This document shows, in pieces, positions 1 through 64,000 of a DNA stretch of 64,000 nt. The notes under the pieces are model-generated. The model saw only the letters and a program-made list of their open reading frames with translations, was not told the DNA's origin and did no database searches. Both the position numbers and the translations under genes were made by a program. Source of the DNA: Streptomyces sp. NBC_00775 (GTDB lineage: Bacteria; Actinomycetota; Actinomycetes; Streptomycetales; Streptomycetaceae); NCBI RefSeq assembly GCF_036347135.1, contig NZ_CP108938.1, forward strand, positions 9,982,001-10,046,000, read 5' to 3'. How positions within the stretch are numbered: position 1 is the stretch's first letter; the number at the start of each line of letters is the position of its first letter.

Positions 1-1207
1 GGGTGACCTGGCCGGCGGTGGGCCGGTCGGGGTCGTCCGCGCAGTCGATCGCCATCAGGGCGGCGGGGAGGTTGTCGATGGGGACGTCCTGCGCGTCGAC
101 GAGTCCGCCGTCCCGCCGGACCCCCGCGAGGGCGCCGGGGAAGGCGACGCCTCCCGACAGCTGCATGAGGCCGCGGGTGTCGCCGTCCTGCACCAGTTGG
201 TTGAGGGCCGCTTCGAGGGTGGGCCACAGCTGCTTGCTGTACAGCGCCTGGCTGATGGCGCCCACGAGATCCTGGCCGGAGAACTGCTGGCCCAAGTCCG
301 ACGGGACGGGGTCCGCGTCGAGCGAGTCGACGAGCTGGACGACCTGCTGTCGCGCGCTGCGCGGATCCTGCCCGAAGGGACAGCCCACGTCCTTCGTGCA
401 CCAGGTCAGGAAGTCCTCCAGGGCCATCTGCTGCCCCGCGGCGCCCACCAGGCCCTGCTCGGACAGCGATTCGGTGAGTGTGTCCACGCCGTCGAGCACC
501 AACCGGCCGGTCTTCTTGGGGAATTGGGCCGCGTACACCGCGCCCAGCCGTGTTCCGTACGAGAAACCCAGGTAGTTGAGCTTCTTGTCGCCGAGCGCCT
601 GGCGCATCACGTCCATGTCGCGGGAGGCGTTGACCGTGCCGATGTGCGGCAGCACCGGGCCGGAGTACTTGGCGCATTGGTCGGCGGCCTTCTTCACCTC
701 TTGGAGAACGGCCTGAGGATCAGTGGTGTCGACGGTGCCGCTGGTCGCGGCGGAAGCCTCGTCGGCGCCCTCGCCGCAGCTGACGGGCGAGGACTGGCCG
801 ACACCGCGGGGATCGAAGGTCACCACGTCGTAGCCGTTCGTCAGGCCCATGAATTCCTTGCCCCCGAGGGCGAGTTCACTGATTCCCGCGCCTCCGGGGC
901 CACCGAAGTTCAACAGCACGGAACCCCTCGACCTGCCCGTCGCCCGGTAGCGGGCCATCGCCACGTCGAGCGTCCCGCCACCCGGGTTCGCGTAGTCCAG
1001 CGGGACGGTCACCTTCCCGCACTGCAGGTCCTTGGGCATGCTCTCGCCCTCGCAGGCCGCCCACCTGATCTTCTGGCGGTAGAAACGGGACAGGTCCGGA
1101 CCGCCGGCGGCCGTCGCCACCGAGGGCAGCCCGGCCGCCAGCAGGGCCAGCGTCGCGGTCGCGGCTCCGGCGAACGCGCAGCGTTGGCGTTGGTGCACGG
1201 ACAGCAT
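1..1207 (-). CDS. Secreted alpha/beta hydrolase, tripeptidyl aminopeptidase type (partial)
   Basis: The gene runs off the left edge, so its C-terminus is missing; about 402 codons are visible. From the ATG at 1207 the product has a classical signal peptide: a basic start, an Ala/Leu-rich core (AGAATATLALLAAGL) and an Ala-rich cleavage region (SVATAA). An oxyanion region LNFGGPGGAG and the nucleophile elbow GFSYGTRLG, with Ser near residue 216, follow. This is the layout of the Streptomyces S33 tripeptidyl aminopeptidases (Tap/SlpD type), which release N-terminal tripeptides outside the cell. The catalytic Asp and His should lie in the missing part, so activity cannot be judged. Another frame with an ATG slightly upstream has no signal peptide and was rejected. 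Confidence 0.85.
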   Translation of the reverse strand, partial: MLSVHQRQRCAFAGAATATLALLAAGLPSVATAAGGPDLSRFYRQKIRWAACEGESMPKDLQCGKVTVPLDYANPGGGTLDVAMARYRATGRSRGSVLLNFGGPGGAGISELALGGKEFMGLTNGYDVVTFDPRGVGQSSPVSCGEGADEASAATSGTVDTTDPQAVLQEVKKAADQCAKYSGPVLPHIGTVNASRDMDVMRQALGDKKLNYLGFSYGTRLGAVYAAQFPKKTGRLVLDGVDTLTESLSEQGLVGAAGQQMALEDFLTWCTKDVGCPFGQDPRSARQQVVQLVDSLDADPVPSDLGQQFSGQDLVGAISQALYSKQLWPTLEAALNQLVQDGDTRGLMQLSGGVAFPGALAGVRRDGGLVDAQDVPIDNLPAALMAIDCADDPDRPTAGQVT

Positions 1208-1475
1208 GCATGCCTCCAGGGACCCCCGGCGGTGGACCGGCGATACCCCCCGGATCACGATAAGCACAGGTCAGGGGCGACGCCTCTGGGCGAGCGGAAC
1301 GGGCCGGCATGCCTTACCCTGCGCGCCCACATCTTTCGTACGAACCGCTGCGCCAGTTCGATAACCATGACGCTCGATGGAGTGAAAGGCCGATAAGCCA
1401 TAACTCGGATGGTTCTTCCGCGTTTTACGCCATGCGGGCGAGTGCTCGTGACCATGTCTGGAAGGCAGGGAACCT

Positions 1476-2138
1476 ATGAAACGGGTTACCCGAAATGGAT
1501 TGATCGCCGCGGCCGCCGCTTCGGGCGCGCTGGCCGTGACCATGCCGGCGCACGCCGACTCCGCGGCGGACGGCGCAGCCGTCGGTTCACCCGGGCTGAT
1601 CTCCGGCAACACCATCCAGCTCCCGGTGCACGTTCCCGTGAACGTGTGTGGGAACACCGTGAACGTGGCCGGGCTGCTCAACCCGGCGGCGGGCAACAGC
1701 TGCGCCAACGAGAGCGAGGGCGGCGGTGCCGTCGCACCCGGTGACACGCACGGCGGTGCCGTCGCGCACGGCGGCGGAAAGGATTCTCCGGGGGTGCTCT
1801 CCGGCAACGACGTACAGCTCCCGGTGCATCTCCCGGTGAACGTCACCGGCAACTCCGTGACGGTCGTCGGCCTCGGCAACGCGTCCGTCGGCAACGAGTC
1901 CACGAACACCTCCGGAGGCCTGCCCCACCACCCCGTCGGGCCCGCCCCCAAGCCGTCCGCCCCGTCCAAGGCGCACCCGGGTCCCCCGGCGCCCCGGCAC
2001 GCGCCGCAGGGACACCCCATGGCCTCCCTCGCCCACACCGGCACGGACCAGACGGTGCCCGCCATCGCCGCGAGCGCGGCCCTGGTCCTGGGCGGAGCCG
2101 TCCTCTACCGGCGCTTCCGGCCCGTTGCGGTGCGCTGA
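1476..2138 (+). CDS. Long chaplin with two chaplin domains and a sortase signal
   Basis: The 220-residue product has a signal peptide (MKRVTRNGLIAAAAASGALA, cut near AHA-DS). Two chaplin domains follow (about residues 37-80 and 98-143), each with the GLxSGNxxQLPVHxPVNV core. Then come a Pro/His-rich spacer, the sorting motif LAHTG, a hydrophobic segment and an Arg-rich tail. Chaplins assemble into the amyloid layer that coats aerial hyphae and spores; long ones (ChpA-C type) are cell-wall anchored by class E sortases, which recognise LAXTG. The first domain carries the usual two cysteines (VCGN, SCAN) and the second has none (VTGN, VGNES). The ATG follows a GGAAGGCAGGGA stretch. A strong terminator lies 23 bp downstream, so the gene is probably monocistronic. 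Confidence 0.93.
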   Translation: MKRVTRNGLIAAAAASGALAVTMPAHADSAADGAAVGSPGLISGNTIQLPVHVPVNVCGNTVNVAGLLNPAAGNSCANESEGGGAVAPGDTHGGAVAHGGGKDSPGVLSGNDVQLPVHLPVNVTGNSVTVVGLGNASVGNESTNTSGGLPHHPVGPAPKPSAPSKAHPGPPAPRHAPQGHPMASLAHTGTDQTVPAIAASAALVLGGAVLYRRFRPVAVR

Positions 2139-2160
2139 CCCACGGTCCGCCGAGGACGGA

Positions 2161-2192
2161 AGGCCCCACCGGACTCGTGACCGGTGGGGCCT
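2161..2192 (+). terminator. Rho-independent-type hairpin after the chaplin gene
   Basis: There is a perfect 12-bp stem (AGGCCCCACCGG paired with CCGGTGGGGCCT) with an 8-nt loop. No clear T-run follows, which is usual in Streptomyces. It lies between the chaplin gene and the convergent GNAT gene and could serve both. Confidence 0.8.
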
Positions 2193-2272
2193 CCTCGGCT
2201 CCCTCGCCCGGTGGCGTTCAGCGGGTCGAGCCCCTCTGGTTGCGAAGGGAAGGCGCGAGGGCGTCCCGGAGG

Positions 2273-2821
2273 CTAACCGCGTGACGCGTCCGCGTCCGCG
2301 TCAATGTCAATGTCATCGCGAAGGATGCTGTACCGCACCCCGTCGCGCCACCGCCCGTCGCGGAACACGACACTGCGGAGCACGCCCTCGCGGGTGAACC
2401 CGACTTTCTCCAGGGCGCGTTGCTCGGCGATGTTCTCCGAATCGGTGTCGGCCTCGATGCGCACCACGTTGGTGTGGGCGAAGAGATAGCGGACCAGTTG
2501 CCGCTGTGCCTCGGTGCCCGCGCCCTTGCCGCGGGCCTCCGGCAGCAGAGCGATACCCATGTTCCAGTAGTGCGTGGTCCGAGTGGCGGCAATCTTCCGC
2601 CAGGAGACGAATCCCAGTCGCTCGTCGTCCCGCACGACCATCAGCTGGCCGGCGTCGTCGGTGAGCAGACCGTTCTCCGCCCACTGGCGCCGCCAGCGCC
2701 GGGGGTCCCACCAGCCGAACCACTGGAAGGGCGCGGATGACTGAGGTTCTGTCAGAAACCGCTCGATGACGGGCAGATCGTCCTCGTCCACCGGGCGCAG
2801 TGTCACCTGTTCGATGTTCAT
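2273..2821 (-). CDS. GNAT family N-acetyltransferase
   Basis: The 182-residue protein begins MNIEQVTLRPVDEDDLPVIERF, a typical GNAT start. The acetyl-CoA pyrophosphate-binding motif is seen as LPEARGKGAGTEAQ, followed by the late element NIAEQRALEKVGFTREGVLR. This is the RimJ/RimL-like group that acetylates amino groups of proteins or small molecules; the substrate cannot be told. The reading frame stays open far upstream, but similarity to the family begins at this ATG. It is convergent with the chaplin gene and divergent from the next acetyltransferase. Confidence 0.85.
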   Translation of the reverse strand: MNIEQVTLRPVDEDDLPVIERFLTEPQSSAPFQWFGWWDPRRWRRQWAENGLLTDDAGQLMVVRDDERLGFVSWRKIAATRTTHYWNMGIALLPEARGKGAGTEAQRQLVRYLFAHTNVVRIEADTDSENIAEQRALEKVGFTREGVLRSVVFRDGRWRDGVRYSILRDDIDIDADADASRG

Positions 2822-3016
2822 GAACGGCAACCCTAGGCCGGACCCGCGGGCAGCGGCGCGGGAGCCGGGGGACCGGCTCACCGGTCGAGGGATCCTGGCC
2901 AAATCCCCTCCCACGCCGGGTGATTGCCGCTGCGAACGGCACGGAGATCGGGAAGGATGCTGCGGGTGCCACCGACCACCGCACCGACGCGACCCCATAT
3001 GGAATGGAGCGCCCAC

Positions 3017-3874
3017 ATGACCTCTCCGGGACCCGAAGACCTCGTCGTCACCCAGGCCACGCTCGACGACTGGAAGGTGGTCGGCGGCTGGGCGGCGGAC
3101 GAGGGATGGAATCCCGGGCTGACCGACAGGGCGAGCTTCTTCGCCCAGGACCCCGAGGGCTTCTTCATCGGCCGGATCGGCGGGGAGCCCGTCTCGGCCA
3201 TCTCGGTGGTCAACTATGGCGCCGACTACGCCTTCCTGGGCTTCTACCTCGTACGCCCCGATCTGCGCGGGCGCGGCTACGGCATCACCACCTGGAAGAC
3301 CGCCCTCGCCCATGCCGGCGGCCGCACCGTCGGCCTCGACGGGGTGGTCGCGCAGCAGGACAACTACCGCCAGTCGGGTTTCGAACTCGCCCATCGCACG
3401 GTCCGTTTCGGCGGAGTGGCCCCGGTGGGGGAGACGCCGCCGGGAGTCCGGCCCGCCGAGAAGGCGGACCTCGCGGCGATCACGGCGTACGACAGTGCCT
3501 GCTGCCCAGCGGACCGGCCGGCGTTCGTGGAGAGCTGGCTGACCGGCCCGGAGCACCGCACCTTCGTCCGCCTCGCCGACGACGGGCAGCTCACCGGCTA
3601 CGGGGTGATCCGCCCGGCCCGCGACTCCCTGCGCATCGGTCCGCTGTTCGCCGACACCGCCGACGATGCCCGGGCGCTCTTCTCCGCGCTGGCCGCCGAC
3701 GCCGCGGGCAGCGCGGTCGCCATCGACGTCCCCGAGACGAACACGGCGGGCATCGCCCTGGTCGAGGAACTCGGCCTCGCCCCGTCCTTCGAAACGGCCC
3801 GCATGTACACCGGGCCGGTCAGGCCGTTCGCCCAGGAGCGTGTCTACGGCGTTACGACGCTGGAGCTCGGTTAG
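3017..3874 (+). CDS. Tandem-domain GNAT acetyltransferase
   Basis: The 285-residue product starts at the ATG at 3017, seven bases after GGAG; an in-frame ATG at 2999 is possible. The N-terminal half is a GNAT fold with the acetyl-CoA motif VRPDLRGRGYGITTW (about residues 79-93). The C-terminal half is a second GNAT-like domain of the kind often found fused to it (YitH/DUF1248-like), lacking a clear RxxGxG/A motif. No substrate is evident. It is divergent from the GNAT gene at 2273-2821, and the two are not close paralogues. Confidence 0.82.
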   Translation: MTSPGPEDLVVTQATLDDWKVVGGWAADEGWNPGLTDRASFFAQDPEGFFIGRIGGEPVSAISVVNYGADYAFLGFYLVRPDLRGRGYGITTWKTALAHAGGRTVGLDGVVAQQDNYRQSGFELAHRTVRFGGVAPVGETPPGVRPAEKADLAAITAYDSACCPADRPAFVESWLTGPEHRTFVRLADDGQLTGYGVIRPARDSLRIGPLFADTADDARALFSALAADAAGSAVAIDVPETNTAGIALVEELGLAPSFETARMYTGPVRPFAQERVYGVTTLELG

Positions 3875-4008
3875 AGCCGTCCGTCGTCGCGGGCGTGGAA
3901 ACCCGTCCGCGGAGGGCCGATGAGTTCCCGCGCCCTCCGCGGTCATACGGGCAGGCGCAACGACTGCGCCAGGATCGGCGCCGCTTCGATGGACAGGGAC
4001 AACACGAC

Positions 4009-4221
4009 ATGACGGAAACCGTGAAGGGTCCGGCCAGCTACTTCCCCTCGATCGAGAAGAAGTACGGCCGCCCCATCGCCGAGTGGAAGGAACTCATCCG
4101 TTCCTCACCGCTCACCAAGCACATGCAACTCGTGGCATGGCTCAAGACCGAGTACGGGCTGGGACACGGTCATGCCAACGCCCTCGTGGCGCACACCCTC
4201 GCCGAGGGCAGCGGGAGGTGA
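4009..4221 (+). CDS. Small DUF4287-type protein
   Basis: The 70-residue protein begins MTETVKGPASYFPSIEKKYG and contains the block KHMQLVAWLKTEYGLGHGHANALVAH, characteristic of the DUF4287 family. That family is usually about 70 residues when it stands alone and otherwise forms the N-terminus of larger DUF5655 proteins. The function is unknown. The ATG is preceded by ACAGGGACAA, a weak ribosome-binding site. Confidence 0.8.
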   Translation: MTETVKGPASYFPSIEKKYGRPIAEWKELIRSSPLTKHMQLVAWLKTEYGLGHGHANALVAHTLAEGSGR

Positions 4222-4297
4222 GCCGCTCGACGGAGGTGTGACCGACCGCCTGCGGGGCGCCGTGACGGGAAGGCGCATCGGCGTCCCACCGGGCCGG

Positions 4298-4810
4298 TCA
4301 CAGCTTGAACACCACTCCGCGCCATGTCCATCCCGCGCCGAGGACCGCGTCCCGCAAGGGGGCCTTCATCCCCGCGGGGTCGAAGTGGGACACCTCCGTC
4401 ATCCGCGGGCGACCGTCGGCCCCCCGCTCGACCGTCCAGTCCCGGGACACCGTGGTCACCTGCCCACGGCCGTACTCGCGCGACCGCGCCAGCCTGGGCG
4501 TGTCCCCGACCCAGGTGACCTCCCACTGCTCGTCGAGGGCGCGGACCTCGTGGGTCGCCGGAACCAGGCGCATCCGGATCTTGAGGGTCCGGCTCACCTG
4601 GGTCCGGACGAAGAAGGTGCGCCAGGCGGGGTCCCGGATCCGCAACTCCGCCACCAGGTCGGCGCCCTCGGAGGAGATGCCGTTGCGCACGGCGTACGGC
4701 ACGTCCGGACCGCCCAGCCCGAGCAGCGCCGCCCGGACGTCCTCGGCCGAACGCGGTGCGACACCCTCGCTGGGGCGCTTGGTTCCGGTCAGTTTGTCGA
4801 AAAGGCCCAT
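4298..4810 (-). CDS. Conserved hypothetical protein
   Basis: The 170-residue protein begins MGLFDKLTGTKRP, the short amphipathic start seen in many small actinobacterial cytosolic proteins. No membrane segment, signal peptide or known catalytic motif is visible. The centre is rich in beta-type sequence (QVSRTLKIRMRLVPATHEVRALDEQWEVTWVG). I do not recognise its function. Codon use is typical of the region and the frame is clean. It shares its strand with the MBL-fold hydrolase upstream, about 90 bp apart. Confidence 0.7.
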   Translation of the reverse strand: MGLFDKLTGTKRPSEGVAPRSAEDVRAALLGLGGPDVPYAVRNGISSEGADLVAELRIRDPAWRTFFVRTQVSRTLKIRMRLVPATHEVRALDEQWEVTWVGDTPRLARSREYGRGQVTTVSRDWTVERGADGRPRMTEVSHFDPAGMKAPLRDAVLGAGWTWRGVVFKL

Positions 4811-4900
4811 CGGGTCAATCTATTGACGGTCTGTGCGAACCGACAAACTCGTCAGGGGAGGCAGTGCCCAGGCCTGCGAGTGCGGTCGGGCCGGGCGGCG

Positions 4901-5650
4901 TCAACCGGCCAGCTCCTGCGCGCGCTGTGCCGCCTCGTGCACCGGACCGCGGTGCACGGAACCGTGGCCCGGCAGCAGGACGTCCGCCGCGAGCGCCTCG
5001 ATGCGCTTGAGGGAGGCGAAGGCCCCGGCGCGCTCGGCGTCGAACATCGCCGGCAGCAGCTGCGGACCCCGGATCCGTGAGGTGGGATGGCCGCTGACCA
5101 GGGCGTCACCGGAGATCACGATTCCGGCGTCCGGCAGATGGTAGACGCAGTGCCCCGGCGTATGGCCGGGCGTGTGCACCGGCACCGGACGGCCCGGCAG
5201 GTCGAGCGGCCCCTCTGCGGGAAACGCCTCGGGACGGGTCATACGGACGTCCGCCGTGCCGCCCGACTTGAGGGCGTGCAGCGCCCAGGGCAGCACGCCG
5301 GGGCGCCACGCCTGGCGCATGACCTGCCCCACGCTCACCTGGTGGAGGAACTCGCGGCGCGCGTGCGGCACTTCCGTCTCGTGCAGGTAGACCGGGATGC
5401 CGAAGGTGCCGCTGAGGTACTCGGCTGAACCGAGGTGGTCGTTGTGCGCGTGCGTGATGAGTACGGCGCTGACGGCCTCGGGGGAGTGGCCCAGCGCGTC
5501 CAGCGACGCGAGGACTTCCTCCCGGTCGCCGGGGTATCCGGTGTCGACCAGGGTGACGGCGTCGCCGTCGGTCAGGATCACCCAGTTGGTGTTGCTGCCG
5601 TGCACCAGATGAACTCCGGCGGCGGCCTCAACGATCGCGTCCTCGCGCAT
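4901..5650 (-). CDS. Metallo-beta-lactamase-fold hydrolase
   Basis: The 249-residue protein has the family metal motif THAHNDHLG (HxHxDH, about residues 67-73), the later histidine in HTPGHTPGHCVYHL, the aspartate in ISGDAL, and the C-terminal LLPGHGSVHRGP. This is the glyoxalase-II-like branch of the MBL fold, which hydrolyses thioesters, lactones or phosphoesters using two metals. An in-frame ATG at 5656 would add two residues. It is divergent from the alpha-galactosidase gene. Confidence 0.88.
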   Translation of the reverse strand: MREDAIVEAAAGVHLVHGSNTNWVILTDGDAVTLVDTGYPGDREEVLASLDALGHSPEAVSAVLITHAHNDHLGSAEYLSGTFGIPVYLHETEVPHARREFLHQVSVGQVMRQAWRPGVLPWALHALKSGGTADVRMTRPEAFPAEGPLDLPGRPVPVHTPGHTPGHCVYHLPDAGIVISGDALVSGHPTSRIRGPQLLPAMFDAERAGAFASLKRIEALAADVLLPGHGSVHRGPVHEAAQRAQELAG

Positions 5651-5856
5651 GACCATCCCGATGCTTGAGATCTTTCCCCGGCCGGGTCGGGCCGTGTGAG
5701 GCGAAGGTATCGCGTGCGCACGGCGGCTCGGCCGGTGCCCTTTCGGACACATGGCGTGTTCACCGACGGCACTGGCCGAACGTGAACGGGCGCTGTCGGC
5801 AAGGTACTTGACGTGCCTCCGGAATGGCGGCTCCCATATGGCGAGTCTCGTTGACT

Positions 5857-5878
5857 TTTGTTCGAGTCTGCGAACAAA
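5857..5878. promoter_or_regulatory. Perfect 8-bp inverted repeat upstream of the alpha-galactosidase gene
   Basis: The arms TTTGTTCG and CGAACAAA are perfectly complementary around a 6-nt spacer, 20 bp before the start codon and overlapping the expected promoter/leader. The size and symmetry suit a dimeric repressor of the LacI, ROK or GntR type controlling the galactosidase; no such regulator gene is adjacent. Confidence 0.55.
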
Positions 5879-5897
5879 CCGCTCAAGGGAGAGCCGC

Positions 5898-7904
5898 ATG
5901 TCCCCCCATTCGCACACCGCGCGCCTCAGAGGCCTCCTGAGGCGCGCAGCCGTTCAGTGCGCCGTCCTGTGCCTCGCCGTCGCCGGACTGGCCGGAGTCG
6001 GGCGCTCCGCCGCGCCGCTCTCGGCCGAGCCGACCGCCGTCAGCACCACCCAGATCGGGGTCAACCCGGCTCCGATGGGCTGGGCGTCCTGGAACACCTT
6101 CGCCAGCGTCATCGACTACGACACCATCAAGGCCCAGGCCGACGCCCTCGTCTCGTCCGGCATGGCCGCCGCCGGCTACAAGTACGTCAACCTCGACGAG
6201 GGCTGGTGGCTGGGCACCCGCGACAGCAGCGGCAACATCACCGTCGACACCGCCAAGTGGCCCGGCGGGATGAAGGCCATCGTGGACTACATCCACAGCA
6301 AGGGCCTCAAGGCCGGGATCTACACCGACGCCGGGAAGAACGGCTGCGGTTACTACTACCCGACCCCCTCGACGACGCCCGCCGCGCCCAACACCGGGAT
6401 GGAGGGCCACAACCAGCAGGACCTGGAGACCTTCCAGAACTGGGGCTTCGACTTCCTCAAGATCGACTGGTGCGGCGGCAACGTCGAGGGCCTCGACCAG
6501 GAGACGACGTACAAGGCGATCCGCGACGCGAACGTGGCCGCGACAGCCGTCACCGGCAAGTCGCTCGTCCTGTCGCTGTGCGAGTGGGGCACCGGCAACC
6601 CCTGGAACTGGGCCGCCGGCACGGGTGACATGTGGCGCACCAGCACCGACATCGTCTACTACCCCGACAACCCGACGATGTCGAGCATCCTCGCCAACTT
6701 CGACAAGTCGCTGCACCCGGCCGCCCAGCACACCGGCTACTACAACGACCCGGACATGATGACGGTCGGCATGAGCGGTCTGAGCGCCGCCCAGAACCGT
6801 ACCCACATGGGCCTGTGGGCGATCTCCGGCGCACCGCTGCTCGCGGGCAACAACCTCGCCACCATGAGCTCGACGACCACCTCGATCCTGACCAACTCCG
6901 AGGTCATCGCCATCGACCAGGACACCCGCGGCCTCCAGGGCGTCAAGGTCGCCGAGGACAGCACCGGCCTTCAGGTCTACAGCAAGATCCTCTCCGGAAC
7001 CGGCAAGCGCGCGGTCCTGCTGCTCAACCGTACGTCCGCCGCGGCGAACATCACCGCCCGCTGGGCCGACATGGGTCTGACCACGGCCTCCGCCGCGGTG
7101 CGCAACGTCTGGTCGGCGTCCAACGTCGGCTCGTACGCGACGAGTTACACCACCAGCGTGCCCGCCGGTGAGGGCGTCCTGCTCACCGTCTCCGGCACGG
7201 AGGGCTCGGGGACGACGTACGAGGACACGACCTCGGCCACGACGCCGACGTTCACCGGGGTCACCACGGCCGCCGCGGGCACCAAGCTCGTCGACATCAC
7301 CTACGCCAACAGCGGCTCCACCGCCCGCAAGGCGACCCTCCAGGTCAACGGCCAGTACACGCAGACCCTCGCCTTCCCGCCCACCGGGTCGTCGACGACG
7401 TACCGCACGGTCTCCGTTCTGGCCAGCATGGCGAAGGGCTCCAACACGCTGACCTTCGGGACGTCCGGCACGGCACCCGACATCGACGCCGTCGCGGTCC
7501 GCGCCATCCCCGGCACCAACGGCACGGCGGTCGTCGGCACCGGGTCCGGCCGCTGCCTCGACTTCTTCAAGAGCTCCATCACCAACAACACCCAGGCCGA
7601 ACTCTGGGACTGCGGCGGCGGCCAGAACCAGACGTTCACGTACACCTCGCGCAGCGAACTCGTCGTCTATGGCAACAAGTGCCTCGACGCCTACAACAGC
7701 GGCACCGCCAACGGCACCAAGGTGGTCCTCTGGGACTGCAACGGCGGCACCAACCAGAAGTGGACCGTCAACTCCAACGGCACCATCACCAACAACGTCT
7801 CCGGCCTGTGCCTCGACGTCTACAACAACGGCACGGCGAACGGAGCGCTGATCGACCTGTGGTCGTGCAACGGGGGAACGAACCAGCAGTGGACGCGCAA
7901 CTGA
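5898..7904 (+). CDS. Secreted GH27 alpha-galactosidase with ricin-type lectin domain
   Basis: The 668-residue product starts at the ATG after AAGGGAGAG. It has a signal peptide (about residues 1-44), then a GH27 barrel beginning GWASWNTF. The nucleophile is Asp190 in FLKIDWCGG, and the acid/base lies in YYNDPDMM (Asp286 by alignment with human alpha-galactosidase A). A beta-sandwich follows to about residue 400, then a CBM35/CBM6-like module (about 410-510), then a ricin B beta-trefoil (about 520-668) with repeated QxW and CLD motifs. It should release terminal alpha-galactose from galactomannan or raffinose-type sugars outside the cell. The longer open frame upstream lacks a ribosome-binding site. 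A perfect palindrome sits in its leader and a hairpin follows the gene. Confidence 0.95.
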   Translation: MSPHSHTARLRGLLRRAAVQCAVLCLAVAGLAGVGRSAAPLSAEPTAVSTTQIGVNPAPMGWASWNTFASVIDYDTIKAQADALVSSGMAAAGYKYVNLDEGWWLGTRDSSGNITVDTAKWPGGMKAIVDYIHSKGLKAGIYTDAGKNGCGYYYPTPSTTPAAPNTGMEGHNQQDLETFQNWGFDFLKIDWCGGNVEGLDQETTYKAIRDANVAATAVTGKSLVLSLCEWGTGNPWNWAAGTGDMWRTSTDIVYYPDNPTMSSILANFDKSLHPAAQHTGYYNDPDMMTVGMSGLSAAQNRTHMGLWAISGAPLLAGNNLATMSSTTTSILTNSEVIAIDQDTRGLQGVKVAEDSTGLQVYSKILSGTGKRAVLLLNRTSAAANITARWADMGLTTASAAVRNVWSASNVGSYATSYTTSVPAGEGVLLTVSGTEGSGTTYEDTTSATTPTFTGVTTAAAGTKLVDITYANSGSTARKATLQVNGQYTQTLAFPPTGSSTTYRTVSVLASMAKGSNTLTFGTSGTAPDIDAVAVRAIPGTNGTAVVGTGSGRCLDFFKSSITNNTQAELWDCGGGQNQTFTYTSRSELVVYGNKCLDAYNSGTANGTKVVLWDCNGGTNQKWTVNSNGTITNNVSGLCLDVYNNGTANGALIDLWSCNGGTNQQWTRN

Positions 7905-7961
7905 GCCCCCGCTAATTCCAGTGCGCCGCACGCGCCGGGTTCCCTACACTCGCAACGAAAG

Positions 7962-7990
7962 CGCGCGCCGCCCCTAACGGGCGGTGCGCG
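7962..7990 (+). terminator. Hairpin terminator after the alpha-galactosidase gene
   Basis: A 12-bp stem (CGCGCGCCGCCC with GGGCGGTGCGCG, one G-U pair) closes a 5-nt loop, 58 bp after the stop codon. Confidence 0.7.
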
Positions 7991-8016
7991 TCGTGACGAG
8001 TGAGGGGAGCCGGGCC

Positions 8017-8133
8017 GTGCGTTACCGCACCGCTGTCGTCGTTCCCCGGTCACAGTTCGAGGTGATCCTGGTGTCTCCGCGCGTCCGGTGCCGGCTGCGC
8101 GGCCGGAACCGGATGCCCGCGACGAACTCCTGA
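8017..8133 (+). CDS. Possible 38-codon Arg-rich leader ORF upstream of the EF-G paralogue
   Basis: A GTG start sits about 10 bases after GAGGGGAG. The frame encodes 38 residues with an arginine cluster near the end (SPRVRCRLRGRNR) and stops at 8131, about 140 bp before the EF-G-like gene. It could be a leader peptide of a translation-sensing attenuator, but it could equally be chance in GC-rich DNA. I do not recognise a family. Nothing else is visible in the 370-bp gap between the two large genes apart from the hairpin just upstream. Confidence 0.25.
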   Translation: MRYRTAVVVPRSQFEVILVSPRVRCRLRGRNRMPATNS

Positions 8134-8274
8134 TCTGCGCCTGCCAGTTGTCGCCTCCGCACGTCTCGATGCGGTGTGCTGCCTGCCGCGGACGTCTCAT
8201 CAGCGCCTGACCACAGGCCCCTCGTCCGGGAATCGCGCCGCCCCTTGAAGGATCACCCCGAAAGGCCATGGGCC

Positions 8275-10374
8275 GTGCGTACCCACCTCGACCGTCACCT
8301 CACCAACCCGCTGACCGCCGTCCGCAACCTGGGCATCCTCGCCCACGTCGACGCCGGGAAGACCACCGTCACCGAGCGGATCCTGTACGTCACCGGGACC
8401 ACCCACAAGCGTGGCGAGGTCCATGACGGCACGACCGTCACCGACTTCGACTCCCAGGAGCGAGACCGTGGGATCACCATCTTCGCCGCCGCCGTCAGCT
8501 GTGCCTGGGACGGCCACCGGATCAACCTGATCGACACACCGGGCCACGTCGACTTCTCGGACGAGGTGGAGCGCTCGCTGCGTGTCCTCGACGGCGCGAT
8601 CGCGGTGTTCGACGCCGTGGCGGGCGTCGAGCCGCAGAGCGAGTCGGTGTGGCGGCGGGCCGACCGGCACGGCGTACCGCGGATCGCCTTCGTCAACAAG
8701 CTGGACCGCGCCGGTGCCGACCTCGACACCGCGGTCGAGTCGATCCGGGAGCGGTTGCATCCGGCCCCGCTCGTCGTCCAGTTGCCGATCGGCGCGGAGA
8801 ACGCCTTCACCGGCGTGGTGGATCTGCTGCGTATGCGATCGCTGGTCTGGGCCGACGGCGGCGAAACGGTCGAGGAGGGACCGGTACCGGAAGCCCTGCG
8901 CCAAGAAGCGGAGCGGCGCCGCAGGCTGCTGGAGGAAGCGGTGGCGGAACTCCACCCCGCCGCGCTGGAGGAGATCTGCACCCGGTCCACCGTCACCGCG
9001 GCGACGCTGGCCGCCGCGCTGCGCGACCTGACCCGTACCGGCGAGGGCGTGGTGGTGTTGTGCGGCTCGGCCTACCGCAACCGCGGTATTGAGCCGCTGC
9101 TGGACGCCGCCGTCGCCTACCTGCCCTCGCCGCTGGACGTGCCGGCGGTACGCGGCACGCACGGCGGCACGGTGCAGGAGCGGGCCGCCGACCCGGCGGC
9201 GCCGTTCGCGGGGCTGGTGTTCAAGGTGAACGCGACGGCCACGGGACGGCTGACGTATGTACGCGTGTATTCCGGAACAGTGGGAAAGGGAGAGGCGGTG
9301 AGGGACGTGGGCGCGGGACGCACCGAGCGGATCGGCCGGATTCTGCGCGTCCAGGCCGACCGGTACGCGGAGCTGGAGTGCGCGGTGGCCGGTGACATCG
9401 TCGCGCTGATCGGGCCGAAGTCGGCCCGCGCGGGGGCGACTTTGAGCGCCTCCACGGCGCCGCTGCTCCTCGAACCGCCGGCCGTCGCCGATCCGGTCGT
9501 CTCCGTGGCGGTCGAGGCGCGCAGGAGCACCGACACCGACCGCTTGGTCTCGGCGTTGGCACGCCTGGTCGAGGAGGACCCCTCGCTGGTCGTCCGCACC
9601 GACTCCGAGACCGGCCAGACGGTGCTGTCGGGCATGGGCGAGCTGCATCTGGAGGTGGCGGTGGAGAAGATCCGGCGCGCCCACGGGCTGGAGATCGGTG
9701 TCGGCCGGCCGAAGGTGGCCTGTCGGGAGACGGTCGCCCGCGGGGTGTCGGGGCTCGTCCACCGGCACGTCAAACAGGACGGAGGCGCTGGTCAGTTCGC
9801 CCACGTGGTCCTCGACGTCGAGCCGCTGGAGGCCGATCCGAGCGGCGCCGACGGGAGCCCGACGGGCTTCGCGTTCCGCTCGACCGTGGTGGGCGGCCGG
9901 GTGCCGCAGGAGTACGTCCGCGCGGTGGAGGCCGGCTGCCGGGACGCTCTCGCCGAGGGACCGCTCGGCGGTCACCCGGTGACCGGGCTGCGCGTCACCC
10001 TGACCGATGGGGCGACCCATCCGAAGGACTCCTCGGAGATGGCGTTCCGCACGGCCGGCCGACTGGCGCTCCGCGAGGCACTGCGCGCCAGCGCGATGGT
10101 GCTCCTGGAACCGGTGGTCGAGGTCACCGTCACCGTGCCCGCCGACGCCGTGGGCGGGGTGCTCGGCGATCTGGCGGCACGGCGCGGCCGGGTCTCGGGC
10201 TCGCTCACCCGGGTCGGCGCGACGGTGATCACGGCGACCGTGCCGCTGGCCGAACTGTTCGGCTACGCGACCCGACTGCGCAGCCGCACCCAGGGCCGGG
10301 GAGTCTTCACCACCCGGCCCACCGGCTACGCCCCGGCACCGAGCCCGGCGTCCCACGGGACCCCGGCCCGGTAG
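8275..10374 (+). CDS. Elongation factor G paralogue (translational GTPase)
   Basis: The product is 699 residues from the GTG at 8275, which follows GAAAGG; the frame is open further upstream. All GTPase motifs are present near the N-terminus: AHVDAGKTT (G1), DRGITI (G2), DTPGHVD (G3) and NKLD (G4). EF-G domains II-V follow, including [10 protein letters not shown]. The length is that of EF-G and of ribosome-protection proteins (TetM/OtrA group). The gene is not in the str operon (no rpsL, rpsG or tuf nearby), so it is a second copy rather than the housekeeping factor; Streptomyces genomes commonly carry such a paralogue. Whether it translocates, recycles ribosomes or protects against an antibiotic cannot be told from sequence alone. 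Confidence 0.9.
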
Positions 10375-10381
10375 CTCCGAC

Positions 10382-10413
10382 GACGGCCCCGCCCCTCCGG
10401 GGGTGGGGCCGTC
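10382..10413 (+). terminator. Strong hairpin terminator after the EF-G paralogue
   Basis: A stem of about 14 bp (GACGGCCCC paired with GGGGCCGTC, extended inward through a G-U and further G-C pairs) has a tight tetraloop. It lies 8 bp after the stop and faces the convergent transporter gene. Confidence 0.75.
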
Positions 10414-10480
10414 CCGGCGTACGGCACACGGGAAGCTGTCACAACGAGGGTCGTGAGTCCGTGGCCGGAGGGCGGCGGCT

Positions 10481-11383
10481 CTACGGACGTGAGGAAAGGA
10501 TGCTGAGGGCGTTGGCGCAGACCACCGCGGTGATGGCGGTCCACTCGATCCAGCCGAGGCGCTGGCCCAGGACGATCCACCCGACCACGGCGGCGAGGAC
10601 CGGGTTGACGCTCATGAACAGGCCGAAGGTCTGCGCGGGCACGCGCCGCAGGGTGACCAGGTCCGCCAGGTAGGGCACGGCGGAGGAGAGGACGCCCGCG
10701 GCGACGGCGTAGCAGACAGCCGCGACGGACGGTGGGTTCCGGACGGCGATCACGAGTCCGACCGGCAGGAACACCAGGGCGGAGAGACAGGCGGCGGCCG
10801 CCGAACCCTGCACTCCGGGGATGCGTCGCCCGACCGTGCGGTTGAGCAGGATGTACGACGCCCAGCAGGTGGCGGCGAGAAGCCCCAGAGCCATCCCGAC
10901 GTAGTCGGTGGAGGGCGTCGGGCGCATCAGGGTGACGACGCCCGCCGCGGCGATCACCGCGCAGCCCGCGTCCACCCGGCGACGTGCGGCGGCCAGCGCG
11001 ATCGTGAGCGGGCCCAGGAACTCCAGGGTCACCGCGAGCCCCAGGCCGACGCGGTCGATGGCGCTGTACAAGGACAGGTTCATCGCCGCGAACACCAGGG
11101 CCAGCAGCAGCACCGGCCACCACTGCCGCCAGGTGTAGGTGCGCGGCCGGGGCCGGCCGACGGCCACGAGGGCGATCGCGGCGACGTACTGGCGTACAGC
11201 GACGACACCGACAGGTCCCAGGGTGGGGAAGGCGAGGGAGCCGATCGCGGCCCCGGTCTGGTTGGACAGGCCGCTGCCGAACATCGTGGCCACAGCCAGC
11301 CGTCTGCCGGCGAGTTCCGCTCCGAACGGCACCGGGACCGTCGGGAGCGCGGGTGCTGCTGTGGTGGTGGGCGCTGCATCCAT
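10481..11383 (-). CDS. EamA/DMT-family transporter, RhtA-like
   Basis: The 300-residue protein has about ten hydrophobic helices in two EamA repeats. Family landmarks include FGSGLSNQTGAAIGSLAFP near the start, AAMNLSLYSAIDRVGLGLAVTLEFLGPL in the first repeat and SAVPYLADLVTLRRVPAQTFGLFMSVNPVLAAVVGWIVL in the second. Relatives export amino acids such as threonine and homoserine, or other small metabolites. It is divergent from a LysR-type gene only 68 bp away, the classic layout for a LysR-controlled exporter. Confidence 0.9.
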   Translation of the reverse strand: MDAAPTTTAAPALPTVPVPFGAELAGRRLAVATMFGSGLSNQTGAAIGSLAFPTLGPVGVVAVRQYVAAIALVAVGRPRPRTYTWRQWWPVLLLALVFAAMNLSLYSAIDRVGLGLAVTLEFLGPLTIALAAARRRVDAGCAVIAAAGVVTLMRPTPSTDYVGMALGLLAATCWASYILLNRTVGRRIPGVQGSAAAACLSALVFLPVGLVIAVRNPPSVAAVCYAVAAGVLSSAVPYLADLVTLRRVPAQTFGLFMSVNPVLAAVVGWIVLGQRLGWIEWTAITAVVCANALSILSSRP

Positions 11384-11451
11384 GCCGCGATGGTGCGACG
11401 GGACTCCTCTTGCGCAAAATGCATCCGGTGATTCATCTATACGCTGTCGTC

Positions 11452-12306
11452 ATGGATGTGGAGCTGCGGCAGTTGCGCTGTCTCGTCGCGATCGTCGACG
11501 AGGGCACGTTCACCGACGCCGCCATCGTGCTGGGCGTCTCCCAGGCGGCTGTGTCCCGCACGCTGGCGTCGCTCGAACGCGCCCTGGGCGTACGGCTGTT
11601 GCGGCGCACCTCCCGCGAGGTGACCCCGACGGCGACCGGGCTGCGCGTGGTGGCGCATGCCCGGCGGGTGCTCGGCGAGGTGGACGACCTGGTCCAGGAG
11701 GCCAGGTCGGGTCACGCCGCGCTGCGGATGGGGTACGCCTGGTCGGCACTCGGCCGTCACACACTGGTCTTCCAGCGCCGTTGGGCCGGCGCGCACCCCG
11801 AGACGGACCTGCGGCTCGTGCGCGTCAACTCCCCCACGGCCGGACTCGCGGAGGGGGCGTGTGACCTGGCCGTCGTCCGCAGGACACTGGACGACCGCCG
11901 GTTCGACTCCGCCATCGTGGGACTGGAACGCCGGCTGTGCGCCATGGCCTCCGACGACCCCTTGGCCGTACGCCGCTCGGTCGGACTCGCCGACATCGCC
12001 GGCCGCACCCTGCTGGTCGACCGGAGGACCGGCACCACCACGACGGACCTGTGGCCGGCGGACTCCCGCCCGGCGACCAGGGAAACGCACGATGTCGACG
12101 ACTGGCTCACCGCGATCTCCACGGGCCGCTGCGTGGGCATGACGGCCGAGTCGACCGCCAACCAGTACCCGCGCCCCGGCATCGTCTACCGGCCGGTGCG
12201 CGACGCCGAGCCGATCGCGGTGCGGCTGGCCTGGTGGCGGGACGACGCGCATCCCGCCGCCCCGGCCGCGATAGAGCTCCTCACGGAGCTGTACCGCGAG
12301 GGGTGA
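11452..12306 (+). CDS. LysR-type transcriptional regulator
   Basis: The 284-residue protein has the N-terminal LysR winged helix (MDVELRQLRCLVAIVDEG through QAAVSRTLASLERALGVRLLRRT, residues 1-60), followed by a periplasmic-binding-like effector domain. The ATG at 11452 gives the standard start; the open frame upstream adds unrelated sequence. It is divergent from the DMT exporter and probably controls it from the 68-bp shared region. The effector is unknown. Confidence 0.9.
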   Translation: MDVELRQLRCLVAIVDEGTFTDAAIVLGVSQAAVSRTLASLERALGVRLLRRTSREVTPTATGLRVVAHARRVLGEVDDLVQEARSGHAALRMGYAWSALGRHTLVFQRRWAGAHPETDLRLVRVNSPTAGLAEGACDLAVVRRTLDDRRFDSAIVGLERRLCAMASDDPLAVRRSVGLADIAGRTLLVDRRTGTTTTDLWPADSRPATRETHDVDDWLTAISTGRCVGMTAESTANQYPRPGIVYRPVRDAEPIAVRLAWWRDDAHPAAPAAIELLTELYREG

Positions 12307-12357
12307 CCCGTGGCCGGAAGTTCCCCTGACGCCTAGTCAGTGACGCCTTGAGAAAAG

Positions 12358-12395
12358 GGTGTTGAGGGCAGCTCCCATCAACTGCCCTCAACACC
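12358..12395. terminator. Bidirectional terminator between LysR and cupin genes
   Basis: A 14-bp perfect stem (GGTGTTGAGGGCAG with CTGCCCTCAACACC) and a 10-nt loop sit between two convergent genes, preceded by AAAA on the plus strand. Confidence 0.88.
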
Positions 12396-12398
12396 GGC

Positions 12399-12803
12399 TC
12401 ATCCCATCTGGTCCGCGTCCGAAAGGTGTTCCACCGTCTTGCCGCTCTCGGTGAACGTCCGTGTCACATGGCCGGATGAGTACACCCACAGGATGCGCAG
12501 CGGCCGGTCGCCGATGTTCCTGAACAGATGGGGGATCGGCGACGGAACGTAAGTGGTGTCGAACTGCTCCAGCTTCGTCACCTCGCCGTCGACCACCACC
12601 TCCGCCTCGCCTTCGAGGATCGTCACGTGCTCGTCGCAGTTGTGCGAGTGCAACGGCGCCCCGGAACCGACCGGATACACGCTCATCCCGCTGGTGATCC
12701 GGTTCTCCCCGCCCGCCGCCGACGTCGTGATCAGCGGTGTCGTCACGACGGAACCGCCGCGGTCGAGCAGGGGCACGGACGCGGCCTTGATGATCGTGGT
12801 CAT
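12399..12803 (-). CDS. Small single-domain cupin protein
   Basis: The protein is 134 residues from the ATG at 12803, which follows GAGAGGAACTCCGG. The cupin motif-1 metal region is [21 protein letters not shown] (His, His, Glu) and motif 2 is [22 protein letters not shown]. Cupins of this size are sugar or aromatic isomerases, dioxygenases or binding proteins; the substrate is unknown. It diverges from the CMD gene and importer of module A, so it is probably expressed with them from the shared 200-bp promoter region. Confidence 0.85.
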
Positions 12804-12870
12804 CCGGAGTTCCTCTCCAATCAACGGTGATGCGTCGACCGACGTTAGGTCGCGTCCCCGTGAATGGGTG

Positions 12871-12908
12871 CCCTCCAGCGTGCAGTTTTACCTTGCACTC
12901 CGGGAGGG
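12871..12908. promoter_or_regulatory. Nested inverted repeat in the cupin/CMD divergent promoter region
   Basis: An outer pair CCCTCC/GGAGGG encloses an inner pair GTGCA/TGCAC around an AT-rich centre (GTTTTACCT). The structure lies 99 bp before the CMD start and 68 bp from the cupin start, so an operator for the divergent genes is plausible. The binding protein is unknown. Confidence 0.4.
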
Positions 12909-13006
12909 GTGAGCTTCTCGAACCCGGCTGTACCGTCGGCTGGCATCGCACGACTTCCCAGTACGTGCCTGAAACACGCCGGAAAGAAAAGGCAGGTATC
13001 GGCCAC

Positions 13007-13600
13007 ATGAGGCTCCCCGTTCTGACCGATGAGGAAATGGACCCGCGCCAGCAGGAACTGGCCGCCCGCATCGCCGGCCGGCGCGGCGCCGTCCGTGGCC
13101 CGTTCCGGGTCTGGCTGCACAGCCCGGAGATGTGCGAGCGTGCCGAGTCCCTCGGCGCCTTCGCCCGCTTCGACTGCAGCCTCCCCAAGCACCTGCGTGA
13201 GCTCACCCTGCTGATGGCCGCCCGGAACTGGGACGCGCAGTACTCCTGGAACGCGCATGTGCACCAGGCGATCGAGGCCGGCATCCCGGAGGCCGCCGTC
13301 AAGGCCGTGGCCGAGAAGCGCGAGGCGGTCTTCGACAACGAGGCGGACCAGGCCTTCTACCAGTTCTGCCAGGAGATCCTCGAAGAGCACTTCGTCTCCG
13401 ACGAGACCTTCGCCCGCGCTCTGGAGCACTTCGGCTCCAAGGGCCTGGTCGACACCATCGGCGCGCTCGGCAACTTCACGATGCTCGGCATGTGTCTGAA
13501 CACCTTCCAGGTGGACCTCCAGGCGGACCGCGAGCCCCCCTTCCCCGACATCCGCGGCTACGAGCGCGTCGCCCCCGACGCCGACGGACCGCGGCCGTGA
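13007..13600 (+). CDS. Carboxymuconolactone-decarboxylase-like (CMD/AhpD fold) protein, copy 1
   Basis: The 197-residue all-helical protein contains the CMD-family block LRELTLLMAARNWDAQYSWNAHVHQAIEAGI (about residues 64-94). The AhpD peroxidase CxxC motif is absent, so a thiol peroxidase role is unlikely; a decarboxylase or isomerase-like role in ring-fission pathways fits better. The C-terminus (FQVDLQADREPPFPDI) is almost identical to that of the copy at 32929. The next gene, the importer ATPase, either overlaps its stop (GTGA) or starts 39 bp later, so they form one operon. Confidence 0.85.
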   Translation: MRLPVLTDEEMDPRQQELAARIAGRRGAVRGPFRVWLHSPEMCERAESLGAFARFDCSLPKHLRELTLLMAARNWDAQYSWNAHVHQAIEAGIPEAAVKAVAEKREAVFDNEADQAFYQFCQEILEEHFVSDETFARALEHFGSKGLVDTIGALGNFTMLGMCLNTFQVDLQADREPPFPDIRGYERVAPDADGPRP

Positions 13601-13638
13601 CAGCCCTTACGGGTCCGGACACGCAGGGAGGCACCGCT

Positions 13639-15174
13639 GTGACACCCAGGACACCGACCACGGCCGACGGCGGTGCCGGTACGACGCCCCAGGCCGTGGT
13701 CCGGGTACGAGGCGTCACCAAGAGCTTCGGCGGGGCGGCCGCGCTGAAAGGCGTGGATCTCGACCTGTACCCCGGCGAAGTGCACGCCTTGATGGGCATG
13801 AACGGAGCCGGCAAGTCGACGCTGGTGCAGATCCTCTCCGGAGTGCACCAGCCCGACGGCGGCACCATCGAGGTCAACGGGCACGCCCAGCACGGGCTGA
13901 CCGTGCGCAAGGCCCGCCGCCAGGGCATCGCCTCGGTTCCCCAGCGCCGCGAGCTGGCGATGGGACTGACCGTGGCCGAGAACGTCATGATGGGCGATCT
14001 GCCGACCCGGCGCGGTGCCGTGCACTGGAGAGAGCTCAAGTCCGAGGCGAAACGGGCGCTCTCGGGCCTCGGCATCGACATCGACGTGGAGCGCACCGCG
14101 GGCTCCCTCACCGTCGCCGAGCAGACCATGGTCGAGGTGGCGCGGGAGGTGCGCCGCGGTGGCCGGATCCTGATCCTCGACGAGCCGACCGCCTGCCTGA
14201 GCGCGGAGGCGGCGAACCAGATCAGGGCTCTGGTACGCACGCTCCGCGACGAGGGCGTCGCCGTCGTCTACATCTCGCACTACATCGACGAGGTCATGGC
14301 CGTCGCCGACCGCCTCACCGTCCTGCGCGACGGGGAAGTGGTGACCTGCGCTCCGGCCGGTGAGATGGATCCCGCCGGGCTGGTCCGCAGCATGGTCGGC
14401 CGGGACGTGGTCTCGCGCCGCCCCGACCGCCCCGCTCCCAAGGACGAGATCGGCCTGGCCGTGCGCGGCCTGAGCCAGGGCCGGGCCGTCCAGGACTTCA
14501 CCGTCGAGGTGCGCAAGGGCGAGATCGTCGCCGTCCTCGGCCCCGCCGGGGACGCGCAGTCCTGCCTCTTCGACCTGCTCTCCGGGCGGCAGCGCCCGGA
14601 CGCCGGGGAACTCAGTGTCGACGGTGGCCCCGTGCCCTTCGGCCGTATCACGGCCTCGCTGGCCAGCGGCCTGCGCTGCGTCACCGGCGACCGGCGGACC
14701 CTGGGCCTCGTCCCGGACATGTCCCTGGACGAGAACCTGATGCTGGCCGGCGACCGCTTCGCACGGCGGCGGCTGCATCTGCGCGCCGAACTCGCCCGAC
14801 GGGCCGCACCGTTGCGCGAGAGCTTCGGCGTGGTCGCCCTCACCGGCAATCCGCCGGTGGGCGCGCTGTCCGGCGGCAACCAGCAGAAGGTCCTGCTGGG
14901 CAAATGGCTGGAGACCGAGCCCGTCGCGTGCTTCCTCGAAGACCCCACCAACGGCGTGGACATCGCGGCCATGGCGGACATCCACACCCTCGTCGACGAC
15001 CTCGCCTCGCGCGGTGTGGCCGTACTGCTCGCCTCCTCCTCCGCCGAGGAGGTCATGCGGCTGGCCGACCGGGTCGTCGTCGTCAGCGCCGGCCGCACGG
15101 TCGCCGTACACGACATCACCACCATCACGCGCGACGAGCTCGTCGCCACCGCTCTCGGAGGTCAACCGCAGTGA
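13639..15174 (+). CDS. Ribose-type ABC transporter ATPase (two fused nucleotide-binding domains)
   Basis: The product is 511 residues from the GTG at 13639, which has AGGGAGG in good position; a GTG at 13597 overlapping the previous stop is the alternative. Domain 1 has Walker A GMNGAGKST and Walker B ILILDEPT. Domain 2 has a degenerate Walker A (GPAGDAQSC) and a clear signature LSGGNQQKVLLGKWL. A hydrolytically weak second site is normal for RbsA/MglA proteins. It powers uptake of a sugar or sugar-like compound together with the permease and binding protein that follow. Confidence 0.93.
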   Translation: MTPRTPTTADGGAGTTPQAVVRVRGVTKSFGGAAALKGVDLDLYPGEVHALMGMNGAGKSTLVQILSGVHQPDGGTIEVNGHAQHGLTVRKARRQGIASVPQRRELAMGLTVAENVMMGDLPTRRGAVHWRELKSEAKRALSGLGIDIDVERTAGSLTVAEQTMVEVAREVRRGGRILILDEPTACLSAEAANQIRALVRTLRDEGVAVVYISHYIDEVMAVADRLTVLRDGEVVTCAPAGEMDPAGLVRSMVGRDVVSRRPDRPAPKDEIGLAVRGLSQGRAVQDFTVEVRKGEIVAVLGPAGDAQSCLFDLLSGRQRPDAGELSVDGGPVPFGRITASLASGLRCVTGDRRTLGLVPDMSLDENLMLAGDRFARRRLHLRAELARRAAPLRESFGVVALTGNPPVGALSGGNQQKVLLGKWLETEPVACFLEDPTNGVDIAAMADIHTLVDDLASRGVAVLLASSSAEEVMRLADRVVVVSAGRTVAVHDITTITRDELVATALGGQPQ

Positions 15175-16187
15175 GCGTCAAGACACTTCCCGATGCCCCC
15201 GGCGTCTCCGACCCGCCCGAGGCACCCCGGTCCCGGTTCTCGCTCGACGCTCTGCGGAGCGTGCCGCACGCCGGTCTGATCGCGGTCCTGGCGATCGTGG
15301 TGGTCTTCACCGCGGTGCAGTCCGCCACGTTCGCCACCGACCGCAACATCGTCAACATCCTGAGCCAGGTGAGCGTCAACGCCGTGCTCGCCGCCGGCCT
15401 CACGCTGTTGATGACCGCGGGCGGCATGGACTTCTCCATGGGCAGCAACGTCGCGGTCACGGCGGCCGTCGCGGCGAAGCTGCTGGCGGACGGCCAGTCC
15501 ACGGGCCTCGCGGTGATGGTCGCGCTGCTGCTGGGCACGGCCATAGGCCTGGTCAACGGGCTGGTCGTGACGTTCACCAACGTGGCACCGTTCGTGGCGA
15601 CCCTGGCGTCGGCCACCCTGCTCGACGGCGTCGCCCTCCTGGTGCACGACGGCAACACCATCTCCATCGGCACCCGGATGTTCGCGCTCGGCAACAACAA
15701 GATCCTCGGCGTGCCCTACCTGCTGGTCGTGGCCGTCCTGGTGCTGGTGGCCACCGCCCTGGTCATGAGGTTCACCGTGTTCGGCCGGGACGCCTTCGCG
15801 ATCGGCGGCAACGAGCACGTCGCCCGCCTCAGCGGCATCAACGTCACGGCGCGCAAGCTCGTGCTCTACGGCACGACCGGCGCCCTCTCGGGGCTGGCGG
15901 GCCTGATGCTGCTGTCCCGGCTGGGTTCCAGCAGCCCGGGCGGCACCGCCGGTCTCTCGCTACAGCTCTCCGTCGTGGCCGCGGTCGTCATCGGCGGGAC
16001 CTCGCTCGCCGGCGGCTACGGCACCGTGATCGGCACCGCCCTCGGCCTGGTGCTCCTCGGTGTGGTGGCCAACGCGCTCAACCTCCTGGACTTCTCCAGC
16101 AACTACCAGCCGGTCTCCGTCGGCGCCGTGCTGCTCATCGCGGCCATCGCCAACGAGATGCACAAGGCCCGCTCCTCGCGGCACTGA
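15171..16187 (+). CDS. Ribose-type ABC transporter permease
   Basis: The 338-residue RbsC-family protein has about eight to ten membrane helices and the conserved region VIGGTSLAGGYGTVIGTALG near the C-terminus. The GTG start overlaps the ATPase stop codon (GTGA), so the two are translationally coupled. Residues 1-30 are a hydrophilic cytoplasmic leader. Confidence 0.93.
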   Translation: MSVKTLPDAPGVSDPPEAPRSRFSLDALRSVPHAGLIAVLAIVVVFTAVQSATFATDRNIVNILSQVSVNAVLAAGLTLLMTAGGMDFSMGSNVAVTAAVAAKLLADGQSTGLAVMVALLLGTAIGLVNGLVVTFTNVAPFVATLASATLLDGVALLVHDGNTISIGTRMFALGNNKILGVPYLLVVAVLVLVATALVMRFTVFGRDAFAIGGNEHVARLSGINVTARKLVLYGTTGALSGLAGLMLLSRLGSSSPGGTAGLSLQLSVVAAVVIGGTSLAGGYGTVIGTALGLVLLGVVANALNLLDFSSNYQPVSVGAVLLIAAIANEMHKARSSRH

Positions 16188-16212
16188 TCACCACCCCCCT
16201 CGTCTTTGCTCA

Positions 16213-16238
16213 CGGCTCGTCGCGCTCTCGGCTCGTCG
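16213..16238 (+). repeat. Short direct repeat before the binding-protein gene
   Basis: CGGCTCGTCG occurs twice with starts 16 bp apart, in the 83-bp gap between permease and binding-protein genes. It may be part of a Streptomyces intergenic repeat or an mRNA element that raises binding-protein expression. The significance is uncertain. Confidence 0.35.
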
Positions 16239-16270
16239 TGCTCACAGCCCCCTATGAAAGGCGGTTCACC

Positions 16271-17224
16271 ATGAGACTTTCCGCCCGCTCCCGCTACGCC
16301 CTGTTCGCCGCGGTCGCCTGCAGCACCCTGGTGCTCAGCGGCTGTGGCAAGGACAACGGCTCAACCGGTTCCGGAGACGTCACCCTCGGGTTCGTCAACG
16401 GTGGCGACACCAACTTCCACAGCTGTCTGCAGAAGGCCGTCGAGCAGACGGCGAAGACCGAGAACGCCAAGGTCTACACGTCCAACTCGCACCAGAATGC
16501 AGGAACCGAGCTGTCCAACATCGAGGACATGATCTCCCGCAACGTGAGCGCGCTGATCGTGCAGACGGTCAACGTCGACTCGCTCAAGGGCGACATAGCC
16601 AAGGCCAAGGCCTCCAACATCCCGATCTACCTGACGTCCGTCGCCACCAGCGACGTGAACGACATCCTCGGCGCGGCCGTCGTCGACCTCAAGAAGGTCG
16701 GCAGCCTGGACGCCGGCTGGATCGGGACGGACGCCGCCGGCAAGAACGTGAAGGTCGGCATCGTCGCGGGTGCCCCCGGCGCCGCCTCCGACCTGCTCGT
16801 GGGCGGATTCAAGGGCGCCCTGCCCGCCAACGCCAAGGTGGTCGCGAACCAGCCCGGCATGTTCAACCCCGCCAAGGCGCAGGACGTCGCCGAGAACATG
16901 ATCCAGGCCCACCCCGACCTGGACTACGCGTTCGTCGCCAACGAGGAGATGGCCTTCGCCGTCCGCAAGGCGTTCGACGCCGCCGGTGCCAAGGACGTCA
17001 AGATCGTGACCGCCAACGGCACCGACGAGGGCCTGGCCGCCGTCAAGGACGGCCGTTTCTCCGCCACCGTGGCGAACTCGGCGATGACGATCGGCCAGAC
17101 GGCGGTGAAGAACGCGATCGGTCTGCTGGACAAGAAAAAGGTTGACAAAATTGCCAACATTCCTCTTCTCTTGGTCACCAAGGACAACCTGACCAAGGCT
17201 CCCCAGTACTGCCCCAAGTCATAG
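16271..17224 (+). CDS. Ribose-type ABC transporter substrate-binding lipoprotein
   Basis: The 317-residue protein has a lipoprotein signal with lipobox LSGC (Cys about residue 24). A periplasmic-binding type I fold follows (TLGFVNGGDTNFHSCLQKAVEQTA, then SNIPIYLTSVATSDVNDILGAAVVDLKKVG). RbsB relatives bind ribose, xylose, inositol or autoinducer-like sugars. The motif pattern is too divergent to name the ligand, and the catabolic genes around it suggest a sugar-like or cyclic polyol ligand. The start follows GAAAGGCGG. It is last in the importer operon, before a gap with repeats. Confidence 0.9.
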   Translation: MRLSARSRYALFAAVACSTLVLSGCGKDNGSTGSGDVTLGFVNGGDTNFHSCLQKAVEQTAKTENAKVYTSNSHQNAGTELSNIEDMISRNVSALIVQTVNVDSLKGDIAKAKASNIPIYLTSVATSDVNDILGAAVVDLKKVGSLDAGWIGTDAAGKNVKVGIVAGAPGAASDLLVGGFKGALPANAKVVANQPGMFNPAKAQDVAENMIQAHPDLDYAFVANEEMAFAVRKAFDAAGAKDVKIVTANGTDEGLAAVKDGRFSATVANSAMTIGQTAVKNAIGLLDKKKVDKIANIPLLLVTKDNLTKAPQYCPKS

Positions 17225-17284
17225 CCGACCTGGGGAACGGTGCCTGCCTCACAGCGTCCTGAGCCGCCCGTCCGCCGCATCGTT

Positions 17285-17355
17285 GGAATGTCCCGGTAGA
17301 GCCTGCCCACTCTCGGCTTCGCGCGAGCGGGGAGACCCCCCACCGCGGACATTCC
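17285..17355. repeat. Inverted GGAATGTCC pair flanking a Streptomyces-type intergenic palindrome
   Basis: GGAATGTCC at 17285-17293 and its complement at 17347-17355 flank CTCTCGGCTTCGCGCGAGCGGGGAG. That inner sequence resembles a palindromic element I recognise as very common between Streptomyces genes. The whole may fold as a stem-loop after the importer operon. Confidence 0.45.
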
Positions 17356-17485
17356 GGCCCTGCACGACCCTACGACCGGACCGCCGTGAGGCCCACCTCT
17401 CGGGCGGACGCACCATCCGCACACTCGTACGACCGGCAACGCCGCCGGGGCCCACCCCTGGCAGTCGTGGGCCTCCGGAGGAAAC

Positions 17486-18397
17486 ATGGACCGCTTGCTC
17501 CTCATGCACAGCTTCGTCACGGTCGCGCAGGCCGGCAGCTTCAGTGGAGCCGCCAAGAAGCTGGGCTCGTCCGGCTCCCTGGTGTCACGGCACGTCGCCG
17601 AGCTGGAACGGCAGGTGGGCGTCCGGCTGGTCAACCGCACCGCCCGCTCGGTGAGCCTCACCGAGCCGGGGCAGCGCTACGCGGAGTTCGCCGCGCGCAT
17701 CCTGGAGGAGATCGAGGCCGAGGACGCCGGCATCGCCCATCTCCACGACCGCGCCGAAGGGACGCTCAGCATCATCTGTCCCAAGTGGATAGGCAGCCTC
17801 GACCTCGGGGACGCCATCGCCGCCTTTTCCGCCGCGCATCCGAAAATCCAGGTCCGATTCGAACTCGGCGGGATGTCCGACCGGACCTATGACTTCCTGG
17901 ACAGCGGATTCGACGTCGCATTCCACACCCGCGACCTCAGGGACTCCAGCGTCCGCCTGAAGAAGATCGCCTCGCTGCCCTTCGTGCTGTGCGCCTCCAA
18001 GGACTACCTGGACCGGTCGGAGCCGCTCACCGAGCCGAACGGCATCGCGCACCACGACTGCCTCGTGCACGTCAACGACCCGGTCTGGCGGATCGGCCAC
18101 GGACACGCGTCCACTTTGCACAAGATCCGCAACATCGCCTTCTCGTCCAACTCGTACCTCGCCCTGCAGAAGGCGGCCGTACACGGGCGCGGCATCGCGC
18201 TGCTGCCACAGCGTCCGGCGTACGACGATCTCGTCTCCGGCGCCCTTCAGGTGCTGCTGCCGGAACTGGCGGTGCCCGAGCGTCCGCTGTACGCGATCTA
18301 CGGCCCGGGGCAGGACACCCCTCGCAAGATCAGCGTATTCCTGGACTTCCTCACCACCTGGTTCTCACAGAATCCCATTCCGGCCATCCGGCCGTAG
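17486..18397 (+). CDS. LysR-type transcriptional regulator of the module A ring-cleavage genes
   Basis: The 303-residue protein starts at an ATG after GGAGGAAAC. The winged helix is FVTVAQAGSFSGAAKKLGSSGSLVSRHVAELERQVG (residues 10-45). The effector domain belongs to the CrgA/DmlR-like LysR group. It points the same way as the dioxygenase gene 98 bp downstream, so it is either the first gene of that operon or has its own promoter in the 260-bp gap. The likely inducer is an aromatic substrate or intermediate. Confidence 0.9.
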   Translation: MDRLLLMHSFVTVAQAGSFSGAAKKLGSSGSLVSRHVAELERQVGVRLVNRTARSVSLTEPGQRYAEFAARILEEIEAEDAGIAHLHDRAEGTLSIICPKWIGSLDLGDAIAAFSAAHPKIQVRFELGGMSDRTYDFLDSGFDVAFHTRDLRDSSVRLKKIASLPFVLCASKDYLDRSEPLTEPNGIAHHDCLVHVNDPVWRIGHGHASTLHKIRNIAFSSNSYLALQKAAVHGRGIALLPQRPAYDDLVSGALQVLLPELAVPERPLYAIYGPGQDTPRKISVFLDFLTTWFSQNPIPAIRP

Positions 18398-18495
18398 CCG
18401 CAAGAAACGATTGCACATTCTGTCGAGCCTGGAGCATTGAGGCCTCCGCGACCCGAAATCTACGCTCACCAGGCGACCCGCGAAACGAGGAGCCC

Positions 18496-19416
18496 ATGGG
18501 AATCCAGAGAATCGAATCGGTCACCTACAGCGTCGAGGATCTCGACGAATGCGTCCGGTTCTTCGACGACTTCGGGCTCTTCCTGGTGGAGCAGACGGAC
18601 GAGCACGCGGTGTTCGAGACGCTCACCGGGCAGACCCTGCACCTCGACACCGAGCCCGGCCCGCTGCTGCCACCGCCACTGGAAGCCGGACCCACACTGC
18701 GCGAGGTGGTGTGGGGCGTGGACACCCCGCAGGAACTGGAGCGGCTGGCGGCGGCGGCAGGCCGCGACCGCGCGGTCCGGAAGGACGCCGCCGGTGTGTT
18801 CCACACCGTGGACGAGACCGGCTTCGGGGTCGGTCTGACCCTGGCCCGGCCCAAGCCCGCGGTCTTCGCCCCGCGGACTGCCAACGCGCTGGGCAGCGTC
18901 AGCCGCTGGAACACCGCCCTGGAACCGATCACCCGCGTACACCCCCTGCGTATGTGCCATGTCGCCCTGAACATCCTCAAGGAGGGCCGGGAGGAAGCCG
19001 TCGCGTTCTATGTGGAGCGCCTCGGTTTCCGGCCCACCGACGTGGTCGAGCCCATGGGTGTCTTCATGCAGGCGCCGGGCGACGAGGACCAGCACACGAT
19101 GCTGCTGTGCCACCGCCCCGACAGGGCCGGCGTCAACCACATCGCGTACGAGGTTCCCGGCTTCGACGACGTGATCGAGGGCGGCAACTACATGATCGAC
19201 CACGGCTGGCGCGAGGCCCGCAGGCTCGGCCGCCACACCGTCGGTTCGAACGTCTTCCGGTTCGTGCACGCGCCCTGCGGCGGGCGGGTCGAGTACGCCG
19301 CCGACATGGACCGGGTCGACGACTCGTACGAGACCCGCGTGCACGAGACCACACCGCCCCACCACATCTGGGCGCTGCGCACCAACCGCGACCAGCAGGA
19401 CGCCCCCGCCTCCTGA
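18496..19416 (+). CDS. Two-domain VOC protein, type-I extradiol dioxygenase-like
   Basis: The 306-residue protein contains two vicinal-oxygen-chelate domains. The C-terminal one keeps the 2-His-1-Glu iron site: His in RMCHVALN, His in VNHIAYEV and Glu in GGRVEYAADMD. The N-terminal domain (IESVTYSVEDLDECVRFF) lacks a site, as in catechol 2,3-dioxygenases. Size and layout fit ring-cleaving dioxygenases of the BphC/HpaD group. It starts at an ATG after GAGGAG and is followed by an aldehyde dehydrogenase and an FAH-family enzyme, the order of a meta-cleavage or homoprotocatechuate-type pathway. The substrate is not known. Confidence 0.85.
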   Translation: MGIQRIESVTYSVEDLDECVRFFDDFGLFLVEQTDEHAVFETLTGQTLHLDTEPGPLLPPPLEAGPTLREVVWGVDTPQELERLAAAAGRDRAVRKDAAGVFHTVDETGFGVGLTLARPKPAVFAPRTANALGSVSRWNTALEPITRVHPLRMCHVALNILKEGREEAVAFYVERLGFRPTDVVEPMGVFMQAPGDEDQHTMLLCHRPDRAGVNHIAYEVPGFDDVIEGGNYMIDHGWREARRLGRHTVGSNVFRFVHAPCGGRVEYAADMDRVDDSYETRVHETTPPHHIWALRTNRDQQDAPAS

Positions 19417-19423
19417 CCGATCT

Positions 19424-19442
19424 CCCCGGCCTTCCGCCGGGG
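19424..19442 (+). other. Small intercistronic hairpin
   Basis: A 7-bp stem (CCCCGGC/GCCGGGG) with a 5-nt loop lies in the 70-bp gap between dioxygenase and aldehyde dehydrogenase genes. It may be a weak attenuator or mRNA stabiliser. Confidence 0.4.
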
Positions 19443-19486
19443 GACCCCATCTCGCTTCACACGCCAGCCTGAGAGGGCACCCACTC

Positions 19487-20935
19487 ATGACCTCCGACCA
19501 CGGCTACCCCGCCGTCCGCATGTACATCGCGGGCGAGTGGTGCCAGGGCGGCACCGGACGTACCGCCCCGATCGTGAACCCGGCCACCGAGAAGGTGATC
19601 GGAGAAGTACCCCTCGCCACCATCGCCGACCTCGATCGCGCCCTCGACGCGGCCACCGAGGGATTCCGGACCTGGCGCGACACCCCGATCGCCAGGCGCT
19701 CAGCCATCCTGCACGCCGCCGCCGACCTGATCACCCAGCGGGCCCCCGAGATCGGCCGGATCATGGCCCAGGAGCAGGGCAAGCCGCTCAAGGAGGGCAC
19801 CACCGAGGCCCTGCGCACCGCCGACACACTGCGCTGGCACATCGAGGACGCCCGCCGCGCCTACGGCCGGATCATCCCGTCCGCGCCCGGCACCCTGCTC
19901 ACCGTCCGCCGCGAACCGGTCGGCCCCGTGGCCGCCTTCGTGCCGTGGAACTTCCCCGTGGGCGGCCCGAACCGGAAGCTCTCCTCCGCCCTGTCCGCCG
20001 GCTGCTCGATCGTCATCAAGGCGTCCGAGGAGACCCCCGGCACGGCCGCCGCGCTGGTGGCCTGCTACGCCGACGCCGGGCTGCCGGCCGGTGTGCTCAA
20101 CCTCGTCTTCGGCGAGCCGGCCGAGGTCTCGGCCCATCTGATCCCCTCGCCGAAGGTCCGCCTGGTCGCCTTCACCGGCTCGGTCCCGGTCGGCAAGCTG
20201 CTCGCCGCCAAGGCGGGCGAGGTCATGAAGCCGACCCTGATGGAGCTGGGCGGCCACGCCCCGGTCATCGTGTGCGCGGACGCCGACCCGGTGAAGGCCG
20301 CCCGCAAGGCCGCCCAGGCGAAGTTCTTCAACGCCGGCCAGGTGTGCACCTCCCCGAGCCGCTTCTTCGTCCACGAGAGCATCGTGGAGGAGTTCACCGC
20401 CGAGTTCGTCAAGGTCGCCCGGGCGGTCACCGTCGGCGACGGCCTCGACGCGGACACCACCATGGGCCCGCTGGCCAACGAGCGCCGGCTGCAGACGATG
20501 GAGCGTCTGGTCGCCGACGCCGTCAGCCGCGGTGCCAAGGTGCTGACCGGCGGTGAACGCCTGGAGCGGGACGGCTACTTCTTCGCCCCGACCGTGCTCA
20601 CCGACGTCCCCGCGGACGCGGACGTGCTGCACGAGGAGCCGTTCGGCCCGCTGGCGCCGATCGTGCCGTTCACCGACCTGGGCGAGACGCTGGCGACCGC
20701 CAACGCCCTGCCCTACGGGCTGGCCGCCTACGGGTTCACCGAGTCCGCCGCCACCGCCGAGAAGCTGTCGAACGAACTGGAGGCCGGCATCCTCTCCGTC
20801 AACCACTGCGGCGGCTCCGTCAGCGAGGCCCCCTCCGGCGGCGTCAAGGAGAGCGGCTACGGCAGGGAGGGCGGGCCCGAGGCCCTGGACGCCTACCTGA
20901 TCACCAAGCGTGTCTCCCACCTGCTGGCGGGCTGA
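19487..20935 (+). CDS. NAD(P)-dependent aldehyde dehydrogenase (succinate-semialdehyde type)
   Basis: The 482-residue ALDH-superfamily protein has the cofactor region VPWNFPVGGPNRKLSSALSAG, the catalytic Glu in LMELGGHAP and the nucleophile Cys in NAGQVCTSPSRFFV. The EQGKPLKEG block is typical of succinate-semialdehyde dehydrogenases and of the semialdehyde dehydrogenases of meta-cleavage pathways. It sits just after a ring-cleaving dioxygenase and 6 bp before an FAH-family gene. The best inference is therefore oxidation of a ring-fission semialdehyde to the dicarboxylate. Confidence 0.93.
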   Translation: MTSDHGYPAVRMYIAGEWCQGGTGRTAPIVNPATEKVIGEVPLATIADLDRALDAATEGFRTWRDTPIARRSAILHAAADLITQRAPEIGRIMAQEQGKPLKEGTTEALRTADTLRWHIEDARRAYGRIIPSAPGTLLTVRREPVGPVAAFVPWNFPVGGPNRKLSSALSAGCSIVIKASEETPGTAAALVACYADAGLPAGVLNLVFGEPAEVSAHLIPSPKVRLVAFTGSVPVGKLLAAKAGEVMKPTLMELGGHAPVIVCADADPVKAARKAAQAKFFNAGQVCTSPSRFFVHESIVEEFTAEFVKVARAVTVGDGLDADTTMGPLANERRLQTMERLVADAVSRGAKVLTGGERLERDGYFFAPTVLTDVPADADVLHEEPFGPLAPIVPFTDLGETLATANALPYGLAAYGFTESAATAEKLSNELEAGILSVNHCGGSVSEAPSGGVKESGYGREGGPEALDAYLITKRVSHLLAG

Positions 20936-20941
20936 GGCGCC

Positions 20942-21712
20942 ATGAAGTACACCCGCGTCTCGGTCGGCGGAAGAGCGGTGTGGGGCCGCGTGGGGGAGGA
21001 GGACATCGAGCTGCTGTCCGAGTCCCCCTTGAACGGCGACCCCACCGTCATCGGGACAGTGCCGCGCGCCACCGCGACCTGGCTGCCCGTCGTCGTACCG
21101 CCCGTGTTCTACGCCGTCGGCTTCAACTACCCGCGGCACATCGAGCACGCCGGCGCCGAGGTCCCCTCCCGCCCCGAGGTGGGCTACCGGGCCAACAATG
21201 CGCTGACCGGCCACCTTTCACCCATCGTGAAGCCGAAAGAGGTAGCGGGCCGGTTCGAGGCCGAGCCGGAACTCGTCGCGGTGATCGGCCGCACGCTGCG
21301 GAACGCCACCCAGGAGGAAGCCCGCAAGTCCATCTTCGGCTGGACGATCGGCAACGACGTCAGCGCCCGCACTTGGCAGCATGAGGACCGAACCTTCTGG
21401 CGCAGCAAGAACAGCGACACGTTCAAGCCCATGGGGCCCTGGATCGAGACCGACGTCGACGCCCTGGCGCAGACGACCACCCTCCGCGTCAACGGAGAGG
21501 TCCGCGCGTCGTTCCCGACCGGCGACATGGTCTTCGACCCCTTCGACTACATCGTCGAGATCACCAAGCACATCACCATGCAGCCCGGCGACGTGCTGTG
21601 GATGGGCGCCGAATCCACCTGCCAGATCGAGGCGGGAGACGTCGTCGACGTCCAGATCAGCGGAATCGGCGTGCTCTCCAACCCCGTACATCCAGAAGGG
21701 AACCACGTATGA
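20942..21712 (+). CDS. FAH-family hydrolase/decarboxylase
   Basis: The 256-residue fumarylacetoacetate-hydrolase-fold protein has the metal ligands ExE in FEAEPELVAVIGR and an Asp in IGNDVSARTWQ. The SDTFKPMGPWIET block is like that of HpaG/HpcE isomerase-decarboxylases and acylpyruvases. After the aldehyde dehydrogenase it would hydrolyse, hydrate or decarboxylate the ring-fission acid. Its stop overlaps the next start (ATGA). Confidence 0.9.
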   Translation: MKYTRVSVGGRAVWGRVGEEDIELLSESPLNGDPTVIGTVPRATATWLPVVVPPVFYAVGFNYPRHIEHAGAEVPSRPEVGYRANNALTGHLSPIVKPKEVAGRFEAEPELVAVIGRTLRNATQEEARKSIFGWTIGNDVSARTWQHEDRTFWRSKNSDTFKPMGPWIETDVDALAQTTTLRVNGEVRASFPTGDMVFDPFDYIVEITKHITMQPGDVLWMGAESTCQIEAGDVVDVQISGIGVLSNPVHPEGNHV

Positions 21713-22080
21713 GCAACGCACCTCGCTACATCCACCACGTCAACTTCCCCACCACCGACTCCGACCGGACCGCCGAGTGGTACGCGAAGGTCTTCGGGAT
21801 GAAGCGGATCATGCCCAAGTCCAACACCCGTGTGGTGCTGATGACCCGCGGCAACTTCGACCTGCACTTCACCCCGGTCGAGGAGATGGAGCGCATGGCG
21901 CCCTATCACTTCGCGGTCGAGGTCGACGACTGGGACGACTTCCTCGCCCACCTCAAGGAGCTGGGCATCCGTCACACCCGGCCGATCGAACGCCCTGAGA
22001 ACCAGTCCAAGTTCTGCTATATCCACGACCCCGACCACACCATGATCGAGCTGGTCTGGCACGGCAAGCGCCCCAACTGA
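21709..22080 (+). CDS. Small single-domain VOC protein
   Basis: The 123-residue protein resembles glyoxalase I and small extradiol-type enzymes. Candidate metal ligands are His in YIHHVNFPT, His in APYHFAVEV and Glu in HTMIELVWHG. It overlaps the FAH gene by 4 bp, so it belongs to the same transcript. It could be an isomerase, a dioxygenase partner or a lyase; a glutathione-type substrate is unlikely in an actinomycete. Confidence 0.85.
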   Translation: MSNAPRYIHHVNFPTTDSDRTAEWYAKVFGMKRIMPKSNTRVVLMTRGNFDLHFTPVEEMERMAPYHFAVEVDDWDDFLAHLKELGIRHTRPIERPENQSKFCYIHDPDHTMIELVWHGKRPN

Positions 22081-22130
22081 CCGCGCACCGCAAGGACTTC
22101 ACGACCCCGTACCACGAGGAGTTCACCCCC

Positions 22131-22916
22131 ATGCCCATCGCCGACTCCGACGGCACCTCCATCTACTACGAGCGCCACGGCAGCGGTCCGGCGATCCTGT
22201 TCGTGCACGGCAGTGGTGGCCATCACGCCATCTGGTGGCAGCAAGTGGCCGCGCTGCGCGAGGAGTTCACGGTCGTCACCGTGGACCTGCGCGGCTTCGG
22301 CAAGTCCGACTCGTCCATGCCCGAGTTCGACGGCCAGGACTTCCCCGGCGACCTTATAGCCGTACTCGACCAGGAGGACCTGACCGACGTCATGCTCGTC
22401 GGCCAGTCCATCGGCTCCGTCGCCGCACTGCGCGCCGGTCTGCTGCGCCCCGAGCGGGTCAGCTCCGTCGTCCTTGGCCACTCGCTCGGCGGCATCAGCC
22501 ACCCCGAGCTGAAGGAACTGGCCGCCGCCGACCGCGCCGAGGCCGTCAAGCTGCCGGTGATCGACCGCCTGCTCACCAAGAAGTTCCAGCAGGAACGGGC
22601 CGATCTCACCTTCCTCTTCCAGCAGATGGGCACCTTCAACGTCGCCAAGATGCAGGATCTGCGCAACCTCGACACCAACGGCCCGTCCCTGGAGGACATC
22701 CAGAACTCGGGCGTCAAGGTTGCCTTCCTGGCCGGTGAGAAGGACGCGGTGCTCAGTGTGAAGACCGTGACCCGCGCGCACGAGCTGCTGGCCGGCTCGC
22801 ACCTGGAGATCGTCCCGGACGGCCCGCACTCCATGTACTGGGAGACGCCCGAGCAGTACAACGCGGCCGTCGCCGACCTCCGCCGCACCCTCACCGCACA
22901 GAAGGAAACAGCATGA
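22131..22916 (+). CDS. Alpha/beta hydrolase (meta-cleavage hydrolase-like)
   Basis: The 261-residue protein has the oxyanion motif FVHGSGGHHAIWW, the nucleophile elbow VGQSIGSVAAL (Ser near residue 92), a likely acid in FLAGEKDAVL and His in PDGPHSMYWE. The family includes C-C bond hydrolases of ring-fission products and simple esterases. In this operon a C-C hydrolase or enol-lactonase role is plausible. It overlaps the next gene by 4 bp. Confidence 0.9.
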   Translation: MPIADSDGTSIYYERHGSGPAILFVHGSGGHHAIWWQQVAALREEFTVVTVDLRGFGKSDSSMPEFDGQDFPGDLIAVLDQEDLTDVMLVGQSIGSVAALRAGLLRPERVSSVVLGHSLGGISHPELKELAAADRAEAVKLPVIDRLLTKKFQQERADLTFLFQQMGTFNVAKMQDLRNLDTNGPSLEDIQNSGVKVAFLAGEKDAVLSVKTVTRAHELLAGSHLEIVPDGPHSMYWETPEQYNAAVADLRRTLTAQKETA

Positions 22917-23419
22917 GCAGCCTCACCCTCGACGCCGCCGAAGAGATCGTCGACGCCGCTCTGAAGCGCGCCCAGTCGCTCGGGAAGGCGGTGAGCGTCG
23001 CCGTGGTGGACGCCGGCGGCTTCGTCATCAGTGTCCGCCGCTCGGACGGGGCGCGTCCCCTCACCCCGGACATCGCCCGCGCCAAGGCCTACACCGCGGC
23101 CGTGATGCAGCGGCCCGGCAAGATGCTGAAGAAGTGGCAGGAGAGCCAGCCGGTCTTCTTCTCCCAGCTCTCCCAGCTGCCCGGCGCTGCCCTGCCGATC
23201 ATGGCCACCGAGGGCAGCGTCACCATCAAGAAGGACGGCGAGATCATCGGCGGCCTCGGCATCGCGGGCGGCACCGCGGACGAGGACCAGCAGGTCGCCG
23301 ACGACGTCCTCGAATCCCTCGGCTACGAGCTGGAGTTCGCCGCCTGGGGCGTCGCGGGCAAGCCGGCGGAGCACGCAGACCACGCCGAGCACGCGGAGAA
23401 CACCGAGAAGGGGGCCTGA
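22913..23419 (+). CDS. GlcG/HbpS family protein
   Basis: The 168-residue GlcG/HbpS-fold protein contains the conserved VSVAVVDAGGFVISVRRSDGA and LPIMATEGSVTIKKDGEIIGGLGIAGG. Unlike the secreted haem-binding HbpS of Streptomyces it has no signal peptide, so it acts in the cytoplasm. Cytoplasmic GlcG-like proteins are common accessory members of catabolic operons, with no settled function. The tail is a low-complexity His/Glu/Asn stretch (ADHAEHAENTEKG). Confidence 0.88.
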   Translation: MSSLTLDAAEEIVDAALKRAQSLGKAVSVAVVDAGGFVISVRRSDGARPLTPDIARAKAYTAAVMQRPGKMLKKWQESQPVFFSQLSQLPGAALPIMATEGSVTIKKDGEIIGGLGIAGGTADEDQQVADDVLESLGYELEFAAWGVAGKPAEHADHAEHAENTEKGA

Positions 23420-23422
23420 ACC

Positions 23423-24463
23423 ATGGCGGATACCTTCAACTACCGCATCGACCACCACGGCAGCCTGATCCGTCCGGCCACGCTCCTGACGGCCCGCGCC
23501 GCGGGTGACACCGAGGCTCTGGCCGAGGCCGAACTCGAGGCGGTCAAGGAGGCGGTGGCCTACCAGCGCAGGCTGCGCACCACGGTCGTCACCGACGGCG
23601 ACTTCCCCCGTGAGGACTTCCGCAGCGCGGTCTTCGACGGCGTCTCCGGCTTCCGGCGGACCGACGAGAAGACCCCCGACGGCCTGCCCCGCTGGGTGGC
23701 GGAGTCCCTGCCGAAGGCCAACGGCCCGCTGCTGGCCGACTGGGCCGGCCGGCTCGCCGAGCTGACGGTGATCGCCCCCAAGGCGTCCCTGCCGTCCCCG
23801 GCCTACCTGGCCGCCACCACCTTCGAGCCCGAGCTGGCGGCGTCGGGCGGCCCCGCCTCGGCCCGCGAACTCGGCGAGGCCCTGGCGGAGATCATCCACG
23901 CGGAGATCGAGCTGCTGGTGTCCCGGGGCGTGCGCCTGATCCAGCTGAACAACCCGCTGCTCCTCGGCCACATCGCCGCGGACCCGGCCGCCGCCGGCGC
24001 ACTGTCCTTCGAGGACGCGCTGGCCGTGGAGGCTCTGGCGGTACGCCTGGACGAGCGCCCCGAGGGTGTGCGGATCGGCGTCTCTCCCGGCTGGCAGGCG
24101 CCCGCCGCGGTGGACCGGGTCCGGGCCGAGCGCCTGTACGGCGAGGTACCGGCGGACCGCTGGATCCTGCCGTACGACAAGGGAACCGCGGCCGAACTCG
24201 ACCTGCTCAGGGCGCTGCCGGAGGACCGGGACGCGTGCCTGGGCGTCGTGGACGCGACCGCGCCCGAACTCGAGGACCTCGACACGGTGCTGGCCCGCAT
24301 CGACGCCGGCGCCGAGCTCAAGGACATCGAGGACATGGCCCTCGCGCCGTCCCGCGGCTTCGCCGACTCGGCCGCCCGGCCGCTGCTCGGCGCCGAGGAC
24401 CAGCGGCGCAAGCTGGTCCTGATCGAGACCCTCGCCCGCTACTGCTGGGGCAACGAGTTCTGA
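23423..24463 (+). CDS. MetE-fold protein lacking the zinc ligands
   Basis: The 346-residue protein matches the C-terminal catalytic barrel of cobalamin-independent methionine synthase (TTVVTDGDFPREDFRSAVFDGVSG, then DRWILPYDKGT and KDIEDMALAPSRGFADSAARPLLG). MetE proteins bind zinc through a His-x-Cys pair, a Glu and a Cys near the C-terminus. Here the His-x-Cys position reads RIGVSPGWQ and the late Cys position reads APSRGFA, so the thiol-activating site is gone. Ordinary homocysteine methylation is therefore unlikely. It ends the module A run, 3 bp after the HbpS/GlcG gene and just before a bidirectional terminator. A role in methyl transfer from, or reshaping of, an aromatic intermediate is only a guess. 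Confidence 0.8.
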   Translation: MADTFNYRIDHHGSLIRPATLLTARAAGDTEALAEAELEAVKEAVAYQRRLRTTVVTDGDFPREDFRSAVFDGVSGFRRTDEKTPDGLPRWVAESLPKANGPLLADWAGRLAELTVIAPKASLPSPAYLAATTFEPELAASGGPASARELGEALAEIIHAEIELLVSRGVRLIQLNNPLLLGHIAADPAAAGALSFEDALAVEALAVRLDERPEGVRIGVSPGWQAPAAVDRVRAERLYGEVPADRWILPYDKGTAAELDLLRALPEDRDACLGVVDATAPELEDLDTVLARIDAGAELKDIEDMALAPSRGFADSAARPLLGAEDQRRKLVLIETLARYCWGNEF

Positions 24464-24480
24464 CCCCTGGCCAACGAGGG

Positions 24481-24508
24481 GCCGGGAAGCGCACCCGCGC
24501 TTCCCGGC
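24481..24508. terminator. Bidirectional terminator between module A and the ABM gene
   Basis: A 12-bp perfect stem (GCCGGGAAGCGC with GCGCTTCCCGGC) and a 4-nt loop lie between two convergent genes. Confidence 0.88.
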
Positions 24509-24514
24509 GGGGCC

Positions 24515-24802
24515 TCAGAGGACCTCGGCGAAGGTCACGGTCCGCTCCGTCAGAAGCGGCAGCACGCACCCCACGATGAGCTCGGCGAAGTGGTCCGCCG
24601 CCTTGTGCGCCTCGAAGCCGGCACGGTCGGTGTACTGCTCGTAGAGCATGAACGAGCCCGGCTGGTCGACCTCCGCGTGGACCTCGTAGGCGAGGTTCGC
24701 GGGCTCGGTCGGCGTGAGGTCGCGCATCTTCAGCAGCGCGGCGCGTACGGTCGCCTCGTCGGCGGGTGCGCACCGGTAGTGGGCGACGACAGCGAATGCC
24801 AT
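24515..24802 (-). CDS. Antibiotic-biosynthesis-monooxygenase-fold (ABM) protein
   Basis: The 95-residue dimeric alpha-beta barrel protein shows the family pattern FAVVAHYRCAPADEATVRAAL followed by SFMLYEQYTDRAGFEAHKAADHF. It starts at an ATG after GGAGGAAAC. Members are cofactor-free quinol monooxygenases, haem-degrading enzymes or aldehyde-handling accessories. It is divergent from the aldehyde dehydrogenase of module B, and the 240-bp gap between them must hold both promoters. Confidence 0.87.
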   Translation of the reverse strand: MAFAVVAHYRCAPADEATVRAALLKMRDLTPTEPANLAYEVHAEVDQPGSFMLYEQYTDRAGFEAHKAADHFAELIVGCVLPLLTERTVTFAEVL

Positions 24803-25041
24803 GTGTTTCCTCCGGGTGGGTGTGCTGTGATACCCGCCGATTCCAGCATGAATCCCCTGATGAGCGACCTGCGCGGAGCGAAAGCTATGTCTGCCGCCGC
24901 GGGGCTGGTCGCCAGGCCCCCCTGTCGTGTGTTGTCGTTCCGACCCCTGGCCGTCCCGTCCGATCCGGTCCGATCCGGCCCACGGCCGTCCATCTGGTTC
25001 ACCGCGGCCCCGCACCGCGGCAGACGAGAGAAGTGATCTTC

Positions 25042-26490
25042 ATGCGAACCCTGGAAACGCTCTCCGGCGGAGAGTGGGTGGCGACCGGCGAGTGGATCGA
25101 CGTCCACGACCCCTCCGACCTGCGCATCCCCGTCGCCCGAGTTCCCGCGCTGAGCGCCGCCGACGTCACCCGCGCCTACGACCACGCCGAGCAGGGCTTC
25201 GCCGTCTGGAAGCGCACCAGCCCCTTCGAGCGTGCCCGGATCATGACCGAAGCGGCCCGGCTGCTGCGCGAGCGTGTCGAGCAGATCGCCGAGGACGTGG
25301 CCACCGAGATGGGCAAGACCCGCGCCGAGGCGACGGGCGAGACCATCAAGGCCGCCGACTTCCTGGAGTACTACGCGGGCATCGCCCGCCAGGGCTACGG
25401 CACGCTCGTACACGACGTACGCCCGGACACCCGCACCCACCACCAGCGCGAACCCCTCGGTATCGTCCTCGCGATCACCCCGTGGAACGACCCGCTGATC
25501 ACCCCGGCCCGCAAGCTGGCGCCCTGCCTCGCGGCCGGCAACGCGGCCATACTCAAGCCGGCCACCGACACCCCGCAGGCCGCCCTGCACTTCGCCCGCG
25601 CCCTGCACGACGCGGGCCTGCCGGCCGGCGTCCTCAACGTGGTCACCGGCCGCGGCGCGCAGATCTCCGAGCCGCTGCTCTCCGACCCGCGCCTGGCCGC
25701 GCTCACCTTCACCGGCAGCAACGAGGTCGGCGAGGCCCTGCGTGCCCGGCTCGCCGCCACCAACGTCCGCTTCCAGGGCGAACTCGGCGGCAAGAACGCC
25801 ACCGTCGTCCTCGCCGACGCCGACCTGAGCGCCGCCGCCAAGGCCGTCGTCGCCGCGGGCTTCGCGCAGGCCGGGCAGCGCTGCACCGCCACCAGCCGGG
25901 TCATCGTCGAACGGTCCGTGTACGAGGAGTTCACCGCTCTGCTGCTCGCCGAGGCCGCCGCGCTGCGCGTCGGTCCGGGCCTCGCCGAGGGCACCACGAT
26001 GGGGCCGCTGGTCAGCGCCAAGCAGCGCGACAGCGTCGTGTCCGACATCGAGCGCGCCGTCAAGCAGGGCGCGACGGTCCTCGCCGGCGGCGACCAGCCG
26101 GCGGACGAGGCCCTCGGCCACGGCTGCTACGTCAATCCCACCGTGCTCGGTGACGTGACCCCGGATCTGGACATCTGGCGCGAGGAGGTGTTCGGACCGG
26201 TCGTGGCCCTGCGCCCGGTGGACTCCTTCGAGGAGGCGGTCGAGGCGGTCAACGACTCCGTCTTCGGCCTCGCCGCCGCCGTGTTCACCCAGAACCTCGG
26301 AGCCGCATACCGCTTCGCCGACGAGGCCGAGTGCGGCCAGATCGCCGTGAACACCACCACCTCCGGCTGGGACGTCCACCACCCCTTCGGCGGCTTCCGC
26401 GACTCCGGGTCGCCGTTCAAGGAGCAGGGCGAGGAGGCCCTGCGCTTTTACACCCGCGTCAAGACTGTCGCCATCCACTTCGGTGCCTGA
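25042..26490 (+). CDS. NAD(P)-dependent aldehyde dehydrogenase, module B
   Basis: The 482-residue ALDH has the cofactor region ITPWNDPLITPARKLAPCLAAGN, the catalytic Glu in FQGELGGKNATVV and Cys in QAGQRCTATSRVIVE. The QRCTATSR block is typical of alpha-ketoglutaric semialdehyde or aromatic aldehyde dehydrogenases, a different branch from the ALDH at 19487. The unusual HHQREPLG and NDPLITP variants mark it as a distinct subgroup. It is followed 41 bp later by lhgO. Confidence 0.92.
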   Translation: MRTLETLSGGEWVATGEWIDVHDPSDLRIPVARVPALSAADVTRAYDHAEQGFAVWKRTSPFERARIMTEAARLLRERVEQIAEDVATEMGKTRAEATGETIKAADFLEYYAGIARQGYGTLVHDVRPDTRTHHQREPLGIVLAITPWNDPLITPARKLAPCLAAGNAAILKPATDTPQAALHFARALHDAGLPAGVLNVVTGRGAQISEPLLSDPRLAALTFTGSNEVGEALRARLAATNVRFQGELGGKNATVVLADADLSAAAKAVVAAGFAQAGQRCTATSRVIVERSVYEEFTALLLAEAAALRVGPGLAEGTTMGPLVSAKQRDSVVSDIERAVKQGATVLAGGDQPADEALGHGCYVNPTVLGDVTPDLDIWREEVFGPVVALRPVDSFEEAVEAVNDSVFGLAAAVFTQNLGAAYRFADEAECGQIAVNTTTSGWDVHHPFGGFRDSGSPFKEQGEEALRFYTRVKTVAIHFGA

Positions 26491-26531
26491 CGCTCTTGAG
26501 ATCGGACGTCAGGAAGCAAAGGAGGAAGCCG

Positions 26532-27740
26532 ATGGCTGACGAGACGATCGGCATCGTCGGAGCCGGCATCGTGGGTCTGGCCACGGGCCGCGAGATCGCC
26601 CTGCGCCGCCCCGGCACCCGTGTCGTGGTGCTGGAGAAGGAGCAGCAGGTCGCCGTCCACCAGACCGGGCACAACTCGGGCGTGGTGCACGCCGGGATCT
26701 ACTACGCGCCGGGCAGCCTCAAGGCCGACCTGTGCGTACGGGGCGTATCCGTCCTGCGCGAGTACTGCCAGGACCGGGGACTGCCGTACGAGGAGATCGG
26801 CAAGCTCGTCGTGGCGGTGCGCCAGGACGAGCTGGGCCGGATGGAGAGCCTCTACGAGCGGGCCCGGAACAACCACGTACCCGATCTGCGGAAGATCTCC
26901 AAGGAGGAGATCAAGGAACTCGAACCCCACGCCGGCGGCATCGCGGCCCTGCACTCCCCGCGCACCGCGATCACCGACTACCCGGCGATCGCCCGGGAGT
27001 TCGCCAAGGACATCGAGGCCTCGGGCGGCGAGGTGAGACTCGGCTTCCCCGTCACCTCCATCACCAATGTCCCGGGCGGCATCGAGGTGGGCTCCGGGCA
27101 GGAGCGGGTCCGGGTCGACCGGCTGATCCTCTGCGCGGGCCTGCACTCGGACTCCGTCGCCAAGCTCGCCCAGGACAAGAAGGAGCCGAAGATCATCCCC
27201 TTCCGGGGTGAGTACATGCTCCTCAGGCCGGAGCGGACGGACCTGGTGCGCGGGCTCATCTACCCGGTCCCGGACCCGCGTTACCCCTTCCTCGGCGTGC
27301 ACTTCACCCCGCGCGTCGACGGCTCGGTGGAGGTCGGTCCCAACGCCGTCCTGGCACTCGCCAAGGAGGGCTACAAACTCAGCCGCGTCTCGCTCAAGGA
27401 CCTCGCCGGGCTCGCCGCCTACCCCGGCGCGTGGAAGATGGCCGCCCAGCACTGGAAAACGGGCATCAAGGAATACCGCGGCTCGCTGTCCATGGCGTCC
27501 TTCATGAAGGACGCCAAGCTGTACGTCCCTGGCGTCGGCGTCCCGGACGTGGTCCGCGGCGGAGCCGGTGTACGCGCCCAGGCGCTGGACCCGGACGGCA
27601 CGCTCGTGGACGACTTCCGCATCCACCAGACGGGCCGGATCACCGCCGTCCGCAACGCGCCCTCGCCGGCCGCCACGGCCTCCATGGCGATCGCCGAGCA
27701 CATCGCGGGCGCCGTTTTCGGCGACGCCCGCGCAACCTGA
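26532..27740 (+). CDS. lhgO: L-2-hydroxyglutarate oxidase-like FAD enzyme
   Basis: The 402-residue DAO-fold flavoprotein has the dinucleotide motif GIVGAGIVGLATG at residues 7-19 and the LhgO hallmarks QTGHNSGVVHAGIYYAPGSLKA and IIPFRGEYMLL. LhgO oxidises L-2-hydroxyglutarate to 2-oxoglutarate and passes electrons to the membrane quinone pool. The start follows GGAGGAAGCCG. In this context its substrate may be another 2-hydroxyacid made by the neighbouring enzymes. Confidence 0.92.
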   Translation: MADETIGIVGAGIVGLATGREIALRRPGTRVVVLEKEQQVAVHQTGHNSGVVHAGIYYAPGSLKADLCVRGVSVLREYCQDRGLPYEEIGKLVVAVRQDELGRMESLYERARNNHVPDLRKISKEEIKELEPHAGGIAALHSPRTAITDYPAIAREFAKDIEASGGEVRLGFPVTSITNVPGGIEVGSGQERVRVDRLILCAGLHSDSVAKLAQDKKEPKIIPFRGEYMLLRPERTDLVRGLIYPVPDPRYPFLGVHFTPRVDGSVEVGPNAVLALAKEGYKLSRVSLKDLAGLAAYPGAWKMAAQHWKTGIKEYRGSLSMASFMKDAKLYVPGVGVPDVVRGGAGVRAQALDPDGTLVDDFRIHQTGRITAVRNAPSPAATASMAIAEHIAGAVFGDARAT

Positions 27741-27871
27741 AAATGCCCTGCGTACAGCGCACTTCCGCGCAAGTACTGCTTGCATCCCCAGGGCTCGGCA
27801 AGGCCTCGCGACCCGCCTAGCGTTCCTTCCGCACCACCTCACCACCCCCTTCGGCAGAAAGAGTTGAAGAC

Positions 27872-28732
27872 ATGTTCGTTGTCGACACCCAGATCCACAT
27901 CTGGAAGGAAGAGACCCCGGACCGCCCCTGGGTCCCGGGCGCGCGGGAGCGCATCCGCCTCAACGGTCACCGCGAGGAGGCCTTCTCCTACGAGGAGGCC
28001 CTGGAGCTGATGGACGAGGCGGGCATCAACCGGGCGCTGATCCTGCCCCCCTCCTGGGAGGGCAACCGCATCGACTACGCGCTGGAGGCGTGCGAGGCGC
28101 ACCCGGACCGCTTCGGCATCATGGCCCGCGTCCCGCAGGACAACGAGGTCGAGGGCACCGCGATGCTCAAGGACTTCGCGCAGAACCCGCACATCAAGGG
28201 AACGCGGCTGACCTTCCACCGGCCGCAGGACCGCAACTGGATGATCGACGGCACCAACGACTGGTACTGGCCGGTCGCCGAGGAGCTCGCCGTCCCGACC
28301 ATGGTCCACGCCCCGATCTGGAAGCGTGAGCTCGGCCAGATCGCCGCCAAGCACCCCGGCCTGAAGATCATCATCGACCACATGGGCATCATGGCCCGCT
28401 GCGTCGACGACGCGATCGGCTACTGGGTGGCGGAGACCGCCGACCTGGCCAAGCACCCCAACATCTACGTCAAGGTCTCGGCCCTCCCCGGCTACTCGAC
28501 GCAGCCCTTCCCGAACAAGAACATCGAGCAGTACGTGCGCGAGATGGTCGACAAGATGGGCCCGGAGCGCTGCTTCTACGGCACCGACATCACCCGCCTG
28601 CTCGGCCACGGCATCACGTACACCGACACCGTCGAGCAGTTCACCAAGCACTACGACTTCACGCCCGAAGAGCTTGAGTGGATCATGGGCCGCGGCATCA
28701 GCGAGGTCCTCGACTGGCCGATCGAGGGCTGA
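27872..28732 (+). CDS. Metal-dependent amidohydrolase/lactonase (COG3618 type)
   Basis: The 286-residue TIM-barrel hydrolase is of the amidohydrolase-2 family. The first metal motif reads VDTQIHIW, with Gln where the family consensus DxHxHxW has its first His; later elements DHMGIMA and FYGTDITR (Asp ligand) are intact. Relatives include L-fuconolactonase, 2-pyrone-4,6-dicarboxylate lactonase and ACMS decarboxylase. It starts a short run with the ThDP enzyme 13 bp downstream. The 131-bp gap before it probably carries a promoter. Confidence 0.87.
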   Translation: MFVVDTQIHIWKEETPDRPWVPGARERIRLNGHREEAFSYEEALELMDEAGINRALILPPSWEGNRIDYALEACEAHPDRFGIMARVPQDNEVEGTAMLKDFAQNPHIKGTRLTFHRPQDRNWMIDGTNDWYWPVAEELAVPTMVHAPIWKRELGQIAAKHPGLKIIIDHMGIMARCVDDAIGYWVAETADLAKHPNIYVKVSALPGYSTQPFPNKNIEQYVREMVDKMGPERCFYGTDITRLLGHGITYTDTVEQFTKHYDFTPEELEWIMGRGISEVLDWPIEG

Positions 28733-28745
28733 GGAAGCAAGAGAG

Positions 28746-30455
28746 ATGACGGACACCAAGAACACTCCAGGCGTCGACGGCGGTGACGCCGTCGTCTCCG
28801 CCTTCAACGCCGTCGGCGCCGACTACATCTTCTGCTCATCGGGGTCCGAATGGGCCCCGGTCTGGGAGTCCCTGGCCCGGCGCCACCGTGACGGTGAGCC
28901 CGCGCCGGAGTACCTGGACCTCACCCACGAGACGGTGGCGGTCGGCATGGCCACCGGCTACGGGCTCGTCACCCGCCGCCCGCAGGCCGTGCTCCTGCAC
29001 GCGGCCCCCGGCCTGCTCCAGGGTTCGATGGCGGTGCACGGCGCGCTCCTGGCCGGCGTTCCGATGGTGGTCACCTCCTCGGAGTCGACCACCTACGGCG
29101 ACGGCCCCGGCCAGGACCCGGGCGGCCAGTGGTACCGCAACCTGTCGATCGTGGGCGGACCGCACCAGATCGCCCAGCCGTTCACCAAGTGGTCCAACGA
29201 GGCCGCCAGCGTCCACACCCTGCCCACGATGATCACCCGGGCGGCGGAACTGGCCTGGCGGGCGCCCGCGGGCCCGGCGTACCTGAACATCCCGCTGGAG
29301 ATCCTGCTGGAGGAGTGGGACGGCCGCGAGGCCAAGCCCATCGTGCCGCCGGGCTCCACGCACAGCTCGCCCGAAGAGGTCGACCCGGTCGCCCAGATGA
29401 TCCGCGAGGCGAAGAACCCCGTGATCGTCACGGAGACGGCCGGCCGTGAGGCGGGCGGCTTCGAGGCACTCGTCGCCTTCGCCGAGGCGTGGAACATCCC
29501 GGTCGTCGAGCCCGACTCGGCGGTGTGCGGCAACTTCCCGCGCACCCACCCGCTGCACGCGGGCAGCGACATCGGCCCGTGGATGGACGAGGCGGACCTC
29601 ATCCTCCTCGTCAACTGCCGGGCCCCGTTCTACCCGCCGTCGCGCCGCCCGTCCAAGGCACAGATCGTCGTCATCGACGAGGTGCCGCAGCGCCCGCACG
29701 TCGTCTACCAAGTCCTGTTCGCCGACCGGTACTTGGAAGGCAACGTCGCCAACACCCTGCGCCAGCTCGCCAAGCGCGCCAAGGAACTCGACGTGGCCGC
29801 CGTCACCGCGCGGCGCGCGGCGCAGGAGGAGCGGCACGCCGACGAGCAGGCCGCGATCGCCGCGGCCGAGGCGAAGGCGGCCCAGGCGGAGGGCATCGAC
29901 CCGGTGCTCGTCGCCGCGACGTTGCGCAAGCTGCTCGACGGGCAGGACGCGATCGTCGTCGACGAGACCATCACGCACAGCCGCGTCGTCAAGCGCCATG
30001 CGCTGACCTCCGACCCCGACTCGTACTTCTATGTGCAGGGCGGGCTCGGCCAGGGCATGGCGGTCGCTCTCGGCGTCAAACTCGCCGCCGGGGACCGGCC
30101 CGTGGTGCTCACGATCGGCGACGGCGCGTTCACCTACAACCCGGTGATCCAGTCGTACGACGCCGCCAACGCGTACAGGCTGCCGGTGCTGATCGTGGTC
30201 TTCAACAACCGCGTCTACAAGTCGATGAACCTCAATCACCGCAGGTTCTACCCCGACGGCGCGGCGGCCGACACCGGCGAGTGGCTCGGCACCGACCTGC
30301 ACCGGCTGCCCCGACTCGCGCAGTTCGCCGAGCCGTTCGGCATGCACACCGAGACCGTCGACGCGCCGGACGCGCTCGCCCCCGCCCTGGAGCGCGCGCT
30401 CAAGGCTGTGGCGGAGGGCACCACCGCCGTCGTCGACGTTCTCGTCACCCGCTGA
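28746..30455 (+). CDS. Thiamine-diphosphate-dependent decarboxylase/synthase
   Basis: The 569-residue protein has the three-domain layout of acetolactate synthase and benzoylformate decarboxylase. The cofactor-activating Glu is in LDLTHETVAVGMATGYG, and the ThDP/Mg motif runs from GDGAFTYNP to the NN of VFNNRVYKS. The central domain is present, but no FAD-binding features are clear. With a 2-hydroxyacid oxidase upstream and a 2-hydroxyacid dehydrogenase downstream, non-oxidative decarboxylation of a 2-oxoacid to an aldehyde is more plausible than branched-chain amino-acid synthesis. A helical Ala/Glu-rich linker (AAQEERHADEQAAIAAAEAK) precedes the ThDP domain. Confidence 0.9.
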   Translation: MTDTKNTPGVDGGDAVVSAFNAVGADYIFCSSGSEWAPVWESLARRHRDGEPAPEYLDLTHETVAVGMATGYGLVTRRPQAVLLHAAPGLLQGSMAVHGALLAGVPMVVTSSESTTYGDGPGQDPGGQWYRNLSIVGGPHQIAQPFTKWSNEAASVHTLPTMITRAAELAWRAPAGPAYLNIPLEILLEEWDGREAKPIVPPGSTHSSPEEVDPVAQMIREAKNPVIVTETAGREAGGFEALVAFAEAWNIPVVEPDSAVCGNFPRTHPLHAGSDIGPWMDEADLILLVNCRAPFYPPSRRPSKAQIVVIDEVPQRPHVVYQVLFADRYLEGNVANTLRQLAKRAKELDVAAVTARRAAQEERHADEQAAIAAAEAKAAQAEGIDPVLVAATLRKLLDGQDAIVVDETITHSRVVKRHALTSDPDSYFYVQGGLGQGMAVALGVKLAAGDRPVVLTIGDGAFTYNPVIQSYDAANAYRLPVLIVVFNNRVYKSMNLNHRRFYPDGAAADTGEWLGTDLHRLPRLAQFAEPFGMHTETVDAPDALAPALERALKAVAEGTTAVVDVLVTR

Positions 30456-30475
30456 CCCAGGAGGCTCCCGCCACC

Positions 30476-31546
30476 ATGACCGACACCCCAACGCCCAAGC
30501 CGGGAAAGGTCCTTGTCCCCGCCGAGGACCTGCGCACCTTCGCCGCCGCTCTCCTGGAGAAGGGCGGTCTCAGCCCCGAGCACGCGGCCACCACCGCCGA
30601 TGTGTTCGTCTGGGCCGCGCTGCGCGGCGTCGACTCCCACGGCATCGCGCGCGTTCCCGCCTACCTGGAGCTGCTCGCCAAGGGCGTGGCCAACGCCAAG
30701 CCCGAGATCAAGGTCGAGTCGGGCGCGTCCGCCGTCGCCGTCCTCGACGCCGACCGCGCGCCCGGCCCGGTCGCCCTCAGCGCCGCCGCCGAGGAGGCGG
30801 TGACCCGGGCCAGGGCGGCCGGCATCGCCGCCGTGGGGGTGCGCCGCACCGTCCACACCGGCGCCATCGGCTACTACGTGTCGAAGATCGCCGAGCAGGG
30901 CCTGGTCGGCATCGCCTTCGTCGCCGGAATGCCCAACATGGGCTACACCGGAGTCAAGGGCGCCGCCGTGGCCACCAGCCCGCTCGCCATCGCCGTACCC
31001 GCCGAGGCGCACGCCCCGCTGCTCCTCGACATGGCCACCGCCACCATCGCCCTGGGCAAGATCCGCCAGGCCAAGGCGAGCGGCACCCCGCTGCCCGAGG
31101 GCGCCGCCGCCACCGAGGACGGCACTCCCACCACCGACCCTTCGATGGCGGTCATGCCGCTGCCGCTGGGCGGCGCCAAGGGGTCGGGCATGTCGCTCGC
31201 CTTCGAGCTGCTCACCAGCGTGCTGGTCGGAGCACCGATCTTCGCGGGCTTCCACTCCGACGATCCCCAGGGCCGCAAGCACCGTCAGAACGCCCTGCTC
31301 ATCGCGATCGACCCGGCGGCCTTCGGCGACGCGGACAGCTTCACCGCGGCCGTCGACGGCACGCTGAGCACCCTCAAGGGGCTGACGCCGGCGGACGGCG
31401 CGGAGGGCGTGTTCTACCCCGGCGAGCGCAGCGCCTCCGTGGCGGTGCAGCGGGCCGAGAAGGGGGTGCCCGTGGCGCCGAAGGTGTGGCGGGAACTGAC
31501 GGAGAGCGCGGGCAGGTTCGGCATCACGCCGCCCGAGGCCCAGTAG
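30476..31546 (+). CDS. Ldh/MDH2-family NAD(P)-dependent 2-hydroxyacid dehydrogenase
   Basis: The 356-residue protein belongs to the malate/L-lactate/L-sulfolactate dehydrogenase (LDH2) family, which is unrelated to ordinary LDH. The active-site block is GVDSHGIARVPAYLELL, followed by GVRRTVHTGAIGYYVSKIAEQG and LPLGGAKGSGMSLAFELL. It interconverts a 2-hydroxyacid and a 2-oxoacid. It follows the ThDP gene by 20 bp with GGAGG in position, and is the last gene of module B. Confidence 0.92.
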   Translation: MTDTPTPKPGKVLVPAEDLRTFAAALLEKGGLSPEHAATTADVFVWAALRGVDSHGIARVPAYLELLAKGVANAKPEIKVESGASAVAVLDADRAPGPVALSAAAEEAVTRARAAGIAAVGVRRTVHTGAIGYYVSKIAEQGLVGIAFVAGMPNMGYTGVKGAAVATSPLAIAVPAEAHAPLLLDMATATIALGKIRQAKASGTPLPEGAAATEDGTPTTDPSMAVMPLPLGGAKGSGMSLAFELLTSVLVGAPIFAGFHSDDPQGRKHRQNALLIAIDPAAFGDADSFTAAVDGTLSTLKGLTPADGAEGVFYPGERSASVAVQRAEKGVPVAPKVWRELTESAGRFGITPPEAQ

Positions 31547-31668
31547 AGGGATTGGCACAGACTCCACGAAGGGGGATGGAGGGGCAGACGGCCGGGGCGT
31601 CCGATGTGCGCGGGCGCCCAGGCCGCCTCGTCCATTCAGGCAGGCTCAGCCGCTGCGGCGGCCTTGAG

Positions 31669-31700
31669 GGAGCCCGTACGCTCAACCGGCGTCGGGCTCC
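31669..31700. terminator. Possible terminator between convergent Ldh and esterase genes
   Basis: GGAGCCCG and CGGGCTCC pair over 8 bp with a 16-nt loop; the stem ends at the esterase stop codon. It is weaker than the other terminators in the window. Confidence 0.5.
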
Positions 31701-32632
31701 TAGGCGTTGAGGGCTTGCCGCACATGCCGTGCGATCAGGGCGTAGACCTCCCGGGCCTTCCCGTCGTCCTTGCCGTCGTACCCGTGATCGGCCTGGGGCA
31801 CGTCATGGTGCTCGACGAGTGCTCCAGCCTGCTGAAGACGCCCGGAGTACCGCTCGCCCTCCGCCTTGAGGAGGTCGAACTCCGCCGTGATCACCAGGGC
31901 CGGGGCGATGCCCTTGAGATCGGCGGTGTCCGACGGATGGGCGGGCGACACCAGCCGGTCGGCGCGCTCGCGCGGGTCCGGCACGTACGAGGTGTCGAAG
32001 ACCTCCGCCATCCACGGGCGCAGCAGCGGCTTGGCGATGGCGGCGTGCTTGTCCTTGGCGCTCGTCACGAGGTCGAGCGGCGGGTAGTGGAGAACCTGGA
32101 GCGCGATCGACGGCCCGCCCTCCTCAAGAGCCTGACGGGCCACGGCCGCGGCGAGACCGCCGCCGGCGCTCTGTCCGCCCACGGAGAGCCGGCTGCCGTC
32201 CCAGCCGTGCTCCCCGCCGTGCCCGGCGATCCACCGGACGACCTCGAACGCCTGTCGCGGCGGGGCGGGAAACGGGTGCTGCGGGGCGACGACGTAGTCC
32301 ACGTTGACCACGGCCACCCCCGCCTCCGCGGCGAGACAGCGGCACAGCGGATCGTCGAGCTCCGTCAGGGGCAGGACGTAGCCGCCGCCGTGGAAGTTGA
32401 CGTGCACCGGCGGAGGCGGACCCTCGCTCTTGGGCAGGTACACCACGACACGCGCCGCTCCGAACGACGTCGGCACCGTCAACTCGCGTACCGTGCGCGG
32501 GAACTCGGGGAGACGGTCATGCGATGCGGCGGCGGAACCACGGCCGCTCGGGCGCCGGTCAGCCATCAGGGCAAGGCGCTGCATCGACTTGGCGGCGAAG
32601 GCGGCCACCGCGGGCCGGGCGAGGAGAGACAT
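31700..32632 (-). CDS. Hormone-sensitive-lipase-type esterase
   Basis: The 310-residue alpha/beta hydrolase has the HSL oxyanion motif NFHGGGYVLP, the nucleophile motif GGQSAGGGLA, Asp in ITAEFDLLKAEGERY and His in QADHGYDG. This is the classical esterase set for short-chain or aromatic esters. There is no signal peptide, so it is cytosolic. It is divergent from module C and might release the substrate of that module, though it may be independent. Confidence 0.9.
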   Translation of the reverse strand: MSLLARPAVAAFAAKSMQRLALMADRRPSGRGSAAASHDRLPEFPRTVRELTVPTSFGAARVVVYLPKSEGPPPPVHVNFHGGGYVLPLTELDDPLCRCLAAEAGVAVVNVDYVVAPQHPFPAPPRQAFEVVRWIAGHGGEHGWDGSRLSVGGQSAGGGLAAAVARQALEEGGPSIALQVLHYPPLDLVTSAKDKHAAIAKPLLRPWMAEVFDTSYVPDPRERADRLVSPAHPSDTADLKGIAPALVITAEFDLLKAEGERYSGRLQQAGALVEHHDVPQADHGYDGKDDGKAREVYALIARHVRQALNA

Positions 32633-32795
32633 ACGGTTCCGTTCGTCGAGCCGCGTCCGTCAATCAACAGGATTCCTGGTAATTGGTGGGGCGATGCTAG
32701 CACGGGCGGCCGAATCTTCTTAGGTGCTTGCGGTCATGCTCGGGCAGCTCCCTGAACTTGGTGCAGACGCTCGAACGCCCGGGCCGCAAGGGTGC

Positions 32796-32836
32796 GTTGC
32801 CCGCTCGGATGTGAAATCTAATGTTGCGCGGGCAAC
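32796..32836. promoter_or_regulatory. Inverted repeat in the esterase/CMD divergent promoter region
   Basis: GTTGCCCGC at 32796-32804 and GCGGGCAAC at 32828-32836 are perfect complements 23 nt apart, with an inner GTTGC-GCGG-GCAAC palindrome at 32823. Spacing near 32 bp centre to centre would put both arms on one DNA face. No local LacI-type gene was found. Confidence 0.4.
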
Positions 32837-32928
32837 CCTCTGAATCCGGTCACCGCCGTGGACAAGCAACGCGTCTTTCAACAGTGTTCATGCAACAGCC
32901 GGCCGATCACGTCTTTACGGAGGTGCGC

Positions 32929-33507
32929 ATGCGTCTGAGGCCGCTGATCGAGATGAATCCGCGGCAGGCGGATCTCGTCGAACGCATGGTGAATCAACGC
33001 GGCGGAGTGAAAGGCCCGTTCACAGCATTTCTCCGCAGTCCGGAACTATGTGAACTCGTCGAGGAACTCGGAACGTACTGCACCCGAGGTTCCGCGCTCC
33101 CGCTCCGGCTGCGCGAACTGACCCTGCTGATCGCGGCGCGCCACTGTGACGCCCAGCATTCATGGAACGCCCACGTGGACAAGGGAATCGACGCCGGACT
33201 CGACCCCGCCGCGCTGCACCGCCTCGCGCACCGGCAGGACCCGCAGTTCGGCGAAGCGGACGAACGGGCGCTCCACCGCTTCGCCACCGAAGTGCTGGAG
33301 CACCACTTCGTCGGCGACGAGACCTACGCCGAAGCGCTGGAACACTTCGGCGAGCGTGGACTGGTCGACCTGCTCGCCGCCCTCGGCTGCTTCTCGATGT
33401 TCGCCATGGTGCTCAACGCATTCCAGGTCGATCTCCAGCCCGACCGCGAGCCGCCCTTTCCCGACATCGAGGGATTCACGCGCGTGGCGGTTCGGGACGC
33501 GCTATAA
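32929..33507 (+). CDS. Carboxymuconolactone-decarboxylase-like (CMD/AhpD fold) protein, copy 2
   Basis: The protein is 192 residues from the ATG at 32929, six bases after GGAGG. It is clearly paralogous to the protein at 13007: LRELTLLIAARHCDAQHSWNAHVDKGIDAGL and the C-terminal FQVDLQPDREPPFPDI match closely. There is no CxxC motif. It leads module C, 53 bp before the first ceramidase-like gene. Confidence 0.87.
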   Translation: MRLRPLIEMNPRQADLVERMVNQRGGVKGPFTAFLRSPELCELVEELGTYCTRGSALPLRLRELTLLIAARHCDAQHSWNAHVDKGIDAGLDPAALHRLAHRQDPQFGEADERALHRFATEVLEHHFVGDETYAEALEHFGERGLVDLLAALGCFSMFAMVLNAFQVDLQPDREPPFPDIEGFTRVAVRDAL

Positions 33508-33560
33508 GCAGGTCCTCCGAAAAAGTCCAGGCTTTGTACAAGCATTCATAGGAGTGTGTA

Positions 33561-34787
33561 TTGGAACCCGGAAATCTGCGAGCCGGAGTCGCCAAAGTCG
33601 ATATCACGCCCGCGGATCTGACCAACCTCAATCCCATGGGCGGACGTTCCTTCACGGACGTGCACGACCCCCTGTTTCTCCGCGTCCTGGTCCTGGACGA
33701 CGGGACGAGGGAGGTGGCCCTGGTCTCCGCCGACCTCATCGAGGCCGGGGACATGACGCCGGTGCGCGAGCGGATCGAGCGCGAGCTCGGCATCCCCTTC
33801 GACCACATCGTCATCACGGCGACGCACAGCCACAACGCGCCGAGGATCGGGCTGGTCTCACCCGGCGCGCTGGCCCACGAGGGCGGGCCCGAGTCCGCGG
33901 CCTACACCGCCGAGGTCTACGACAAACTGCTCGCCGCGCTGAAGCAGGCCCGCGAGTCGTCGCAGCCGGCCCGCTTCGGACTGGGCACGGGCACGGCCGA
34001 CGTCAACGTCAACCGGGACGAGTACGTCGACGGCAAGTGGGTGCTCGGCTTCAACCCCGACGGACCGTCCGACAAGACGGTCTGGGTGATGAAGTTCGAG
34101 ACCCGGAGCGGCGAGCCGATAGCCGTCGTCGTCAACTACGCCGTCCACTCGACCGTCACCCTCGGCACCGGCGAGGTCAGCGGCGACCTCGCGGGCGCTG
34201 CGACCCACCACATCGAACGCGAACTGGGCGGCGACGCCGTCGCGTTGTGGACCCTGGGACCCGTCGGGGATCAGGCTCCCCGCATCGCCCTCGACAAGGC
34301 GTTCGGGGCACCCGAGGAGGAGTGGCCCGCCGCCTACGAGGCGATGAAGGCCCAGGGGCTCATCGTCGGGGCGGAGGCCGTCCGGGTGGCGGGCCGTATC
34401 CGGCACCTGACGTCACACGCCCGCATCGGCGCTCAGGAACGCGTCCTCGCCTGCCCCATGAAGGAAGGCGTGGACGTCATGGCCGACATGGTGCAGGAGA
34501 AGGTCGCATCGGTGGACCTGCGCCTGGCACTCCTCACGATCAACGAGGTCGCGCTCGCCGGTGTCTCCGGCGAGGTGGTCACCGACATCTACCGGCGCCT
34601 GAGGAAGGAGTCACCCCTCGCGAACACCATCCTGATGTCCCTCGCGAACGACCGCATCGGCTACCTCACCGACGACGCCGCCTACGACCGGCGCACCTTC
34701 GAGGTCAACGGCTGCCCCGTCCAGCGGGGTTACGCCGAGAACGGCATCGTCGACGGAGTCGTCGACATGATCAGGGCACGGGCGTGA
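33561..34787 (+). CDS. Neutral-ceramidase-like protein, first of a tandem pair
   Basis: The 408-residue product starts at TTG (33561), supported by AGGAG six bases upstream. It corresponds to the N-terminal catalytic domain of neutral/alkaline ceramidases, without the C-terminal immunoglobulin-like domain. Metal-site motifs are kept: ITATHSHNAPR (HxH), NYAVHSTVTLG (His) and SGDLAGAATHHIE. There is no signal peptide, unlike secreted ceramidases, so it acts inside the cell. It is followed by a second, degenerate copy and by a sugar importer, which argues for hydrolysis of an imported amide or ester rather than host ceramide. Confidence 0.85.
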   Translation: MEPGNLRAGVAKVDITPADLTNLNPMGGRSFTDVHDPLFLRVLVLDDGTREVALVSADLIEAGDMTPVRERIERELGIPFDHIVITATHSHNAPRIGLVSPGALAHEGGPESAAYTAEVYDKLLAALKQARESSQPARFGLGTGTADVNVNRDEYVDGKWVLGFNPDGPSDKTVWVMKFETRSGEPIAVVVNYAVHSTVTLGTGEVSGDLAGAATHHIERELGGDAVALWTLGPVGDQAPRIALDKAFGAPEEEWPAAYEAMKAQGLIVGAEAVRVAGRIRHLTSHARIGAQERVLACPMKEGVDVMADMVQEKVASVDLRLALLTINEVALAGVSGEVVTDIYRRLRKESPLANTILMSLANDRIGYLTDDAAYDRRTFEVNGCPVQRGYAENGIVDGVVDMIRARA

Positions 34788-36118
34788 TGACGGCGCCGGA
34801 CCGGCTCCTCGCCGTCGAGGCCGCCGGCACGACTCTCCTTGCGGGAGCCGGGAAGAGCGGGATCGGCATTCCCGCGTCCGTCTACCCGGTGGACGGCTTC
34901 ACCGCCGAGCGCGACAGGCTCCGGGCCAGGGTCGTACTCCTCGACGACGGCACCCACCGCGTCGCCCTCGCCGTGGTCGATCTGACCTCCGTCTTCGACG
35001 AGCTCCTCGACGAGCTGAAGCACCTCATCGGCCGGACGGCCGATGTCGCCGAGGAGGACGTCGTCATCGCCGCGAGTCATACCTTCTGCGCACCGCACGT
35101 CTTCCCCACCGCGCGGCTGAACGGCGAGGCGGCGGCCAAGAACGAAGCCGTACGGCAGGCCGTCCTCGCGGCGGTGCACCGTGCCGCCGAGGACGCCGTA
35201 CGCCAACTGCGCCCCGCACGGCTGGGGTTCGGGCGCGGCGTGTGCCACGCGAACGTCAACAGGAACGTGCTCACGGCGGACGGCTGGTGGCTCGGCGCGG
35301 ACGAGAGCGGACCCTGCGACCGGAGCGTCGGTGTCGTGCGCGTCGATGACACCGAGGGCAGGCCGATCGCCCTGCTCATCAACTACGCCGTCCAGTCGTC
35401 GGTCCTGCACGAGTCCGTCACCCAGGACGGCGGCAGGCTGGTCTCCGCCGACCTCGCGGGCGCGGCCACCGGCCATGTCGAGCGCCAGTACGGCGAGGGA
35501 ACCGTCGCCCTCTTCCTCATCGGCGCGGCGGGCGACCAGGCGCCCTACCTGACGGCCAACCGGCACACCCTGGACCGGGACGGAGCCCGCGCACGGACCG
35601 ACGCCCATGAAGCGGGACACCTCCTCGTCGACCTGCTGGGCGAACGCCTGGGCGCCGAGGCCGCACGGGTCGGCGAGGGCATCCGGACCACGGCCCCCGC
35701 CGAAGGAACTCTGGCCGTGATCCACACCCATGTCGAAGTGCCCGCACAGGTCCCGCCCGCGAGCCTGAGCGACCTGCGCCCGACGAGGGACTACCCGTAC
35801 CGCCCGAACGGCACGGCCGACGCCCCGGTCGTGGTGGTGCGGCTGGGCGACATCGTGCTCGCCGGCGTCCAGGCCGAGCTGTCCAGCACGTCCGGACTCC
35901 ACGTCAAAGAGAACTCGCCGTTCCCGAACACCATGGTGGCGACCATGGTCGACGGCGCGGCGAAGTACATGGCGGACGCGCGCGACTACGACCGGATCAC
36001 CTATGGGGCGATGAACTCGAGGTACGCGAAAGGCGCGGCCGAGACCGTCACCGCCAAGATCCTCGACACGCTGAACACGGTCCACAACAAGCCCTGGCAA
36101 GGCGGAATCAGGCCCTGA
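34787..36118 (+). CDS. Ceramidase-like protein with altered metal site, second of a tandem pair
   Basis: The 443-residue paralogue of the preceding protein overlaps it by one base (TGATG). Its metal motifs have changed: HSH reads HTF (AASHTFCAPHVFP) and the NYAVHSTV motif reads NYAVQSSVL, with CAG (Gln) replacing the His codon CAC. SADLAGAATGHVE is kept. It may have lost activity and act as a partner of the first copy, or use a different metal geometry. There is no signal peptide. The next gene, the binding lipoprotein, starts 41 bp later. Confidence 0.82.
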   Translation: MTAPDRLLAVEAAGTTLLAGAGKSGIGIPASVYPVDGFTAERDRLRARVVLLDDGTHRVALAVVDLTSVFDELLDELKHLIGRTADVAEEDVVIAASHTFCAPHVFPTARLNGEAAAKNEAVRQAVLAAVHRAAEDAVRQLRPARLGFGRGVCHANVNRNVLTADGWWLGADESGPCDRSVGVVRVDDTEGRPIALLINYAVQSSVLHESVTQDGGRLVSADLAGAATGHVERQYGEGTVALFLIGAAGDQAPYLTANRHTLDRDGARARTDAHEAGHLLVDLLGERLGAEAARVGEGIRTTAPAEGTLAVIHTHVEVPAQVPPASLSDLRPTRDYPYRPNGTADAPVVVVRLGDIVLAGVQAELSSTSGLHVKENSPFPNTMVATMVDGAAKYMADARDYDRITYGAMNSRYAKGAAETVTAKILDTLNTVHNKPWQGGIRP

Positions 36119-36159
36119 CCAGGCCCCTCTTGTTCACACTCCGGAAGAGGAACGAATCC

Positions 36160-37476
36160 ATGAAGACGTCCAAGCAGAGATTCGCCGTGTACGGCGCCAC
36201 CCTCGCCTTCGCCCTCACCCTGACCGCCTGCTCCAGTGGCGGCGGAACGTCGAGTGCCGCGAACACCGAAGGGCCGGCACCGACGGGCGTCACCCTGACG
36301 CTCTGGCACAACACCGCGGACTCGCCCGCACTGCTCAGCCTGTACAAGGCCTACGAAAAGGCCTCCGGCAACAAGATCTCCCTGGTCGACATCCCGCCGG
36401 GCACCTTCCCCACCACCGTCCAGACCAAGTGGGCCACCGGAGCGCGGCCGGACATCCTGGAATGGCACGGCAACCAGACCGATCTGCTCTCCCTGAACGG
36501 CGCGCAGAACATGACCAACCTCAGCGCGCTCCCGTTCGTGAAGAAGGAAGGGCACCTCGCGGAGGTCTCCGGCAGCGTCAACGGCAAGGTCTACGCGGCA
36601 ACCATCGGCATGCCCTCCGTGTTCGGCGTCTTCTACAACAAGCAGGTATTCGCCAAGGCCGGTCTGCAACCGCCCACGTCCTACGCGGATCTGGCGAGTT
36701 ACTGCAAGACCCTGAAGTCGAAGCTGCCCGACGTCGCACCGATCTTCGAGGCCGGCGGCTCCGGCTGGTCCCAGCAGGTCCTCAGCGCCTTCAACTACCT
36801 CGGCCAGTACAACGTGAACGAGGCCTACGACAAGTCGATCCTCGACAAGAAGGCCGAACTCGGCGACTCCGACGGGCCGTTCGTCACCGGGCTCAAGTCC
36901 TATGACTCCCTGCGCACATCGGGATGCTTCAACAAGGACTCGGCCACGGCGACCTGGGAGGACTCCCTCAAGGCGGTCCTCAGCGGCAAGGCCGCGATGG
37001 TGGCGCAGAACACCGACAGCATCGCCCTGCTCAACGCCGACGCGGGTGGAGACACGGCGAAGGTCGACAAGGCCGTGGGCTTCGTCGGGGTCTCCGCCAC
37101 CAAGGCGGTCGCCAACTACTCGCCCAGCCCCCTCGGCACGTACTACGTGCCCAAGACCGGCAACGCGAAGAAGGAACGGGCCGCAACCGACTTCATCCAG
37201 TGGATCACCGGCGACGGCTACGCCGACTACGTCAAGGAGGCGAAGACCATTCCCACACTGTCCGGCGCGCCCACTCCCCAACTGCAGGGCCTGATGCAGG
37301 ACGCCCAGAAGGCGTACGAGGACGGCGCCACCCTCTCGTTCAACTCCCAGATACCGGGCTCCGGCAACTTCGGCCCCCAGTCGGCCAAGCTGCTCGCGGG
37401 TCAGCAGAGCCCTCAGCAGGTGGCCGACAAGATGCAGACCTACTACCTCCAGGCCGCCGCGGCGGCCGGTAACTGA
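36160..37476 (+). CDS. Sugar ABC transporter substrate-binding lipoprotein (family 1)
   Basis: The 438-residue protein has a lipobox (LTAC-SS, Cys about residue 24), then a family-1 solute-binding domain (VTLTLWHNTADSPALLSLYKAYEK). Such proteins bind oligosaccharides or glycosides. The start follows GGAAGAGG. It forms an importer with the two permeases downstream; the genes follow the ceramidase pair closely, so the imported compound is probably their substrate or its conjugate. Confidence 0.92.
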   Translation: MKTSKQRFAVYGATLAFALTLTACSSGGGTSSAANTEGPAPTGVTLTLWHNTADSPALLSLYKAYEKASGNKISLVDIPPGTFPTTVQTKWATGARPDILEWHGNQTDLLSLNGAQNMTNLSALPFVKKEGHLAEVSGSVNGKVYAATIGMPSVFGVFYNKQVFAKAGLQPPTSYADLASYCKTLKSKLPDVAPIFEAGGSGWSQQVLSAFNYLGQYNVNEAYDKSILDKKAELGDSDGPFVTGLKSYDSLRTSGCFNKDSATATWEDSLKAVLSGKAAMVAQNTDSIALLNADAGGDTAKVDKAVGFVGVSATKAVANYSPSPLGTYYVPKTGNAKKERAATDFIQWITGDGYADYVKEAKTIPTLSGAPTPQLQGLMQDAQKAYEDGATLSFNSQIPGSGNFGPQSAKLLAGQQSPQQVADKMQTYYLQAAAAAGN

Positions 37477-37497
37477 CCCGAGGCGGCCGATCAGAGA

Positions 37498-38478
37498 ATG
37501 AAGTCCCTGGAAAAGCCGACCAGGCCGTCACGGACCAGGGGGCTCGTCGAGCAGCGCGACCGACTCTCCCAGGAGAGTGGGCCGCCCGGCCGGCCAGGAC
37601 CCCGCCGCCGTGCGCGCCGGACGCTGTATCACTACCTGTTCGCCCTGCCCTCGATCGTGCTGGTCCTCGTCTTCTTCGCCGTCCCGTTCGTCGCCAACGG
37701 CGTGTTCGCCTTCCTCCAGTGGACCGGATACAGCGACACGATCCGGTGGACCGGTCTGACGAACTTCCGGCTGCTCGACGAACTCGGCACGCTCAGCCAC
37801 GCCATCAGGGTCACGGTGATCTACGCGGCCGTCTCCATGGTCGTACAGAACGCGGTCAGCCTCGCCCTCGCGACGGCCTTGCAGCAGACGAACCGCGTCA
37901 ACACCGTGTTCCGCTCGCTGTTCTTCATCCCCGTGCTCATCTCGCCGCTGGCCGCCGGATACATCTGGGCCGCCGCGCTCAGCCCGCGCGGCCCGGTCAA
38001 CGCCTTCCTCACGGCGGTGCTCCCGGGCAGCCACCACTATGCCTGGCTGGGGCACGACACCTCGGCGCTCGTTGCCGTCGCGTCCGTCGACGCCTGGAAG
38101 TGGACCGGCCTGGTCACGCTGGTCTACATCGCCGGACTCAACCGGATACCCCGCTCCGTCATCGAGGCGGCGACGCTGGACGGAGCGGGAGTCTGGCGCC
38201 GCTTCCGGTCGGTCAAGTTCCCCCTGCTCGCCCCCTCGTTCACCTTCAACGTCGTGGTGACGCTCGTCGGCTCGTTCAGCGCCCTGGACGTCGTCTTCTC
38301 GACCACCGGGGGTGGACCCGGCGATGCGACGACCGTGCTGAACGTCGCGGTCTACAACCAGTACGGGCAGGGATTCTTCGGCACGGCGAGCGCGCTGGGA
38401 TTCGTCATCACCCTCATGGTCATCGTGACCGCAGTCCCGCTGATCGGCTGGCTGCGCCGACGGGAGGTACAGCTGTGA
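37498..38478 (+). CDS. Sugar ABC transporter permease, MalF type
   Basis: The 326-residue protein has a basic N-terminal cytoplasmic segment, six predicted membrane helices and the EAA loop VIEAATLDGAGVWRRFRSVKFPLL, which contacts the ATPase. It heterodimerises with the next protein. Its stop overlaps the next start (GTGA). Confidence 0.93.
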   Translation: MKSLEKPTRPSRTRGLVEQRDRLSQESGPPGRPGPRRRARRTLYHYLFALPSIVLVLVFFAVPFVANGVFAFLQWTGYSDTIRWTGLTNFRLLDELGTLSHAIRVTVIYAAVSMVVQNAVSLALATALQQTNRVNTVFRSLFFIPVLISPLAAGYIWAAALSPRGPVNAFLTAVLPGSHHYAWLGHDTSALVAVASVDAWKWTGLVTLVYIAGLNRIPRSVIEAATLDGAGVWRRFRSVKFPLLAPSFTFNVVVTLVGSFSALDVVFSTTGGGPGDATTVLNVAVYNQYGQGFFGTASALGFVITLMVIVTAVPLIGWLRRREVQL

Positions 38479-39329
38479 CCGGGATCGCTGTCGGCGTGCG
38501 CCATCCGCGTCTGCGGACCGGAGCGCGGTATCTGCTGCTCACCCTCTTCGCCGTCCCATGGATCGTCCTGCCGTTCTGGCTGCTCCTGGTGAACTCCTTC
38601 AAGACCGAGGGCGACGCCAGCGTGCTGTCGATGAGCTGGCCGCGGCACTGGAACGCCGGCGCCAACTACTCCACGGTGATCGACCAGGGTTCGTACGTCG
38701 TCGGACTGCGCAACAGCGCCCTCGTCGCCGTACCCACCATCCTCGCGGTGCTGCTGTTCGGCTCGATGGCCGCCTGGTCCTATGCCCGCTCCACTTCGCG
38801 TTCCCTGCGGTTCGCCTACTACGGCTCGGCGTTGTCGATCGTCCTGCCGCCCGCCATCATCCCGACCATCTACGTCCTGACGCAGTTCGGTCTCAACGGC
38901 TCGCGCATCGGCTACATGCTGACCGTCGCGGGCACCCGGCTCGGCGTCGTCGTCTTCCTCGCCGCCGGGTTCATCCGCACCCTGCCCGTGGACTTCGAGG
39001 AGGCCGCCGAGATCGACGGCGCCGGCAGATGGCAGATCTACCGGCGCATGATCCTCCCGCTGCTGGCACCCATTCTCTTCACCGGCGCCGTCATGCTGAT
39101 CATCTCGGTCTGGAACGACTTCTACTTCGCTCTCTTCCTCCTCCAGGGATCCGACCGGGCGACCCTGCCCCTGACGCTGTTCCAGTTCGCGTCCTCATCC
39201 ACACACGGAGTGCGCTGGAATCTGGTCTTCGCCCATGTCGTCCTCACCAGCCTCCCGCTGCTGGCCGTCTACGGCGTCCTGCAGCGCCGGGTGCTGGGCG
39301 GCCTCACCGAAGGCGGGGTGACCGGCTGA
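38475..39329 (+). CDS. Sugar ABC transporter permease, MalG type
   Basis: The protein is 284 residues from a GTG start overlapping the previous stop. Six membrane helices and the EAA loop FEEAAEIDGAGRWQIYRRMILPLL identify a MalG-family subunit. No ATPase gene follows; in Streptomyces such importers are generally energised by the shared ATPase MsiK encoded elsewhere. Confidence 0.93.
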   Translation: MTGIAVGVRHPRLRTGARYLLLTLFAVPWIVLPFWLLLVNSFKTEGDASVLSMSWPRHWNAGANYSTVIDQGSYVVGLRNSALVAVPTILAVLLFGSMAAWSYARSTSRSLRFAYYGSALSIVLPPAIIPTIYVLTQFGLNGSRIGYMLTVAGTRLGVVVFLAAGFIRTLPVDFEEAAEIDGAGRWQIYRRMILPLLAPILFTGAVMLIISVWNDFYFALFLLQGSDRATLPLTLFQFASSSTHGVRWNLVFAHVVLTSLPLLAVYGVLQRRVLGGLTEGGVTG

Positions 39330-39354
39330 CCACCCGCACCGGTCGGCGTGATCA

Positions 39355-39391
39355 CGGCCTTGGTCCGGGCGGCTCGCCCGGACCGAGGCCG
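39355..39391. terminator. Terminator after the MalEFG-type importer
   Basis: Stem CGGCCT-GGTCCGGGC pairs with GCCCGGACC-AGGCCG (one mismatch between the two blocks) around a 5-nt loop, 25 bp after the permease stop and facing the convergent cupin gene. Confidence 0.85.
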
Positions 39392-39466
39392 CCTTCCGTG
39401 CCCGTATCAAGACCGAGGTCGCCCTGAAGGCCCGGTCACGCTCCTATATCCGTCACGCACGGTCGG

Positions 39467-39901
39467 TCACTGGAACGCGCAGCCCGGGTTGGCGGCGTCC
39501 TCGGAGAAGGGCGCGCCGTGGGGCAGGACGTAGAGGACGTCCAGGACCAGCGGGGTGGTGCCGAGGTTGCGTCCTATGTGGACGTGGTCGGGACCGGGAG
39601 GCTCGGTGAGGGAGTCGCCGGCCTGGTAGCGGCCGTCGAGTGAACAGGTCGAGTCGAAGTGGCTCAGAGCGCCCTGCTTGACGTAGGCGTACAGGGTTCC
39701 GTCGTGGTAGTGCCAGCCGGTCGCCTGGCCGGGCGGGATGGTGATCTCCCGGAGCGTGTAGTCGGTGCCGTCGACGGTGGTCTGCGCGATGATCCTGCCG
39801 CTGACCCCCGGTCCGGGAGAGGTCGCGTGGGCGGGGACGGCGACGAGCGACAGGCAGAGGGCCGCGGTGGTGGCCAGCCCGGAGCGGAGCAGCGCGCGCA
39901 T
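39467..39901 (-). CDS. Secreted cupin-domain protein
   Basis: The 144-residue protein has a signal peptide (MRALLRSGLATTAALCLSLVAVPAHA-TS). A cupin fold follows, with motif 1 ITIPPGQATGWHYHDGTLYAYVKQG (WHYHDG metal site) and motif 2 PGPDHVHIGRNLG. It starts after AAGGGA. A secreted cupin could protect against or modify extracellular phenolics, but no substrate is evident. It is not co-transcribed with either neighbour. Confidence 0.85.
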   Translation of the reverse strand: MRALLRSGLATTAALCLSLVAVPAHATSPGPGVSGRIIAQTTVDGTDYTLREITIPPGQATGWHYHDGTLYAYVKQGALSHFDSTCSLDGRYQAGDSLTEPPGPDHVHIGRNLGTTPLVLDVLYVLPHGAPFSEDAANPGCAFQ

Positions 39902-40049
39902 ACGTGAAGTCCCTTCGGCGGACGACGAGTCGGCGTTCTCCCGTGGAGTGTGGCGCAACCGAACCCAGGGATTCCCGGACTTGGTCACATCGACACCATC
40001 GGCATCCATGGCGCGAACATCGCGCCCCTGGCCGGCCCCGAACCCGGCC

Positions 40050-40080
40050 CGAGCCGTCACGGCGACGCCGTGACGGCTCG
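40050..40080. repeat. 31-bp perfect palindrome
   Basis: Two 15-bp arms (CGAGCCGTCACGGCG and its exact complement) flank a single central A. It is longer than a typical operator and lies upstream of two divergent genes, where a terminator is not expected. It may be the end of a lost gene, a cruciform-forming element or a large operator. Confidence 0.75.
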
Positions 40081-40142
40081 CCGTATGAAGCTTCCGTGGA
40101 GCGGCAGTGGAACATAGGGGCGTATCGGTGTGACGGATGAAG

Positions 40143-40159
40143 CATGTCGGCAACATGCC
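40143..40159. promoter_or_regulatory. Palindrome adjacent to the GntR operator
   Basis: GCATGT and ACATGC form perfect 6-bp arms around CGGCA. It sits 8 bp upstream of the TTGTTGACAA site and may be a second regulator-binding site. Confidence 0.45.
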
Positions 40160-40167
40160 GAACAAAA

Positions 40168-40201
40168 TTGTTGACAATCTTGTTGGTCTAGATTTACGTT
40201 C
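40168..40201 (+). promoter_or_regulatory. Promoter and GntR-type operator of the gal-like operon
   Basis: ATTGTTGACAAT (40168-40179) is a palindrome with ATTGT/ACAAT arms, matching the TnGTnnnACnA-like sites of FadR-class GntR proteins. TTGACA within it (40172-40177) is a good -35 box, with TACGTT 18 bp later as -10. The operator therefore covers the -35 region, suited to repression. The same 11 bases recur before the MFS gene. Confidence 0.65.
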
Positions 40202-40228
40202 GACAGGCACTCACTCAGGGAGGGCGCA

Positions 40229-40879
40229 ATGCAGAAGGAAGCCCGTCCAGGCACCGGAGAGCAGGCCAAGCAGCACGCACTGGTGCGGCTTCGGCAGGCG
40301 ATCCTGCAAGGCGAGATGGCACCGGCCCAGCGGCTGGTGGAGAACGAACTCGCCGAGCAGTTCGATGTCACTCGGGCCAGCGTCCGGGCGGCGCTGATCG
40401 AGCTGGAATCGGAGGGACTGGTCGAGCGGATCCGCAACCGCGGATCGCGGGTGCGGGTGGTGACGGTCGAGGAAGCAGTGGCCATCACCGAGTGCCGCAT
40501 GGCCCTCGAAGGACTGTGCGCGGCCAAGGCGGCCGTGGCGGCCAGCGATGAACAGCTCGCAGAGCTGAGCGACTTGGGCAAGGCGATGTCCAAGGCGGTC
40601 GCCGACGGTGAGCCGGTGACGTACTCCGAGCTCAATCACGAAGTGCACGCCCGGATCAGGGAGTTCTCCGGTCAGCAGGTGGCCGTGGAGCTCCTGGAGC
40701 GCCTCAACGCTCAACTGGTGCGCCACCGCTTCCAGTTGGCCCTGCGGCCGGGGCGTGCCCAGCAGTCCCTGAGTGAACACCTGGACATGATCGAAGCGAT
40801 CAAGTCCAGGGACCCGCAGGCGGCCGAAGCGGCCGTCCGCGTCCACCTCGGCAGTGTGATCGACGCGCTGCGCGACTGA
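40229..40879 (+). CDS. GntR-family (FadR/FCD type) regulator of the gal-like operon
   Basis: The 216-residue protein has the GntR winged helix (ALVRLRQAILQGEMAPAQRLVENELAEQFDVTRASVRAALIELESEGLV, residues 17-65). A helical FCD ligand domain follows, with candidate metal residues in LNHEVHARI, EHLDMIEAI and VRVHLGSV. It is the first gene of the operon, 78 bp before the PIG-L-type gene. It probably represses its own operon and the aromatic-acid transporter until a pathway acid binds. Confidence 0.9.
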   Translation: MQKEARPGTGEQAKQHALVRLRQAILQGEMAPAQRLVENELAEQFDVTRASVRAALIELESEGLVERIRNRGSRVRVVTVEEAVAITECRMALEGLCAAKAAVAASDEQLAELSDLGKAMSKAVADGEPVTYSELNHEVHARIREFSGQQVAVELLERLNAQLVRHRFQLALRPGRAQQSLSEHLDMIEAIKSRDPQAAEAAVRVHLGSVIDALRD

Positions 40880-40957
40880 CGTACCGCGTGGCTGACGCGC
40901 TGTGCGACGGGCGAGGCCGAGGCGGGCGCGCATCTGTCCACCAAGGAGATTTCTGCA

Positions 40958-41707
40958 ATGACGCACGGCAAAGCGCCCGCCACCCCACGATCGACGCTGG
41001 TCGTCACCGCGCATGCCGGGGACTTCGTGTGGAGGGCCGGGGGAGCCATCGCCCTGGCCGCCGCCCGCGGTGAGAAGGTCACCATCGCGTGCCTGACCTT
41101 CGGCGAGCGCGGCGAGTCGGCCAAGGCGTGGCGCGAGGGCAAGAAGCTCGAGGAGATCAAGGCGATACGCCGCGAGGAGGCCGAGAAGGCCGCCTCCACC
41201 CTCGGTGCCGAGGTCCGCTTCTTCGACGCCGGCGACTACCCGCTGACCGCCACCGCCGAGCTGACCGACCAGCTGGTGGCCGTCTACCGCGAGACCCAGC
41301 CGGACGTCGTCCTCACCCACCCGGTCGAGGACCCCTACAACGGCGACCACCCGGCCGCCAACCGGATGGCGCTGGAGGCCCGCGTCCTCGCCCAGGCCAT
41401 CGGCTACCCCGGCCCGGGCGAGATCATCGGTGCCCCGCCGGTCTTCTACTTCGAGCCGCACCAGCCCGAGATGAGCGGCTTCAAGCCCGAGGTGCTCCTC
41501 GACATCACCGAGGTCTGGCAGACCAAGCGCAAGGCCATGGAGTGCCTCGGCGCCCAGCAGCACCTGTGGGACTACTACACCGACCTCGCCGTCCGCCGCG
41601 GTGTCCAGCTCAAGCGCAACGCCGGTCCGAACCTGGGCCTGGCCCACAAGACCATGGCCGAGGCGTACATGCGCCCCTACCCGCAGATCGCGAAGGAGCT
41701 GGCATAG
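40958..41707 (+). CDS. galB: 4-Oxalomesaconate hydratase-like protein (GalB, PIG-L fold)
   Basis: The 249-residue LmbE/PIG-L-fold protein starts after AAGGAG. The first metal motif reads TAHAGDFVWRAGG instead of the deacetylase HPDD, and the second HPVEDPYNGDHPAANRM is intact. GalB of Pseudomonas putida, which hydrates 4-oxalomesaconate to 4-carboxy-4-hydroxy-2-oxoadipate, is a PIG-L protein, and the GalC- and GalD-like genes follow directly. This makes GalB the best call; a deacetylase is the alternative. It ends 2 bp before the next start. Confidence 0.8.
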   Translation: MTHGKAPATPRSTLVVTAHAGDFVWRAGGAIALAAARGEKVTIACLTFGERGESAKAWREGKKLEEIKAIRREEAEKAASTLGAEVRFFDAGDYPLTATAELTDQLVAVYRETQPDVVLTHPVEDPYNGDHPAANRMALEARVLAQAIGYPGPGEIIGAPPVFYFEPHQPEMSGFKPEVLLDITEVWQTKRKAMECLGAQQHLWDYYTDLAVRRGVQLKRNAGPNLGLAHKTMAEAYMRPYPQIAKELA

Positions 41708-41709
41708 CC

Positions 41710-42414
41710 ATGGGCGGTGTGATCGTCACCAACCCGCCGAAGGCGGACGCGAAGGACGTCGAGGCGCTGGCCGCCTTCGGCGTGGCCACCGTCAGCGAGG
41801 CCATGGGCCGCACCGGTCTCCTCGGGCCGGAGATCCGCCCGGTCCAGCAGGGCGTACGGGTCGCGGGCACCGCGGTCACCGTGCTCAGCTGGCCCGGCGA
41901 CAACCTCATGATCCACGCGGCCGTGGAGCAGTGCGGCGAGGGCGACATCCTGGTCGTCACCACCACCTCGCCGTGCGCGGACGGCCTGTTCGGCGAACTC
42001 TTCGCCACCGCGCTCCAGCAGCGCGGGGTGCGTGGCGTCGTCATCAACACCGGCATCCGCGACACCCAGGAACTGCGGGACATGGGCTTCGCCGGCTGGT
42101 CCCGCGCCGTCTCCTCGCAGGGCACCGTCAAGGCCACCGGCGGGTCGGTCAATGTGCCGGTCGCCATCGACGGCCAGGTCGTCCGCCCCGGTGACGTGAT
42201 CGTCGCCGACGACGACGGTGTGGTGGTCGTACCACGCGAGAAGGCCCGCGAGACCGCGGAGAAGTCCGAGGCCCGCGAGGCCAAGGAGGCCGCCACCCGG
42301 GCCGCCTTCCTCGAAGGACAGCTCGGCCTCGACCGCTACGGACTGCGCGACACCCTCAAGCGTCTCGGCGTCGAGTACAAGACGTACGAGGAGTACACCG
42401 GAGCCGGGTCGTGA
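41710..42414 (+). CDS. galC: 4-Carboxy-4-hydroxy-2-oxoadipate aldolase (GalC/LigK, RraA fold)
   Basis: The 234-residue RraA-like protein has the active-site signature GVVINTGIRDTQEL (the G-x-RD pattern of HMG/CHA aldolases) and PGDVIVADDDGVVVVP. These class II aldolases cleave CHA to pyruvate and oxaloacetate and also decarboxylate oxaloacetate. True RraA proteins are about 160 residues; this length is that of the aldolases. It overlaps the next gene by 4 bp. Confidence 0.88.
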   Translation: MGGVIVTNPPKADAKDVEALAAFGVATVSEAMGRTGLLGPEIRPVQQGVRVAGTAVTVLSWPGDNLMIHAAVEQCGEGDILVVTTTSPCADGLFGELFATALQQRGVRGVVINTGIRDTQELRDMGFAGWSRAVSSQGTVKATGGSVNVPVAIDGQVVRPGDVIVADDDGVVVVPREKARETAEKSEAREAKEAATRAAFLEGQLGLDRYGLRDTLKRLGVEYKTYEEYTGAGS

Positions 42415-43496
42415 CCGGGCCCGAGGAGGTGCGCTGCATGCTGATGCGCGGCGGCACCTCCAAGGGCGCCTACTTCCTGGCCGAGGACCTGCCCGCCGAC
42501 GCAGCCGCGCGCGACGACCTGCTGCTGCGTGTCATGGGCAGCCCCGACCCGCGCCAGATCGACGGCCTGGGCGGGGCGCACCCCCTGACCAGCAAGGTGG
42601 CCGTGGTCTCCGCCTCGGCCCACCCCGAGGCGGACGTCGACTATCTCTTCCTCCAAGTCGTCGTCGACAGAGCGGAGGTGTCGGACCGTCAGAACTGCGG
42701 CAACATCCTCGCCGGGATCGGCCCGTTCGCCGTCGAACGCGGACTGGTCGCCCCGGGCGAGGGACAGACGTCCGTACGGATCCGGATGGTCAACACCGGT
42801 GACCTCGCGGTCGCGAGCTTCCCCACCGAGGGCGGTCGCGTCGTGTACACCGGCTCCGCCGAGATCTCCGGAGTGCCGGGGACCGCGGCGCCGGTCGTGA
42901 TCGAGTTCCCGCAGGGGAGCAGTCCGCTGCTGCCCACCGGCCACGCCCGCGACCTTCTCGCGGACACCCCGGTGACCTGCGTGGACAACGGCATGCCGAC
43001 CGTCCTGATCGCGGCCTCCTCCCTCGATGTCACGGGCTATGAGGCGCCCAAGGACCTTGAGGAGAACCTCACCCTCGCCGACCGGCTCCGGGAGATCCGG
43101 CTGGAGGCGGGCAAGCTGATGGGCCTCGGTGACGTCGAGAGCGCCACCGTGCCCAAGCTCACCCTGCTGGCGCCGCCGCGCGACGACGGCGCCGTCATGA
43201 CCCGCACCTTCATTCCGGTGCGTTGCCACACCTCCATCGGAGTCCTCGGCGCCGCGAGCGTCGCCGCCGGGCTACGGGTGGAGGGCGGCGTCGGACAGGC
43301 CATGGCACGCCTGCCCGAGAGGGGGGACCGGCTGCGCATCGAGCACCCCACGGGGTTCCTCGACATCGAGGCCGGTATCGAGTACGGCCCTGACGGCGCC
43401 CCGGTGGCCCGGCACACCGCCGTCGTACGCACCGCCCGAAAGATCTTCGACGGCACGGTCTTCCCCCGGCCGGCCGGAGCCGCACATCACCTTTAA
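42411..43496 (+). CDS. galD: 4-Oxalomesaconate tautomerase-like protein (GalD, PrpF family)
   Basis: The product is 361 residues from a GTG that overlaps the GalC stop. PrpF/GalD family blocks are VRCMLMRGGTSKGAYFLAEDLP at the start and DGLGGAHPLTSKVAVVSAS and QNCGNILAGIGPFAVE in the first domain, with Cys in the expected active-site position. GalD converts enol to keto 4-oxalomesaconate. The neighbouring hydratase and aldolase genes support GalD over methylaconitate isomerase PrpF. Confidence 0.85.
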   Translation: MTGPEEVRCMLMRGGTSKGAYFLAEDLPADAAARDDLLLRVMGSPDPRQIDGLGGAHPLTSKVAVVSASAHPEADVDYLFLQVVVDRAEVSDRQNCGNILAGIGPFAVERGLVAPGEGQTSVRIRMVNTGDLAVASFPTEGGRVVYTGSAEISGVPGTAAPVVIEFPQGSSPLLPTGHARDLLADTPVTCVDNGMPTVLIAASSLDVTGYEAPKDLEENLTLADRLREIRLEAGKLMGLGDVESATVPKLTLLAPPRDDGAVMTRTFIPVRCHTSIGVLGAASVAAGLRVEGGVGQAMARLPERGDRLRIEHPTGFLDIEAGIEYGPDGAPVARHTAVVRTARKIFDGTVFPRPAGAAHHL

Positions 43497-43505
43497 GGAG
43501 GCCTC

Positions 43506-44456
43506 ATGGCCCCGCCGCTTGGCGACATCGCCCACATCGGGCACGTCGAACTGCTCACCCCCGACCTGGACGCCAGTGTCCGGTTCTTCACGGAGTACCT
43601 CGGCCTGACCGAGAACGGCCGCTCCGGAGACTCGGTCTATCTGCGGACCTGGGACGACTACGAGCATCACAGTCTGACCCTCACCGCCCATACGACATCG
43701 GGCATCCGCCGCACCGCCCTGCGCGCCTCCAGCGAGGAAGCCCTCCAGCGACGGGTCAAGGAGATCGAGAGCGCCGGCGGCCAGGGCCGCTGGGTCGAGG
43801 ACGAGCCCGGTATCGGCCCGCTCTACGTCACCACCGACCCCGACGGCCACGAGATCGCCCTGTACTGGGAGAGCGAGTGGTACCAGGCACCGGAGCATCT
43901 GAAGCCGGGCCTGAAGAACCAGCCGCAGGCCAAGCCCGGCCACGGGGTGGGCGTGCGCCGCCTGGACCACGTCAACTTCCTCGCCTCCGACGTCGCACCC
44001 AACGGCGACTTCATCCGCGACGCGCTGGGAGCCCGCCCCACCGAGCAGATCCAGCTCAACACCGGCAAGATCGCCGCCCAGTGGCTGACCTTCAGCAGCA
44101 AGTCGTACGACATTGTCTACACCGAGGACTGGACGGGTTCGAGCGGACGCCTGCACCACATCGCGTTCGCCACGGACACGCGTGAGGACATCCTGCGCGC
44201 CGCGGACCTCGCCATCGACACCGGTGTGTTCATCGAGACCGGCCCGCACAAGCACGCCATCCAGCAGACGTTCTTCCTGTACGTCTATGAGCCGGGCGGC
44301 AACCGTATCGAGCTGTGCAACCCGCTCACCCGCCTTGTCCTGGCCCCCGACTGGCCACTGGTCACCTGGACCGAGGACGAGCGGAAGAAGGGCCAGGCCT
44401 GGGGCCTGAAGACCATCGAGTCCTTCCACACCCACGGCACGCCGCCGGTCGGCTGA
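43506..44456 (+). CDS. Type-I (VOC) extradiol ring-cleaving dioxygenase
   Basis: The 316-residue protein has two VOC domains. The C-terminal domain keeps the iron triad: His in RRLDHVNFL, His in RLHHIAFAT and Glu in LYVYEPGGNRIELCN. That last block closely follows the extradiol dioxygenase signature (LY-x2-E-P-x-G-x3-E). It starts after AAGGAGGCCTC, 9 bp after the tautomerase gene. Catechol 2,3-dioxygenase is the nearest well-known relative. Because gallate and protocatechuate 4,5-dioxygenases are normally type-II (LigB fold) enzymes, its place here is unusual. Confidence 0.9.
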   Translation: MAPPLGDIAHIGHVELLTPDLDASVRFFTEYLGLTENGRSGDSVYLRTWDDYEHHSLTLTAHTTSGIRRTALRASSEEALQRRVKEIESAGGQGRWVEDEPGIGPLYVTTDPDGHEIALYWESEWYQAPEHLKPGLKNQPQAKPGHGVGVRRLDHVNFLASDVAPNGDFIRDALGARPTEQIQLNTGKIAAQWLTFSSKSYDIVYTEDWTGSSGRLHHIAFATDTREDILRAADLAIDTGVFIETGPHKHAIQQTFFLYVYEPGGNRIELCNPLTRLVLAPDWPLVTWTEDERKKGQAWGLKTIESFHTHGTPPVG

Positions 44457-44522
44457 TCAGCTGAGCCTTGTCCGCTGGTAGCCCGTTGGTCACCTGAGCG
44501 AATAAAACAAGCCATCACGCAA

Positions 44523-44556
44523 GCGTGGGCGGCACGTCACTTTGTGCCGCCCACGC
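44523..44556 (+). terminator. Terminator after the dioxygenase gene
   Basis: A 13-bp perfect stem (GCGTGGGCGGCAC with GTGCCGCCCACGC) and an 8-nt loop separate the catabolic operon from the transporter gene, which has its own promoter. Confidence 0.88.
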
Positions 44557-44619
44557 CCGTTTCACCTGTTCTTCAGCTGCCTGTGGCACCGTCGTGGCGG
44601 TGGCCGGATCGTTTCCTAG

Positions 44620-44664
44620 ATTGTTGACAAAACCGTTGACACTCTCGAAACGAATCTTTAGCGT
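44620..44664 (+). promoter_or_regulatory. Promoter and second GntR-type operator, before the transporter
   Basis: ATTGTTGACAA (44620-44630) repeats the 11 bases found before the GntR gene. A consensus -35 TTGACA lies at 44636-44641, then exactly 17 bp to TAGCGT at 44659-44664 as -10. The operator sits just upstream of the -35 box. The start codon is 96 bp downstream. Confidence 0.68.
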
Positions 44665-44759
44665 CTGGGGCACAATCGGGTCAGCCGCACGAGCCGCGTC
44701 GACCCGCCTCACCGATCCCCCTTCCAGGGCCCACGCTTCCTGGACGAGAGGAAACAACG

Positions 44760-46085
44760 ATGTCCTCCTCCCTCGCCCTGCCCGCTCGCGGCGGCAGAAT
44801 GGCCGCGCTTGTCGTCGGCCTCTGTTGGCTGGTCGTCCTCTTCGACGGCCTCGACATGTTCATCTACGGCTCCGTGCTCCCGCACATGATGGAGACCAAG
44901 GCCCTCGGCATCGACCCCGGCAAGGCCGGCGACGTCGGTTCCTACGCCACCTTCGGCATGTTGATCGGCGCCCTGTCCTCCGGCACCGTCAGCGACTGGG
45001 TCGGCCGCAAGAAGACGATCATCGTGTCGACCGCGGTGTTCTCCCTGGCCTCCGCCGTCTGCGCCTCCGCCTCCAGCCTCGGCATGTTCAGCTTCGGCCG
45101 GTTCCTGGCGGGCCTCGGTCTCGGCGGCCTGCTGCCGAGCGCCATCACCATGGTCACCGAGTACGCCCCCCGCGGTCGCCGCGCCCTGATCGTCGGCTCC
45201 CTGATGACCGCGCACCAGGCGGGCGGCATCGTCGCCGGCTTCGTGGCGCTGTGGACCGGCGACTGGCGTGTCTCCTTCTGGATCTGCGTGATCCCGCTGT
45301 TCATCGGTGTCCCGCTGGCCGCCAAGTTCCTGCCCGAGTCGATGGCCTTCCTCCAGGCCAAGGGCCGCACCGCGGACGCCCAGGCGCTCGCCGACCGCTA
45401 CGGCGTCGAGCTGGCCGCCCGTGACAAGGAGCGCCCGGCCGCGACCGACCGCTTCAGCGCGCTCACCGCCCTCTTCCGCGGTCGCCAGTGGGTCCAGACC
45501 CTGCTCTTCTGGCTGGCCTCATTCGGCGGCCTCCTGCTGGTCTACGGCGTCTCCCAGTGGCTGCCTTCGCTGATGAAGGCCAACGGCTACGACCTCGGCT
45601 CCTCGATCGGCTTCGTCATCGTCATCAACCTCGGCGGCATCGTCGGCATGCTGATCGGCGGCCGGCTCACCGACAAGTTCGGCGGCTCGCGCATCTCCGC
45701 CATCTGGTTCGGCGCCACCGCCCTCGGTATCTACTCCCTCAGCATCAAGATGGCGCTGCCGCTCACCTACACCGTCGTCTTCCTGACCGGCATGTTCCTC
45801 TTCAGCGCCCAGGCGATGATCTACGCCACCGTGGCGCACCGCTCGGACGACGACAACCGCGCCACCGCGGTCGGCTGGACCTCCGGCATGGGCCGCTTCG
45901 GTGCCGTCTTCGGCCCGTGGCTCGGCGGCCAGCTGCTCGCCACCGGCTCGACCACCGCGGGCTTCACGGCCTTCGCCGTCGCCGGCGTGTTCGCCATGGT
46001 GATGGTCAGCCTGACCGGCCTGCGCCGCGTCCAGCCGGCGGTGCCGCAGAGCACCACGCAGCAGGAGTTGACGCCCACCGGCTGA
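44760..46085 (+). CDS. MFS aromatic-acid:H+ symporter (PcaK-like)
   Basis: The 441-residue twelve-helix MFS protein of the aromatic acid:H+ symporter family has the DGLDMFIYGSVLP motif in helix 1. The loop 2-3 motif reads GTVSDWVGRKKTIIV and a later loop GGRLTDKFGGSRISA. Relatives PcaK, GalT and BenK import protocatechuate, gallate or benzoate. With the gal-type genes just upstream and the shared operator, uptake of gallate or a related hydroxybenzoate is the best inference. Confidence 0.92.
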   Translation: MSSSLALPARGGRMAALVVGLCWLVVLFDGLDMFIYGSVLPHMMETKALGIDPGKAGDVGSYATFGMLIGALSSGTVSDWVGRKKTIIVSTAVFSLASAVCASASSLGMFSFGRFLAGLGLGGLLPSAITMVTEYAPRGRRALIVGSLMTAHQAGGIVAGFVALWTGDWRVSFWICVIPLFIGVPLAAKFLPESMAFLQAKGRTADAQALADRYGVELAARDKERPAATDRFSALTALFRGRQWVQTLLFWLASFGGLLLVYGVSQWLPSLMKANGYDLGSSIGFVIVINLGGIVGMLIGGRLTDKFGGSRISAIWFGATALGIYSLSIKMALPLTYTVVFLTGMFLFSAQAMIYATVAHRSDDDNRATAVGWTSGMGRFGAVFGPWLGGQLLATGSTTAGFTAFAVAGVFAMVMVSLTGLRRVQPAVPQSTTQQELTPTG

Positions 46086-46101
46086 TCCGGAAGGGCGAGG
46101 G

Positions 46102-46147
46102 ACACGCGCCTGGGCAGGGCCTGAGGAGGCCCGGCCCAGGCGCGTGT
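46102..46147 (+). terminator. Large terminator after the MFS gene
   Basis: A 14-bp perfect outer stem (ACACGCGCCTGGGC with GCCCAGGCGCGTGT) encloses a second small stem (GGGCCT/AGGCCC). It is 16 bp after the stop. The following 225 bp up to 46372 show no gene. Confidence 0.9.
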
Positions 46148-46372
46148 GTGTATACGGCCGGTGCGCTTACGCGTACCGGCCTCTGAATTTCTCGGCGGCG
46201 GATCGGCGGCCACGGCGGAATCGACCGGTGGAACTGGCGTGGTGCGGCCGGGTGCACTCCACCGTGAGCGGCGCTGCCGCTCGCGTTCCCCGACGGCCGG
46301 GCGCTACCGCTGGGGGCGGCCGACGCGGCGCCGCTGGTGTCCCCGCCACCGAGCCGGCTGAGCTGGTGTGTG

Positions 46373-46804
46373 TCAGATCAGACTGAGCTGTTCGCCCGGA
46401 GCCTGTGGCAGGAGAGTGTTTCGCAACGCGGAGATGGTCGCTCGCCAAGGGCCGTCCTTGTCGCTTTCACCCCAGAGTTCCATGAGCTCGGACGGCTCGG
46501 CGACGACTCGGTCGAGGGCGTGGACGGCGAGTTCACGCAGGTCGGCAGGTAGCTCGGGGATGGGCAGGTCCGGCCCGTAGGCGGTGGTGATGGGCTCGCC
46601 GCCGGGGCACTGTGCGGCGACCAGGGCCGCCGCGGCGACTGCCTCCACCGAGATGTCCTGGTCGAGGTAGCCATGGGTGTCGACCGTGCGGACCAGTGCC
46701 GCGCGAATGATGCCTTCCCGCTCGCCTTCGGCTGCCTCGTCGAGGGTGTAGGAGAAGTCCGCAGCGGTGTCGTTGTCGAAGGGGCCGACGTCCCAGGTTC
46801 CCAT
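46373..46804 (-). CDS. DUF4259 domain protein
   Basis: The 143-residue acidic protein begins MGTWDVGPFDNDTAADFSY, the signature start of the DUF4259 family, and starts after GGAGAG. Family members are small, widespread in Streptomyces and of unknown function, sometimes linked to immunity-like roles. It stands alone between module D and the IclR gene, and nothing ties it to the catabolic genes. Confidence 0.88.
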   Translation of the reverse strand: MGTWDVGPFDNDTAADFSYTLDEAAEGEREGIIRAALVRTVDTHGYLDQDISVEAVAAAALVAAQCPGGEPITTAYGPDLPIPELPADLRELAVHALDRVVAEPSELMELWGESDKDGPWRATISALRNTLLPQAPGEQLSLI

Positions 46805-46929
46805 GATCTCTCCTGCTCGTGTGATGTCCGGGCATCGTGTCAGCAGGCAGTGACAATGGCGCACGATCCCCGGTGTTCCCCGGGGAGCACCGCGGGACGG
46901 AGGATCTTGTGCCCCCTGCGTCAGTCGCG

Positions 46930-47760
46930 TCAACTGCCGCCCAGGAGCCGGGAAATCTCCCGGCACGTCTCCCGCAGTGGCGGCAGCAGCTCGTCCGCCA
47001 GCCGGGACGGAGGGAACTCCATGGCGGGTACGGCCACATTGGCCGCGGCCACCATCGCGCCGGAGGAGTCCCGGACGGGCGCGGCCGCCGAGCGCAGCCC
47101 GTACGCGAGTTCCTCGTCCTGAAGCGCCCAGTCCTGCTTGCGGATCTCGGTCAGGGCGAACCGCAGCTCGGCCTCCGACCTGACGGCGTGGGGTCCCGCC
47201 GCCCCGGCGAAGGACGCGTCCGTCAGGCGCCGGTCGAGTTCGGCGTCGTCGAGGCCGCTGAGCAGCACCTTGCCGATCGAGGTACGGACCGCCGGAAGGC
47301 GTGAGCCGACCTGGATGTTGGCGGTCACCAGGTCGGTGTTGCGCAGCCGGATCAGGTACAGCACACGGTCGTCCGACAGAGTGCCCAGGTTGACCGTCTG
47401 CCCCGTCGCCTCGGCGAGCCTGCGCAAGGGGGCGTCGGCCAGCTGTACGAGGTCGAGGCCGCGCAGGGCGGAGAAGCCGAGGGTGAGCACCTTGGACGCC
47501 GGTCGGTAGGCGCCGTCCGGCAGTTGCTCCAGGAACCCCTCGCCCACCAGCGTGGCGGCCATGCGGAACGCGGTCGGCAGCGGCACTCCGGTCTCGGCGG
47601 CCATGTCCGAGAGCTTCATCGACGGGCGCTGTTCCGAGAAGAGTCCGAGGAGACGAAGTCCCTTGGCCAGCGCCTCCACTTGGTAACCGCGCTTCGGCGG
47701 CGTGGACTGGTCGGCGGGAGCGGGCGGCGACTCGCTGCGGGTCTCTTTGCGCGGGGGCAC
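46930..47760 (-). CDS. IclR-family transcriptional regulator of module E
   Basis: The product is 276 residues from a GTG start. A Pro/Ser-rich N-terminal tail of about 25 residues precedes the winged helix (ALAKGLRLLGLFSEQRPSMKLSDMAAETGVPLPTAFRMAATLVGEG). A GAF-like ligand domain follows, with VRTSIGKVLLSGL typical of the family. It is divergent from the CMD gene at 47865. Palindromes with TTCA/TGAA half-sites lie in that gap and before the FAH gene, so it likely controls both and itself. Confidence 0.92.
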   Translation of the reverse strand: MPPRKETRSESPPAPADQSTPPKRGYQVEALAKGLRLLGLFSEQRPSMKLSDMAAETGVPLPTAFRMAATLVGEGFLEQLPDGAYRPASKVLTLGFSALRGLDLVQLADAPLRRLAEATGQTVNLGTLSDDRVLYLIRLRNTDLVTANIQVGSRLPAVRTSIGKVLLSGLDDAELDRRLTDASFAGAAGPHAVRSEAELRFALTEIRKQDWALQDEELAYGLRSAAAPVRDSSGAMVAAANVAVPAMEFPPSRLADELLPPLRETCREISRLLGGS

Positions 47761-47809
47761 GACGGACGGCTCGCTTTCTGCACAGGGTTCAGCAAGGTTG
47801 GGCTGGCAC

Positions 47810-47824
47810 TTTCATTCTATGGAA
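47810..47824. promoter_or_regulatory. IclR-type operator candidate 1
   Basis: TTTCATTCTATGGAA lies midway between the divergent IclR and CMD genes and matches operator candidate 3 at 12 of 15 positions. The imperfect TTTCA/TGGAA half-sites suit an IclR dimer. Confidence 0.55.
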
Positions 47825-47864
47825 GCAGGTATCACATGAGGTTCGTCAGCGGAAAGGGCACCCG

Positions 47865-48479
47865 ATGACCGACCGGCTGGCCGCAATGACTCCGGACGAA
47901 CTCACGGACGGGCAGGCTGAGGTCTATCGGGCCATCACGCGTGGCCCCCGGGCCGCCGGACCGCAGGCGTTCGCGCTCGTCGACGAGAAGGGGTGCTTGC
48001 GGGGCCCCTTCAACGCCATGCTGCTGAGTCCGCCGGTCGGTCTGCGCGTGCAGGCCGTCGGTGCCGCGGTTCGCTACCACTCCGTGCTGAGCGACCGCGT
48101 CCGGGAGCTGGCCATTCTCGCGGTGGCGGCCCATTGGGGCAGCGACTTCGAGCGGGAGGCCCACGAGGCGGTGGGGCGTGCCTGTGGTCTGACCGACGAG
48201 GAGATGGCCGCCGTGCGCGCCGGTGGACTGCCCGAACTCGCCGACGCCGACGAGGGCGTGGCACTGCGCGCCGCGACCGCGCTGGCGGCTTCGGGTGCGC
48301 TGACGGACGAGGAGTACGAAGCCGCGGTGACGACACTGGGGGAGCGCGGCCTCTTCGAACTGACGGTGCTCGTCGGCTACTACGCCATGCTCGCCCTCCA
48401 ACTGCGCGTCTTCGCTGGTGAACGACCTGAATCCGGCCCCGGGGATGCCGCCGCGCCCCGGCGTCCGGCGAGACCTTGA
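47865..48479 (+). CDS. Carboxymuconolactone-decarboxylase-like (CMD/AhpD fold) protein, copy 3
   Basis: The 204-residue protein is of the same fold as those at 13007 and 32929 but more distant: CLRGPFNAMLLSPPVGLRVQAVGAAVRY, then VRELAILAVAAHWGSDFEREAHEAVGRACG. The core keeps a Glu and His in the CMD position, with no CxxC. The start codon follows GGAAAGGGCACCCG. It is the first gene under the IclR promoter; the FAH gene follows after a gap with two more operators. Confidence 0.86.
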   Translation: MTDRLAAMTPDELTDGQAEVYRAITRGPRAAGPQAFALVDEKGCLRGPFNAMLLSPPVGLRVQAVGAAVRYHSVLSDRVRELAILAVAAHWGSDFEREAHEAVGRACGLTDEEMAAVRAGGLPELADADEGVALRAATALAASGALTDEEYEAAVTTLGERGLFELTVLVGYYAMLALQLRVFAGERPESGPGDAAAPRRPARP

Positions 48480-48512
48480 CAGGCCGTCAGGGTGCCCCAA
48501 TACTCAACCGGG

Positions 48513-48546
48513 TTCATGGAGTGAAGTGAGGTTTCATTCAGTGAAA
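48513..48546. promoter_or_regulatory. Tandem IclR-type operator candidates 2 and 3
   Basis: TTCATGGAGTGAA (48513-48525) and TTTCATTCAGTGAAA (48532-48546) are both perfect TTCA-N5-TGAA palindromes with centres 20 bp apart, two helical turns. They lie between the CMD and FAH genes, so the FAH gene may have its own IclR-controlled promoter. Confidence 0.62.
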
Positions 48547-48566
48547 GTACAGGGAGGCAGGCCCCG

Positions 48567-48656
48567 ATGAAGCTGGTCACCGCTGACGATGGACGCCCGA
48601 GCGGACTGGAGGACGGGGGCCACGGAACTCCCGTACGGCAGAAGGCGGACCGGTGA
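48567..48656 (+). CDS. 29-codon ORF resembling an FAH-family N-terminus
   Basis: The ATG is preceded by a strong AGGGAGG, better than the site of the larger gene it runs into. The sequence opens MKLVTADDGRPSGL, like the start of many FAH-family enzymes (MKLVTFDDGR type), then stops at 48654, overlapping the GTG of the next gene (GTGA). It may be a truncated remnant of an FAH duplicate or a coupled leader that delivers ribosomes to the FAH start. Confidence 0.4.
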   Translation: MKLVTADDGRPSGLEDGGHGTPVRQKADR

Positions 48657-49501
48657 GGCTCGCTGTCGTCGCGGACCGGGCCGTCCTGCTGCGCGGCGGC
48701 CGGGCCGCGGACGTCGCCACCGCCTCGAAGCACCGGCTGCCGTCCGACCCGATGGCCCTGCTGGAGAAGTGGCCGGCGTTGCGCGACTGGGCGGCCGGCC
48801 TCCCCGAAGACGCGTACGACATGGCCGTGGACCCGGCTGCCCTCCAGGCGCCCGTGCCGCGACCCCGGCAGGTGTTCGCCGTCGCGCTCAACTACCCTCC
48901 GCACGCCGCCGAAGCGGGGTTCACGCCGCCCGAGGAGCCCCTGGTCTTCACCAAGTTCCCGACCTGCGTCACCGGCCCGCGCACCACCGTCGCCCTGCCT
49001 CCCGGCAAGGTGGACTGGGAGGTCGAACTCGTCGCGGTGATCGGCCGGGAGACCCACGGGGTGAGTCAGGAACAGGCCTGGGCCGCCGTGGCCGGGCTCA
49101 CCGTCGGCCAGGACCTCTCGGAGCGTGTCAGCCAACTCCAGGGGAAACCCGCACAGTTCAGCCTCGGCAAGTCCTTCCCCGGCTTCGGGCCCACCGGCCC
49201 CGTGCTGGTCACCCCGGACGAACTCGACGACCCCGACGACCTGGAGATCACCGGCTTCCTCAACGGTGACGCGATCCAGCACGACCGCACCAAGTCCATG
49301 ATCTTCCCGGTCCCGGACCTGGTGGCCCGCCTCTCCGCCGTCGTACGACTCCTCCCCGGCGACCTGATCTTCACCGGAACCCCGGCCGGAGTCGGCAACC
49401 GCCGCACCCCGCCCCGCTATCTCACCGAGGGCGACGAACTCGTCAGCCGGATCGGCGGCATCGGGGAACTGCGCCAGCACTTCACGGGACCCGCGGCCTG
49501 A
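48653..49501 (+). CDS. FAH-family hydrolase, module E
   Basis: The product is 282 residues from the GTG at 48653. FAH-domain motifs are VFAVALNYPPHAAEAG, the ExE ligands in VDWEVELVAVIGR, GQDLSERVSQ and LLPGDLIFTGTPAGVGN. Members are acylpyruvases, 2-hydroxyhepta-2,4-diene-1,7-dioate isomerases or ketopentenoate hydratases. Its start has only a weak ribosome-binding site, and translation may be coupled to the 29-codon ORF before it. It differs clearly in sequence from the FAH protein at 20942. Confidence 0.88.
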   Translation: MRLAVVADRAVLLRGGRAADVATASKHRLPSDPMALLEKWPALRDWAAGLPEDAYDMAVDPAALQAPVPRPRQVFAVALNYPPHAAEAGFTPPEEPLVFTKFPTCVTGPRTTVALPPGKVDWEVELVAVIGRETHGVSQEQAWAAVAGLTVGQDLSERVSQLQGKPAQFSLGKSFPGFGPTGPVLVTPDELDDPDDLEITGFLNGDAIQHDRTKSMIFPVPDLVARLSAVVRLLPGDLIFTGTPAGVGNRRTPPRYLTEGDELVSRIGGIGELRQHFTGPAA

Positions 49502-49624
49502 ACCGTGTCAGGGGGTGCGCCGCAGTGCCCCGAGATCGAGAACGGGGAGCATTTGGGCCGGCGGTTCACTGTGGGTTACCTCATATGCGTTGCCCCAGTC
49601 GCCCCAGGGTGCTGGAGTGAGCCC

Positions 49625-50401
49625 ATGGATCACGTTGCGGTACTGGCTCTGTTCGATCGGGACATGCGGGAAGGAGCACGGCCGGACGCCCCGGATGCCC
49701 GGGTCGAGCGCGTCGGCAAGGTAGTGCGTCAGGTCGGCGCCGAGCGGGGCTGGAACGGGGTGATCTGGTCGGACCTGGACGAGGCCGGCGCGGACGCGGC
49801 GATCGCCGAGCAGGTCAGGTACTTCGCCGACCTCGGGCGAGAGTTCGAATGGAAGCTGTATGGGCACGACAAGCCGGAGGACCTCGGGCACCGGCTGCGG
49901 ACGGCCGGATTCACCGCCGCGCCCGAGGAGACGCTGATGGTCGCCGAGCTGGGCGATCTGACGCTCGACGCGGAGCCGCCCGAGGGCGTACGGCTGCTTC
50001 CCGTCACCGACCGCGCGGGTGTCGACCTCGTGGCCGAGGTCCATGAACAGGCCTTCGGCACCGACGGCACGCGCCTGCGCCACCAGCTGCTGGCCCAGCT
50101 CACCGGCGACGCGGACACGGTCGTCGCCGTCGTGGCCCTCGCCGGTGACGCCCCGGTCAGCGCGGCCCGGATGGAACTCCTGCCGGGCACCCGGTTCGCC
50201 GGACTGTGGGGCGGCGGCACGGTCGAGGCCTGGCGCGGCCGGGGCATCTACCGCGCACTGGTCGCCCACCGCGCCCGCGTCGCCGCCGAGCGCGGCTACC
50301 GCTACGTCCAGGTCGACGCCTCCAGCCAGAGCCGCCCCATCCTCGCCCGCCTGGGCTTCCAGCCGCTGACCACGACGACCCCCTACGTGTATACGCGGTG
50401 A
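49625..50401 (+). CDS. GNAT family acetyltransferase
   Basis: The 258-residue protein has a divergent N-terminal half and a C-terminal GNAT domain with the acetyl-CoA motif WRGRGIYRALVAHRARVAAERG (from about residue 205). The late block SQSRPILARLGFQPL is typical of Streptomyces GNATs of unknown substrate. It starts 8 bp after GGAG. Confidence 0.85.
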   Translation: MDHVAVLALFDRDMREGARPDAPDARVERVGKVVRQVGAERGWNGVIWSDLDEAGADAAIAEQVRYFADLGREFEWKLYGHDKPEDLGHRLRTAGFTAAPEETLMVAELGDLTLDAEPPEGVRLLPVTDRAGVDLVAEVHEQAFGTDGTRLRHQLLAQLTGDADTVVAVVALAGDAPVSAARMELLPGTRFAGLWGGGTVEAWRGRGIYRALVAHRARVAAERGYRYVQVDASSQSRPILARLGFQPLTTTTPYVYTR

Positions 50402-50509
50402 CGCCAGGCCCGTATGTCCCACGGTGCTCGCCCCTGCGCGGACAGTGACGCCGGAAAGATTTTCAGGACCCGATGTCACATCCCGGCCCGCTCGATCCGT
50501 CGCATCGGC

Positions 50510-51421
50510 ATGACGACGAACCAGAGCATCCTCCTGGCCGGCGCGAGCGGAGTTCTCGGCCGGCACATCACCCGGGCCCTGACCGACGCGGGCCACAAGG
50601 TCACCGGCCTCGGCCGGGGCCCCGACAACGGGGTCCAGGCCGACCTGATGGACCGCGACGCGCTGCTGCGTACCGTCGACGGGCGGCACTTCGACACGGT
50701 CGTCCTCGCCGCCACCGCCCTGCGCAAGGCGCCCCTGCGCCACCGCGACATGCACGAGACCAACGCGCTGCGCATCGACGGCACCGTCCACCTCATCGAG
50801 GCCGCGCGGGCCACCGGCGCACGGCGACTCGTCGCCGAGTCGATGGTCTTCGGGTACGGATACGGCGACCACGGTGACCACGTCATCACCGAGGACGACA
50901 CCTTCGGCCCGCAGGGCGCCACCGCGCAGCTGGAACAGCACATCGCGGCCATGCGCATCAAGGAACAACTCACCTTCGAGGCATGCGGGTTGGAGGGGAT
51001 CGCGCTGCGCTTCGGGCTCTTCTACGGCCCCGGCGGCACCGACGCCATTCTGCCCATGCTGCGCAAGCGGCAGCTTCCCGTGGCCGACGACCAGGGCCGG
51101 GTCCTGCCGTGGATCGACCTGGTCGACGCCGCGAGCGCGGTCGCCGCCGCCGTCGAACACGGCCGCCCCGGCCAGGCCTACAACATCGTCGACCGCACCC
51201 CGCTGGGATTCGCCGCCCATGTCCGCGCCGTGGCCCAGCAGTTCGGACTGCCGAAGCCGATGACCGTACCGCTGTGGCTGATGAAGCCCATGTCGTACGC
51301 GCACGTCATGATGCAGACGGCCATGCGGGTGTCCGCGGTGAAGGCGGAGCGGGAACTGGGCTGGAACCCCGCCTACCCGTCCAGTCACGACGGGCTGGCC
51401 GCGCTCAAGGCGGCCGCCTGA
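50510..51421 (+). CDS. NAD-dependent epimerase/dehydratase-fold protein
   Basis: The 303-residue extended short-chain dehydrogenase fold protein has the NAD motif LLAGASGVLGRHI at residues 7-19 and later GIALRFGLFYGPGGTD and IVDRTPLGF. The catalytic YxxxK is not seen: the region reads EQHIAAMRIKEQL, without the Tyr. It may bind a nucleotide as a regulator, or act in a non-standard way. No operon partner is evident. Confidence 0.8.
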   Translation: MTTNQSILLAGASGVLGRHITRALTDAGHKVTGLGRGPDNGVQADLMDRDALLRTVDGRHFDTVVLAATALRKAPLRHRDMHETNALRIDGTVHLIEAARATGARRLVAESMVFGYGYGDHGDHVITEDDTFGPQGATAQLEQHIAAMRIKEQLTFEACGLEGIALRFGLFYGPGGTDAILPMLRKRQLPVADDQGRVLPWIDLVDAASAVAAAVEHGRPGQAYNIVDRTPLGFAAHVRAVAQQFGLPKPMTVPLWLMKPMSYAHVMMQTAMRVSAVKAERELGWNPAYPSSHDGLAALKAAA

Positions 51422-51430
51422 GGCGCGAAC

Positions 51431-51470
51431 GGGGGCCGAACGGCCCGGAGCCGAGGGCCAACCGGCCCCC
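51431..51470 (+). terminator. Possible terminator after the epimerase-fold gene
   Basis: GGGGGCCG and CGGCCCCC pair over 8 bp around a 24-nt loop that itself contains GC-rich repeats. It lies 10 bp after the stop codon. Confidence 0.5.
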
Positions 51471-51674
51471 TGTGGGTGAGGGTTCGGGACGGCATGCTGA
51501 GGGTGTGGACGCAAGCCGTCCCAGGGACTGCCTCCCGTCGCGCTCGACTCTCCCGCGCCAGGCGCTCGGTCGAGGCGGCAGGCCCGCCGGCTGTCGAGGG
51601 GGAGCCATGTCGGCGGGCCTGGACTCACACTTGGTGTTCAGCACTCCGCATCCGGCACCGGACATCCGGCCCGC
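51471..51674. other. Repeat-rich intergenic stretch
   Basis: Two further inverted repeats follow the hairpin above: GGGACGGC at 51486-51493 with GCCGTCCC at 51515-51522, and AGGCCCGCCG at 51580-51589 with CGGCGGGCCT at 51611-51620. The region could be a structured RNA or a decayed gene. No convincing protein is encoded. Confidence 0.5.
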
Positions 51675-52556
51675 TCAGAGATCGAGCTGGTACTCCACCG
51701 CTGCGTGCGTGGGCAGATAGCCGAGCGCGTCGTTGATGGAGCGCATGGGAGCGTTGCTGTCGGCGGTGTCCGTCAGCAGGCCGCCGAGTTCGGGATACGT
51801 CCGCCGGGCCAGCCGGATCGACTCCGCCTTCATCCAGAGTCCGAGGCCGTGACCGCGGTGCTCGGGCAGCACACCGGTGCCGTAGTGCTGGCCGTCACCC
51901 CGGCCGTCGCCCGGAACGACGAGTTCGGAGAAGCCGGCGATCGAACCGTCCGAGCGGTCCACCACGGCCACCGTGTGGAGCAACTCCCCGCGCTTCGCGA
52001 TGGCTTCGGCCGCCGCCAGGACCCGCTCCACGTCCCACGCGACGATCCCGTAGTCGGTGCCCTCCATCGGCATGTCGTCCATGGCGCGCCGCGAGTCGGC
52101 GAAGGTCTGCGCCAGCTCGGGCGGCACGGCGCCGACCCAGTGTGTCAACTCGTAGCCCGGATGCGGCCGTTCGGCGATCTCGGAGTTCCGCGCGGAATCC
52201 AGGTCGGCCAGCGCAAGTCGTGCGTACGTCAGTGCCAGCACCCGGCGGAAGCCGCGCGCCGCCAGGAACAGATCACCGGGGGAGCCGGTCTCGGCCTGCG
52301 CGACGAGTGACCGCCGCCCGTCGTCCCGCGCCGCGGAGACGGCCGCGTCCAGGAGAGCGCCGCCGACACCCTGCCGCCGCTCGGCAGGGTGTACGGCGAC
52401 CTCCAGCTCCGCCAGATGATCCTGCCCCTCCTTGGTGAACAACCGCAGAAAGGCGGAGCCCACGGGGACTCCCTCGGTGCCGGAGGCCAGCCATGCCAGG
52501 CGGCGGCTCGACGGTGTGGGCTCGGGATCGGTCAGCGGCGTGATGCGCGGTGGCAA
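51675..52556 (-). CDS. Two-domain GNAT acetyltransferase (mycothiol-synthase-like layout)
   Basis: The 293-residue protein has two GNAT domains. The first acetyl-CoA motif is VHPAERRQGVGGALLDAAV (about residues 55-73) and the second VLPEHRGHGLGLWMKAESI (about residues 231-249). Two GNAT halves are also seen in MshD. The start at 52556 is TTG, supported by GGAGAG a few bases upstream. The substrate is unknown. Confidence 0.83.
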   Translation of the reverse strand: MPPRITPLTDPEPTPSSRRLAWLASGTEGVPVGSAFLRLFTKEGQDHLAELEVAVHPAERRQGVGGALLDAAVSAARDDGRRSLVAQAETGSPGDLFLAARGFRRVLALTYARLALADLDSARNSEIAERPHPGYELTHWVGAVPPELAQTFADSRRAMDDMPMEGTDYGIVAWDVERVLAAAEAIAKRGELLHTVAVVDRSDGSIAGFSELVVPGDGRGDGQHYGTGVLPEHRGHGLGLWMKAESIRLARRTYPELGGLLTDTADSNAPMRSINDALGYLPTHAAVEYQLDL

Positions 52557-52646
52557 GGTCTCTCCGTGGCGTCGGGTGTGCGGGGGCGAAGCCCGCAGAA
52601 CCTAGCCGTACCGGCGCGCCACCCGCAACAGAATTGAGCCCGGCCG

Positions 52647-52910
52647 TCAGCGGCGCACCTTCGCCCGGTCCAGCGCCGCGACGCCCAGCGCCGCCAGGCC
52701 GATCTGGATGAGCCACTCGATCCAGTCGACGCCCTTGGTGTCGGCGACGCCGAACGCGGCGGCTATCCCCGAGCCGATGAACGCGGCCACGATGCCGACG
52801 CCGATCGTCCACAGGATGCCGATGCGCTGGCGTCCCGGGACGACGAGCCTGCCCAGTACGCCGATGATGATGCCGATGAGGATGGCACTGATGATGCCTG
52901 AGATCTCCAT
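52647..52910 (-). CDS. GlsB/YeaQ/YmgE family small membrane protein
   Basis: The 87-residue protein has three hydrophobic segments with glycine zippers (ISAILIGIIIGVLGRLVVPG, then GIVAAFIGSGIAAAFG), the signature of the transglycosylase-associated/GlsB stress family. It starts after GGCGGAG. Function is linked to stress in some bacteria but the mechanism is unknown. Confidence 0.9.
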   Translation of the reverse strand: MEISGIISAILIGIIIGVLGRLVVPGRQRIGILWTIGVGIVAAFIGSGIAAAFGVADTKGVDWIEWLIQIGLAALGVAALDRAKVRR

Positions 52911-53141
52911 CTCCGCCCCTCTTTGTCGGTCCCCCGCAGTTATGTATCTGCCCCCTGGGAGCGGAGGCAGTCCGCCCCGCTTCGCGCGCCCCGGGATGCG
53001 CTCCGGCGCCCTCCTGTTCAGCCGTCGTTTCGACATGTACCGTTCAAGAATCTGTCGCGCGGAAGACGGCCAACCACCGTTCTACGCGCGGAGACTTGGC
53101 GCCCGCACCGCCTCTCCCCACCCCTCACGGAGGTTCGCCGG

Positions 53142-54590
53142 ATGCTCGGATTCAGAAGATCCCGCCACAGACTCACCACGGCGCTGGCCGTGTTCGGACT
53201 GCTCGTCACGGGCGCGGCCGTCCAGGCGGCCACCGCCGCTCCCGCGCACGCGGCGACCACGCACCGCGTCCTGTTCGACAACGGCCACGCCGAGACGGCG
53301 GGCAACGCCGACTGGATCATCTCCACCAGCCAGCCCGACCCGCTCGGCCAGGACTCCTCCCCGTCCTCCGAGACGGACTGGACCGGCGCCCTCTCCTCCT
53401 GGGGCGTAGCCCTGCAGAACACCGGCAACTACAGCCTCAAGACGCTGCCTTCGGGCTCCAGCCTCACCTACGGCGGCTCGGCCGCGACCGACCTGTCGAA
53501 CTTCGACGAGCTGGTGCTGCCCGAGCCCAACACGCTCTTCACGACCGCCGAGAAGACCGCGATCATGACGTTCGTACAGAACGGCGGCGGCCTCTTCATG
53601 GTCTCCGACCACACCGGCGCCGACCGCAACAACGACGGCTACGACGCGGTCGAGATCTTCAACGACCTGATGACCAACAACAGCGTCGACTCCACCGACC
53701 CGTTCGGCTTCTCCATCGACTCGCTGAGCATCAGCTCCGACTACCCGAGCGCCATCAGCGACAGCACCAACGCGATCCTGCACGGCTCGTTCGGCACGGT
53801 CACCAAGAGCCTCATCGCCAGCGGTACGACGGCCACGCTCAAGCCCGCCGACAACTCGGCCGTCAAGGGCCTGCTCTACCGGACCGGTTACTCCGGCAAC
53901 ACCGGCGCCTTCTTCGCCACCAGCACCTTCGGCAGCGGTCGCGTCGCCTTCTGGGGCGACAGCTCCCCGATCGACGACGGCACCGGCCAGTCCGGCAACA
54001 CGCTGTACGACGGCTGGAACGACACCGGCGCCACCAACGCCGCGCTCGCCCTCAACGCCACCGACTGGCTCGCCGGCGCGAGCAGCAGCGGTGGTGGCGG
54101 AGGCGGTGGCGGCACCTGCACGGCCGCCCAGCTGCTCGCCAACCCCGGCTTCGAGTCCGGCAGTACGTCCTGGACCGCCACCAGCGGCGTCATCACCAAC
54201 AGCAGCAGCGAGGCCGCCCGCACCGGCTCGTACAAGGCCTGGCTGAACGGCTACGGCTCGGCCAACACCGACACGCTCTCCCAGGCGGTCACCGTCCCGT
54301 CCGGCTGCTCGGCCACCCTGAGCTTCTACCTCCACGTGGACACGGCCGAGACGACCACCAGCACGGCGTACGACACCCTGAAGGCCCAGGTCGTCAACAG
54401 CAGCGGCACGGTGCTGTCGACCCTGGCCACGTACTCGAACCTGAACGCCGCCTCGGGGTACACGCAGCGCACCTTCAGCCTCGGCACCACCTATGCCGGG
54501 CAGACGGTCACCATCAAGTTCACCGGCACCGAAGGCTCCACGCTCCAGACGTCGTTCGTCATCGACGACACGGCGCTCAACGTGAGCTGA
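53142..54590 (+). CDS. Secreted protein with a Rossmann-like domain and C-terminal CBM-like domain
   Basis: The 482-residue protein has a signal peptide ending near APAHA-AT. The N-terminal domain (THRVLFDNGHAETAGNADW through FVQNGGGLFMVSDHTGADRNNDGYD) resembles glutamine-amidotransferase-like or DUF4350-type domains without a clear catalytic triad. A Ser-Gly linker (SSSGGGGGGGGTC) follows. The C-terminal jelly roll (LLANPGFESGSTSWTA) is like the carbohydrate-binding modules of proprotein-convertase or CenC type, with two Cys that may pair. It is an extracellular hydrolase or binding protein of unknown target. The ATG follows ACGGAGG. Confidence 0.85.
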   Translation: MLGFRRSRHRLTTALAVFGLLVTGAAVQAATAAPAHAATTHRVLFDNGHAETAGNADWIISTSQPDPLGQDSSPSSETDWTGALSSWGVALQNTGNYSLKTLPSGSSLTYGGSAATDLSNFDELVLPEPNTLFTTAEKTAIMTFVQNGGGLFMVSDHTGADRNNDGYDAVEIFNDLMTNNSVDSTDPFGFSIDSLSISSDYPSAISDSTNAILHGSFGTVTKSLIASGTTATLKPADNSAVKGLLYRTGYSGNTGAFFATSTFGSGRVAFWGDSSPIDDGTGQSGNTLYDGWNDTGATNAALALNATDWLAGASSSGGGGGGGGTCTAAQLLANPGFESGSTSWTATSGVITNSSSEAARTGSYKAWLNGYGSANTDTLSQAVTVPSGCSATLSFYLHVDTAETTTSTAYDTLKAQVVNSSGTVLSTLATYSNLNAASGYTQRTFSLGTTYAGQTVTIKFTGTEGSTLQTSFVIDDTALNVS

Positions 54591-54614
54591 GCGGGAACCG
54601 AGCACGAGTCGTGC

Positions 54615-54648
54615 GACGGGGCGGACCCTGAATCGGGCCCGCCCCGTC
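54615..54648. terminator. Bidirectional terminator between the CBM protein and csxA
   Basis: GACGGGGCGG pairs with CCGCCCCGTC over 10 bp, and an inner ACCC/GGGC block partly extends the stem. It sits between convergent genes. Confidence 0.82.
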
Positions 54649-54671
54649 CTGACGTACGCGCCTGCCCCGCT

Positions 54672-57398
54672 CTACGAGGCCGGAACCGTCTTCTCCGCCG
54701 TGTTCCACCCCGAGACCCGTACCCGAGGCGTCGACCCGTGCAGATCGGCCGTCCGGTACGTGGCCTTCAGAGTCGTCGACTCGCCGGGCCACAGGCTGAC
54801 CTGGTTGTCGGACCACTGAACGGGCAGCACCGGCTTGCCCTTCGCGTCCACGAGGTGCACATCGGTGAGGAGCGACGGTGTCTTCCCGGTCCCGGTGTTC
54901 CGTACGGTGACCGTCGTCGTGGACGTGCCGTCCGGGCCCACGGAGGTCGACGCCGAAGCCGAAACCGGCACCCGCGCCATGGAGTTGAGCCCCTTGAGGT
55001 TCGCATAGCTCGTCGTCGGCGTGTACCACCAGTCGGTGTTGGCCCAGTCGAGCGTGTCGGCCCTCGTCGACAGCCAGTAGACGTTGCGGCTGACCTCCTT
55101 GCCCTGGGCGTCGGTGAGGATCAGGCGCGCGAGATAGGTCGTCGACAGCCCGCTCACCGAGGGCGGCACCGTGAGCGCGGTGCGGCGCGCCCCGTCGCCG
55201 CCCACGCTCACACCGGTCGCCGTCGTGTCGTACTTCTGTGTGCCGTCGGTGTTGAAGAGGGTGACCCGGGCCTTGAGACCGGACGCGGACGCGTGCCGGT
55301 TGTTGACCACGACGACCGAGCGGTTGTCGTACGAGTACTGGATGTGCAGCGGCTCATTGGCCTTCTTGGCGCCGAAGTAGGCACCGCCCTGGTCCAGGTA
55401 ACGGTCCATCAACTGCCAGTGCAGTGACGTCCATCCACTGTTGAACATCCAGTAGACGACTCCGGTCGAGGGCTGCGAGGAGTCGGTGGCGTTGCGCCCG
55501 TACGCCTCGTACTGCGCGCGCACGTTCTCGTACTGGGCGAGCTGCGCCTTGCGTACGTAGTCCGTGAGGCCGGTCGGTGCGCCGTAGCGGCCGGTCAGGG
55601 CGGCGTCGTAGAGCTTGAGGGTGGCGAAGGTCGAGGACGGCGAGCGGTGGTACTGCTTGGCGCCGGGGTTCTTCCAGAGGGTGTCCAGTTCGGCGGGGGA
55701 CATCATGCGGCGCAGGGTGTCGAGTGTGGGGATGTCGGGGCCCGCGCTGGTCTCGGAGTTGAAGCCGGTGGCACCGCCCTCGCGCTTGGCGTACCAGTAG
55801 TTCGGCGGGACCCAGTCGTACGGGCCGGTCATCTTCATGCCCGAACTGCCGGAAACCGGCGAGGAGCTGTCAGAGGCGGCGGCGACCACGGGCGTCGGCC
55901 AGTCGGCCGCCTTCAGTGCGGCCAGGTAGTTCTTCTCGATCGTCGCGTCCGGGGCGAAGTCGCTGCCGATGAGGAACGAGATGACGCTCGGGTGGTCGCG
56001 GAGCCGGGCGGCCTCGGCGGCCATCGACGCCTTGGCGACCGGATAGTCGGCCGCGGTCCACCGTTCGCCCGTCTCGCTGCCGTTGACCTGCCCCTCCCAC
56101 TTGTCGCAGCACTCCCAGCCGGGCAGGGTGAGGATGCCGTACTGGTCGGCGAGGTCGAAGAACTCGTCCGGTTCGATGTGCCCTTCCAGGCGGATGGTGT
56201 TGAGGCCCAGGTCGAGCGCGTACTTCAGCCGGTCCTCGACATAGGTGCGGTCCCAGCGCAGGAACTCGTCCGGTGACCAGCCGCCGCCCTTGATGAGCAG
56301 CCTGCGGCCGTTGATGCTGTACTGCCGGGCGCCGTCGGCGTTGAGCGGGGCCTTCACCTCGCGGATGCCGAAGTCCTCGTGCGCGGTGTCCGAGGGGGCG
56401 CCGGCGACGGAGGCGGTCAGGTCGAGGCCGTACATCGGCTGGCCGCCCATGCCCGCGGGCCACCACACCTTCGGCGACTTCAGACGCAGGCCGGGGGAGT
56501 CGGCCGGGGCGAAGGTGACCGTCTTCGTCTCGTGCGCGGCGAGCGGGACGGTCTTCGTGAAGGACGTCGATCCGATGGTGCCGGAGACTGTGGCGGTGAC
56601 GGCGGCGCCCGTCTCATTGCGTGCCTGAGCCTTGACGGTCAGGTCCGCCGAGGTGAGCGACGGGACGGCGAGCTTGGTCACCACGTGTGCGTCGCGCAGC
56701 GCGACCGGGCCGCCGCGGCGGACGAGGACGTCGCGGACGATGCCCATGTTCTCGTCGGGCGGCGGCTGCAGCCAGTCGATCCAGCCCATGGTGAGGTTCT
56801 TGTTCGGGGTGTTGGGCTGGACGCGGAAGGCGACGGTGTTGGTGCCCGCCCGCACCAGCGAGGTGATGTCGAGTTCGTGGTGGGTGTACGCGCCCGCCAC
56901 ATCGGCGGCCTTGGCGACCCGATGGCCGTTGACGTAGACGTCGGCCGCCGAGATCACCCCGCTGAAGTCCAGGTAGCTGCGCTCGGTGGTGTCCGTGACC
57001 GTGAAGTCCGAGCGGTACCACCAGGGCACGGTGAAGTCGGCCTTCGGGATCTTCTGCTGGTTGGTCGAGTAGAACGGGTCCGCGTACTTCCCCTTCGCGA
57101 GCAGCGCCGCCAGGACCGTGGAGCGGGAGCCCGCCGTGTACCAGCCGCTCGCCGGGTAGCCCGGGGAGGAGACGGCTGCCGTGGAGTCGGTGACTTTCGC
57201 CGTCGACTGGATCGCGTAGCCGGACAGCGCGGTGGTGCTGCCCGGCGCGGAGGCCACCGCGGTGACGCGGGCGTCCGGCGTGGTGACCGGCCCCGCGCCA
57301 GGGTCTCCGGCCCATGCGATCGTGGACACGGTGCACAGGAGGCCCAGGGCGACGGCGGCCGTGGTGCAGCGCCGTCGTGAGGCGGGGCGGTGGAACAC
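54672..57398 (-). CDS. csxA: Exo-beta-D-glucosaminidase, GH2 (CsxA)
   Basis: The product is 908 residues from the GTG at 57398, which follows AAGGAGACC; an upstream in-frame ATG lacks a ribosome-binding site. A signal peptide (to about residue 31) leads into a GH2 sugar-binding domain (WYRSDFTVTDTTERSYLDFSG), an immunoglobulin-like domain and the catalytic barrel. The chitosan-specific GH2 subfamily replaces the usual NE acid/base pair with SD; here Asp480 is in FLIGSDFAPD and the nucleophile Glu549 is in TGFNSETSAG, matching Asp469/Glu541 of Amycolatopsis CsxA. It releases glucosamine from chitosan ends. A CsnR-type box lies about 50 bp upstream. Confidence 0.95.
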   Translation of the reverse strand: MFHRPASRRRCTTAAVALGLLCTVSTIAWAGDPGAGPVTTPDARVTAVASAPGSTTALSGYAIQSTAKVTDSTAAVSSPGYPASGWYTAGSRSTVLAALLAKGKYADPFYSTNQQKIPKADFTVPWWYRSDFTVTDTTERSYLDFSGVISAADVYVNGHRVAKAADVAGAYTHHELDITSLVRAGTNTVAFRVQPNTPNKNLTMGWIDWLQPPPDENMGIVRDVLVRRGGPVALRDAHVVTKLAVPSLTSADLTVKAQARNETGAAVTATVSGTIGSTSFTKTVPLAAHETKTVTFAPADSPGLRLKSPKVWWPAGMGGQPMYGLDLTASVAGAPSDTAHEDFGIREVKAPLNADGARQYSINGRRLLIKGGGWSPDEFLRWDRTYVEDRLKYALDLGLNTIRLEGHIEPDEFFDLADQYGILTLPGWECCDKWEGQVNGSETGERWTAADYPVAKASMAAEAARLRDHPSVISFLIGSDFAPDATIEKNYLAALKAADWPTPVVAAASDSSSPVSGSSGMKMTGPYDWVPPNYWYAKREGGATGFNSETSAGPDIPTLDTLRRMMSPAELDTLWKNPGAKQYHRSPSSTFATLKLYDAALTGRYGAPTGLTDYVRKAQLAQYENVRAQYEAYGRNATDSSQPSTGVVYWMFNSGWTSLHWQLMDRYLDQGGAYFGAKKANEPLHIQYSYDNRSVVVVNNRHASASGLKARVTLFNTDGTQKYDTTATGVSVGGDGARRTALTVPPSVSGLSTTYLARLILTDAQGKEVSRNVYWLSTRADTLDWANTDWWYTPTTSYANLKGLNSMARVPVSASASTSVGPDGTSTTTVTVRNTGTGKTPSLLTDVHLVDAKGKPVLPVQWSDNQVSLWPGESTTLKATYRTADLHGSTPRVRVSGWNTAEKTVPAS

Positions 57399-57446
57399 GG
57401 TGGTCTCCTTGGGAGGTGGGGGAGCATCCGCGCTTCGACACTGCAA

Positions 57447-57465
57447 GTTAGGAAACTTTACTAAC
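57447..57465 (-). promoter_or_regulatory. CsnR-type operator upstream of csxA
   Basis: GTTAGGAAACTTTACTAAC is a near-perfect 19-bp palindrome with one mismatch. From memory, it matches the GTTAGGAAA-type box bound by the ROK repressor CsnR before Streptomyces chitosanase genes. Confidence 0.8.
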
Positions 57466-57570
57466 TAGGCTCACAAGCTAAGCGGCTGAGTAAGTCATGT
57501 CAATCGCTGCAAGGGCGCGCCCCGCCCCTGAAGCCGGCCGCGGCTCCCGCCGCCGGGGAGCTCGCCCGGT

Positions 57571-58770
57571 TCAGGAGGCCGACCGCCGCTCGAACACCAC
57601 ATCACGGGCCGTCCCCAGCGCCGTCGCCACCGCACCGAGCAGCACCGCGTCCTCACCCAGCCGGCTGGGCACGATCTTCGGGCGCAGCGGAGTGAGGGCG
57701 CGCAGGGTCTCGCGCACCGGACGCAGCAGCAGATCGACGCTGTGGCCCACGCCCCCGCCGAGGACCACCAGATCCGGGTCGAGGACCGCGGCCGCCGCGG
57801 CCACCGTGTGCGCGATCCGCTCGCCCTCCAGCTGAACCGCCTGGACCGCGGCGGGATGGCCCGCGCGTGCCGCGTCGAAGACGGCCTTCGCGGTGAGCTG
57901 CCCGGTCATCCCGAAGTGCCGCGCCGCCTCGACGACGGCCACGCCCGACACCGCGTCCTCCAGGGTCTCCGGCTTCTGCTGCCCCGGCCACGGCAGGAAC
58001 CCGATCTCGCCGGCCCCGCCGTGCGCCCCCGTGAACAGCCGCCCCTCACTGACGACACCCATGCCGAGACCGGTGCCGATCATGATGTATGTGAACAGCC
58101 GGCTGCCCGCGCCGACTCCGTACGTGTACTCGCCCAGCGCCGCGAGGTTGGCGTCGTTGTGCACCTCCAGCGGGATGCCCAGCTCCTCGCGCATCCGGTC
58201 GAACAGGCCCGCGCGGCCCCACCCGGGCAGATGCATCGCGTACCGCACCCGGCGCTGCTTCTCGTCGTACACGCCCGGCGTGCCCACCACCGCGTGGGCC
58301 ACCTCGTCCGCGCCGACACCGGAGTTGGCGACGACCTGGTGGGCCGTGGCGACCACCAGGTCGGCCATGGCGCCGGAGGTGCGGGCCCGGTTGCGTACGT
58401 CGGCCCGCGCGACCACCGCGCCGTCGAGATCGGCGACCGCGACGCGCAGCCAACTACGGCCGATGTCGATACCGAGCGCGTAACCGGCCGAGGGATCGGG
58501 GGCGTACAGGACGGCGACCCGGCCGCGCTCCGGTGTGTGGGTGCCGACCTCGTGGACCAGTCCGGCTTCCTCCAGGGCCGCGAGCGCGCTGGAGACCGTC
58601 GGCTTGGACAGGCCCGTCTCGCGGGCGAGCTGGGCGCGTGAGGCGGCGCCGCCGGTGCGCAGCCGGTCGAGCAGCAGCCGCTCGTTGGTGCTGCGCAGCC
58701 GCCGGCGGTTCCAGGGCTGTTCGGGCTGCTCTGCGGCGTCGCTGGCGGGCATCGCACCATTCTCACGCAT
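57571..58770 (-). CDS. csnR: ROK-family repressor, CsnR-like
   Basis: The 399-residue protein has an N-terminal winged helix (STNERLLLDRLRTGGAASRAQLARETGLSKPTVSSALAALEEAGLV, about residues 27-72) and a ROK domain with the ATP-like motif GIDIGRSWLRVAVADLDG. The family zinc motif after GEIGF (GHxxxxCxCG) is missing: the sequence reads GEIGFLPWPGQQKPE. Its position beside csxA and the CsnR-type boxes on both sides point to a chitosan-responsive repressor. The ATG at 58752 is an alternative start. The symbol is by homology and context. Confidence 0.82.
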   Translation of the reverse strand: MRENGAMPASDAAEQPEQPWNRRRLRSTNERLLLDRLRTGGAASRAQLARETGLSKPTVSSALAALEEAGLVHEVGTHTPERGRVAVLYAPDPSAGYALGIDIGRSWLRVAVADLDGAVVARADVRNRARTSGAMADLVVATAHQVVANSGVGADEVAHAVVGTPGVYDEKQRRVRYAMHLPGWGRAGLFDRMREELGIPLEVHNDANLAALGEYTYGVGAGSRLFTYIMIGTGLGMGVVSEGRLFTGAHGGAGEIGFLPWPGQQKPETLEDAVSGVAVVEAARHFGMTGQLTAKAVFDAARAGHPAAVQAVQLEGERIAHTVAAAAAVLDPDLVVLGGGVGHSVDLLLRPVRETLRALTPLRPKIVPSRLGEDAVLLGAVATALGTARDVVFERRSAS

Positions 58771-58791
58771 TCATGACACCCTCTTGACGCA

Positions 58792-58810
58792 TCTAGTAAG
58801 GCTCCTTAAC
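58792..58810. promoter_or_regulatory. Degenerate CsnR-type box between the ROK and permease genes
   Basis: TCTAGTAAGGCTCCTTAAC contains the exact palindrome TAAGG-CT-CCTTA and aligns with the csxA box (read on the other strand) at 13 of 19 positions. It could mediate autoregulation and control of the divergent permease. Confidence 0.5.
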
Positions 58811-58964
58811 TTTATCGCCCAGTCAGCCTCGCCGGGCGAGCCAAGGGGAGCCCAGCGCCGGCCGGTCACCCGCCGCCCTTGATCCGCCGCCTTTCGTCCG
58901 TCGGCCGCCACTGAGGCCGGCCGTCACCACGTACCTCTCCCCGCGTCCCGCTTCAGGAGGACCC

Positions 58965-60419
58965 ATGTCCGGCAGCCCGCCACCCAACGGCGGTTTCGTC
59001 CGCCGCGTCGGCCTGTTCCAGGCCACCGCCATCAACATGAGCCAGATGTGCGGCATCGGACCGTTCGTGACGATCCCGCTGATGGTCGCCGCGTTCGGCG
59101 GCCCGCAGGCCGTCATCGGCTTCGTCGCCGGCGCCCTGCTGGCACTCGCCGACGGGCTCATCTGGGCCGAACTGGGCGCGTCGATGCCCGGCTCCGGCGG
59201 CAGTTACGTCTATCTGCGCCAGGCCTTCCAGTACCGCACCGGACGGCTGATGCCGTTCCTGTTCGTGTGGACGGCCATGCTCTTCATCCCGCTGATCATG
59301 TCCACCGGCGTGGTCGGCTTCGTCCAGTACCTGGGCTACCTGGCCCCCGACATGGGCAGGACCACCGGGGACCTCATAGGGCTCGGCATCGTCGCCCTCG
59401 TGGTGATCCTGCTGTGGCGCGGCATCGAGCACATCGCCCGCATCACCGCCGTCATGTGGGCCGTCATGATCACCTCGGTCGTCCTGGTGATCCTCGCCGC
59501 GGCCACCGACTTCAGCGCCCACCTGGCCTTCACCTACCCGGCGCACGCCTTCGAGCTGACCAGCGGTCACTTCTGGCTCGGTTTCGCCGCGGGCCTGACC
59601 ATCGGCATCTACGACTACCTCGGCTACAACACCACCGCGTACATGGGCGCCGAGATCAAGGACCCGGGCCGCACCCTGCCCCGCTCCATCATCTTCTCCA
59701 TCCTCGGCATCATGGCGATCTACCTGCTGCTCCAGATCGGCACGCTCGGCGTCATCGACTGGCACCGGATGACCGATCCAGGGGACATCGCCTCGACCTC
59801 CGTGGCGTCGGCCGTCCTGGAGGAGACCTGGGGCAAGGGCGCCGCCGACACCGTCACGGTCCTCATCCTCATCACCGCGTTCGCCTCGGTCTTCACCGGA
59901 CTGCTCGGCGGCTCCCGAGTGCCGTACGACGCCGCCCGCGACCGCGTGTTCTTCCGCCCCTACGCCAAGCTGCACCCCAAGCACCGCTTCCCGATGCTGG
60001 GCCTCGCGACCATGGGCGTCATCACGGCGATCGGCTTCCTCATCGGCCGCCACACCGACCTGGCCACGCTCATCCAGCTGCTCACCACCGTCATGGTGAT
60101 CGTCCAGGCGCTGGCCCAGATCGTCGCCCTCTCGGTGCTCCGCAAGCGGCAGCCGGGCCTGCGCCGCCCGTACAGGATGTGGCTCTACCCCGTACCGAGC
60201 TTCCTCGCGCTCGCGGGCTGGCTGACCATCTACGGATACGCGGACAAGAACTCCCCGGGCCGCCACCCCATCGAATGGTCCCTCGCCTGGCTCGCCCTCG
60301 GCTGCGTCGCCTTCGTCATCTGGGCGCGCCTGGAGAAGGTGTGGCCCTTCGGGCCGAAGGAGCTCAGCGAGGAGTACCTGACCGCGCCGACTCCGGAAAC
60401 GGAGCCCGCCGGGACGTGA
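58965..60419 (+). CDS. APC-superfamily permease
   Basis: The 484-residue twelve-helix APC transporter has the helix 1 block QATAINMSQMCGIGPFVTIPL, GSGGSYVYLRQAF at helix 3, the helix 6 block IGIYDYLGYNTTAYMGAEIKDPGR, and a cytoplasmic tail. APC proteins carry amino acids and amines. Since it is divergent from the csnR-like gene with a box in between, uptake of an amino sugar or of a product of chitosan degradation is a reasonable guess. The ATG follows AGGAGGACC. Confidence 0.9.
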   Translation: MSGSPPPNGGFVRRVGLFQATAINMSQMCGIGPFVTIPLMVAAFGGPQAVIGFVAGALLALADGLIWAELGASMPGSGGSYVYLRQAFQYRTGRLMPFLFVWTAMLFIPLIMSTGVVGFVQYLGYLAPDMGRTTGDLIGLGIVALVVILLWRGIEHIARITAVMWAVMITSVVLVILAAATDFSAHLAFTYPAHAFELTSGHFWLGFAAGLTIGIYDYLGYNTTAYMGAEIKDPGRTLPRSIIFSILGIMAIYLLLQIGTLGVIDWHRMTDPGDIASTSVASAVLEETWGKGAADTVTVLILITAFASVFTGLLGGSRVPYDAARDRVFFRPYAKLHPKHRFPMLGLATMGVITAIGFLIGRHTDLATLIQLLTTVMVIVQALAQIVALSVLRKRQPGLRRPYRMWLYPVPSFLALAGWLTIYGYADKNSPGRHPIEWSLAWLALGCVAFVIWARLEKVWPFGPKELSEEYLTAPTPETEPAGT

Positions 60420-60438
60420 CGCGGCGGCGCCGCCCTCT

Positions 60439-60981
60439 TCAGGAACCGGCGGACATCCAGCCGGTGGCGGCCACGACCTCACGCGCGATATCGGTCACCG
60501 CGCGGTCGTCGGTCGCCACCCGCACGGTGTCCGCGGGCGCCCGCTCGTCCAACAGCCGTGCCTTGCGGGCGCTGTTCTCCATCTCCCGCTTCAACTCGGA
60601 GCCGATCTCCCGCGCCTTGAGCCGCTCGGCGGTGATCTCGTCGGTGGCGGTCAGCAGCACCCGTACGAGTCGTACGTCTCCTCCCATCGCGCGCTCGAAC
60701 AGGCCCGTGGACTGGTCCAGCACGCTCACGGTGTTGGTGTAGATCAGGCGCCGGTAGCCCAGTTCGGCGAAGTTCCCCCATACCGCCCGCAGATTTCGCT
60801 CGGTCACCGCCGCGCGGTGCGGATCGCCCTCCGGCGCCGGGTGCACGTAACCCATGCAGTCGCCCTCGATCACCGCGTGGGCGACCTCCGCGGCACGCAG
60901 TTGCGCCGAAATCTCCCAGCCCACGGTCGTTTTGCCGACGCCCGCGCGTCCCCCGATGAGCAGGACCTCCGCGCGGGTCAC
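60439..60981 (-). CDS. P-loop NTPase/kinase-like protein
   Basis: The product is 180 residues from a GTG start that overlaps the GNAT stop by 4 bp. The Walker A motif LLIGGRAGVGKTTVGWEI lies at residues 7-24 and VIEGDCMGYVHP follows, with a shikimate/adenylate-kinase-like fold. The Arg-rich ERLKAREIGSELKREMENSARK may be the lid. It is the last gene of a three-gene operon with the GNAT and phosphotransferase-fold genes. The substrate is unknown. Confidence 0.82.
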   Translation of the reverse strand: MTRAEVLLIGGRAGVGKTTVGWEISAQLRAAEVAHAVIEGDCMGYVHPAPEGDPHRAAVTERNLRAVWGNFAELGYRRLIYTNTVSVLDQSTGLFERAMGGDVRLVRVLLTATDEITAERLKAREIGSELKREMENSARKARLLDERAPADTVRVATDDRAVTDIAREVVAATGWMSAGS

Positions 60982-61562
60982 CGGCGGCGCCCTTCGCCCG
61001 CGACGTCGTCGCCTTCGAGATGGCTCCAGGTCCGCAGGACGACCACCCGGCCCTTCGCCTCACGAACGACCGGTTCGTCGTCGGTCAGCACGAACCCGGC
61101 GGCCTTGGCGACCGCCTCGCTCGCCCCGTTCCCGTTCTCTATGCACAGGACCACCCGCCGCACCACGGCGCGCCCCTTCGCGAAGTCCACCGCGAGCCGG
61201 ACCGCGCGGGTCGCGAGCCCTCGGCCCCGGTACGCGGCCCCTACGCCATAGGCGAGTTCGACGTCCCGCCCGTCGGCCGCGCTGCGGAACAGCAGGATCT
61301 CACCCTGCGGCGCCCCGCCGTCCGTGGTGATGGCCAGCTGCACCACATGCCCCTCGGTACCTTTCTGCGCGGCGGCGGCCAGATACGCCCGCGCGGCCTC
61401 GGTGTCGAACGGCGACACGACCGGCGTCCACCGGTCGATCTCGGGATCGTCGTAGATCGCGACGAGGTCCGCCACGTCGTCGGCGGACCATTCGCGCAGC
61501 TGAAGCCCGAGCCCTTCGATGCGCAGCGGCCTGGGAACGTCGAACGTCGGTCGGCTGTCCAT
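60978..61562 (-). CDS. GNAT acetyltransferase (RimJ/RimL-like)
   Basis: The 194-residue protein opens RPLRIEGLGLQLREWSADDVADLVAIYDDPEI and has the acetyl-CoA motif GAAYRGRGLATRAVRLAVDFAKG. The late element CIENGNGASEAVAKAAGFVLTDDEP completes the fold. It overlaps both neighbours by 1-4 bp, so the three proteins are made together. A self-resistance or salvage role beside an aminoglycoside-phosphotransferase-fold protein is possible but untested. Confidence 0.87.
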   Translation of the reverse strand: MDSRPTFDVPRPLRIEGLGLQLREWSADDVADLVAIYDDPEIDRWTPVVSPFDTEAARAYLAAAAQKGTEGHVVQLAITTDGGAPQGEILLFRSAADGRDVELAYGVGAAYRGRGLATRAVRLAVDFAKGRAVVRRVVLCIENGNGASEAVAKAAGFVLTDDEPVVREAKGRVVVLRTWSHLEGDDVAGEGRRR

Positions 61563-62836
61563 CAGTTGATCCTGCCGTGCGGAGTGGCTGCCGGCCAAGA
61601 GGTGCTCGCGGGGCCGAGGTCCGGGGCGGGGCCGAGGTACGGGCTCGGCTGCTCGGCGCACCGCACCGCCGCGCGGATCTCGTCCGCCGGATCTCCCCGA
61701 TGGTAGCGCCGCTCCGAAGGCTCGATGCCGTCGAGGAACTCCTGGTAGCGGACGGCGTACGTGAGATGGGCGAGTGGCTCGGCGAGGGCGAGGGCGCGCG
61801 CCGGATCGGCGGCCGGGACCCGCGCCTTCCAGGCGTCGGTCCAGGCGCGGGCGGCCTGCGCGCGACGCGGCCCGGGGAGGAAGTCGTGGACACGCAGTCC
61901 GTCCAGGACCGGGTTGCCCCAGTGGGCGTCGGCGAAGTCCACGACCACGGGTGCGCCACCGGCACCGCGCCAGTTGCCGGGATGGAAGTCGCCGTGCACG
62001 AGCGTGTCGGGCAGTCCGCACTCGGCGAGGAGGTCCCAGCGGTTCATCAACTCCCTTGCGCGGGCGATCTCTTGGGCGTCCAGCTCCCGCGCGACCGGTC
62101 CGTCGAGCAGCTCCTGGAGCTGTGCGGTGAGGACCGGCGCACGCCAGTCCCGGATGCCGGGCAAAGGTGCGGAAGCCAGCGCTGTCTGCGCCGCCACGAA
62201 GCGCTCCATGACGGCGGTGACCGTCTCGGACGACGCCTGCCAGCAGTCCTCGCCGGGTATGTGCTCCATCAGCATGCGGTGCTCGCCGGATCCGAGGACG
62301 GTTGCGACCAGACCGGGGTCGACCCGCGCGAACGCGCCCACGACCGTGCTCTCGTCGGCCGCGAAGCGCGGTGTCGTCTTGAGCCAGACCGTGCCCCGCG
62401 CCGTGGGCAGCCGGAAGAGTCCGGCCAGATTCCATGTACGGCGCTGCTCGACCGGACCGGTCACCGGCCGCCCCGCCGAGGCCAGCGTGTCGGCCGCCCA
62501 AGCGAGGAGGTCGCGCAGACCGTCGGCCCGCGCCCACGGCGCCCGCAACACCTGGGGACCGTTCAACAGGCCCTGATCTACGGGGAGTCGGTCGAGCAGT
62601 CCGGGCGCGGGGCGCGCCAACGCCTCGACGTGGTACGTCACATGGCCGTCCCGTCCGCCCGCACCGCCGTCGACGTCGACGAGACGCAGGACCAGCACCG
62701 GAACGCCGAGCAGCCCCTCCAGATGGCCGATGACCGGTTCCACCTCCGACCACCAGGGGATGTCCACGGGGAAGGGTCCGGCGACACCGAGGAAGTCCCC
62801 GCCCGAGGTCACCCATGCGCTCACGGTTCGGCTCAC
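61562..62836 (-). CDS. Aminoglycoside phosphotransferase-fold protein
   Basis: The product is 424 residues from a GTG start. The C-terminal APH/choline-kinase-fold domain has the catalytic loop LVHGDFHPGNWRG (His-Gly-Asp) and the metal-binding VVVDFADAHWGNP. The N-terminal 150 residues form an extra domain not found in antibiotic kinases. It phosphorylates some hydroxylated small molecule; there is no evidence that this is an antibiotic. It is the first gene of the operon with the GNAT and P-loop genes. Confidence 0.87.
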   Translation of the reverse strand: MSRTVSAWVTSGGDFLGVAGPFPVDIPWWSEVEPVIGHLEGLLGVPVLVLRLVDVDGGAGGRDGHVTYHVEALARPAPGLLDRLPVDQGLLNGPQVLRAPWARADGLRDLLAWAADTLASAGRPVTGPVEQRRTWNLAGLFRLPTARGTVWLKTTPRFAADESTVVGAFARVDPGLVATVLGSGEHRMLMEHIPGEDCWQASSETVTAVMERFVAAQTALASAPLPGIRDWRAPVLTAQLQELLDGPVARELDAQEIARARELMNRWDLLAECGLPDTLVHGDFHPGNWRGAGGAPVVVDFADAHWGNPVLDGLRVHDFLPGPRRAQAARAWTDAWKARVPAADPARALALAEPLAHLTYAVRYQEFLDGIEPSERRYHRGDPADEIRAAVRCAEQPSPYLGPAPDLGPASTSWPAATPHGRIN

Positions 62837-63040
62837 GGCGCCAGTGTGAGGGGCGACGGCTGTCGACGGCGAGCGAATATGCGGGCCTCCGCCAAGTGGG
62901 TTGCTCTATAGGACTGACGGCGCTACCGTCCAGTAAGTTGTCGGCGGGACAGCGGTACGCCGACACACGGCACAGGCGCAGGGCGCAGATACAGGGCACA
63001 GACACAGGACTCACTGGAACCCGCTGGGCGTGAGGAGCCG

Positions 63041-64000
<960 letters not shown>

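Follow-up and report, generated by a model that had tools for sequence, protein, structure and literature searches.

A two-domain VOC extradiol enzyme as the probable gallate dioxygenase of a Streptomyces gal operon

Gallate is a funnel product of hydrolysable tannins and syringyl lignin. The window analysed here is a stretch of 64,000 nucleotides from Streptomyces sp. NBC_00775 (contig NZ_CP108938.1, positions 9,982,001 to 10,046,000), in which genes for a GntR regulator, GalB, GalC, GalD, a two-domain VOC enzyme and an MFS transporter span positions 40229–46085 (Table 1). This locus raises the question of which enzyme opens the ring. A sequence-only reading of the window had suggested that the VOC enzyme does so, in place of the structurally unrelated LigB-fold enzymes. 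Our analysis gives us good confidence, on the basis of sequence comparisons, that the VOC protein is a gallate dioxygenase yielding 4-oxalomesaconate (OMA), within a gallate catabolic regulon controlled by GntR. The resulting gene set for gallate catabolism in a soil Streptomyces is complete-looking.

Table 1. Features of the gal locus, in positions of the window
Feature	Position	Strand	Evidence or remark
Palindromic TTGTTGACAA, probable GntR operator	40168..40177	+	51 bp before gntR
gntR, GntR/FCD-family transcriptional regulator	40229..40879	+	PF00392 and PF07729, both over cut-off
galB, GalB-type (PIG-L fold) 4-oxalomesaconate hydratase	40958..41707	+	PF02585; 5cgz
galC, GalC/LigK-type 4-carboxy-4-hydroxy-2-oxoadipate aldolase	41710..42414	+	NF006731; ATG at 41710
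galD, GalD 4-oxalomesaconate tautomerase	42411..43496	+	NF033377
Proposed gallate dioxygenase, a type I extradiol enzyme with two VOC domains	43506..44456	+	PF00903, TIGR03211, metal ligands, AlphaFold model
Terminator-like hairpin, perfect 13-nt inverted repeat after dioxygenase gene	44523..44556	+	arms 44523-44535, 44544-44556
Second TTGTTGACAA, probable GntR operator	44621..44630	+	129 bp before transporter gene
MFS transporter of the aromatic acid/H+ symport type, probably for uptake of gallate	44760..46085	+	PF07690; TIGR00895

The GalB-, GalC- and GalD-like enzymes lie where the sequence-only reading had placed them, GalC and GalD being identified by family models and GalB by its best solved relative, P. 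putida GalB (5cgz; E 5e-80, residues 11–249 against 2–240). GalC scores 325.7 bits on NF006731 (cut-off 179; the protein was scanned from 41722) and 290.1 on the stricter TIGR02798, just below its cut-off of 304.5, while GalD scores 484.5 bits on the OMA-tautomerase model NF033377 (cut-off 440). The galC and galD genes overlap by 4 bp. The interval of 9 bp between the end of galD (43496) and the ATG of the VOC gene (43506) is as originally read, and an AAGGAGG ahead of the VOC gene overlaps the galD stop codon. The expected aromatic-acid symporter is represented by the MFS gene, whose top family is TIGR00895 (aromatic acid/H+ symport), at 269.1 and thus below the cut-off of 418.6. The GntR regulator is also present, slightly outside the range first given for the gene set. 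The palindrome TTGTTGACAA, common to the regions upstream of the operon and of the transporter gene, is probably the GntR operator. The sequence TTGTNNACAA occurs twice in the 64 kb, at the site upstream of gntR and at 44621; with at most one mismatch, TTGTTGACAA was found 4 times against 0.57 expected. Operator-like sequences precede gntR in 41 of 49 related stretches and the transporter gene in 29 of 34.

The VOC protein carries two PF00903 stretches in a single chain (paired VOC domains); its Pfam scan returned VOC families only, with the LigB domain PF02900 absent. Its AlphaFold model has a pLDDT of 90, and the closest fold in a search of solved structures is the extradiol enzyme AphC (TM 0.94), which agrees with the type I extradiol fold assigned earlier. 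The His-His-Glu site, which had been described as intact, is so in its metal ligands His155, His218 and Glu269: the two histidines are kept in 80 of 80 loci and the glutamate in 79, the remaining locus having no aligned residue there. The site is not fully canonical, however, as the second-sphere acid/base histidine (His200 of homoprotocatechuate 2,3-dioxygenase, HPCD) is replaced by Tyr201. The alignment indicates that these positions are equivalent, with the same 8-residue spacing from a conserved Trp. Tyrosine is present at this position in 80/80 loci and in 119 of the 120 listed homologues of 9wgj, and histidine in all 8 relatives outside the Tyr clade. The exchange is one change on the tree, where the fork between Tyr and His types has an SH-aLRT of only 77 and HPCD sits on a long branch. 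Lys199 was considered as a diagnostic residue and dropped, some His-type relatives (L077, L185, L187) sharing it. The conservation of His248 is partly an artefact, the 80 loci having been found with the pattern IETGPHKH; this position is Ala in five f18 stretches and Ser in 94 of the 120 listed 9wgj homologues.

AphC, the Rhodococcus 4-alkylcatechol extradiol dioxygenase (7q2a, 3lm4), is 38% identical to the window protein and has identical metal ligands, but retains the acid/base histidine; its nearest plasmid relative (L184) adjoins catechol meta-pathway genes, whereas the window VOC gene adjoins gal genes. The best sequence match among solved structures is 9wgj (‘Catechol 1,2-dioxygenase’; E 2e-112), which has Lys199 and Tyr201 in common with the window protein but Ser at 248 and Thr at 257, where the window protein has His and Phe. 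Over the aligned part, 9wgj matches a protein of Geobacillus zalihae residue for residue; a literature search for 9wgj gave chance matches only, and no paper was found. Homoprotocatechuate 2,3-dioxygenase (1f1x, 1q0c) is also a two-domain VOC extradiol enzyme with a carboxylated catechol as substrate, but differs from the window protein in having His200 in place of Tyr. Two of its arginines, which we take to bind the substrate carboxylate, are lost in the window protein, at the positions of Thr245 and Gly296.

The VOC gene is strongly linked to gal genes. Among 150 Streptomyces genomes, 35 of 36 VOC matches sit directly behind galD, and all 35 homologues at ≥80% identity lie immediately 3′ of galD on the same strand; the 108 genomes without a galD over the cut-off have no VOC homologue this close (Fisher's test on this adjacency takes the genomes as independent and ignores kinship). 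The two genome screens scored up to 15 and up to 7 first-look candidates per genome. In the wider collection, GalB/GalC/GalD/LigJ genes accompany the VOC gene in 91 of 99 Tyr-type stretches from Actinomycetota, Pseudomonadota and Deinococcota, a linkage that persists at 52–75% identity, so that the co-occurrence with galBCD that the sequence-only reading led one to expect is found both within Streptomyces and across phyla. The arrangement had been presented as a Streptomyces one; it is present there, but its occurrence in three phyla rules out a peculiarity of that genus. The His-type stretches have GalB/GalC/GalD/LigJ genes in 0/8 cases and catechol-meta genes in 6/8. The OMA hydratase in Tyr-type stretches is GalB in 71 and LigJ in 12, never both.

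Further neighbours of the VOC gene are a tannase-family gene in 6/99 stretches, including an Agrobacterium from walnut, and a LigM/DesA-like O-demethylase in 7/99 (three Amycolatopsis and four f18 genomes). Judged by family, tannases or demethylases of this type can be suppliers of gallate. The three Amycolatopsis stretches (L158, L162, L166) had been taken as counter-examples, which was overturned by the LigM/DesA-type demethylase that each carries. A LigI-like gene is also present in 6/99 Tyr-type stretches, and 3/99 have a weak (32–35%) match to the semialdehyde dehydrogenase of the catechol route. In a Roseomonas stretch (L171), a LigB-fold gene lies less than 1 kb from the VOC gene and gal genes are absent, and a Pantoea stretch (L177) has the VOC gene without gal genes. 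The stretches L065, L066 and L201 were also retrieved but contributed little to the comparison. For the gene context of the Bacillota clade, no Bacillus appeared among the plasmid-search matches listed or in the organism counts.

The claim that no LigB-fold gene is present holds for the genes of the locus itself; genome-wide there is a single LigB-fold match, 3.7 Mb from the operon, for which the best family is YgiD/DOPA dioxygenase (178, below the cut-off of 233), and the search found none of gallate type. LigB-fold matches number at least one in all 43 genomes searched, and exactly one in only 13 of the 35 VOC-bearing Streptomyces. Three of these 35 (G032, G104, G108) have a LigB gene of the protocatechuate-4,5-dioxygenase beta type, far from the gal operon, which might take gallate too. 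Neither PDC hydrolase (LigI) nor CHMS dehydrogenase is encoded in the window operon. A plain claim that the genome has no LigI was withdrawn, because a LigI-like amidohydrolase (42% identical) exists outside the operon; LigI at ≥71% identity occurs elsewhere in the genome in 12/35 VOC-bearing Streptomyces. A gene of the tannase family and a homologue of DesA/LigM are also encoded in the host genome.

In the proposed pathway, the MFS protein would take up gallate, and the VOC enzyme would bind two neighbouring gallate hydroxyls via its His-His-Glu metal site and use O2 to cleave the C4–C5 bond, so that OMA would arise directly in its enol form. Because C5 already bears a hydroxyl, cleavage would yield a carboxylate rather than an aldehyde, and therefore CHMS dehydrogenase and PDC hydrolase would both be unneeded. 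By homology, GalD would tautomerise the enol product, GalB would hydrate the tautomer, and GalC would split the hydrated product into pyruvate and oxaloacetate. Tyr201 probably takes over the proton shuttling of the canonical histidine, or makes it unnecessary. The VOC enzyme would thus be a replacement for the gallate dioxygenase (GalA/DesB) of proteobacteria: the proposed reaction is that of GalA, DesB and LigAB, the gallate and protocatechuate 4,5-dioxygenases, but these have the LigB fold, unrelated to VOC. The gal cluster of Pseudomonas putida KT2440 comprises galTAP, galBCD and galR, according to PMC12314914; on that description it resembles the window in its GalB/GalC/GalD homologues, transporter and predicted lower pathway from OMA, but has GalA and a LysR regulator where the window has the VOC enzyme and GntR. 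That a structurally unrelated enzyme fills the ring-cleavage gap is supported by the linkage, the alternation of GalB and LigJ, the tannase and O-demethylase neighbours and the absence from this genome of a LigB gene of gallate type. PcaHG is reported to convert gallate to PDC (PMC12481942), so that a dedicated gallate dioxygenase is not strictly required.

The alternative that deserves most attention, although we consider it unlikely, is that the enzyme acts primarily on 3-O-methylgallate derived from syringate and secondarily on gallate, the product CHMOD either closing to PDC or being de-esterified and then entering at OMA. Two Arthrobacter stretches (L160, L164) and one from Nocardioides (L132), with the VOC gene beside GalD-LigJ-GalC-LigI-MFS, speak for it, as do the LigM/DesA-like demethylases described above. 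However, neither LigI nor a CHMOD esterase is encoded in the window operon, and the only LigI-like gene of the genome is the 42% one noted above; LigM also removes the remaining methyl group, yielding gallate (5x1i is named vanillate/3-O-methylgallate O-demethylase), and the tannase linkage favours gallate. We infer that gallate rather than 3-O-methylgallate is the substrate here; 3-O-methylgallate is a possible substrate, particularly for relatives in which LigI is present as well. It is much less probable that the VOC protein acts on a later intermediate while another dioxygenase opens gallate. VOC folds do perform many reactions, the catalytic histidine is replaced by Tyr, and LigB-fold genes occur in the Roseomonas stretch and, as protocatechuate-type genes, elsewhere in 3/35 genomes, but the window operon shows no other ring-cleaving candidate, the protein has the full two-domain extradiol fold and its ligands, and the later steps are already covered by GalB, GalC and GalD.

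Least probable of all are two more familiar activities. As a catechol 2,3-dioxygenase in an accidental operon position, the protein would match its annotation: it passes the TIGR03211 cut-off (339.8 against 320.2), and this name is used by most source annotations among the 120 matches listed. This identity was rejected, since no catechol meta-pathway partners were seen in the window operon and the second-sphere residue differs, with Tyr where the acid/base His is expected. The galD adjacency in 35/35 Streptomyces and the same linkage in three phyla also argue against it, as does the finding of catechol meta genes with 6/8 His-type relatives instead; a genome search for DmpG gave no full-length match in the host, the best covering 64 residues. 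An equally improbable reading makes it a protocatechuate 4,5- or 2,3-dioxygenase. The downstream enzymes are common to the protocatechuate 4,5 route, and PraA of Paenibacillus is a known meta-cleaving protocatechuate 2,3-dioxygenase; 4,5-cleavage, however, requires CHMS dehydrogenase and LigI, neither of which the operon has. By known chemistry, 2,3-cleavage of protocatechuate does not give OMA. The host genome moreover has 11 intradiol-dioxygenase-family matches (assigned by family alone), and protocatechuate, which the sequence-only reading had allowed as a substrate, is therefore a poor candidate.

Returning to gallate cleavage by the VOC enzyme, the open-access listings searched showed no description of a VOC-type gallate dioxygenase. 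We are evenly divided on the broader proposal that an unrecognised type I extradiol clade, annotated for the most part as catechol 2,3-dioxygenase, represents a widespread enzyme of gallate cleavage in Actinomycetota and in part of Pseudomonadota and Deinococcota, in which an ancient single His-to-Tyr switch came with a change from catechols to trihydroxybenzoates, the third hydroxyl or the Tyr handling the proton of His200. If true, many ‘catechol 2,3-dioxygenase’ proteins, often read as a sign of hydrocarbon degradation, would belong to tannin and lignin catabolism, and a well-studied enzyme would have a non-homologous replacement. It would also provide a new single-chain enzyme for OMA production from lignin products, and a natural test of whether extradiol dioxygenases really require the acid/base histidine, which, to judge from the titles of solved structures, has been studied through H200 variants of HPCD.

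The predicted genes were confirmed at the positions assigned to them by the sequence-only reading, in the order GntR, GalB, GalC, GalD, VOC, MFS on the plus strand (see table). Gallate is the probable substrate of the VOC enzyme, a two-domain type I extradiol dioxygenase, which would cleave it at C4–C5 to give 4-oxalomesaconate (OMA); the reactions of GalD, GalB and GalC are assigned by homology, the GntR protein is the putative regulator of the locus, and the MFS protein a putative gallate importer. The original proposal that the VOC enzyme fills the gap at gallate ring cleavage is well supported. Gene content, linkage, residue pattern and operator-like pattern were observed directly. The pathway and the fold are known; new are the proposed use of a non-homologous enzyme at the key step, a catalytic residue that differs throughout the clade, and the broad occurrence of the enzyme under a different name. 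The genes just downstream of the cluster perhaps form another aromatic or sugar-acid cluster.

Features in and around the gal–VOC cluster of the window
Feature	Position	Strand	Remarks
Weak VOC-domain match	18949-19332		
Weak VOC-domain match	21730-22107		listed with one internal TGA
GntR/FCD regulator	40229-40879	+	first in cluster order
GalB-type PIG-L protein	40958-41707	+	P. putida GalB 5cgz, residues 11-249, E 5e-80
GalC/LigK aldolase	41710-42414	+	NF006731, 325.7 vs cut-off 179
GalD tautomerase	42411-43496	+	NF033377, 484.5 vs cut-off 440
VOC enzyme	43506-44456	+	directly 3' of GalD gene
Perfect 13-nt hairpin	44523-44556		3' of VOC gene
MFS transporter	44760-46085	+	last in cluster order
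Inverted repeat	46102-46147		21-nt arms, 95% complementary; just 3' of transporter gene; terminator-like
IclR (PcaR/PobR-like, below cut-off), carboxymuconolactone-decarboxylase-family and FAH-family genes	46930-49501		just downstream

The AlphaFold model of the VOC protein has a mean pLDDT of 90 and a pTM of 0.91. A structure search placed it nearest to AphC, the 4-alkylcatechol extradiol dioxygenase of Rhodococcus (TM 0.94), followed by catechol 2,3-dioxygenase and homoprotocatechuate 2,3-dioxygenase (HPCD). The metal site is intact, as first read, and its ligands align with those of HPCD. AphC and HPCD have His at the acid/base position, as do eight relatives (His-type), whereas the VOC enzyme has Tyr201 at the position of HPCD His200; the distance to the conserved Trp193, 8 residues, is the same. 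A passage of PMC10760822 describes the HPCD reaction as vanishingly slow without His200, and engineered H200E, H200Q, H200N and H200C variants are among the solved structures listed. Tyr201 may take part in proton handling. Tyr was found in all 80 loci of a genome-contig scan that kept the best 80 of 555 relatives, in 78 of the 79 rows in alignment A1 (all but that of Streptomyces genome G096), and in 119 of 120 homologues of PDB 9wgj among the matches listed, for which the sources named are largely Bacillota. A tree of 66 rows, computed with the columns of the residues in question removed, needs a single change for the His/Tyr exchange (fork support 77). The sister clade containing 9wgj (P0121-P0240) has Tyr201, with Ser at 248 in 94 of 120 among the matches listed.

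The neighbourhood check proposed at the outset was made on 150 Streptomyces genomes, the window's included. GalD exceeded its cut-off in 42 and the VOC enzyme matched at E<=1e-70 in 36; in 35 of the latter the VOC gene, whose product is at least 80% identical, directly follows GalD in the same orientation, with 14-163 bp separating the matched ends. The remaining match, in G096, is a His-type protein, 43% identical and not adjoining GalD. Two VOC clusters (G053, G055) have no GalB, with the alternative OMA hydratase LigJ elsewhere in the genome, and in G118 GalB lies inside the cluster and LigJ elsewhere.

All seven genomes with GalD over cut-off and no VOC match were examined at this locus. 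Two (L059, L060) are remnant-like, with LigJ, GalC and LigI elsewhere in those genomes. The other five (L058, L061-L064) carry GntR, GalD, GalC and MFS genes with two gaps of roughly 1 kb, which on translation in L058 and L062 proved to be two amidohydrolase genes; those of L058 match LigJ (2gwg, E 2e-169) and the PDC hydrolase LigI (4d8l, E 2e-101). With the L058 protein itself as query, LigI of at least 72% identity is found in all five clusters. The VOC clusters thus need OMA directly, and the non-VOC clusters have the PDC entry enzyme. This separation is by cluster and not by genome, because LigI of at least 71% identity occurs elsewhere in 12 of the 35 VOC genomes. No ring-cleaving gene was found in the examined parts of the five clusters, which possibly serve PDC uptake or a shared lower pathway. 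Two of these genomes have a LigB gene of PCA-4,5-dioxygenase type elsewhere.

Linkage extends beyond Streptomyces. A plasmid search gave 79 records, of which 20 were opened; among the matches listed there is an identity gap between 52% and 41.5%. A phylum sample of 296 genomes held six of family f18 with a VOC protein of 52-54% identity and no GalD at E<=1e-60; five of these six were included, together with another VOC protein (44%) encoded in one of the same genomes. The combined 107 VOC stretches, including that of G096 (L077), have Tyr at 201 in 99 and His in 8. At least one of GalB, GalC, GalD and LigJ accompanies the Tyr-type gene in 91 of the 99 and at least two in 87, counts that are not independent, since 42 of the 99 come from records titled Streptomyces; where at least 3 kb was available on both sides (88 stretches), the numbers are 83 and 80. 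The hydratase is GalB in 71, LigJ in 12, both in none and neither in 16. The eight stretches lacking all four genes comprise three at contig ends (L097, L111, L133), three with a LigM/DesA-type demethylase and PurU (L158, L162, L166), and L171 and L177. None of the eight His-type stretches contains gal genes, and six have catechol meta-pathway genes; in three Tyr-type stretches a single gene of this kind, for a dehydrogenase, is weakly matched (32-35%). A DUF1932/NAD-binding dehydrogenase-like protein lies alongside VOC-gal clusters in 26 of the 99 (e.g. L174 402-1289). In clusters with no GalD match within the stretch, a DUF6282 protein (L172 8597-9517, Thermus; L205 9996-10934) adjoins GalB and is a candidate tautomerase replacement. 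On a Roseomonas plasmid (L171 5423-6274), a LigB-fold gene and a Tyr-type VOC gene lie less than 1 kb apart.

Known gallate dioxygenases have the LigB fold. In the window's genome, a single 11.1-Mb contig, the only PF02900 (LigB-fold) match, at 6.276 Mb, has as its sole NCBIfam match the 4,5-DOPA-extradiol dioxygenase model, at 178 bits vs a cut-off of 233; the same search found no LigB gene of PCA-4,5-dioxygenase type. Across the Streptomyces set, every one of the 43 genomes searched has one or more PF02900 matches, and 13 of the 35 VOC genomes have exactly one. High-scoring matches (224-242 bits) occur in three genomes with VOC (G032, G104, G108) and two without (G045, G092); all five pass the NF009903 cut-off (class III extradiol beta-subunit) and none that of the gallate dioxygenase model. 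The G104 protein is nearest to LigB of protocatechuate 4,5-dioxygenase (1b4u, E 1e-102), then to gallate dioxygenase (3wku, E 5e-75), and judged by sequence the enzyme of these three VOC genomes may be able to take gallate; its genes lie on another contig or more than 700 kb from the gal operon. Streptomyces G027 has a LigB-fold 3-carboxyethylcatechol 2,3-dioxygenase (L086 1420-2355, 439 vs cut-off 291).

Within the window's genome only the VOC gene passes the TIGR03211 cut-off, two others scoring about 114 bits. DmpG is matched at best over 64 residues, and a complete catechol meta route is therefore not seen. There are 11 matches to the intradiol-dioxygenase family (PF00775), and a LigI-like protein (42% identity, 0.604 Mb) whose sole match to a family model, under the cut-off, is to 4-sulfomuconolactone hydrolase.

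Within the 64-kb window the motif TTGTNNACAA has exactly two occurrences, 51 bp 5' of gntR and 129 bp 5' of the transporter gene; TTGTTGACAA with at most one mismatch gives 4 matches vs 0.57 expected. In the related stretches examined, a few being the same locus represented twice, the motif precedes gntR in 41 of 49 cases and the transporter gene in 29 of 34. This suggests that a single GntR protein controls both operon and transporter.

In the open-access PMC listings searched, we found no VOC or type I gallate dioxygenase, nor such gallate catabolism in Streptomyces or other Actinobacteria. The relevant AromaDeg text names VOC extradiol substrates ("among others") without gallate, and places gallate dioxygenases in the LigB superfamily. 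Passages of PMC9867520 and PMC12314914 mention syringate conversion by VanAB of Streptomyces sp. NL15-2K.

Genes that could supply gallate are present at several loci. Tannase and LigM/DesA demethylase systems can both make gallate through established chemistry, and the tannase family includes feruloyl esterases too. The window's genome has a tannase-family gene (397-398 bits) as well as a homologue of DesA/LigM that scores 403 bits with the DesA model, whose cut-off is 800. LigM/DesA-type demethylases occur in 7 of the 99 Tyr-type stretches (L158, L162, L166, L202, L203, L205, L206); that of L162 matches the vanillate/3-O-methylgallate O-demethylase 5x1i (E 8e-139) and scores below both the DesA and the LigM cut-off of NCBIfam. 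Tannase-family genes occur in 6 of the 99 (L103, L140, L160, L167, L168, L174), as well as in two other Streptomyces stretches (L069, L071), with PF07519 confirmed for L069, L103 and L174. On an Agrobacterium plasmid from walnut, PIG-L, VOC, aldolase, OMA tautomerase and tannase genes follow one another consecutively.
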